Shown: piece after piece, positions 1 to 33,899 of the stretch
Layout of the letters: the number at the start of each line of letters is the position of its first letter
Position numbering within the stretch: the stretch's first letter is position 1
Origin: Enorma burkinafasonensis
GTDB taxonomy: Bacteria > Actinomycetota > Coriobacteriia > Coriobacteriales > Coriobacteriaceae
Length of the DNA: 33,899 nt
Direction of reading: 5' to 3'
Assembly (NCBI RefSeq): GCF_902150035.1
Contig: NZ_LR597516.1
Location: 1-33,899 of the forward strand
Made by a program: the position numbers and the translations under genes
The notes under the pieces: model-generated
Seen by the model: the letters and a program-made list of their open reading frames with translations, nothing else
What the model was told of the DNA's origin: nothing
The model's database searches: none

Positions 1-1
1 G

Positions 2-109
2 CTGCTGGACGCCTACGGCGTGGAGGACGTGCCGCTCGGCGATCTCGACCTGACGCCGGGGCTCATCGAGAGGGCGCGCGCAGAGAGGGGCGATGCCCCG
101 CTGGCCTAG
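2..109 (+). CDS. C-terminal end of an unidentified protein (partial)
   Basis: The window opens inside a reading frame that runs 35 codons to a TAG stop at 107-109. The visible tail is acidic and Arg-rich, reads LLDAYGVEDVPLGDLDLTPG and continues to ERGDAPLA. Codon use has the strong G/C third-position bias of the rest of the window, which supports real coding. No family can be named from this tail, and the gene's start and most of its length lie left of the window. Confidence 0.6.
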   Translation: MLDAYGVEDVPLGDLDLTPGLIERARAERGDAPLA

Positions 110-240
110 CCTAGGAGAAAAACGGAATAGACGGACCGACCGTCCGGCTGAGTCTGGGAAGAGGTGCCGGGCGGCGGGCGGAGCATGGCCACCGGACCCA
201 TCGAAACACATCTCCACCATTCCTTCAACTGGGAAAATGC

Positions 241-273
241 CGCCCCCGGGGCCCGGATAGGACCTCGGGGGCG
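241..273. terminator. GC-rich hairpin between the partial gene and the membrane protein gene
   Basis: CGCCCCCG at 241-248 pairs perfectly with CGGGGGCG at 266-273 around a 17-nt loop. There is no strong T-run, so it may be a factor-assisted terminator or only a stable stem. The rest of 110-371 holds a shorter dyad, GACGG/CCGTC at 130-144, which could be an operator, and no convincing gene. Confidence 0.4.
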
Positions 274-371
274 TTCGGTTAACTGCGGGAGCGTGCCGTC
301 AGCTCAATGTGTTCGGTTGGGATCGGAAATCAACCTTCGGCATTTCGCGACCTCGTGCGGACGGATGGGCA

Positions 372-998
372 ATGGCAGAGCTGCTCCTGCGCAACATCAT
401 CGGCTACCTCGTGCAGTTGGTACCCTGCGCGGTGCTGTGCCTCATGCCCTTCGGCGGGCGCTTTCGCACCGGGGCGCGCCGGGCATGCGCCATGGCGGCG
501 GGCATCATCGCCGCGGGCCTCGTGCCCTTCCTCGCCGCCGCGGTGGCGCCGCTCGCCCTGGGCGACGGCTCGCCGGGCGAGCTCTACGGCTCCATCCAGA
601 ACCTCGTCTTCTTGCTCACGGTCGCCGCGCTGTTCGCGCTCTACCTGCGCGTCGTCGAGGCGCCGGCGGAGCAGAAGGCCTTCGTCTTCGCGATCGTGGT
701 GTTCTTCGCGTTCTTCGCGACGCTCACCTCGTCGAACGTGTCCTTTCTGCTGGGTTTTGCCGAGCGAAGCGACGGCTTCATGTACTACCCGCCGCGCCTC
801 GCCGTGATGGCAGGCGCGTACGCGGCGCTCTTCCTGGCCATGGCGCCCCTCATGCGCGCGGTGCGCCGCGCCCTGGCGGAGCGGATCTCAGATGTCACCT
901 GGCGGAGCATGGCCACCATCCTCGCGCTTATCGCCGTGCCCGTGGCGCTTGCGGGCGCCGCCATCGCCTGCTTCGGCCTGCGCCGCCGCGCGATCTAG
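372..998 (+). CDS. Six-helix integral membrane protein, possibly a sensor-kinase membrane module lacking its kinase part
   Basis: This 208-residue protein is almost entirely hydrophobic. Helices lie near residues 8-25, 40-62, 75-95, 103-125, 137-157 and 176-198, and it ends in the basic tail FGLRRRAI. I chose the ATG at 372 because an upstream in-frame start would add a polar, unlikely leader; the RBS there is weak. The N-terminus (MAELLLRNIIGYLVQLVPC) resembles, from memory, the membrane part of GHKL-type sensor kinases common in Coriobacteriia, but no kinase domain follows the stop. It could therefore be a shortened relic or a genuine small membrane protein. No substrate or partner can be read from the sequence. 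Confidence 0.6.
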   Translation: MAELLLRNIIGYLVQLVPCAVLCLMPFGGRFRTGARRACAMAAGIIAAGLVPFLAAAVAPLALGDGSPGELYGSIQNLVFLLTVAALFALYLRVVEAPAEQKAFVFAIVVFFAFFATLTSSNVSFLLGFAERSDGFMYYPPRLAVMAGAYAALFLAMAPLMRAVRRALAERISDVTWRSMATILALIAVPVALAGAAIACFGLRRRAI

Positions 999-1097
999 TC
1001 GGAGCTGCTCTACCCGCTTGCTCGGGCCCCTTCAGGTGCGACGAGCGTCGTCATAATTCTGCTGGCAGGCGCCAGGTCGTTGCTTACGGATGCGGAT

Positions 1098-1132
1098 GCC
1101 TCAAAAGTATCCTAATAGGATACATTTGAGGC
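1098..1132. repeat. 35-bp near-perfect palindrome
   Basis: The core GTATCCTAATAGGATAC (1107-1123) is a perfect 17-bp palindrome about a central A. Its flanks GCCTCAAA and TTTGAGGC continue the symmetry with one mismatch. It overlaps the 3' end of the decayed ATP-binding gene and sits just past the preceding membrane protein gene. It could be a two-way terminator, an operator or the end of an excised element. Confidence 0.6.
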
Positions 1133-1432
1133 ATTCTGACTAGAGCGATATGTTGCGCCCGCCCTGATCGTCACGCGGAACTCCCCGCGGGCATTCTCGA
1201 AAAGGGGCTCTGCCATTCCCGCCTCGTGTAGCAGTCGGCGGACCGTAGGGATGCCTGAATAGCGGTTCTCAGTCTCGCCCAATGTCTCCATGACGGTGGC
1301 TATGACGGGGTTTCTAGTGTCAGGCCGCACTTTACCGAGGTCGTCTACCGTGAGCCGGCCGTATAACCCTCCCGGGCTGGAGATGACGAGTCTGTCCGCG
1401 TACATGTTCAGTTGGATGGGCGTGCCTTGCGA
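1112..1432 (-). pseudogene. C-terminal remnant of an ATP-binding (RecG-like, AlbA_2/HATPase_c_4 type) protein
   Basis: On the minus strand the frame reads PIQLNMYADRLVISSPGGLYG, then LTVDDLG, RNPVIA, ENRYSGIPTVRRLLHEAGM and FRVTI. These are the hallmarks of the C-terminal ATPase-like module of Schlafen/AlbA-type ATP-binding regulators (ISSPGGL, RNP, GSGIPxIR, G-x-F-R-V-T). That family is normally about 400-500 residues; only about 107 codons remain here. A TAA stop at 1433-1435 closes the frame upstream, so there is no N-terminal DNA-binding or nucleotide-binding region. Local GC drops just upstream. These proteins often travel with mobile elements, and the remnant lies near a tRNA gene, so decayed foreign DNA is likely. 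Confidence 0.7.
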
Positions 1433-1433
1433 T

Positions 1434-1490
1434 TACAAAACTTTAGCGAGTAAGTGCAAAAGTTATATGAGTAGTTAACTAAGTTTTGTA
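1434..1490. repeat. 10-bp perfect inverted repeat in an AT-rich patch
   Basis: TACAAAACTT at 1434-1443 is matched exactly by its reverse complement AAGTTTTGTA at 1481-1490, with 37 bp between. The stretch 1430-1560 is visibly poorer in GC than its surroundings and shows no gene. It lies between the decayed ATP-binding gene and the initiator tRNA, so it may be a relic of an integrated element. Confidence 0.5.
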
Positions 1491-1605
1491 CTGTGTGACA
1501 GTGTTTCGGGAAAGTATTGCACTCAATCGCGAGGGATTCATCAGGCTTTGCATGTGTGGGGCTTGATACGGCTCTGGAGCGTTCGAGTAATGGGGCTGGT
1601 TTGCG

Positions 1606-1640
1606 GGAAAAAAGAAGCCCGAAGCCGAAGCTCCGGGCCT
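1606..1640 (-). terminator. Rho-independent terminator of the initiator tRNA
   Basis: Read on the minus strand, GCCCGGAGC pairs with GCTTCGGGC (one G-U) around a TTCG tetraloop, followed by TTCTTTTTTT. It lies about 10 nt past the tRNA 3' end and fits an intrinsic terminator very well. Confidence 0.9.
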
Positions 1641-1649
1641 TTACGTTCT

Positions 1650-1726
1650 TGGTCGCGGGGGCAGGATTTGAACCTACGACCTCCGGGTTATGAGCCCGGC
1701 GAGCTACCAGACTGCTCCACCCCGCA
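1650..1726 (-). tRNA. Initiator tRNA-fMet (anticodon CAT)
   Basis: The minus strand folds as a 77-nt cloverleaf with CCA encoded. The anticodon loop CTCATAA is closed by a CCGGG/CCCGG stem, giving the three consecutive G-C pairs typical of initiator tRNAs. The D-arm is GAGCAGTCTGGTAGCTC and the T-loop is TTCAAAT. Positions 1 and 72 are T and G, a weak pair that fits the unpaired first position of initiators. It has its own promoter (1757-1785) and terminator (1606-1640), so it is a single-gene transcript. Confidence 0.93.
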
Positions 1727-1756
1727 ATGTCTGGATGCGCCTCAGCGCAAGAAGAT

Positions 1757-1785
1757 ATATTACGATGCACCCCTAGCGAATGCAA
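1757..1785 (-). promoter_or_regulatory. Promoter of the initiator tRNA
   Basis: On the minus strand TTGCAT (-35, plus-strand 1780-1785) and TAATAT (-10, 1757-1762) are exactly 17 bp apart, about 30 bp upstream of the mature tRNA 5' end. This is a good match to a housekeeping sigma promoter. Confidence 0.75.
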
Positions 1786-1916
1786 GCTGATCTGCCGGCG
1801 GCTCGTGTTCATCGCAATAGATTCACAATTGGGCTGCGTCCTGTGGAGATATCGCAGGCGGAAAAACTCCACGCACGATGCGCGGCAAGCCCAGTAGCAG
1901 GCCTTATGTTGATAGT

Positions 1917-2035
1917 CTGGTATTACTATTACGATACCAGCGTCGCTTACCTCCCGCTGATGCCCCAAGGATAGAATTTCCGGCTATGCGCGCACCGTGC
2001 ATGCGGCGGGGCGATCGATTCGCCGCCGTGCATGC
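1917..2035 (+). promoter_or_regulatory. glmS upstream region with a dyad and a GC-rich leader hairpin
   Basis: The stretch between the tRNA promoter and glmS (1786-2080) holds no supported gene. CTGGTAT/ATACCAG at 1917-1940 is a 7-bp inverted repeat around an AT-rich core and could be an operator or part of a promoter. At 1999-2035 GCATGC and GCGGCG repeat as inverted arms, giving a two-part stem about 45 nt before the glmS start. No glmS-ribozyme features are seen; that ribozyme is known mainly from Firmicutes. Confidence 0.35.
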
Positions 2036-2080
2036 CGGCCGCGTGCCTGCTCGTCAATCGCGCTCGCAAAGGAGTCGGAT

Positions 2081-3940
<1,860 letters not shown>

Positions 3941-4016
3941 GCCGCTGGGGCCGCGGGCCCTTCGGGTACCGGTTATCGACGCTTCACGGGACCTGCAGGG
4001 CGGATGCCGTGAAACA

Positions 4017-4150
4017 TTTTCAAGTAGTCGGTACCTTGTCGTGGAACTGTACGGTAGAGACCGGTCCACGGCGAGAAAAGGCCCGGTAACGGGACCGGCG
4101 ATTCAGCGGATACTCAAGGGTGGGCAACAAAGGTACCGACTACTTGAAAA
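4017..4150. repeat. 134-bp element with 21-bp perfect terminal inverted repeats (MITE-like)
   Basis: The 21 bases at 4017-4037 (TTTTCAAGTAGTCGG then TACCTT) are repeated exactly in reverse complement at 4130-4150. A smaller nested pair, CCGGTCC/GGACCGG, lies at about 4061-4098. There is no open frame of note inside. The size and end structure fit a miniature inverted-repeat transposable element or an IS remnant, though no clear target duplication is seen. It lies between glmS and the convergent LysR gene. Confidence 0.65.
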
Positions 4151-4190
4151 AAAGATCGCGTGTCCCGGGTTTTGCCGCCGGGCGACCGGG

Positions 4191-5102
4191 TTAGGCGACG
4201 TCCCGCGACGTGCGCGCCTCGGCGCGCCAGGTGCGGCAGAGGGCGCGGTAGCTGTCGGCGTATTGGCTGCCGCGCTCCCAGATCAGTGAGAAATCATGGG
4301 AGATGGGGAGGTCCGCGGGCGTCACGTCCGCGAGCGTGCCGTTCGCGAGCTCCCGTTCGACGGCGATGCGGTACATGAAGCTCACGCCGCCGCCTGCCTG
4401 GACGAGCGCCTTGATGGCGTTGATGCTCGCAAGCTCGATGCGGTGGGGAAAGTCGTCGATCGTAAGGTCGCGGGCGGCGAGATTCGCCTCCAGGATCTCG
4501 CGTGTCCCCGACCCGGGTTCGCGGAGGATGAGAGGGTAGGCGAGCAGGTCGCGGATTGACTCGGGCGCGGGGAGCGTCTTCGGGGCGACGGCGACGAAGG
4601 GCTCGCTCGAGAACGTCTCATGGTCGAAGAGCCGGTGGTCGAAGGAACCCTCGACGAGCGCGAAGTCGAGCGAGCCGGCGCGGATCGCCTCGAGGAGCTC
4701 CCGGGTGTTGCCGCATATCATGAGGATGCGCTGGTTGGGGCGGCGCGCCGCGTGGCTGGCGAGCAGCTGCGGCGCGAGGTAGTCCGCGACGGTGCGCGTG
4801 CATCCGAACCGGAGGGGACGTGCGACGGAGATCGTGCCGTCCTCCGTGAGGAGCCCGATCTCCTCCTCGATACGGCGCTCGTCGTTCGCCATGACGGAGA
4901 GGCGCTCGAAAAGGAGCTCGCCTGCAGGCGTGGGGCGGACCATCCTGGTCTGCGTGGTGAAGAGGGGACAGCCGTAATGGGCTTCGAGCTGGCGGATATG
5001 CTGCGACACCGCCGGCTGGGAGATATGCAGCTCGCGAGCGGCAGCAGTGAAGCTGCCGAGGCGGTAGACCGCGAGGAATGTCTTCACGCGATAGTCGAGC
5101 AC
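4191..5102 (-). CDS. LysR-family transcriptional regulator (YeiE/CysB-like), divergent from the yeiH-type gene
   Basis: This is a 303-residue LysR regulator. I chose the GTG at 5102 (MLDYRVKTFLAVYRLGSF) because AAGGA lies 7 nt before it and LysR proteins begin right at the helix-turn-helix; the longer frame would add a hydrophobic leader foreign to the family. The winged HTH spans about residues 4-60 (FTAAARELHISQPAVSQHIRQLE). The effector-binding domain covers about 90-295, with the typical REPGSGTRE segment. The neighbour transporter is YeiH-like; in enterobacteria the LysR protein YeiE stands beside yeiH and responds to sulfite. By analogy this one probably controls the transporter from the shared 143-bp spacer. 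The ligand is unproven. Confidence 0.88.
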   Translation of the reverse strand: MLDYRVKTFLAVYRLGSFTAAARELHISQPAVSQHIRQLEAHYGCPLFTTQTRMVRPTPAGELLFERLSVMANDERRIEEEIGLLTEDGTISVARPLRFGCTRTVADYLAPQLLASHAARRPNQRILMICGNTRELLEAIRAGSLDFALVEGSFDHRLFDHETFSSEPFVAVAPKTLPAPESIRDLLAYPLILREPGSGTREILEANLAARDLTIDDFPHRIELASINAIKALVQAGGGVSFMYRIAVERELANGTLADVTPADLPISHDFSLIWERGSQYADSYRALCRTWRAEARTSRDVA

Positions 5103-5245
5103 GTTCCTGTCCTTCAGTCTCGTGATGCGGGTGATGATATATAAGAATACAAAATCAATTAATAACGATACCGATAACAATAATTATATAAGCAGCTCAT
5201 ACCATGGGATGTGTTTGAGATGCACGGTCGTCGAAAGGCTGCCCC
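5103..5245. promoter_or_regulatory. AT-rich divergent control region between lysR and yeiH
   Basis: This 143-bp spacer is strikingly AT-rich for the window (about 5135-5190). It includes TATATAAG-like -10 candidates on both strands, the palindrome ATAATTAT and repeated ATAACGAT/GATAACA words. LysR regulators usually bind such spacers at T-N11-A boxes. Exact promoter and operator positions cannot be fixed by eye. Confidence 0.45.
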
Positions 5246-6298
5246 ATGGAACTGATCAAGAACTACCGGTCGCTCTGGAAGGGCGTGCTCATGTGCCTCG
5301 CCATCGCGGTCCCGGCATGGCTGCTCGGCAAGCGCTTCGAGGTCGTGGGCGGCCCGGTCTTCGCGATCCTTATCGGCATGGGGCTTGCGCTCGCGGTTCC
5401 CGCGAAGGCGGGCGCCCCGCTGCAGCCGGGCGTCAAGTTCACCTCGAAGAAGATTCTGCAGTACGCCGTCATCCTCTTGGGGTTCGGCCTCAACCTGGGG
5501 CAGATCGCGCGCGTGGGGGCGACCTCCCTGCCCATCATCGTCTCGACCATCGCCACGTCGCTCATCGTGTCGTTCGTGCTCTGCCGCGTCATGGACATCC
5601 CGTCGAAGATCTCGACGCTCATCGGCGTGGGGTCGTCCATCTGCGGCGGCTCGGCGATCGCGGCGACCGCGCCGGTGATCGACGCCGACGACGAGGAGAT
5701 CGCGCAGGCGATCAGCGTCATCTTCCTCTTCAACATCATCGCGGCCCTGGTGTTCCCCGCGCTCGGCGGCATGCTCGGCCTGACGAACGAGGGCTTCGGG
5801 CTCTTCGCCGGCACTGCGGTGAACGACACCTCCTCGGTCACGGCGGCGGCCGCCGCCTGGGACGGCATGCACCCGGGCGCCAACACGCTCGACAGCGCGA
5901 CCATCGTAAAGCTCACGCGCACGCTCGCGATCATCCCCATCACGCTCGCGCTCGCGTTCTGGCAGGTGCGCCAGGCCAAGCGCTCCGCCGAGGCGGGTGA
6001 GGGGGCGGGCGGTGCCGCCGGGTCCTTCGACCTCAAGCGCATCTTCCCGTTCTTCATCCTCTTCTTCGTGCTCGCGAGCGTCATCACTACGGTTTTCGCC
6101 CTGCCGGCCGAGGTGACCGCCCCCATCAAGGAGCTGAGCAAGTTCTTCATCATCATGGCCATGGCCGCAATCGGCTTCAACACGGACATCGTCAAGCTCG
6201 TGCGGACCGGCGGCAAGCCGATCCTCATGGGGGCGTGCTGCTGGGTGGCGATCGCCGCGGTGAGCCTGGGCATGCAGCACGTGCTCGGGATCTGGTAG
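5246..6298 (+). CDS. yeiH: YeiH/UPF0324-family putative sulfate-exporter-type membrane protein
   Basis: This 350-residue protein has about ten hydrophobic helices. Its family hallmarks are [17 protein letters not shown] (about residues 132-148) and [17 protein letters not shown] (about 189-205), with AIGFNTDI near the C-terminus. The family (Cons_hypoth698, UPF0324) is annotated as putative sulfate exporters, but the true substrate is not settled. The start ATG follows AAAGG by 7 nt. A soluble Ala/Gly linker near residues 250-265 separates the two helical halves. It is divergent from the YeiE-like regulator, which fits a role in sulfur oxyanion handling. A GC hairpin ends the unit. Confidence 0.88.
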
Positions 6299-6315
6299 CG
6301 CGGGGGCTGGTCCGA

Positions 6316-6338
6316 GGGCGGCGCGATGCCGCCCTTTA
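6316..6338 (+). terminator. Terminator after the yeiH-type gene
   Basis: GGGCGGC (6316-6322), a GCGAT loop and GCCGCCC (6328-6334) form a perfect 7-bp stem followed by TTTA. The T-run is short, so it is a modest intrinsic terminator, but it sits 18 bp after the stop codon. Confidence 0.6.
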
Positions 6339-6531
6339 GGATGGCAGGTCTCAGGTCCGTGCCTGCAAGTGCCTCTACCTGCGTCTTGCAACCGGTGGGC
6401 GCCTGCCGGTTGCCGCGGAGAGATCCGAAATGCAGCCCGACGGTTGGTAGAATGGGGCCCATGGCGCCCGTACTCTGGAGGTGCCTGCAGAGATAGCCAC
6501 CGCGCCCCGAGCGCCTAACGAAAGGCCTGCC

Positions 6532-7578
6532 ATGAGCTTTCGCGACAACCTCCAGCACCTGCGCGCCACGCGCAACATGACCCAGGAGCAGCTCGCCATG
6601 CTGCTCGGCGTCTCCCGTCAGTCCGTGACGAAATGGGAGGCCGAGAAAAGCTACCCCGAGATGGATAAGCTCCTCAAGATGTGCCAGATCTTCGAGTGCT
6701 CGCTCGACGACCTTGTCCAGGGCGACCTCACGGGACGTGCGGGCGCATGCGCGCCGGCGACGGTGCCCGCCGGCCCTCCGCAGGACATCTGCGGCTACGA
6801 CGAGCACCAGCGCATGATGGCCTGGAAGGTGCCCACGGGAGTGGCTGCCATCCTGGTCGGCATCGGCGTCGGTCTCTTGCTCGAGGGTCGCGCCGTGCCG
6901 TTTTTCCTGAAGGACACGTCGGCATCGGATCTGCCGATGATCGTGTGCATCTTCATCGGCATCGTCGTCGGCCTGGAGTTCCTGGTGACTGCCGGTATGG
7001 AACATGCGGCGTTCGTGAAGGCGCACCCCTATATCGAGGACTTCTACACCGAGGACGAGTGCGCCCGCGCGCGCCGGAACATGGCGCAGGCGTGCGTCGC
7101 GGGCGTCGGTCTCATCTTTGCGGGATGCGCGTGCATCATCGCGCTCGGCGAGTACCCCGTGACCGAGCGCGAGGGCCTCTGCCTGCTCATGCTCTTCATC
7201 GCCGCGGGCTCATGGCTCATCATCCGCTACGGCATGCTCCTCGGGCGCACGAACGTCGCCGAGTACAACAGGAGCGTGGCCGATGACCTTGAGCTCGAGG
7301 ACATCGCGAGCGCGCAGCTTGACGAGGCCCGCCGCGAGGAGCTGCTCCGTCGCAAGCGGAAGAGCGACAGGCTCGGCGCCGTCTGCGCGACCATCATGAT
7401 CGTCGCGACCATCGTCGGGCTCGGGCTCCTGTTCTGGCCGGTGCTCACCTCGCCCAACCCCGACGCCTTCGAGCCCGAGGGCACCTCCGCCATGTGGTTC
7501 TGGCTCGCGTGGCCGGCGGGCGGCCTCATCTGCGGCGTCGTGGCGGTGCTCTGGGAGGCGTTCGGGCAGGAACGCTAA
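6532..7578 (+). CDS. XRE-family HTH protein fused to a multi-helix membrane domain
   Basis: This is a 348-residue two-part protein. Residues 1-60 form a Cro/C1 helix-turn-helix (MTQEQLAMLLGVSRQSVTKWEAEKSYPEMDKLLKMC). After a short linker come about seven hydrophobic helices, between residues 100 and 345. The ATG at 6532 is chosen because GAAAGG precedes it and the HTH begins at once; the upstream in-frame extension lacks an RBS. Such membrane-tethered XRE regulators are common in Firmicutes and Actinobacteria near transport or envelope-stress genes, but no target gene is obvious here. The helices may sense an envelope signal and hold the HTH at the membrane. It is followed by a separate promoter, so it is probably monocistronic. 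Confidence 0.8.
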   Translation: MSFRDNLQHLRATRNMTQEQLAMLLGVSRQSVTKWEAEKSYPEMDKLLKMCQIFECSLDDLVQGDLTGRAGACAPATVPAGPPQDICGYDEHQRMMAWKVPTGVAAILVGIGVGLLLEGRAVPFFLKDTSASDLPMIVCIFIGIVVGLEFLVTAGMEHAAFVKAHPYIEDFYTEDECARARRNMAQACVAGVGLIFAGCACIIALGEYPVTEREGLCLLMLFIAAGSWLIIRYGMLLGRTNVAEYNRSVADDLELEDIASAQLDEARREELLRRKRKSDRLGAVCATIMIVATIVGLGLLFWPVLTSPNPDAFEPEGTSAMWFWLAWPAGGLICGVVAVLWEAFGQER

Positions 7579-7729
7579 CCTCCGGTCGGGTCGGGCCATC
7601 GGGCCGTCTCGCCTTACGGCGCCGTGCGGCGCGGGTAACCCGCTTATGGAGAATCGAAAGAAAAAACAAGCGCGATCGGCGAAACTCCCCGCCCACCCCG
7701 GATGCCGTACCGCCTACCTAATTAACTGT

Positions 7730-7758
7730 TTGTCAAACGCGTATGCCGGGTTTACTAA
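7730..7758 (+). promoter_or_regulatory. Promoter of the small orphan gene
   Basis: TTGTCA (7730-7735) and TACTAA (7753-7758) are 17 bp apart, about 55 bp before the ATG of the next gene. This also shows that upstream in-frame starts of that gene lie inside its promoter. The preceding 7579-7729 shows no gene. Confidence 0.6.
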
Positions 7759-7814
7759 AACCAGACGGATTTATTGGCCCGGCGCTCGAGGCGCCTGACA
7801 TGAAGGAGGACACC

Positions 7815-8120
7815 ATGGGACTCAAAGCCGAGGAGGCGCTCGAAACAGATTTCGAAGGATTCCTGGGGTACCTGCGTTCCAAGACGCGCGTCTTCATGGA
7901 TATCGATGACGACCAGTACTACATCACCCATACCGACGGGTACTGGCGCGTCCAGGATTGCTCTCAGCTCAACGACAAGGGTCGCTTCACCGATTGCTCC
8001 GAGCTCGTGACCACCATGCCCGAGCTCATCGAGCTCCCGTGGCGCGACGGCAAGAGCATCCACGACCTCTTCCCCGAGGCGACGTTCTACGAGTCCGTCC
8101 AGGAGGGCTGGGAGCAGTAG
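7815..8120 (+). CDS. Small acidic hypothetical protein
   Basis: This 101-residue protein is soluble and acidic, with no membrane segment or signal peptide. The start at 7815 has a near-ideal RBS (AAGGAGGA, 4 nt upstream). Visible features are many aromatic and acidic residues (DIDDDQYYITHTDGYWRVQDC), two Cys and a C-terminal EGWEQ. The DxDDDxYYI stretch suggests a small beta-rich fold. I do not recognise a family. It has its own promoter and a strong downstream hairpin, so it is a single-gene transcript between the XRE protein and the MarR/ABC operon. The clean promoter, RBS and terminator make it a real gene. Confidence 0.8.
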   Translation: MGLKAEEALETDFEGFLGYLRSKTRVFMDIDDDQYYITHTDGYWRVQDCSQLNDKGRFTDCSELVTTMPELIELPWRDGKSIHDLFPEATFYESVQEGWEQ

Positions 8121-8151
8121 CCCCGGGCGGATGCCCCACATAGCTTTTTCA

Positions 8152-8183
8152 GGCCGCCGGCGCAGTCCCCCGCGTCGGCGGCC
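8152..8183 (+). terminator. Strong hairpin after the small orphan gene
   Basis: GGCCGCCG (8152-8159) pairs perfectly with CGGCGGCC (8176-8183) around a 16-nt loop, 31 bp after the stop. Only TTCG follows, so it is a GC-rich terminator without a T-tract. The remaining 8184-8326 contains no supported gene. Confidence 0.55.
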
Positions 8184-8326
8184 TTCGCGTTGCGCGCGGC
8201 GTGCGGAACGGGGCCGTGCCGTGCGGTCGCCCGCGCGCGTTCGGTTGCATACCCGTGCGCTGCAGCGTCGGTGGACGGTCGCATCGCCGCGGTGGACGGC
8301 AGGGGCGGGCGGCCTGCCGCGGCCCG

Positions 8327-8355
8327 TTGACTTTAATCCGAAATCGGACTAACCT
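8327..8355 (+). promoter_or_regulatory. Promoter with embedded MarR-type palindromic operator
   Basis: TTGACT (8327-8332) and TAACCT (8350-8355) are separated by 17 bp. The spacer carries a palindrome at 8333-8352 with core TCCGA-AA-TCGGA and outer TTA/TAA arms (one mismatch). A dimer bound here would block RNA polymerase. The position, just before marR and the exporter genes, fits autorepression relieved by a drug-like ligand. Confidence 0.75.
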
Positions 8356-8414
8356 CAAGGCCGGGGCAGTCTGTCGCGCCGCGGGGCGCGGCTGAGCGGG
8401 GGAGGTCGAGCGCC

Positions 8415-8921
8415 ATGGATCAGCATGCGGACAAGGTGCGCGAGCAGGAGCCCTGCGCGCCGACCGAGCTCGACTACCTCTACAACGAGATCGACAAGCT
8501 CTACCACGCCTACGCGCGCGGCTGCGGCCTGTCGGATTGCGCGTACTGGATGCTCTACGACCTCGAGCGCGCGGACGGGTCGCTGCCGCTCGCACAGCTC
8601 ACCGCCTCATGGTCGTACAGCAAGCAGACCATAAACTCCGCGATCAAGACGCTCGAGCAGCAGGGCCTGGTCGAGCTCACCTTCATGGAGGGGAGCCGCC
8701 GCAACAAGACGGCGACCCTCACCGCGGCGGGCAAGGCGCTCTCGCTCGAGCGCATCGTGCCCGCCATCGAGGCCGAGCAGGCGGCGTTCGACGAGCTCGA
8801 GCCCGCCGAGCAGCGCGAGCTCATCAGGCTCGTCCGCCGCTACACCGACGCCCTGGACGCCCAGATCATGGCCGCCCGCGCGCCCGAGCGCAACGCCGAC
8901 CCCAGCGAGGGTCACCCGTAG
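8415..8921 (+). CDS. MarR-family transcriptional repressor of the ABC exporter
   Basis: This 168-residue winged-helix protein shows the MarR layout: an N-terminal dimerisation helix (YLYNEIDKLYHAYAR), then the wHTH (LPLAQLTASWSYSKQTINSAIKTLEQQGLVEL), the wing (EGSRRNKTATLTAAGKAL) and two C-terminal dimer helices. The ATG follows GGGAGG. It is first in an operon with two ABC half-transporter genes; the gap to the next start is 54 nt. MarR plus a heterodimeric ABC exporter is a common multidrug-resistance arrangement in this class and in Firmicutes. The palindrome in the promoter is its probable operator. The ligand is unknown. Confidence 0.9.
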   Translation: MDQHADKVREQEPCAPTELDYLYNEIDKLYHAYARGCGLSDCAYWMLYDLERADGSLPLAQLTASWSYSKQTINSAIKTLEQQGLVELTFMEGSRRNKTATLTAAGKALSLERIVPAIEAEQAAFDELEPAEQRELIRLVRRYTDALDAQIMAARAPERNADPSEGHP

Positions 8922-8975
8922 CGCCGCGTGCCTCCCGTTCCCGTCGACCACGTGCAAGATGAAGGGATGCCATCC

Positions 8976-10886
8976 ATGCGAACGCTTCTGCGTTTCCTCA
9001 AGCCCTACAAGCTCCAGACCGCGGGCGTGCTCGCCGCGCTCGCCGTCAACCTGGCGGGCGTGCTGCTCGTGCCCACGATCCTCGCCAACATGATCAACAT
9101 CGGCGTCACGTCGCGCGACTTCGACTACATCACGTCGCAGGCGGTGTTCATGCTCGTCGCGGCCGTGGTGTCGGGCGCGGGCGCGTTCGTGTGCAACTAC
9201 TTGTGCGCCGACCTCTCCACCAAGGTGGGCCGCGACATCAGAAACGCCGTCTACGACGCGTCGCTGTCGTTCTCGGGCAGCGACTTCGAGCAGTTCGGCA
9301 CCGGCTCCATGATCACGCGCACCCTAGGCGACGTGAACGTGATCCAGATGGCGCTCTCCATGACGCTGCAGATGATCATGCCCGTCCCGTTCGCCGCCAT
9401 CATCGGCGTGGCGCTCGCTTTGTCCATCGACGAGCAGATGGGCATCATGCTCGCGGGCTTCATCATCGTGGTGGCCGTCATCGCGGTTCTGACCGTCCGC
9501 AAGGCCGCCGTGATCTTCCAGAAGCTGCAGCGCTTCATCGACCGCATGAACGTGCGCCTGCGCGAGAGCATCACCGGCGTGCGCGTGATCCGCGCCTTCG
9601 GCAAGGAGGAGTCCGAGCGCAGGAGCCTCGACGACGCGTTCACCGACTACGCGGAGAGCGCCATCAAGGTGAACTGGCTCTTCGCGACCTTCGACTGCTC
9701 GTCGTTCTTCATCATGAACCTCGCCGAGGTCTCGGTCATCTGGCTCGGCGGCAACCGCGTCGGCGCGCACGCCATGGGCATCGCCTCGATCTCGGCGTGC
9801 GTCGAGTACGCCATGCTCATCCTGTTCTTCCTCATGATGGCCCAGATCTGCGCGCTCACGCTGCCGCGCGCGCTCGTGTGCCTCGAGCGCTGCCGCCAGG
9901 TGATCGACTGCGAGCCGAGCATCGCTGACGGCAAGCTCACCGAGCTGCCCGGTGCCGGCGCGCCCGCGGACGCCGCGGCGGGCGCCGAGGACGAGGCGCC
10001 GGCGCAGATGGTGGCGCACTTCGGCAACGCGTCCTTCAAGTTCGCCGACGCGAGCGAGGACACGCTGCACCACATCAACTTCTTCTGCCGCCGCGGCACC
10101 ACGACGGCGATCATCGGCCCCACCGGCTCGGGCAAGTCGACGATCGCCAAGCTCCTGCTGCGCTTCCACGACGTGAGCGACGGCTCGGTCGAGGTGTGCG
10201 GCACCGACGTGCGCGAGCTCACACAGGAGGCGCTGCGCGACCGGATCAGCTACGTGCCGCAGAAGGCCTGGCTCTTCAGCGGCACCATCGCCGAGAACCT
10301 GCGCTACGGCCGCCCCGAGGCGACCGACGAGGAGCTCTGGCACGCGCTCGACGTGGCGCAGTCGGGCTTCGTGCGCGAGCTGCCCGACGGGCTCGAGACG
10401 CGCGTCGCCCAGGGCGGCACCAACTTCTCCGGCGGCCAGCGCCAGCGCCTCTCGATCGCCCGCGCCCTGGTGAAGCGCGCCGACCTCTACATCTTCGACG
10501 ACTCGTTCTCGGCGCTCGACTTCAAGACCGACGCGGCGCTGCGCCGCGCGCTCGCCGAGGAGGTGGCCGACGCCGCGGTGCTCATCATCGCGCAGCGCAT
10601 CAACACCATCGTTTCGGCCGACCAGATCGTGGTGCTCAAGGACGGCTGCATCCAGGGCCTGGGCACGCACGCGGAGCTCATCCGCTCCTGCGAGGCGTAC
10701 CAGGAGATCGCCCGCTCCCAGCTGCGCGCCGAGGAGCTCGAGGAGCTCATGGGCGCCGCCGCGGAAGGCGGCGGGGCTGCCGAGGAGGCCGAGCGCGACG
10801 GAGCCGCTCCGGATGCGGTACCCGGCCCGGACCCGGAGGAGGCCGCCGCACCCGAGCACGCCCAGGAAGGAGGTGAGCGGGCATGA
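8976..10886 (+). CDS. ABC exporter half-transporter, degenerate-site subunit (permease plus ATPase)
   Basis: This 636-residue protein has an N-terminal six-helix exporter domain (about residues 15-300) and a C-terminal nucleotide-binding domain. Walker A is GPTGSGKST (about 381-389), the Q-loop is YVPQKAW and the signature is intact (NFSGGQRQR). Walker B ends in Asp-Asp (YIFDDSFSALD) where the catalytic Glu is expected, and the switch His is Gln (LIIAQRINTI). These are the marks of the degenerate subunit of heterodimeric exporters such as TM287 of TM287/288. The start at 8976 is set by GAAGGG 9 nt before it. The stop overlaps the partner's start. An acidic Ala/Glu/Pro-rich tail of about 50 residues follows the ATPase. 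Confidence 0.92.
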   Translation: MRTLLRFLKPYKLQTAGVLAALAVNLAGVLLVPTILANMINIGVTSRDFDYITSQAVFMLVAAVVSGAGAFVCNYLCADLSTKVGRDIRNAVYDASLSFSGSDFEQFGTGSMITRTLGDVNVIQMALSMTLQMIMPVPFAAIIGVALALSIDEQMGIMLAGFIIVVAVIAVLTVRKAAVIFQKLQRFIDRMNVRLRESITGVRVIRAFGKEESERRSLDDAFTDYAESAIKVNWLFATFDCSSFFIMNLAEVSVIWLGGNRVGAHAMGIASISACVEYAMLILFFLMMAQICALTLPRALVCLERCRQVIDCEPSIADGKLTELPGAGAPADAAAGAEDEAPAQMVAHFGNASFKFADASEDTLHHINFFCRRGTTTAIIGPTGSGKSTIAKLLLRFHDVSDGSVEVCGTDVRELTQEALRDRISYVPQKAWLFSGTIAENLRYGRPEATDEELWHALDVAQSGFVRELPDGLETRVAQGGTNFSGGQRQRLSIARALVKRADLYIFDDSFSALDFKTDAALRRALAEEVADAAVLIIAQRINTIVSADQIVVLKDGCIQGLGTHAELIRSCEAYQEIARSQLRAEELEELMGAAAEGGGAAEEAERDGAAPDAVPGPDPEEAAAPEHAQEGGERA

Positions 10887-12757
10887 TGCGCGAGGAGAAG
10901 AGCCGCCGCCGCGACGAGCAGCGCCGTGGCCGCGCCGTGAGGCCGCTCTACCATGACGACTACGACGACGAGCAGGACGCCGAGGTCCCGCGCGACCCCT
11001 TCGGCGTGATCCGCCGCCTGTGGGAGGTGTCCGACGGCGAGCACTGGCGCTTCGCCGTGGTGCTCGTCTCGATCGTGTGCTACACGGTGACCCATCTCTC
11101 GGCGCCGCTCTACAGCGCGCACCTCATCGACCTTCTGTGGGCGCATATCCAAGACGCGTTCGCCCAGGGCCGCGACTTCATGATCACCTGGGAGACGGGC
11201 GGCCGCGAGTGCCTCGTCTTCCTGGGCATCTGGACGCTCGCCTGGGCCTTCTACACGCTCCAGGCCTTCACGATGGCGAGCTTCGCCGAGCGGCTCAACC
11301 TGAAACTCCGCCGCCGCGTGGCGGGCAAGCTCAACGTGCTGCCGCTCAAGTACTACGACGCCCATAAGCCGGGCGACGTGATGAGCCGCGTGACCAACGA
11401 CCTCGACAAGGTGTCCGAGGTGCTCCAGCGCGGCCTGCTGTCGATGCTCATCGCGGTGGGCTCGGTGATCGGCGCGGTCATCATGATGATGCGCATCAAC
11501 TACGTGCTCGCGGTCGTGTTCCTCGCGTTCGCCGCCTCGGCCGTGTTCATGACGCGCGCCGTCGCGATGCGCACGCTCGTGCTCGCCGCGCACCAGCAGC
11601 GCGCGGTGGGCGTGCTCACCGGGCACGTCGAGGAGGCCTACTCCGGCCGCATCGTGATCCGCGCGTTCAACCAGGAGCGCGCGAGCTCGGAGCGCATCCA
11701 CCGGGCCACGCAGCGGCTCGCCGACACCATGCGCATGACGGACTTCACCACCAACGTGGTGGGCCCCATGGTGCGCTGCCTCGTGCGCTTCTCGCAGGTG
11801 GTGCTCGCGCTTTTGGGCACGTGGTTCCTCATCGGCGGCCGCCTCACCATCGGCACCCTGCAGGCGTTCTTCCAGTACGTGAACACCGCGGCCGAGCCGC
11901 TCACCCAGTTCTCGCTCACCATGAACCAGCTGCAGAGCGCGCTGGCGGCCGTGGAGCGCGTGTTCGACATCCTCGACGAGGACGAGATCGAGCCCGACCC
12001 CGCCGAGCCCGCGCTCGCGCCTTCGCCGGTGAGCGGGCGGGTGGCCTTCGAGCACGTCCGCTTCGGGTACGACCCGGAGCGCCCGCTCATGAAGGACGTG
12101 AGCTTCGTGGCCGAGCCCGGCCAGAAGGTGGCCATCGTGGGCGCCACGGGCGCCGGCAAGACCACCCTCATCAATCTGCTCATGCGCTTCTACGAGATCG
12201 ACGGCGGCAAGATCACGCTCGACGGCGTGGACACGCACGCCATGCGCCGGTCGGACCTGCGCCGCAACTTCGGCATGGTGCTGCAGGACGCGTGGCTGCG
12301 CGAGGGCTCGATCGCCGACAACATCGCCTACGGCTGCGATGGCGCCACGCGCGACGAGGTCATGCAGGCGGCCAAGACCGCGCAGGTCGATTTCTTCGTG
12401 CGCACGATGCCGCACGGTTACGACACCGAGCTCGCCAACGACGCCGAGAACATCAGCCAGGGCCAGCGCCAGCTGCTCACCATCGCGCGCGTGCTGCTCG
12501 CGAACCCGTCGATCCTCATCCTGGACGAGGCGACCTCGAGCGTGGACACGCGCACCGAGAAGGCCATCGTGACCGCGATGGAGAAGCTCACGCACGGGCG
12601 GACGAGCTTCGTGATCGCGCACCGGCTCTCGACGATCGTCGATTCGGACCTCATCCTGGTGATGGACCACGGTACCATTATCGAGCAGGGTACGCACGAG
12701 GAGCTCCTCGCCGCCGGCGGGGCCTATTCGGAGCTCTACAACTCGCAGTTCGCGTAG
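10883..12757 (+). CDS. ABC exporter half-transporter, catalytic subunit (permease plus ATPase)
   Basis: This 624-residue partner overlaps the preceding gene by 4 nt (ATGA) and has a full AAGGAGGTGA Shine-Dalgarno; a second ATG at 10886 is possible. A basic and acidic cytosolic N-terminus of about 45 residues precedes six helices. The ATPase has Walker A GATGAGKTT (about residue 420), a normal Walker B with Glu (ILILDEATSSVD) and the switch His (FVIAHRLSTI). Its signature is altered (NISQGQRQL instead of LSGGQ). The hydrolytic site is therefore built from this Walker A/B plus the partner's intact signature, as in TM288. The likely role is proton-independent export of hydrophobic compounds under MarR control. 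Confidence 0.93.
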   Translation: MMREEKSRRRDEQRRGRAVRPLYHDDYDDEQDAEVPRDPFGVIRRLWEVSDGEHWRFAVVLVSIVCYTVTHLSAPLYSAHLIDLLWAHIQDAFAQGRDFMITWETGGRECLVFLGIWTLAWAFYTLQAFTMASFAERLNLKLRRRVAGKLNVLPLKYYDAHKPGDVMSRVTNDLDKVSEVLQRGLLSMLIAVGSVIGAVIMMMRINYVLAVVFLAFAASAVFMTRAVAMRTLVLAAHQQRAVGVLTGHVEEAYSGRIVIRAFNQERASSERIHRATQRLADTMRMTDFTTNVVGPMVRCLVRFSQVVLALLGTWFLIGGRLTIGTLQAFFQYVNTAAEPLTQFSLTMNQLQSALAAVERVFDILDEDEIEPDPAEPALAPSPVSGRVAFEHVRFGYDPERPLMKDVSFVAEPGQKVAIVGATGAGKTTLINLLMRFYEIDGGKITLDGVDTHAMRRSDLRRNFGMVLQDAWLREGSIADNIAYGCDGATRDEVMQAAKTAQVDFFVRTMPHGYDTELANDAENISQGQRQLLTIARVLLANPSILILDEATSSVDTRTEKAIVTAMEKLTHGRTSFVIAHRLSTIVDSDLILVMDHGTIIEQGTHEELLAAGGAYSELYNSQFA

Positions 12758-12781
12758 GCGCGCGTAGCGCCGGTGCTCAGA

Positions 12782-12815
12782 CGCCGTCCGGCCCGGGTTC
12801 CGGGTGCGGACGGCG
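12782..12815 (+). terminator. Long GC hairpin after the ABC operon
   Basis: CGCCGTCCG (12782-12790) pairs with CGGACGGCG (12807-12815), and the loop itself contains CCCGGG/CCGGG. It lies 25 bp past the exporter stop. No T-run follows. Confidence 0.55.
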
Positions 12816-12863
12816 CCTCGCGCCGGCTGCCGGGCGCGGGAGCGCCACCAGGGAAGGGGACCG

Positions 12864-13769
12864 ATGAACCTGAAGCAGCTCGAGGCCTTCGTGCGCGTGG
12901 CCGACGCCCGCAGCTTCTCGGCGGCGGCCAAGGAGCTCTACCTCTCGCAGCCCACGGTGAGCGCGCACGTGGCGGCGCTCGAGCGCGAGCTGGGCTGCGC
13001 GCTGCTCAACCGCAGCACCAAGGAGGTCTCGCTCACGCAGAAGGGCCACGAGCTCTATATGTACGCCGAGCAGATGCTCGCCGTCGAGCGGCGCATCGAG
13101 GAGCACTTCGGCCTTGAGTGCCGCCGCGGGGTGCTGCGCATCGCCGCCTCGACGGTACCCGCCCAGTACCTGCTGCCGCGCGCGCTCGCGACCTTCCGCG
13201 AGCGCTACCCCCGCGAGCGCATCAAGGTCATCGAGACCGATAGCGCCGGCGCGGTCGAGCACGTGCTCGAGCACCGGGCGGACATCGGGTTCGCCGGCAC
13301 CGCGCTCGAGGGCAAGCGCTGCATCTACCAGCCGATCTACCGCGACGAGCTCGCGGTGGTGATGCCCGCGACCGAGCGCTACCGTGCGCTGCCCGAGCGC
13401 GACATCGCCTCGTGGCTGCCCGGGGAGCCCGTCATCATGCGCGAGGAGGGCTCGGGCACGCGGCGCGAGACCGAGCTTCTGCTGGAGCGCATGGGCATCG
13501 ACCCCGCGCGGCTCACCGTGGTCGCGACCATCGAGAACGAGGAGACGATCAAGCGGTCGGTCGCGAGCGGCGTGGGCGTGAGCATCATGTCGCTTCTGGC
13601 CGTGCGCTCCGAGGTCGCCGCGGGGGTTCTGCGCGTCTGCCCGCTGGGGGCGGCGGGCGGCTGCCGCGACATCAACCTCGTGCTCGACCCGGGCTACCTG
13701 CGCACCGCGGCGGCGGAGTCGTTCATCGAGATCGTCCGCGGGCTCTACGGGCACGCGCCCCGTGCATGA
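12864..13769 (+). CDS. Selenium-metabolism-associated LysR-family regulator
   Basis: This 301-residue LysR protein has its HTH at residues 1-60 (MNLKQLEAFVRVADARSFSAAAKELYLSQPTVSAHVAALERELG), then a periplasmic-binding-like effector domain with REEGSGTRRETE. The ATG at 12864 follows GGAAGGGGA. A named LysR subgroup is found beside selenium genes, and this one stands directly upstream and co-oriented with a PLP desulfurase, YedE, TusA and DUF3343. It probably activates that block by binding the TTAT-N11-ATAA box at 13808-13826. The signal could be a selenium or sulfur species, but this is inferred from context alone. Confidence 0.85.
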   Translation: MNLKQLEAFVRVADARSFSAAAKELYLSQPTVSAHVAALERELGCALLNRSTKEVSLTQKGHELYMYAEQMLAVERRIEEHFGLECRRGVLRIAASTVPAQYLLPRALATFRERYPRERIKVIETDSAGAVEHVLEHRADIGFAGTALEGKRCIYQPIYRDELAVVMPATERYRALPERDIASWLPGEPVIMREEGSGTRRETELLLERMGIDPARLTVVATIENEETIKRSVASGVGVSIMSLLAVRSEVAAGVLRVCPLGAAGGCRDINLVLDPGYLRTAAAESFIEIVRGLYGHAPRA

Positions 13770-13807
13770 CGCGCCGGCGGAATGCGTCGCTAGGGCGTGA
13801 CGTCGGC

Positions 13808-13839
13808 TTATAGAAAACTCCAATAAAGGGCACTTGACT
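13808..13839 (+). promoter_or_regulatory. LysR box and -35 element before the selenium block
   Basis: TTAT, 11 bp, then ATAA (13808-13826) is a textbook T-N11-A LysR box. TTGACT at 13834-13839 follows as a -35 candidate, but no convincing -10 lies 16-18 bp downstream, as expected of an activator-dependent promoter. The local sequence is AT-rich compared with its neighbours. Confidence 0.5.
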
Positions 13840-13858
13840 ATAGCATCTTCCTATTCGA

Positions 13859-13897
13859 CCCTCTGTAAGGTGAGCCATACACTTTATGTACGGAGGG
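13859..13897 (+). promoter_or_regulatory. Leader hairpin that can mask the Shine-Dalgarno of the PLP desulfurase
   Basis: CCCTCTGTA (13859-13867) can pair with TACGGAGGG (13889-13897): nine pairs, one of them G-U. An inner stem AGGTG/CACTT (13868-13872 with 13880-13884) caps it with a 7-nt loop. The GGAGGG Shine-Dalgarno of the next gene (ATG 13906) is wholly inside the stem. The structure is visible in the sequence; a regulatory role is inferred. Confidence 0.5.
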
Positions 13898-13905
13898 TGA
13901 ATACC

Positions 13906-15042
13906 ATGATCTACCTCGACAATGCTGCTACGACATTTCAAAAACCGCGATGCGTGATCGAGGCGGTCGCCTCGGCCATGGAGCACATGGGCAACGCCGG
14001 TCGCGGCGCGTCGGATGCGGCGCTCGACGCCTCGCGGGTCATCTACAACGCGCGCGAGGCCCTCGCCGAGCTCTTCGGCGCCGAGCACCCCTCGTGTATG
14101 GTCTTCACCGCCAACTCGACGGAGAGCCTGAACATCGCCATCAAGGGCCTGTTCTCGCCGGGCGACCGCGTGGTCACGACGGCGCTCGAGCACAACTCGG
14201 TGCTGCGCCCGCTCTACGAGCTGGCCGAGCGCGGCGTGGAGCTCGAGATCGTGGGCGCCGATGCGCGCGGCGTGCTCGACTACGACGCGCTCGAGGCGGC
14301 GCTCACGCCGGGCACGCGCGGCGTGGTGTGCACGCATGCCTCCAACCTCACGGGCAACATGGTCGACATCGCGCGCGTGAGCGAGATCGCCCATGCCGCG
14401 GGCGCGCTTTTCGTGGTCGACGCCTCGCAGACGGCCGGCGCCTTCCCCATCGACGTGCAGGCGCTCGGCATCGACGTGCTCTGCTTCACGGGGCACAAGA
14501 GCATGCTCGGTCCCCAGGGCACGGGCGGCATGTACGTGCGCGAGGGCCTTCAGGTGCGGCCGCTTCTGAGCGGCGGCAGCGGCATCGACACCTACAACAC
14601 GCATCACCCCAGCCAGATGCCCACGGCGCTCGAGGCGGGCACCTTGAACGGGCATGGCATCGCGGGCCTGCTCGCCGCGGTGGGCTATCTCAATGAGACG
14701 GGCATCGAGCGCATCCGCGACCGCGAGCTCGCGCTCATGCGGCGCTTCCACGCGGCCGTCACGGCGATTCCCGCTATCAAGGTCTACGGCGACTTCGAAC
14801 CTGCGCTCCGCGCGCCCATCGTGGCGCTCAACATCGGTGACTACGACTCGTCCGAGGTGAGCGACGAGCTCAACGTCACCTACGGCATCGTGACGCGCCC
14901 CGGCGCGCACTGCGCCCCCCTCATGCATAAGGCGCTGGGGACGGTCTCGCAAGGGGCGGTCCGCTTCAGCTTCTCCCACTTCAACACCGAGGACGAAGTT
15001 GACCGCGCTGTGCAGGCATTGGCCGAATTGGCTGCGGATTAG
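13906..15042 (+). CDS. Aminotransferase class V / cysteine-desulfurase-like PLP enzyme of the selenium block
   Basis: This 378-residue PLP enzyme starts MIYLDNAATTFQKP, the typical N-terminus of the class V desulfurase branch. The PLP-binding lysine is Lys198 in CFTGHKSMLGPQG. A Cys at about position 336 in the GAHCAPL motif matches the persulfide- or selenide-carrying cysteine. The start at 13906 follows GGAGGGTGA. It heads the run PLP enzyme - YedE - TusA - DUF3343 with short gaps (14 nt to yedE). In this setting the enzyme probably releases sulfur or selenium from cysteine or selenocysteine and passes it to the TusA-like protein. It lacks the IscS-type long active-site loop, so it is unlikely to be the main Fe-S desulfurase. 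Confidence 0.9.
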   Translation: MIYLDNAATTFQKPRCVIEAVASAMEHMGNAGRGASDAALDASRVIYNAREALAELFGAEHPSCMVFTANSTESLNIAIKGLFSPGDRVVTTALEHNSVLRPLYELAERGVELEIVGADARGVLDYDALEAALTPGTRGVVCTHASNLTGNMVDIARVSEIAHAAGALFVVDASQTAGAFPIDVQALGIDVLCFTGHKSMLGPQGTGGMYVREGLQVRPLLSGGSGIDTYNTHHPSQMPTALEAGTLNGHGIAGLLAAVGYLNETGIERIRDRELALMRRFHAAVTAIPAIKVYGDFEPALRAPIVALNIGDYDSSEVSDELNVTYGIVTRPGAHCAPLMHKALGTVSQGAVRFSFSHFNTEDEVDRAVQALAELAAD

Positions 15043-15056
15043 GAAAGGATCGTGGC

Positions 15057-16160
15057 ATGGATCTATTGGATTTCTCGAGTTCTAAGGTGAGGCTCGCCGT
15101 CGCCGGCGCGCTGTGCGGCGCGGTTGCCGCGGCGCTCGCGTTCTTCGGCAACCCCGCGAACATGGCGTTCTGCATCGCCTGCTTCATCCGCGACACCGCG
15201 GGTGCGCTCGGCATGCACAACGCCGAGGCCGTGCAGTACGTGCGCCCCGAGATCATCGGGTTGGTGCTGGGGTCGTTCGCCATCTCCGCCGCCACCAAGG
15301 AGTGGCGCTCCATGGCGGGCTCCTCGCCCATGACGCGCTTCGCGCTGGGCATGGTCCTCGCGATCGGCTCGCTCGTCTTTTTGGGCTGCCCGCTGCGCAT
15401 GATCATCCGCATGTCCGCGGGCGACCTCAACGCGTGGGTCGCGCTCATCGGCTTCGTCGCGGGCGTGGGCACCGGCTGCATCGCGCTCAAGAAGGGCTTC
15501 AGCCTGGGCCGCGCGCAGAAGACCAACGCCGCGAGCGGTGTGGTGCTCCCGGCGCTCCTGGCCGGCGTGCTGATCCTCGCCCTCACCACCACGCTGCTCA
15601 AGAGCAGCACCTCGGGCCCCGGTAGCATGCATGCCCCCATCATCATGTCGCTCGCGGGCGGCCTCATCGTGGGCGCGCTCGCCCAGAAGAGCCGCATGTG
15701 CTTCGCCGGCAGCATCCGCGACGTCATCCTCATGAAGAACTTCGACCTCATCACCATCATCGGCGCGTTCTTCGTCGTCATGCTCGGCTACAACATCGCG
15801 ACCGGCCACTTCGTGCCGGCGTTCGACACCCCGGGCATCATCGCCCACTCCGAGCACCTGTGGAACATCCTCGGCATGTACGCCGTGGGCTTCGCGGCCG
15901 TGCTCGCCGGCGGCTGCCCGCTGCGCCAGCTCGTGCTCGCCGGCCAGGGCTCGTCCGACTCCGCCGTGACCGTGCTCGGCATGTTCGTGGGCGCCGCGCT
16001 CGCGCACAACTTCGGGCTCGCCGCGAGCGGCACCGCCATGGACGCCGCCACGCAGACCATCACCGCGGGCGCCGTGCCCATGGCCGGTAAGGTCGCCGTC
16101 ATCATCTGCATCGCCGTCTGCGCGGTGATCGCCGTCGTGAACAAGCGTCAGGGAAAGTAG
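15057..16160 (+). CDS. yedE: YedE-family putative selenium transporter
   Basis: This 367-residue protein has about ten membrane helices. It has two YeeE/YedE-type repeats, each with a GCPLR motif (near residues 110 and 285), plus conserved Cys in NMAFCIACFIRD (about 35-46) and SRMCFAGSIRD (about 216-226). These Cys are the likely path for a sulfur or selenium anion, as in the thiosulfate channel YeeE. The RBS GAAAGGA precedes the ATG by 8 nt. It lies 14 nt after the PLP enzyme and 6 nt before the TusA-like gene, so the three are surely co-transcribed. Selenium specificity comes from the neighbourhood, not from a visible residue. Confidence 0.9.
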   Translation: MDLLDFSSSKVRLAVAGALCGAVAAALAFFGNPANMAFCIACFIRDTAGALGMHNAEAVQYVRPEIIGLVLGSFAISAATKEWRSMAGSSPMTRFALGMVLAIGSLVFLGCPLRMIIRMSAGDLNAWVALIGFVAGVGTGCIALKKGFSLGRAQKTNAASGVVLPALLAGVLILALTTTLLKSSTSGPGSMHAPIIMSLAGGLIVGALAQKSRMCFAGSIRDVILMKNFDLITIIGAFFVVMLGYNIATGHFVPAFDTPGIIAHSEHLWNILGMYAVGFAAVLAGGCPLRQLVLAGQGSSDSAVTVLGMFVGAALAHNFGLAASGTAMDAATQTITAGAVPMAGKVAVIICIAVCAVIAVVNKRQGK

Positions 16161-16166
16161 GGTACC

Positions 16167-16370
16167 ATGGTTGAAGTCGATGCACGCGGGCTCTCCTGCC
16201 CCGAGCCGATCATGCTCACGGCCGATGCGCTCAAGCAGGCGGACGGCCCGGTCAAGGTCCTCGTCGATGAGCCCCATCAGAAGATGAACGTCGAGAAGTT
16301 CGCGCGGTCCCAGGGCCGCACGCCCACCTCGACGGAGACCGCGAACGGGTTCGAGGTCGTGATCGAGTAG
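16167..16370 (+). CDS. TusA/SirA-like sulfurtransferase (YedF N-domain type)
   Basis: This 67-residue protein has the TusA hallmark SCPEPIM with Cys11, which carries a persulfide, or here possibly a perselenide. In many selenium loci the matching protein YedF has this domain fused to a DsrE-like C-terminal domain. Here the frame stops with TAG after the TusA domain, and no DsrE domain is seen nearby. It starts 6 nt after yedE and probably accepts S or Se from the desulfurase or from YedE. The stop is TAG, so read-through as selenocysteine is excluded. Confidence 0.88.
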   Translation: MVEVDARGLSCPEPIMLTADALKQADGPVKVLVDEPHQKMNVEKFARSQGRTPTSTETANGFEVVIE

Positions 16371-16382
16371 ATGCTGCGCGGC

Positions 16383-16455
16383 CGCCGTCTGCCGACGGCC
16401 GGTCTCGAATAGCTCGCATGAAGGCTGCCGGGTCGCGCGTGCGCGGTCCGGCAGC
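16383..16455 (+). promoter_or_regulatory. Two hairpins between the TusA-like and DUF3343 genes
   Basis: GCCGTC-TGCC-GACGGC (16383-16398) is a 6-bp stem with a tetraloop. GCTGCCGG (16424-16431) pairs with CCGGCAGC (16448-16455), and the loop contains further CGCG pairing. They fill the 117-nt gap within the operon. They may attenuate transcription or protect the upstream mRNA. Confidence 0.45.
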
Positions 16456-16487
16456 TGTCTTATGGGGAAGACGTTTTTGGAGGAGAC

Positions 16488-16724
16488 ATGCGCAAGAAGG
16501 AGCTCAAGCTGGTGGCCACCTTCCACACCACGGCCGACGCCATGGCGGCGGAGCAGGCGTGCGCCGCGGGCGGGGTTCCCGGCCGGCTGATCCCGGTGCC
16601 GCGCACGCTCTCCGCGGGCTGCGGCATCGCGTGGTGCTCGCCGGTCGGGGAGCGCGAGCGCCTGGTGGCCGCGCTCGACGGCGACGGCGTGGAGTACGAG
16701 CAGATCGCCGAGGTGCCGGTGTAG
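16488..16724 (+). CDS. DUF3343 putative Se/S carrier protein
   Basis: This 78-residue soluble protein matches the DUF3343 (Se/S carrier-like) family. The HTTADAMAAEQACAAGG helix is followed by GRLIPVPRTLSAGCGIAW, with Cys45 in the conserved AGCGI motif that is thought to carry selenium or sulfur. Cys50 is an additional cysteine. The ATG at 16488 has a strong GGAGGAG RBS. Families of this type occur next to YedE and desulfurases in selenium-using bacteria. Hairpins separate it from the TusA-like gene, so it may be expressed at a different level. Confidence 0.88.
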   Translation: MRKKELKLVATFHTTADAMAAEQACAAGGVPGRLIPVPRTLSAGCGIAWCSPVGERERLVAALDGDGVEYEQIAEVPV

Positions 16725-16781
16725 GCGCCTCGCGCCGCTCGCGCCCGGGCGGGCGGTGCCGACGGCGCGCTGCCGCGTTCG

Positions 16782-17672
16782 CTATTCGGGGCCCTCGCCC
16801 GTCATGGGGATGGGCTTGCCCGGTGCGCGCAGGCTCGTGAGCGCCGTGTAGTCGACCGCCGCCGACGAGGGTTTGAGCTCGCCGGGCGCGAACCAGTCGA
16901 GCGCGCAGTCGATCCACGCGTTCCAGAACGGCCACTCGTGGCCGCCGATCTCGGGCTCCCAGTAGGTGACGTCGAAGCCGGCGCTACGCAGCAACTCCAT
17001 GACGTCGCGGTTGGCCTGGCAGAGGTTGTCGGCCTCGCCGCAGGCGCCGTAGAAGCGCGGCTTGGGGAGCTCGGGGTCGCGCCGGAACCGGTCAACGAGC
17101 GCGACGTAGTCCTTCTCGGACCCGATCACCGTGTCGAGGTCGCCGAAGAAGCGCTCGTAGTACTTGCGCTTGCGCGGCGAGTGCGAGTCGACGGCCTCGA
17201 GGATGCGGTCGCGCATGAACGCGCCGGAGAGCATGATGATGCTGCCGAAGCGGTCGGGCCTGAGCATCCCGTTGACGAGCGCGGTGTAGGCGCCGATCGA
17301 GATGCCGGCGAGCGCGGTGTCCTCGCGCTTGCGCGACAGCGGCAGCAGGTGGCGCGTCACGTCGACGAGCTCCTCGCTGATGAACTTGCCGTGCCACTCG
17401 TTGATCTCGGGCTTGTTGAGGTAGAGCCCATCCTCGCCCGAGGGCATGATGACCGCGACGTCGCGCGCCTCGGCGGTCTCGACCACATGGGTCTTGTCGA
17501 TCCAGTCCACATCCTGGCCGAAGAGCCCGTGCAGCAGGTACACGGTGCGATACGGCCCCTGGCGGCGCTTCGCGCGCTTCTCGCCGTCCATCTTGTCCAC
17601 CGGCACGACCGCGGTGAGGATGACGTTGCGCTTGAGGTAGTTGGAGTAGAAGTCGACTCTCAGCAGTGCCAT
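16782..17672 (-). CDS. Esterase-family alpha/beta hydrolase (first of a tandem pair)
   Basis: This 296-residue hydrolase of the putative esterase (Esterase D/FrmB) family has no signal peptide. It shows TVYLLHGLFG (oxyanion region), nucleophile Ser125 in GISIG, and a catalytic His in GGHEW near residue 250; the acid is probably the Asp in GEADN. The ATG has a perfect AAGGAGG. It lies 45 nt downstream of a second gene of the same family (17718-18557), and the two share order, motifs and length, so they are a tandem duplication that has diverged widely. Substrates could be S-formylglutathione-like thioesters, feruloyl or acyl esters. Nothing here decides among them. Confidence 0.85.
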   Translation of the reverse strand: MALLRVDFYSNYLKRNVILTAVVPVDKMDGEKRAKRRQGPYRTVYLLHGLFGQDVDWIDKTHVVETAEARDVAVIMPSGEDGLYLNKPEINEWHGKFISEELVDVTRHLLPLSRKREDTALAGISIGAYTALVNGMLRPDRFGSIIMLSGAFMRDRILEAVDSHSPRKRKYYERFFGDLDTVIGSEKDYVALVDRFRRDPELPKPRFYGACGEADNLCQANRDVMELLRSAGFDVTYWEPEIGGHEWPFWNAWIDCALDWFAPGELKPSSAAVDYTALTSLRAPGKPIPMTGEGPE

Positions 17673-17717
17673 GCGATCCTCCTTATGGGGCGGGCGGCCC
17701 CGCCCTGCCGTCTCGGG

Positions 17718-18557
17718 CTAGCGGATGGGCAGCCAGTCGAGCGCCCGCTTGAGGGCGACGTTCCAGAACTCCCAGTCGTGCCCGCCCGGGAACTCCTCCT
17801 GGGTCACGTCGATCCCGGTGCCGCGCAGGCGGTCGGCGAGCAGGCGGTTGGGCTGCGCGAGCGGGTCGTCCGTGCCCCAGGCCATGTACACGCGCGGGCG
17901 CGGGCGGTCGCAGTAGACGATGTCGGCCGCCAGGCGCCGCGGGTCCTTGTCGCTGTCGGGCACCTGGTCGAGCGGACCGAAGGCCGCCTCGAGGAAGGGG
18001 CGGCTCAAGAAGAAGAGGTCGTCGGTGACGATGCTCTCGATGTCGTTCACGACCATCGCCGACGAGAGCGCGACGATCGCCCCGAAGCCCTCGGCGTACT
18101 TGAAGCCGTTGCGCAAGGCACCGTACGCGCCCATCGAGATGCCGCCGATGAAGGTGTCCTCGCGGCGGCCGGAGAGCGGGAACATGCGGCGGCACACCTC
18201 GACGAGCTCCTGGCCCACGAAGCGGGCGTAGTAGTTGTGCGCGTCGGGCTGGTCGAGGTAGAAGGCGTTGTAACCCGAGGGCATCACGACGGCGATGCCG
18301 AGGCTCTCGGCCCAGGAGCGGATGCGCGTCTCGGACACGAAGTCGCGGTGGTTGCCCGACATGCCATGCAGCAGGTAGAGCGTCTTGAACGGCGCCTTGC
18401 GCGGGGTGTAGGGCGTGCGCTCCCAGGCGGCGGGGTCGGTGCGCCTGAGCGCATCGAGGCCGAGCGCCTCGCCGTGGTCGTCGATGGGCAGGATCACGTC
18501 GAGCGTGGTCGTGCGCATGAGGGAGGGGGAGTAGTAGTCGACGCTTAAGCGTGCCAT
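17718..18557 (-). CDS. Esterase-family alpha/beta hydrolase (second of a tandem pair)
   Basis: This 279-residue paralogue of the downstream hydrolase is first in the transcript. It starts MARLSVDYYSPSLMRTTTLDV and shows TLYLLHGMSGNHRDF, nucleophile Ser141 in GGISMGAYGA, an Asp in GTDDPL and a catalytic His in GGHDWEFW. The ATG at 18557 follows TGGAG by 6 nt. It has no export signal, so it acts in the cytosol. The pair is divergent from clpB and shares its 256-bp upstream region. Different residues around the active site suggest the two enzymes split substrates. Confidence 0.85.
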   Translation of the reverse strand: MARLSVDYYSPSLMRTTTLDVILPIDDHGEALGLDALRRTDPAAWERTPYTPRKAPFKTLYLLHGMSGNHRDFVSETRIRSWAESLGIAVVMPSGYNAFYLDQPDAHNYYARFVGQELVEVCRRMFPLSGRREDTFIGGISMGAYGALRNGFKYAEGFGAIVALSSAMVVNDIESIVTDDLFFLSRPFLEAAFGPLDQVPDSDKDPRRLAADIVYCDRPRPRVYMAWGTDDPLAQPNRLLADRLRGTGIDVTQEEFPGGHDWEFWNVALKRALDWLPIR

Positions 18558-18662
18558 ATGGACTCCAATCGCGCCGGGGCGCGGCGGTTGACGGGATATG
18601 CGATAACGTCAGTATAGCAAGCGCGACGCGGGGAGGGGCGATCCCCACCCCAATGTCTCCAG

Positions 18663-18706
18663 GACTTAGAAAATCTTATATAGAGAGACTTAGATTCTGG
18701 TATAAG
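18663..18706 (+). promoter_or_regulatory. Probable clpB promoter with direct and inverted repeats
   Basis: TGG-TATAAG at 18698-18706 is an extended -10 element without a good -35. GACTTAGA occurs twice (18663-18670 and 18687-18694), 24 bp apart. TCTTATA (18674-18680) is inverted as TATAAGA (18701-18707) over the -10 itself. I see neither an HspR HAIR box (CTTGAGT-N7-ACTCAAG) nor a CIRCE element, the usual controls of clpB. These repeats may bind another regulator. Confidence 0.45.
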
Positions 18707-18746
18707 ACCCGCCTAATCGGTAACAATAGGCTCGAACGATCGAGTG

Positions 18747-18793
18747 CCGCCCCGTAGGGCGGTGGCGGCCGGCGCACGTCGCACTGGGCCGCC
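18747..18793 (+). promoter_or_regulatory. clpB 5' leader hairpins
   Basis: CCGCCC (18747-18752) pairs with GGGCGG (18757-18762) around a tetraloop. GGCGGCC (18764-18770) pairs with GGCCGCC (18787-18793). Both lie just before the Shine-Dalgarno AGAGAGGTGA (18800-18808). They leave the SD free in this fold; a thermosensor role is only a possibility. Confidence 0.4.
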
Positions 18794-18813
18794 GACCAAG
18801 AGAGGTGATTCGC

Positions 18814-21438
<2,625 letters not shown>

Positions 21439-21554
21439 CAGGGCCCATTCTGGGACGGGGTCGTTTTGGCCCCTTGGCCCCGTTTGGCCCCCGATCCGAC
21501 GTGTTGGCTCCTGCAGGATGGCTGTCCGCATTGCGCGTAACAAGAACAAACGAG

Positions 21555-21596
21555 GTGGAGCGGTTTTCGCCTAGCGGCGGGGCCGCTCCACTTTTA
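21555..21596 (+). terminator. Rho-independent terminator of clpB
   Basis: GTGGAGCGG (21555-21563) pairs exactly with CCGCTCCAC (21583-21591), followed by TTTTAAT. It faces the plus strand, 117 bp after the clpB stop. Confidence 0.85.
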
Positions 21597-21711
21597 ATCG
21601 CAGGCAAGAGCTCATACGTAAGAGCAGGGCTTACTATAACGAGCGGCGAAAGCCATTTTGCATGCTATCTCGATCGAGGTCGATGATATACAGCATATTG
21701 CTCGCGGCACG

Positions 21712-21744
21712 AAAACGGCCTTGAGAGGTGCTCTCAAGGCCGTT
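21712..21744 (-). terminator. Rho-independent terminator of the DUF5692 gene
   Basis: AACGGCCTTGAGAG (21714-21727) and its exact complement at 21731-21744 make a 14-bp stem with a 3-nt loop. Read on the minus strand it is followed by TTTTCG, so it ends the minus-strand DUF5692 transcript about 100 bp after its stop. Confidence 0.8.
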
Positions 21745-21845
21745 CGTTATGCGCGCAGGTTTTCGGACTCATATGTTACGAAGGGCGGACGGGCTGCGCT
21801 TGTCCGTGCATGGCGCAAAACGACCCCGTCCCAAAATGGCCCATC

Positions 21846-22841
21846 TTACGCCGCTTCCTCCACCGAGAGGTCGGCGCGGGCCATGGCCTTCTCGAAGTCG
21901 CTTGTGCCCTTAAAGACTTCCTGCTTGTAGGGGTTCACGCCGAGCTTCTTTGCACGGTACACGATGTAGGCAAGCGCTGCGACGTTCGCCACGAGCGCCA
22001 GCACCGAGACCACACGGTTCACAGTGGGGTCGTTCACGGAGTTCGTGGAGAACACGCTGTAGTCCTGAAACATGGGGAATACCTGGGCAAACATGCACCA
22101 CAAGGCAAGGGTGTTCGCACGGTTTTGGATCCAGCCGCCCTTGTTCCAGAAGAAGTTCGCCACGGTGGGGGCGAGCAGCAGCGCCAGGCCGCAGTACCAG
22201 GCGTGCGTGGGCAGGCAGTTGTAGGTGTAGCAGAAGTTCCACAGGTCGTAGGCGACAATGAACACCCAGGTCATGTCCGGCCAGAGCATGTCATCGCGCT
22301 TCTTGGACACGTAGATGCCCCACCAACCCGTCATGCAGAAGATGTTCAGGATGCCGGCGATGCCGTTGAACACGTTGTGCCAGCCGCCCATGAGGGTGAC
22401 GCCCTCGCTCGAGACCCAGGTGGTGTCCCACGCGCGAATGGCGCTCTCGAAGTCGCTCACCACGGCGATGAGGATGTTGATGGCCACGATCACAAACGGA
22501 TACGCCTTGAACCAATGGCTTTTACCGATGGAGCCCCAGCGATACTTGAGCACCATGAAGCCGATGCAGCCGGCCGTCGCCGCATAGAGCTTGGCATAGT
22601 GGAACCAGCTGTTCATGTACACGTACGTGGGGTTGTTGAGCGCCCATTCCATGCCCATGCCTGCGCAGATGTAGATGGCGGCAAAGTACGCGGTGAGCGC
22701 GCCCGGCAGGATGAGGAAGCAGAAGATGCCGCCCGCCTTGGAGCGACGCGCGACCTCGTTTGCAAGGATGAGGCAGACGAATACCGCCACCCATCCAATC
22801 CATTGGTATGCGGCGGTAGCGCCGTACACATCGAATAACAT
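21846..22841 (-). CDS. DUF5692-family integral membrane protein
   Basis: This 331-residue protein has about nine hydrophobic helices and many Trp/Tyr-rich loops (MLFDVYGATAAYQWIGWVAVF, GGWHNVFNGIAGILNIFCMTGWWG, WPDMTWVFIVAYDLWNFCYTYNCLPTHAWYCG). I place it in DUF5692 from overall pattern; the family has no known function. The ATG at 22841 is chosen because GGAGGG lies just upstream and the longer frame adds a polar leader. It is divergent from hypB across a region holding two TTGACG-N3-CGTCAA operators, one of which covers its -35. Control by the TetR at 28750-29388 is therefore likely. A transport or signal-relay role is possible but not shown. Confidence 0.75.
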   Translation of the reverse strand: MLFDVYGATAAYQWIGWVAVFVCLILANEVARRSKAGGIFCFLILPGALTAYFAAIYICAGMGMEWALNNPTYVYMNSWFHYAKLYAATAGCIGFMVLKYRWGSIGKSHWFKAYPFVIVAINILIAVVSDFESAIRAWDTTWVSSEGVTLMGGWHNVFNGIAGILNIFCMTGWWGIYVSKKRDDMLWPDMTWVFIVAYDLWNFCYTYNCLPTHAWYCGLALLLAPTVANFFWNKGGWIQNRANTLALWCMFAQVFPMFQDYSVFSTNSVNDPTVNRVVSVLALVANVAALAYIVYRAKKLGVNPYKQEVFKGTSDFEKAMARADLSVEEAA

Positions 22842-22882
22842 GGACCCTCCGATCTTGTAGCCCAACAAAAGCAGACATCGTA

Positions 22883-22934
22883 AGTTTTAGAGAATGTTGA
22901 CGAATCGTCAATAGTATAATTGACGAACCGTCAA
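22883..22934. promoter_or_regulatory. Divergent control region with two TetR-type operators
   Basis: TTGACGAATCGTCAA (22897-22911) and TTGACGAACCGTCAA (22920-22934) are two 15-bp palindromes, starts 23 bp apart. TATAAT (22915-22920) lies between them, facing hypB. On the minus strand the first palindrome supplies TTGACG (-35), then 17 bp, then AAAACT (-10) for the DUF5692 gene. The same palindrome occurs at 29452-29466 beside tetR. Confidence 0.75.
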
Positions 22935-23072
22935 CGGAGGCAAGGCGAACGGTCGCCGAACGTCCCGCGTGCGCTGGCTGCGAGCTGCGGCGCGTGTGGT
23001 ATGTTCGTGCGACGGGCGGCGTGAGGCTAGAGCACGCACCCGCCCAAGCGCCTGAAGGAAGGAGAGCGACGC

Positions 23073-23759
23073 ATGGCAGACGTGCGCATCATCGAGGTCA
23101 AAGAGAGCGTCTTTGCCGACAACGACCGTAAGGCGGCGGAGCTGCGCGCTCGCAACAAGGAGCGCGGGACGTTTCTGCTCAACCTTATGTCGAGCCCCGG
23201 CTCAGGCAAGACCACGACGCTCAAGCGCACCATCGGGGCGCTCGGCAACAGCCTGCGCATCGCGGTGATGGAGGCCGATATCGATTCCGATGTCGACGCG
23301 CGCGCCATCGCCCAAGCAGGCGCCACGTCGGTCCAGGTGCACACGGGCGGCATGTGCCACCTCGACGCCTATATGACCGCCGAGGGTTTGCAGGCGCTTG
23401 AGGACGAGGCGGGCGAGCCCGTCGACTTGGCGATCCTCGAGAACGTGGGCAATCTGGTGTGCCCGGCGGAGTTCGACACGGGCGCCTCGGCAAACGTCAT
23501 GATCCTCTCGGCGCCCGAGGGCGACGACAAACCGCTCAAGTACCCGCTCATGTTCTCGATCTGCGATGTGGTGCTCATCAACAAGATCGACGCGCTGCCG
23601 GTGTTCGACGATTTCTCGCTCGAGCGCGCGGAGCGAAACATCCACATGCGCAACCCGGAAGCGCTGGTGATTCCCATGAGCGCGAAGACGGGGGAGGGGA
23701 TCGACGCGTGGGCTGCGTGGCTGCGCGATGCCGTTGCCGCGTGGAAGAGCGAGGCGTAG
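23073..23759 (+). CDS. hypB: Hydrogenase/nickel maturation GTPase HypB
   Basis: This 228-residue G3E-type GTPase delivers nickel to target enzymes. The P-loop is SSPGSGKTT (about residues 40-48), the metal site is GGMCHLDA with adjacent Cys-His, and switch/base motifs ENVGNLVCPAEFD and LINKIDALPVFD are present. It lacks the N-terminal CxxCGC motif and His-rich stretch found in some HypB proteins, so it is the short form without nickel storage. The RBS is GAAGGAAGGAGA. It leads hypB - FAD/Fe-S oxidoreductase - hypA. No hypC, hypD, hypE, hypF or hydrogenase subunit is in the window, so its nickel client is uncertain. Confidence 0.93.
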   Translation: MADVRIIEVKESVFADNDRKAAELRARNKERGTFLLNLMSSPGSGKTTTLKRTIGALGNSLRIAVMEADIDSDVDARAIAQAGATSVQVHTGGMCHLDAYMTAEGLQALEDEAGEPVDLAILENVGNLVCPAEFDTGASANVMILSAPEGDDKPLKYPLMFSICDVVLINKIDALPVFDDFSLERAERNIHMRNPEALVIPMSAKTGEGIDAWAAWLRDAVAAWKSEA

Positions 23760-23870
23760 CGAATGCATGTAGGCTGGGGTCGCGTTTCGTCTGGCTTGGC
23801 GCCCAGCTCAAAGCGATACACGGTAGGTTGGAGCAAGGTGCGGCGGCGCGCCGCAGGTAGGGGAGGATCC

Positions 23871-26660
23871 ATGGATATCAACGGACCCGGTCTTTCGTAC
23901 AGCGAGCCCGATATCGGGGCGGAGTTTGTTCCGCCGCTGCCGGAGCATCCGCGCGAGAAGATCGTGCAGCTGTGCCGCCATCTCACGAACCGCACGCTCG
24001 GCAAGGGCAACCTGCTGGCGTACGAGTACTGGGCGTTTGAGGGCGTCACTACCGACGAGATGGCCGACTTGCTCCTCAAGCTCAAGGTGCGCAAGCCCTA
24101 TACGTTCGAGGAAGCGCAGAAGGCAACCGGCATGCCGGCGGACAAGCTCCAGCCGCTCCTCGACGAGATGTCGATGATCGGCCTGCTTGAGTACAACTGG
24201 GAGAATCCCACGCGCACCAAGCAGTGGGTGAGTCCCATCTTGGTGCCCGGTTCGGCCGAGTTCCTCAACATGCGCTGGACGCAGATGAACGAGCACCCCG
24301 CCACGGCGAAGTTCTTCGAGCAGGCGTCGAAGGGGCCGCTTTCGCGCATTACGCCGATGGTCCCGCCCGGTGGCGCGGGCATTGGCATGCACGTGATCCC
24401 CGTGGAGCGCGCCATCGAGATGGAGAACCAGTCCGTCTCGATCGAGCACATCAGCCACTGGCTCGACAAGTACGAGGGCAAGTTCGCAGCGAGCCCCTGC
24501 AGCTGCCGCATGAGCCGCTCTGTGCTGGGCGAGGCTTGCGGCGACGACCCGGCGGATTGGTGCATCGCCGTGGGCGACATGGCTGACTATGTGGTAGAGA
24601 CCGACAAGGGCGGCCGCTACATCACGCGCGAGGAGGCGCTCGACATCCTGCAGCGCGCCGAGGACAACGGCTTTGTGCACCAGATCACCAACATCGACGG
24701 CGAGAACAAGATCTTCGCCATCTGCAACTGCAACGTGAACGTGTGCTACGCCCTGCGCACGTCGCAGCTGTTCAACACGCCGAATCTCTCGCGCTCTGCC
24801 TACGTGGCGCGCACCGAGGCAGACAAGTGCGTGGCCTGCGGCCGCTGCGTTGAAGTGTGCCCGGCGGGTGCCGTGAAGCTGGGGCAGAAGCTCTGCCTGG
24901 CCGATGGCTCGACCGTGGAGTACCCCAAGCAGGAGCTGCCCGACGCCGCGAGCTGGGGCCCGGAGAAGTGGTCGCCAGATTACCGCAACAAGAACCGCAT
25001 CGAGACCTACGACACGGGCACCGCACCCTGCAAGACGGCCTGCCCGGCGCACATCGCGGTGCAGGGCTACCTCAAGCTCGCCTCGCAGGGTCGTTACACC
25101 GAGGCGCTCGCCCTCATCAAGCGCGAAAACCCGCTGCCGGCGGTGTGCGGCCGCATCTGCAACCGTCGCTGCGAGGACGCGTGCACGCGTGGTCGCGTGG
25201 ACGCCGCCGTGGCAATCGACGAGGTGAAGAAGTTCATCGCCGACCGCGATCTGGATGCCTCGACCCGCTATATCCCGCCCGCGGTGGTGCCGCGTGTGCA
25301 AGGTGGTTTTGACGAGAAGATCGCCATCATCGGCGCCGGTCCCGCGGGCCTCTCTTGTGCGTTCTACCTGGCCGAGAAGGGCTACAAGCCCGTGGTCTTC
25401 GAGCGCCACGAGCGCCCGGGCGGCATGCTTACCTATGGCGTGCCTGCCTACAAGCTCTCGCGCGAGGTCATCCAGGCAGAGGTCGACGTGATCGAGGCCA
25501 TGGGCGCCGAGTTCCGCTACGGCGTGGAGGTTGGGCGCGACGTGACCATCGCCCAGTTGCGCGAACAGGGCTTCAAGGCGTTCTACGTGGCGATTGGCTG
25601 CCAGGATGGTCGCCTGCCCGGCATTCCCGGCGAGGGTCTGCCCGGCGCGGAAACCGCCGTTTCGTTCTTGGAGCGCGTGTCGCGCGAGGTCGCGGACGGC
25701 GCGCTTGAGCAGCTTGATGGGCGCACCGTGGTGGTGGGCGGCGGTAATGTTGCCATCGACGCGGCCCGCACGGCGGCGCGCTTGGGTTCGCCGCACGTAG
25801 AGATGCTCTGCTTGGAGCAGGAGGACGAGATGCCGGCCACCGCGGAAGAGGTGCGCGAGGCCATCGAGGACGGCGTGCATATCTCCCACGGCTGGGGTCC
25901 GGTGGAGGTGCGTGCCGGCGAGGACGGCCGCGTGCACGAGGTCGTTTTCAAGCGCTGCACGCGCGTTTTTGATGAGGACGGCCGCTTTGCGCCTGTGTAC
26001 GACGAGGCGGATACCTGCACCATCGCTGCCGACCGCGTGGTGTTCTCCATTGGCCAGGCCGTGCGCTGGGGTTCGCTGCTCGAGGGCACGGCGGTGGAGC
26101 TCGGGCGCGGTCAGGGCGCTATCGCCGACCCCAAGACGTACCAGACCGCCGAGCCCGACATCTTTGTGGGTGGCGACGTCTACACCGGTCCTAAGTTCGC
26201 CATCGACGCCATTGCCGCAGGTCACGAGGCCGCTATCTCGCTCCATCGCTACGTGCAGGGCGCCACGCTCACCATCGGCCGCAACCCGCGCGCCTACCGC
26301 GAGCTCGACCGCGAGAACGTCGATCCGGGCAGCTATGACACCACGGCGCGCCAAGAGCCGGCTGTGGCCGAGAGCCTCGGCCGCACGACCGCGCCGTTCA
26401 AGGAGTACGTGGCCACCTTTACCGAGGAGCAGGTGCGTGCCGAGACCGCGCGCTGCCTGGGCTGCGGTGCGAGCATCGTGGACGAAAACAAGTGCATAGG
26501 CTGCGGCCTGTGCACCACCAAGTGCGCGTTCGATGCGATTCACCTGCACCGTGAGCACCCCGAGGCCAGCACCATGATCAAGTACGAGGACAAGCTGCCC
26601 GCGATTGGCAAGTACGCGCTCAAACGCGCCATCAAGATCAAGTTCGGCGGCAAGAAGTAG
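23871..26660 (+). CDS. Large FAD/NAD(P) and iron-sulfur oxidoreductase (GltD-like core with added Fe-S domains)
   Basis: This is a 929-residue multi-domain redox protein. Residues 1-200 form a helical, partly winged-HTH-like region. A Cys-rich module follows with SPCSCRMSR (about 208-216) and CNCNVNVC (about 285-292). A 4Fe-4S motif CVACGRCVEVCPAGAV lies at about 320-335. Residues 385-460 match the dihydroprymidine-dehydrogenase/GltD Fe-S domain (CKTACPAHIAVQGYL, CGRICNRRCEDAC). FAD binds at IIGAGPAGLSC (about 486) and NAD(P) at VVVGGGNVAIDAAR (about 620). A last CLGCG and CIGCGLCTTKCAF lie near 860-890. It probably moves electrons from NAD(P)H through FAD and several clusters to an unknown partner. 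The ATG at 23871 follows GGGGAGG. It sits between hypB and hypA. Confidence 0.85.
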   Translation: MDINGPGLSYSEPDIGAEFVPPLPEHPREKIVQLCRHLTNRTLGKGNLLAYEYWAFEGVTTDEMADLLLKLKVRKPYTFEEAQKATGMPADKLQPLLDEMSMIGLLEYNWENPTRTKQWVSPILVPGSAEFLNMRWTQMNEHPATAKFFEQASKGPLSRITPMVPPGGAGIGMHVIPVERAIEMENQSVSIEHISHWLDKYEGKFAASPCSCRMSRSVLGEACGDDPADWCIAVGDMADYVVETDKGGRYITREEALDILQRAEDNGFVHQITNIDGENKIFAICNCNVNVCYALRTSQLFNTPNLSRSAYVARTEADKCVACGRCVEVCPAGAVKLGQKLCLADGSTVEYPKQELPDAASWGPEKWSPDYRNKNRIETYDTGTAPCKTACPAHIAVQGYLKLASQGRYTEALALIKRENPLPAVCGRICNRRCEDACTRGRVDAAVAIDEVKKFIADRDLDASTRYIPPAVVPRVQGGFDEKIAIIGAGPAGLSCAFYLAEKGYKPVVFERHERPGGMLTYGVPAYKLSREVIQAEVDVIEAMGAEFRYGVEVGRDVTIAQLREQGFKAFYVAIGCQDGRLPGIPGEGLPGAETAVSFLERVSREVADGALEQLDGRTVVVGGGNVAIDAARTAARLGSPHVEMLCLEQEDEMPATAEEVREAIEDGVHISHGWGPVEVRAGEDGRVHEVVFKRCTRVFDEDGRFAPVYDEADTCTIAADRVVFSIGQAVRWGSLLEGTAVELGRGQGAIADPKTYQTAEPDIFVGGDVYTGPKFAIDAIAAGHEAAISLHRYVQGATLTIGRNPRAYRELDRENVDPGSYDTTARQEPAVAESLGRTTAPFKEYVATFTEEQVRAETARCLGCGASIVDENKCIGCGLCTTKCAFDAIHLHREHPEASTMIKYEDKLPAIGKYALKRAIKIKFGGKK

Positions 26661-26699
26661 AAGGTTTCGCCCGCGCCCCGTTTTTGAGGAAGGATTGCC

Positions 26700-27044
26700 G
26701 TGCACGAGCTGGGAATCGTGTTCTACATCATCCGCGACGTTGAAGAAGCGGTGCGCGATGCCGAGGTGAGCGCGGTGCAAAGCGTCACGCTCGAGCTTGG
26801 CGAGGTCTCGGGCGTGGTGCCGAGCTACCTGCAGCACGCATGGCGCTGGGCCGCCGATAAGCACGACCTGCTGCGCGACACTGAACTCGTCGTGGAGGAT
26901 ATCCCCGCCGTCACGCGGTGCAATGCTTGCGGGACCCGCTACGGCACCGTTGAGCACGGGCGGATCTGTCCGGAGTGCGGGAGCGAGGACACCGTGCTCG
27001 AGCAGGGGCAAGAGGTGATGATCAAAGAGGTCGCCGTGGTCTGA
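26700..27044 (+). CDS. hypA: Hydrogenase maturation nickel chaperone HypA
   Basis: This 114-residue metallochaperone starts with GTG at 26700, giving the obligatory MHE N-terminus in which His2 and Glu3 help bind nickel. The zinc site is two CxxC pairs (Cys74/Cys77 and Cys90/Cys93). The body LELGEVSGVVPSYLQHAWRWAA is standard for HypA. GGAAGGA precedes the start. It follows the large oxidoreductase by 39 nt, so all three genes form one operon. HypA and HypB normally act as a pair, here without other hyp genes nearby. Confidence 0.93.
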   Translation: MHELGIVFYIIRDVEEAVRDAEVSAVQSVTLELGEVSGVVPSYLQHAWRWAADKHDLLRDTELVVEDIPAVTRCNACGTRYGTVEHGRICPECGSEDTVLEQGQEVMIKEVAVV

Positions 27045-27105
27045 CCTTGACTTGGGTGCCAGCCATCGGTTGCGCCTGACCAAGGCGGGTCGCGTGGCTC
27101 AAAGG

Positions 27106-27606
27106 CTAGCAGCCGCCCGCCGGGGTCGCGTATGCCAGGTGGGCATCGTCGATGTTCTCGAGCGTATTGCTCAGGAAGCGGCGTGCCCACCACTGCGCTG
27201 CGGGGAGGTTCTGGTCGAGGTAGTTGCCGCAGGCCTCGGGCGCTGCGCCGGGGATGTCTCCCTCGAAGCTGGCGATAAAGCGGAAGAGGCCCTGCAGGAG
27301 CGGAACTACGTCGCGCGATGTGTGCTCGCCAAAAACGACAAGGTAGAACCCCGTGCGACAGCCCATGGGGCCAAAGTAGACAACGCGGCTCGCCCAATCG
27401 GCATCGTTGCGCAGATAGGTTGCCCCAAGATGCTCGATGGTGTGAACCTCTGCAGTGTTCATGACGGGCTCGCGGTTGGGGGCGGTAAGGCGGATGTCGA
27501 AGGTCGTCACCGTCGCGCCGGTTGCGGGGTCGCGGTCGATGCGCGACACGTATACGCCGGGCTCGAGCGTGAGGTGGTCGACGGTAAAGCTGGCAATGGT
27601 CTCCAT
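27106..27606 (-). CDS. luxS: S-ribosylhomocysteine lyase LuxS
   Basis: This 166-residue metalloenzyme cleaves S-ribosylhomocysteine to homocysteine and the AI-2 precursor DPD, in the activated methyl cycle. Metal ligands are His55 and His59 in HTIEH and Cys126 in EACGNYLDQ. Catalytic Cys83 lies in MGCRTGFYL. The ATG at 27606 is chosen because AAGGAG is just upstream and METIASFTVDH is the family N-terminus; the longer frame is noncoding leader. It is convergent with hypA and ends 61 bp from it. All active-site residues are present, so the enzyme should work. Confidence 0.96.
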   Translation of the reverse strand: METIASFTVDHLTLEPGVYVSRIDRDPATGATVTTFDIRLTAPNREPVMNTAEVHTIEHLGATYLRNDADWASRVVYFGPMGCRTGFYLVVFGEHTSRDVVPLLQGLFRFIASFEGDIPGAAPEACGNYLDQNLPAAQWWARRFLSNTLENIDDAHLAYATPAGGC

Positions 27607-27734
27607 GGCGCTCCTTGCAACGGCGTGTGTTTGGGCATGTTTTGGATGGCGCGTGCGCACCTGGCGTTCGTTCGCTATTGTACATGGTGGGCGCCGATGC
27701 GCCTGCAGGCGAGATAGAAAAGCGAGGTACCGCC

Positions 27735-27962
27735 ATGGGGCTGGATAGCAATAGCGAAGCAAAGACACACGTCGAGGCGGGGGTGCGCAGCGGGGCGGGT
27801 GGCCCGTCCAGCGGTGTGCGCTCGGCACGGAGCTCTGCGGGAGCGTCCGCACCGCGCGATCCGTTTATCCGTGCCGAGAACGAGGATGACGACGGTTACG
27901 ACCCTTATTCGGACCGTCGTCCCGACCCGGAGCCGCTCTTCGAGCGCGATCCGTGGAGCTAG
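27735..27962 (+). CDS. Small Ser/Ala-rich protein with acidic C-terminal tail
   Basis: This 75-residue protein has no hydrophobic segment. Residues 1-45 are low-complexity (Gly, Ser, Ala, Arg), and residues 50-75 form a conserved-looking acidic end (AENEDDDGYDPYSDRRPDPE then PLFERDPWS). The ATG at 27735 follows GCGAGG. The intrinsically disordered look, with a fixed tail, suggests a short binding motif. I recall similar small tails only in Collinsella-type genomes and know no function. It is divergent from luxS and is followed by the phased repeat array. Confidence 0.6.
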   Translation: MGLDSNSEAKTHVEAGVRSGAGGPSSGVRSARSSAGASAPRDPFIRAENEDDDGYDPYSDRRPDPEPLFERDPWS

Positions 27963-28020
27963 CGCTTGCCTGCGGCCGATTTTCCTTGGGGTTCTCTCAG
28001 CACGCCTGCTCTCTCCCATT

Positions 28021-28202
28021 ATTTCTGAGTCGCTTGGAAAACTTCTGAGTTGGTCAGAAAAGTTCTGAGTCCTCTAGCGCCATTTCTTACAACGAAACAT
28101 GTCGCTATACGACTCAGAAGTTAAGTTGCCTACTCAGAAGTTCAACGCGCGACTCAGAAGTTTGCAGCCCTGCTCAGAAGTTCGACGTGATGTTTAGAAG
28201 AT
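28021..28202. repeat. 20-bp-phased array of TTCTGAGT / ACTCAGAA repeats in two opposite blocks
   Basis: TTCTGAGT begins at 28023, 28043 and 28063, exactly 20 bp apart. After a 41-bp gap its reverse complement ACTCAGAA begins at 28112, 28132 and 28152, then GCTCAGAA at 28172 and a decayed TTTAGAA at about 28193, again on a 20-bp step. The right-hand units extend to ACTCAGAAGTT. Spacers between units differ. It lies between the stop codons of two convergent genes. Confidence 0.85.
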
Positions 28203-28206
28203 TGCC

Positions 28207-28608
28207 CTAGCGGTCGAGCTCCGCGCGGCACATGCCGTCGAGGATGGCGACGGCGATCGCGAGGATGAGGGTGAGCAGCGCGACCGAGGGGATGCCCTGG
28301 CCCAGGCCGGCGACCACGATGGTCAGGATCGCGAAGATCGCGGTGATGATGGCGAAGAGCCGGTGGCTGCCCAGGCGGCTCGGGCGGTTGGCGCCGTGGA
28401 TGCCCATGATCGCAGTGATGATCGTGAGCACGCCGCAGGCGCCGTAGAGGAAGTTGTCGGCGTACATGAGGATGACGCCGGCGATACCGGCCTCCTCCTC
28501 GGCGAGGGCGGTGCCGCTGCGGGCGATGACCGCGAGGAAGATCGCGCCGAGCGCGACGATGATCTGGATGAAGCTCAAGATCTTGAGCGACTTGCAGTTC
28601 TTGGACAT
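28207..28608 (-). CDS. Small four-helix membrane protein
   Basis: This 133-residue protein has helices near residues 8-28, 43-65, 80-100 and 103-125, and an acidic loop (ALAEEEAG) after the first. The ATG at 28608 follows AAGGAG; the longer frame would add a leader across the promoter. It starts MSKNCKSLKILSFIQIIVAL, a positive-inside N-terminus. It is a Coriobacteria-type hypothetical with no domain I can name. Its promoter (28662-28690) is overlaid by a 7-bp inverted repeat, so it is probably regulated by a dimeric factor. Confidence 0.8.
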   Translation of the reverse strand: MSKNCKSLKILSFIQIIVALGAIFLAVIARSGTALAEEEAGIAGVILMYADNFLYGACGVLTIITAIMGIHGANRPSRLGSHRLFAIITAIFAILTIVVAGLGQGIPSVALLTLILAIAVAILDGMCRAELDR

Positions 28609-28651
28609 GGATGCTCCTTGCAAACGGACGGTGCGCCTGGGCGCTGTCGTA

Positions 28652-28690
28652 CAAACCACGCATTATGATACATGGTTTGAGCTGCGGCAA
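28652..28690 (-). promoter_or_regulatory. Promoter and inverted repeat of the four-helix protein gene
   Basis: On the minus strand TTGCCG (plus 28685-28690) and CATAAT (28662-28667) are 17 bp apart. CAAACCA (28652-28658) and TGGTTTG (28673-28679) form a perfect inverted repeat across the -10 and spacer, a typical repressor site. Confidence 0.6.
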
Positions 28691-28749
28691 GGGCATGAAG
28701 CGCAGGTTGGCGCACAGCGCTGGGCACGCCTCCCGGCAGGGGGCGCGTC

Positions 28750-29388
28750 CTAGCGCGGCGGGCGGCGGTCCGAGAACTTCTCGGTATAGCCCTCGATATG
28801 GAGGGTGCAGGCGATGATGTCCTTGATCACGCTCTCGGACACGTCGCGGTGCGAGCGGATGAACAGGATGAGCCCGCTGATGAGCACGTAGAAGGTCTCG
28901 TAGACGTTGTCGATGAGCACCTCGTGGTGCGCGGCGAAATCGACCACGGTCGACTCGCACATGTAGCGCGCGCAGCGCTCGGCGACGCGGTCGACGAAGG
29001 CGGTGTAGAGCACGGCGTCGCCGCCCGCCGTGATGGAGCCCGAGATGCCGGGCATCTCGAGGACGAGCGACTTGAGCAGCGCCGAGATGCTGTCGAGCGC
29101 GCCCTCGATGTCGCCGAAGACGCGGCTCTCGTTCCAGGAGCGCAGCCGGGCGATGAACATGTCGATGGTGTAGTCGAGCGCGGCCTCGAGCGCGACGGTC
29201 TTGTTGGGGAAGTAGTGGTAGAACAGAGAGCGCGTGCAGCCCACGCGCTTGGTCACGGCGGAGATGGAGAGCTTGCCGATGCCCTCCTCCGAGCAGACGT
29301 CGACCACCGCCTGCAGGATCTCGTTGCGGCGGGCGTCGTAGCTGCAGCGCGCGGCGCGCTGGACATGCGGTTCGTTCGAGGTTGCCAC
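28750..29388 (-). CDS. TetR-family transcriptional regulator
   Basis: This 212-residue regulator has the TetR HTH at about residues 20-65 (RNEILQAVVDVCSEEGIGKL, ISAVTKRVGCTRSLFYHYFPNKTVALEAAL), then an all-helical ligand and dimer domain. The start is a GTG at 29388, 10 nt after AAGGA; the nearby ATG is out of frame. It is divergent from the reductase and aconitase X genes. A perfect 17-bp palindrome (GTTGACG-CGG-CGTCAAC, 29451-29467) covers its -35, so autorepression is likely. Two copies of the same motif stand before DUF5692 and hypB, so its regulon may include them. The ligand is unknown. Confidence 0.9.
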   Translation of the reverse strand: MATSNEPHVQRAARCSYDARRNEILQAVVDVCSEEGIGKLSISAVTKRVGCTRSLFYHYFPNKTVALEAALDYTIDMFIARLRSWNESRVFGDIEGALDSISALLKSLVLEMPGISGSITAGGDAVLYTAFVDRVAERCARYMCESTVVDFAAHHEVLIDNVYETFYVLISGLILFIRSHRDVSESVIKDIIACTLHIEGYTEKFSDRRPPR

Positions 29389-29437
29389 AGCTCATCGATC
29401 CTTTCCGGTCCGGGGACCGAACGGGGGCGTGCACCTT

Positions 29438-29467
29438 AGTTTCCGTCATTGTTGACGCGGCGTCAAC
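29438..29467 (-). promoter_or_regulatory. tetR promoter with TTGACG-N3-CGTCAA operator
   Basis: The palindrome at 29451-29467 provides TTGACG as the minus-strand -35. After 17 bp comes GAAACT (plus 29438-29443) as -10. The layout copies that of the DUF5692 promoter. Confidence 0.7.
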
Positions 29468-29485
29468 GTATGGCGCGCAGCGGAT

Positions 29486-29631
29486 GCAGCCGGTCGCACG
29501 CGCCCCGCAGCCGCCCGGCCGCGCCCGCAGCCGGTTGCCCGCACGCCGCAGCCGGTCGCCGCGCCCCGCGGGCGGGCGTCCGCTCGCCGTCCGCGTGGGC
29601 CGAACGGCAGCGCCGCCGCGGTGCCTATAAT
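29486..29631 (+). promoter_or_regulatory. Phased GCAGCCG repeats and -10 element before the reductase gene
   Basis: GCAGCCG occurs at 29486, 29507, 29527 and 29548, on a 20-21 bp step. Three copies extend to GCAGCCGGT[C/T]GC. TATAAT at 29626-29631 is a good -10 for the reductase gene, about 70 bp before its ATG, but its -35 is poor. The repeats may be sites for an activator on one face of the helix. The 310-bp tetR-reductase gap contains no gene. Confidence 0.45.
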
Positions 29632-29698
29632 GGGTGCAGACAGCAAGGGGGGCATGGGCGCTCGCCGTGCCATGCCATCGGGAGAGAGGGGCAGCCGC

Positions 29699-31753
29699 AT
29701 GGATGCAAGGCTGGAACCGCTGTTCACGCCATGGAAGATCGGCTCGTGCACCATCAAGAACCGCGTCGTGCTCACGTCGATGGGCGGCACGGACCTCTTC
29801 GGCTGGATGGAGAAGAACCACTTCGACGAGGCGGGCGCCCGCTTCATCCTGGAGGTCGCGAAGAACAACGTCGGCCTCGTGCTGCCGGGCTGCCAGCCCG
29901 TCTACAACCCGATGTTCGGGCAGTGGCTCTACAAGAACCGGAAGATGTTCGATGACCTGGCGGCATGGATGCCCGAGCTCCACAAGACGGGCGCCAAGCT
30001 CTTCGTGCAGCTGACGGCCGGCTTCGGCAGGTCGTTCACCGTGAGCGCGATGATGGAGCAGCTCTACACCAACCCGGTGCTCCGGCGCCTCTCCAAGCCG
30101 TTCATGGACCTCGACAAGATCTGCGCCAGCGCGAGCCCGGCGCCCAACCGCTGGTCGGACAAGGTCCCCTCGCGCGAGATGACCGTGCCCGAGATCCACG
30201 AGATGGTCGAGGCCTTCGCCAAGTCGGCGAAGCTCTTGAAGGACGCCGGCGTCGATGGCGTCGAGGTGCACGCCGTGCACGAGGGCTACCTCCTCGACCA
30301 GTTCACGCTGCCCTACGTGAACCACCGCACCGACGCCTACGGCGGGTCGTTCGAGAACCGCTACCGCTTCGCCGTCGAGATCGTCGAGGCCATCAAGCGC
30401 CTGTGCGGCAAGGACTTCCCGGTCTCGCTGCGCTACAGCGTGGTCTCCAAGACCAAGGGCTTCCGCTCGGGCGCGCTGCCCGGCGAGGAGTACACCGAGG
30501 TCGGCCGCGACATGGAGGAGTCCGAGCGCGCCGCCCGCTACCTGCAGGACGCCGGCTACGACATGCTCAACTGCGACAACGGCACCTACGACGCGTGGTA
30601 CTGGGCGCACCCGCCCATCTACATGCCCGAGAACTGCAACCTCGCCGACGTCGAGCACATCCGCGAGCACGTGGACATCCCCGTGGTCGCTGCGGGCAGG
30701 CTCGACCCCTTCGTCGCGGCGGACGCCATCGCGGCCGGCAAGCTCGACGGCGCCGGCTTCGCCCGGCAGTTCCTCGCCGACCAGGCGTGGGTCACCAAGC
30801 TCATCGAGGACCGTCCGGAGGATATCCGCCCGTGCATCCTCTGCCACAACGGCTGCTTCAACATGGCTCACTACAAGGGCGTCCCCAACGACCAGGAGCT
30901 TTTCGACAGCCTGCACCTGTCGCGCTGCGCGGTGAACGCGGAGACCATGCAGTGGGACAAGCACCGCATCGTGCCCGCCCGCGCGCCGCGGACGGTGCAC
31001 ATCGTGGGCGGCGGCATCGGCGGCATGGAGGCGGCGCGCGTGCTGGCGCTGCGCGGCCACCGTCCCGTCATCCACGAGAAGGCGGGCGAGCTCGGCGGCA
31101 CGTTCATCGCGGCGAGCGCCGAGTCGTACAAGGGCAAGCTCCGCGACCTGCTGTCGTGGTACCGCCGGCAGATGGAGGCGCTCGGCGTCGAGGTGCGTCT
31201 GAACGACGAGGTCGCAGACGTCCACGCGCTCGGCGAGGGCCCCATCATCGTCGCGACGGGCGCCGTGCCCAAGGTGATGCGGAGCGTGCCGGGCCACGAG
31301 CGCATGGTCGAGGCCTGCGACTACCTGCGCGGCGCGCCCGTGGGCGAGACGGTCGCCGTGATCGGCGGCGGCCTCACGGGGTGCGAGATCGCCTACGAGC
31401 TCGCGCTCACCGGCAAGAAGCCGCTTATCGTCGAGATGAAGGACGACCTCATCGCCCAGACGGGCGTGTGCCTGGCAAACAGCTCCTACCTGCGCGAATG
31501 GTTCGCCCTGCACGAGGTCCCGGTCTACCTTGAGACCACGCTCGCCGAGGTCACGGAGGGAGGCATCGTGTGCCGCGCGAAGGACGGCTCCACGTTCGAG
31601 CTCGCCTGCGACACGGCGATCAGCTCGGTGGGCTACGACCCCGCGCCGCTCGCGCCCAAGGGCAAGGGCGTCTACCTGGTGGGCGACTGCGACCGGGTGG
31701 GCAACCTCCGGACGGTGATCTGGAGCGCCTACGAGGCGGCGATGCGCATCTAG
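29699..31753 (+). CDS. Old Yellow Enzyme-type NADH:flavin oxidoreductase with FAD/NAD domain
   Basis: This 684-residue enzyme has the layout of 2,4-dienoyl-CoA reductase (FadH) and BaiCD/BaiH-type reductases. An FMN TIM barrel comes first (about residues 1-370; LEPLFTPWKIGSCTIKNRVV, and HAVHEGYLLDQFTLPYVNHR then YGGSFENRYRF). A 4Fe-4S motif follows, CILCHNGCF with a later Cys (about 379-405). Then come FAD (HIVGGGIGGMEAAR) and NAD(P) (AVIGGGLTGCEIAYEL) Rossmann folds. It probably reduces an activated C=C bond with NAD(P)H. The ATG at 29699 follows GAGAGGGG. It lies 42 nt before the aconitase X large subunit, so dehydration then reduction of one substrate is a fair guess. The substrate is unknown. 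Confidence 0.9.
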   Translation: MDARLEPLFTPWKIGSCTIKNRVVLTSMGGTDLFGWMEKNHFDEAGARFILEVAKNNVGLVLPGCQPVYNPMFGQWLYKNRKMFDDLAAWMPELHKTGAKLFVQLTAGFGRSFTVSAMMEQLYTNPVLRRLSKPFMDLDKICASASPAPNRWSDKVPSREMTVPEIHEMVEAFAKSAKLLKDAGVDGVEVHAVHEGYLLDQFTLPYVNHRTDAYGGSFENRYRFAVEIVEAIKRLCGKDFPVSLRYSVVSKTKGFRSGALPGEEYTEVGRDMEESERAARYLQDAGYDMLNCDNGTYDAWYWAHPPIYMPENCNLADVEHIREHVDIPVVAAGRLDPFVAADAIAAGKLDGAGFARQFLADQAWVTKLIEDRPEDIRPCILCHNGCFNMAHYKGVPNDQELFDSLHLSRCAVNAETMQWDKHRIVPARAPRTVHIVGGGIGGMEAARVLALRGHRPVIHEKAGELGGTFIAASAESYKGKLRDLLSWYRRQMEALGVEVRLNDEVADVHALGEGPIIVATGAVPKVMRSVPGHERMVEACDYLRGAPVGETVAVIGGGLTGCEIAYELALTGKKPLIVEMKDDLIAQTGVCLANSSYLREWFALHEVPVYLETTLAEVTEGGIVCRAKDGSTFELACDTAISSVGYDPAPLAPKGKGVYLVGDCDRVGNLRTVIWSAYEAAMRI

Positions 31754-31795
31754 GAAACGATGCCCCAGGTATCGAGACGAAGGAGAGGAGAGAGC

Positions 31796-33100
31796 ATGCA
31801 GCATCACCTGCAGCTGACCGAGGAGCAGGAGGCGATCCTCGGCGGGAGCCGGGGCGAGACGCTCGCCCGCGTCATGGAGACGCTCGTGCGCTACGGCGAG
31901 ATTTTCGGCGCGACGAAGATGGTGCCCGTCACCAGCACCTACAACCATCTGGTCACGTCGTTCGGCCTCAAGGCGCTGACGCCGGTCTACGAGCTCATGG
32001 ACCAGCTCATCGAGGCGGGTGCCGTCTCCACGCAGCGGTTCTCGGCCGACCCGCGGCCGCTCGACCCCGCCGTGCCGAGCAACCTTTTGCAGGACATCGT
32101 CTTCAAGCACTTCATGTACTCCAAGCAGGACTTCTACGAGGGCCAGCTCCGCGAGCTCGGCCTCATGGACCCCGACGCGTTCACCTGCACCTGCTACATG
32201 GACGAGGTGGGCAACACGCCCCGCGCGGGCGAGGTGCTCAGCTGGTCGGAGTCCTCGGCGGTGGTCTATGCCAACTCGGTGCTCGGCGCGCGGTGCAACC
32301 GCAACTCGGGCATCATCGACCTGATGGGCTCCGTTGTGGGCTACGTGCCGTACTTCGGTCTGCTCACCGACGAGGGGCGCCAGGCCGACTGGATCGTCGA
32401 GATCAAGACCACCAAGAAGCCCGAGGCGCAGCTTCTGGGTTCGGCCATCGGCATGAAGGTCATGGAGGACGTGCCCTATATCGTGGGCCTCGACCGCTGG
32501 CTCGGCGAGCTTAACGAGGACGCGCGCACCTACCTCAAGGACTTCGGCGCGGCGACCGCATCGAACGGCGCGGTGGGCCTCTACCATGTCGAGGGCATCA
32601 CGCCCGAGGCCGTCGAGCAGGGGCGCGACCTCGTGCGCGCGGGCGCCCGGACCTACGTGATCGACGACGCCGAGCTCGAGCGCGTCTACGACAGCTACCC
32701 CGTGGTGTGGAAGAACCCGGACGCGGCGCCCAAGCTCTGCTTCATGGGCTGCCCGCACATGAGCCTGAACCAACTCGTCTCGTGGACCGAGCGCATCGAG
32801 GCGGCGCTTGCGGCGGCCGGGCGCACGCGCGTCGCCGTGCCCACCGTGTTCACGGCGGCGCCCGCGGTCATCAAGCGCTTCGACGAGACGCCGCACGCGG
32901 CGCGCCTCAGGGCGGCGGGCGTGATCGTGTCCTATATCTGTCCGCTCATGTACATGAACAACCCGCTGTGCGCCAGCATGCCGGTCATCACGTCGAGCAA
33001 CAAGCTGCGCACCTACACGACGGCGCGCTACTACACCGATGACGAGATCCTGGAGCAGATCACGGGAGGCGCCGCGTGCACGAAGGGAGGCGAGCGTTGA
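31796..33100 (+). CDS. Aconitase X catalytic (large) subunit
   Basis: This 434-residue protein matches the aconitase X catalytic domain (DUF521). Hallmarks are the N-terminal LTEEQEAILGGSRGE, the SWSESSAVVYANSVLGARCN segment (about 142-161), and Cys residues for a Fe-S cluster in FTCTCYMDE and SYICPLMY. Family members are dehydratases: cis-3-hydroxy-L-proline dehydratase in bacteria, phosphomevalonate dehydratase in archaea. The start at 31796 follows AAGGAGAGGAGAG. The small subunit begins at its last base. In place of the usual GART the motif here is GARC, which may mark a distinct subgroup. The substrate cannot be read from the sequence. Confidence 0.88.
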   Translation: MQHHLQLTEEQEAILGGSRGETLARVMETLVRYGEIFGATKMVPVTSTYNHLVTSFGLKALTPVYELMDQLIEAGAVSTQRFSADPRPLDPAVPSNLLQDIVFKHFMYSKQDFYEGQLRELGLMDPDAFTCTCYMDEVGNTPRAGEVLSWSESSAVVYANSVLGARCNRNSGIIDLMGSVVGYVPYFGLLTDEGRQADWIVEIKTTKKPEAQLLGSAIGMKVMEDVPYIVGLDRWLGELNEDARTYLKDFGAATASNGAVGLYHVEGITPEAVEQGRDLVRAGARTYVIDDAELERVYDSYPVVWKNPDAAPKLCFMGCPHMSLNQLVSWTERIEAALAAAGRTRVAVPTVFTAAPAVIKRFDETPHAARLRAAGVIVSYICPLMYMNNPLCASMPVITSSNKLRTYTTARYYTDDEILEQITGGAACTKGGER

Positions 33101-33543
33101 TGCGTACGTTCACGGGACGGGTCATCTCCCCGGGCGAGGCGGTCGCCGAGGCCGTGGTGACGCACGGCGGCCTCAACACGCTGGCGTCGTTCCAGAAGGC
33201 GCTGCAGTTCGGCGACAAGAAGGCGACCTGCGGCGACCAGAACAACCCCGACCTCTATGGCAAGCAGATGGCCGGCCGGGCGCTCTGCCTGCCGCAGACC
33301 ATCGGGTCCACGACGGGAGGGCTCGTGCTCTACTGCGCCTGCGCGATGAAGCGGCAGCCGGCGTGCATGCTGTTCTCGGAGCCGATCGACTCGCTCGCGG
33401 CGGCCGGCGCGGTCCTCGCCGACGTGTGGCTCGACGACGTGTCGATGCCGGTCGTCGATTCTCTGGGCGAGGAGTTCCTCGCCTACGTGCGAGACAGCAT
33501 GAAGATCACCGTGCGCGACGGCGGCGTCGTGGAGGTGGCGTAG
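33100..33543 (+). CDS. Aconitase X swivel (small) subunit
   Basis: This 147-residue protein matches the aconitase X swivel domain (DUF126). It shows TFTGRVISPGEAVAEAVVT, then LCLPQTIGSTTGGLVLY, in which the Ser-rich loop contacts the substrate, and EPIDSLAAAGAVLADVWLDD. The ATG at 33100 overlaps the TGA of the large subunit by one base (TGATG), and AAGGGAGGCGA is the RBS inside the upstream gene. Tight translational coupling shows the two form one enzyme. The single-chain form found in some bacteria is split here, as in archaea. It ends the operon; a strong hairpin follows. Confidence 0.9.
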   Translation: MRTFTGRVISPGEAVAEAVVTHGGLNTLASFQKALQFGDKKATCGDQNNPDLYGKQMAGRALCLPQTIGSTTGGLVLYCACAMKRQPACMLFSEPIDSLAAAGAVLADVWLDDVSMPVVDSLGEEFLAYVRDSMKITVRDGGVVEVA

Positions 33544-33581
33544 CGGCGGCTGCCGCGGCTCCTCAGCCGGGCGGTACCAGA

Positions 33582-33613
33582 ACGGGCCGGGACGCGCGTG
33601 CATCCCGGCCCGT
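33582..33613. terminator. Two-way hairpin between aconitase X and tRNA-Arg
   Basis: ACGGGCCGGGA (33582-33592) and TCCCGGCCCGT (33603-33613) form a perfect 11-bp stem. No long T-run follows on either strand. It lies between convergent transcripts and probably serves both. Confidence 0.65.
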
Positions 33614-33621
33614 GTATCGTC

Positions 33622-33697
33622 TGGTGCCCCCGGGCGGATTCGAACCGTCGACACCCGCTTTAGGAGAGCGGTGCTCTATCCCCTGAGCTACGGAGGC
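33622..33697 (-). tRNA. tRNA-Arg (anticodon CCT)
   Basis: The 76-nt minus-strand cloverleaf carries encoded CCA. The acceptor arms are GCCTCCG and CGGGGGC (one T-G pair). The anticodon loop CTCCTAA sits on a CCGCT/AGCGG stem, giving CCT, which reads AGG. The T-loop is TTCGAAT; its stem has one A-C mismatch. A minus-strand extended -10 (TGC-TAGACT, plus 33707-33715) lies about 10 bp upstream. Confidence 0.93.
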
Positions 33698-33800
33698 ATG
33701 TGAGAAAGTCTAGCACAAGTCGCCGTACGCCCGCCGGCACGATACGGCCCGCGCCGTCGCACATGCGATGACCCTTGATTATCAACTTTATCCGAACACC

Positions 33801-33838
33801 TCCCACATTCATCCGCACATGTGCGGATGAATGTGGGA
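33801..33838. repeat. 38-bp perfect palindrome
   Basis: The 19 bases at 33801-33819 (TCCCACATTCATCCGCACA) are followed directly by their exact reverse complement to 33838, with no loop. It lies between the tRNA-Arg promoter and a gene beginning at 33891. It could be a large operator (two dimers) or a stable leader stem. The rest of 33720-33890 contains TTGATTATCAA, another small palindrome, at 33775-33785. Confidence 0.85.
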
Positions 33839-33890
33839 ACCCGATACCCTGAGGGCCGGATCGGCCGGCCCCGGGAGATCGGAGGACGGC

Positions 33891-33899
33891 ATGTCCGGA
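33891..33899 (+). CDS. Start of a gene cut by the window edge
   Basis: ATG TCC GGA at 33891-33899 follows GGAGG at 33881-33885 with 5 nt spacing. Only three codons (MSG) are visible, so nothing can be said of its product. The 38-bp palindrome in front would be in its promoter or leader. Confidence 0.5.

Follow-up and report, generated by a model that had tools for sequence, protein, structure and literature searches.

A mirrored, helically phased repeat array in Enorma burkinafasonensis with the probable character of a dispersed REPIN-like element

The gap between two convergent small genes of Enorma burkinafasonensis is filled by an array of short sites set in mirrored blocks. We consider, with a probability of about 55%, that this array is a solo copy of a REPIN-like element that is dispersed between genes and whose units are bound by an AbiEi-like protein. 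It is a member of no known family and probably represents a hitherto undescribed kind of small element, selfish or regulatory. Sequence comparisons within the genome and with its relatives established that such arrays form families with a conserved centre and conserved phasing, and that sister arrays stand beside AbiEi-like genes. Explanations by Tn7 ends, by CRISPR, by a pure RNA hairpin or by chance are disfavoured.

Layout and setting of the array

The array extends from 28020 to 28202 of the window, by which we mean the whole stretch of 33,899 nucleotides analysed. With units called at 11 or more matches out of 13 bp to CNACTCAGAAGTT or its complement, three TTCTGAGT units make up the left block on the minus strand: an outer unit (28020-28032, TATTTCTGAGTCG on the plus strand) with two mismatches to CNACTCAGAAGTT, a middle unit (28040-28052) with none and an inner unit (28060-28072) with two. 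Opposite to them, beyond a palindromic centre, the right block holds four exact ACTCAGAA units and a decayed one on the plus strand, at 28110-28122 (CGACTCAGAAGTT), 28130-28142 (CTACTCAGAAGTT), 28150-28162 (CGACTCAGAAGTT again), 28170-28182 (CTGCTCAGAAGTT, one mismatch) and 28190-28202 (ATGTTTAGAAGAT, five mismatches). The left units are of the AACTTCTGAGT type and the right ones of the ACTCAGAAGTT type. In each block, units follow one another at a step of exactly 20 bp; the 7-bp spacers bear no likeness to one another, and the two inner cores lie 50 bp apart, centre to centre. The strict phasing in two mirror blocks and the unrelated spacers announced in a preliminary description of this DNA are thus accurate, as is its count of four or five right units, four of which carry CTCAGAA while the fifth is degenerate.

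Two features had escaped that description. The outermost units are decayed, and the centre (28073-28109) is an inverted repeat as well, with boxes at 28073-28084 (AATGGCGCTAGA, read on the minus strand) and 28098-28109 (CATGTCGCTATA, plus strand) placed about an axis base at 28091, which is also the dyad axis of the whole element (arm identity 40/60). The left box keeps the axis distance found in three sister arrays, and the GAAACATGTCGNTAT of the right box is exactly shared with the sister array at G000:C25:87983, G000 being the genome of the window itself. In a scan of about 1.88 Mb (84%) of this genome, the assembly of which has 48 contigs, for mirrored phased arrays of any motif, the window array scored 11 and local shuffles never exceeded 8. 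The earlier dismissal of CRISPR holds: 13-bp units and 7-bp spacers in inverted blocks stand against repeats of about 23-50 bp, spacers of similar length and cas genes. ACTCAGAAGTTAAG, which we take to resemble 5S rRNA, was set aside as a coincidence, the extension being present in one unit only.

The gene that ends into the array (27735-27962, plus strand) encodes a small conserved protein with homologues in 66 of the 67 family genomes, where it bears a conserved acidic tail, ENEDDDGYDPYSDRRPDPEPLFERDPWS; searches of Pfam and NCBIfam gave no match to it. The convergent gene on the other side (28207-28659, minus strand) encodes a small predicted membrane protein. Several relatives have the same pair around a short gap without the array, often with an ordinary GC-rich hairpin terminator. 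A repeat at which the assembly breaks is indicated by translated HLHHSFNWENAAPGARIGPRGRSVNCGSVPSAQCVRLGSEINL, which occurs at two contig ends, in the window at 164-1129 and at the close of contig C38 (L474 6039-6275).

A convergent terminator was already raised as a possibility in the preliminary description. In its fuller form, this reading makes the array a bidirectional terminator or RNA hairpin at which both convergent genes end and which stabilises their messengers. Folding is much stronger for both strands than for shuffled sequences (z -5.6 and -4.9), and relatives place a terminator hairpin in the same gap. However, the long stem is not followed by a U-tract and the spacers are free. 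An intrinsic terminator being a GC-rich hairpin followed by a U-tract, one weak site was found within the array, on the minus strand. Rfam matches in the window were limited to two tRNAs, the array itself giving no match to a structured-RNA family. We regard this reading as improbable, also in view of the arrays of a relative described below.

Families of mirrored arrays

At periods not divisible by three, real scores in the genome scan reached 14 and shuffled ones stopped at 8. Three families emerged, with steps of 20, 21 and 31 bp. The 20-bp family comprises four arrays, namely that of the window and those on G000:C25 near 87,980, C13 near 85,089 and C22 near 16,034. All four carry SATGTSSNWATA at +7 to +18 from the dyad axis in both arms, AATGGCGCTAGA in the left arm of the window being the most divergent copy. 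When each array in turn was left out of a centre search over the 1.88 Mb, the held-out array ranked first among all axes in three cases and second in that of the window. Additionally, GAAACATGTCGNTAT occurs exactly twice in the 1.88 Mb, each time at an array centre. The four arrays share their step and differ in their units, which read CGACTCAGAAGTT in the window, GGGTTCRCAG, and GCTCCAACAGGAT in the last two (C13 and C22).

The 21-bp family, with TGCACCTAAC as its unit, counts eight arrays, all eight with innermost units 57 bp apart, and its centre is palindromic with CCTGCGGGT-type ends. The 31-bp family, built of TACGATA and TGCA sites, has at least five arrays. All 17 arrays of the three families were judged intergenic, including one flagged as possibly inside a gene after the simple gene caller had extended an AbiEi-like reading frame upstream. 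Seven of the 17 lie in convergent gaps (counting the window, which the caller had misfiled), as against 17% of background gaps. Possibly a further family is represented by a cluster at the end of a gene (G000:C22, L455 about 5840-5980), in which CTAACGAC/TCGTTAG sites point either way.

The unit motif of the window is far more restricted than the architecture. Perfect matches to the 11-mer ACTCAGAAGTT number four in the 2.23-Mb genome, all of them within the array, and exact and relaxed searches of 67 family genomes, 398 class genomes, plasmids and phages gave no second TTCTGAGT array, nor was one present among the matches listed from public contig collections. The same 7-mer belongs mostly to plain tandem repeats in other genomes. 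The relaxed search of the class surfaced phased arrays of other motifs. Because this search itself selected in part for similarity to TTCTGAGT, that similarity was not counted as evidence. The preliminary description had named an absence of other occurrences as an observation that would speak against it. Such an absence is true of the unit motif and untrue of the architecture: three further copies of the centre exist in the genome, and step and centre length are fixed in every family measured.

Two clusters came up besides. One is a palindromic ACTCAGAA/TTCTGAGT cluster with 10- and 20-bp steps beside a terminator (L005/L218, G020:C5:79987-80042). The other, in a genome of the same genus, is a 31-bp mirrored array beside a Vsr-like gene (L219 1496-1815, G063:C63), whose innermost unit has GAGGACTCAGAACT in common with the inner left unit of the window.

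The same architecture was found in a relative, G047, where inverted blocks of TGTCAGTRCTGAGT units at a 20-bp step occupy many intergenic places. All ten arrays measured have a 25-bp centre, most of them with CAA and TTG at its ends. In each block the three units nearest the centre are almost intact, and those farther out decay to random sequence. Matches to the pattern numbered 19 forward and 16 reverse in this genome and only three in its sister G048 (loci of the two genomes: L304-L309, L444-L446). G048 retains one array that is orthologous, its centre being the same and its numbers of units different. The two blocks of a single G047 array consist of different, non-complementary unit variants, from which it follows that base pairing is not what keeps them. 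Many copies also lie away from convergent 3' ends.

A Vsr-like gene sits between two of the G047 arrays and is related to the one beside the 31-bp array of G063; BLAST detected no relation between it and the AbiEi-like set treated below. ATPase_2-DUF234 proteins were considered as binders of the G047 unit and rejected, since their genes have a palindromic operator of their own, a common AAGATTATTC..TAGAATAATTCT..TAGAATAATCTTT just upstream (L344, L360, L361, L370). AAA_16 ATPase genes (L310, L327, L328, L330, L331, L333-L336, L340; G000:C27) are likewise preceded by A/T-rich arrays, one-directional and phased at 10, 18 or 19 bp with a motif that varies by clade, which are likely autoregulatory operators. 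They were rejected as kin of the window array, their motif similarity being built into the search and their arrays running in one direction.

Helical phasing, mirrored blocks and a spread from the centre also recall a centromere-like site, at which a filament-forming protein would bind to maintain the chromosome, in segregation, replication or nucleoid organisation. Against it stand the presence of several unrelated motif families in one genome, copy numbers that differ strongly between sister species, and the AbiEi-like genes adjoining arrays. We hold such a role to be extremely improbable.

AbiEi-like genes and a proposed mode of action

Four AbiEi-like genes were found in the fetched part of the genome, and three of them adjoin arrays, each of a different family, at distances of 28, about 240 and about 280 bp. 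One (L456:1582-2562) stands between arrays of its own family, and another (G000:C22:14748-15737) lies about 240 bp from a sister array of the 20-bp family; for the 31-bp and 20-bp families, genes were assigned purely by adjacency. The fourth gene is preceded by an inverted repeat, GATATGGACGGA ... TCCGTCCATATC. As the first gene was noticed through its adjoining array, the remaining three were used to estimate chance: by our own estimate, two of these three would adjoin an array with a probability of roughly 5e-4. The Collinsella aerofaciens homologue (36% identity) has two palindromic units on one side and four on the other; they belong to an element present at 27 places in a 900-kb record. 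In C. aerofaciens NZ_OY725717.1 (L504, L506), successive GTCTCGATCTGTAAC half-sites within a cluster point in opposite directions and are spaced at exactly 42 and 38-39 bp.

The proteins are predicted to combine a winged helix with the residues of a DUF559-like PD-(D/E)XK fold. Five AbiEi-like proteins have E216, D250, E264 and K270 invariant, the pattern to be expected of that fold. The similarity to AbiEi is modest (best E 2e-8) and the Pfam match to DUF559 marginal (E 0.022), which weighs against the preferred reading. Domain searches gave AbiEi and this marginal DUF559 match and no transposase domain; no solved structure matched the proteins, and no viral contig encoding AbiEi-like or Vsr-like proteins was found. 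AbiEi and Rv2827c recognise 23-bp inverted repeats, two and four in number, at the promoters of their own genes (PMC7319586), and binding of the units by the AbiEi-like protein is on this account the most economical idea. Within a literature search of limited reach, no paper linked AbiEi or DUF559 proteins with dispersed palindromic repeats.

In the REPIN-like element that we propose, the palindromic centre has a fixed geometry and carries a block of short sites on either side; the two blocks are inverted, and their sites are spaced by whole turns of the helix. The units would bind the AbiEi-like protein, with its winged helix and DUF559-like nuclease domain, cooperatively and on one face of the helix, the product of G000:C22:14748-15737 being the candidate binder for the 20-bp family. 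Assembly would proceed from the centre outward along both arms, and an array next to an AbiEi-like gene would serve autoregulation. More speculatively, the nuclease domain may copy or move the element, leaving solo arrays in gene-free gaps such as that of the window. Units may multiply inside a block through local duplication, the outer ones then decaying.

The weakest point of this proposal is the unit sequence, which differs among the four 20-bp arrays and is awkward for a single binder; the protein may read mainly the centre, or units may co-evolve with different paralogues. The association of the G047 arrays with a Vsr-like gene of no detectable kinship to the AbiEi-like set also counts against it. 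Neither a target-site duplication nor a clean empty site was seen, relatives merely being without the array.

Mobility would not be needed if the arrays were static operators, insulators or silencers to which an AbiEi-like or another winged-helix regulator binds. AbiEi proteins are known to autoregulate through inverted repeats (PMC7319586), some arrays lie near promoters, and phased arrays, direct or palindromic, also lie upstream of the AAA_16 and DUF234 ATPase genes in these bacteria. Most copies, however, occupy promoterless gaps, with the convergent excess given above; solo copies are scattered without a common neighbour, and copies are many in G047 and few in its sister G048. Immobility seems rather unlikely to us.

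The REPIN-like reading could be carried further, to a new mobile or self-propagating class in which AbiEi-like PD-(D/E)XK proteins propagate mirrored phased arrays in trans, with several families per genome and independently of HUH, DDE and tyrosine recombinases; we advance this only tentatively. If the reading is right, Coriobacteriia proteins filed under the AbiEi antitoxin family would gain a testable role as partners of dispersed repeats. The geometry of the bound complex would be open to direct testing through the fixed phasing, the fixed centre length and the decay of units towards the outside, and the array geometry could serve as a marker for strain typing and for counting the spread of repeats.

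Comparison with known systems

Tn7 and IS21 carry several phased transposase sites at each end, at steps of about 20 bp, and the mirrored arrays resemble them in having several sites at about this step. A remnant of such a DDE transposon, its terminal sites reduced to a MITE, would also account for elements that are short, inverted and dispersed. The arrays differ by lacking cargo and transposase and by conserving the centre rather than the tips. No tns genes were found in the 34-kb window and inspection gave neither TGT/ACA tips nor a duplication; no tns or ist genes occur at any array examined, whose flanking genes are housekeeping or AbiEi-like, and no istA/istB lies between repeats. IS21 ends were likewise rejected for the G047 family, which has no ist genes at its arrays and closes on its 25-bp centre. 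Phage and plasmid collections gave no related sequence, no target duplication was seen and the best preserved units are the innermost, not the outermost. We judge such a descent very improbable. The preliminary description, which had likened the array to Tn7-type ends and proposed a look for cargo between the blocks, was right in part: there is no cargo between the blocks, accompanying genes lying outside or between whole arrays, and the Tn7 analogy is given up, but a protein-binding array at the DNA level, with helically phased mirrored blocks, is supported by the sequence.

Foldback-type elements and MITEs have inverted arms of tandem subrepeats around a short centre. The arrays share this plan and differ in that neither a target duplication nor a link to a transposase was seen and that the subrepeats are short sites with unrelated spacers. 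Like BIME/REP clusters (PMC2817692, on REP-associated transposases), they place palindromic units, alternating or inverted, in 3' intergenic regions; whole-helical-turn phasing of units and mirrored blocks set them apart.

The operators of AbiEi and Rv2827c in type IV toxin-antitoxin operons (PMC7319586) are similar in that two to four inverted repeats lie beside the gene of a winged-helix protein of AbiEi type. Binding is cooperative there (PMC7319586), whereas for the present arrays we only infer cooperativity. Here, the C-terminal part of the protein is DUF559-like, no DUF1814 toxin was noticed next to the gene, the repeats are shorter and more numerous, and copies lie far from the gene.

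The closest parallel is that of REPINs and RAYTs, in which dispersed inverted elements have copies at the partner gene (PMC3116915). Both systems consist of short, dispersed, intergenic inverted elements with solo copies elsewhere; in both, copies cluster beside or flank the partner gene (as at the L456 gene, in C. aerofaciens and in G047), and several families per genome each have their own partner. They differ in the partner, which is AbiEi-like or Vsr-like and not a Y1 HUH transposase, and in the arms, which hold several phased units in place of the single REP of each REPIN arm, around a centre of invariant length. Membership of REPIN/RAYT is not supported because the partner is not a tyrosine transposase. 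A REPIN/RAYT-like way of working is supported, and AbiEi-like proteins, if this is right, would play for the arrays the role that RAYTs play for REPINs, by means of a different enzyme class.
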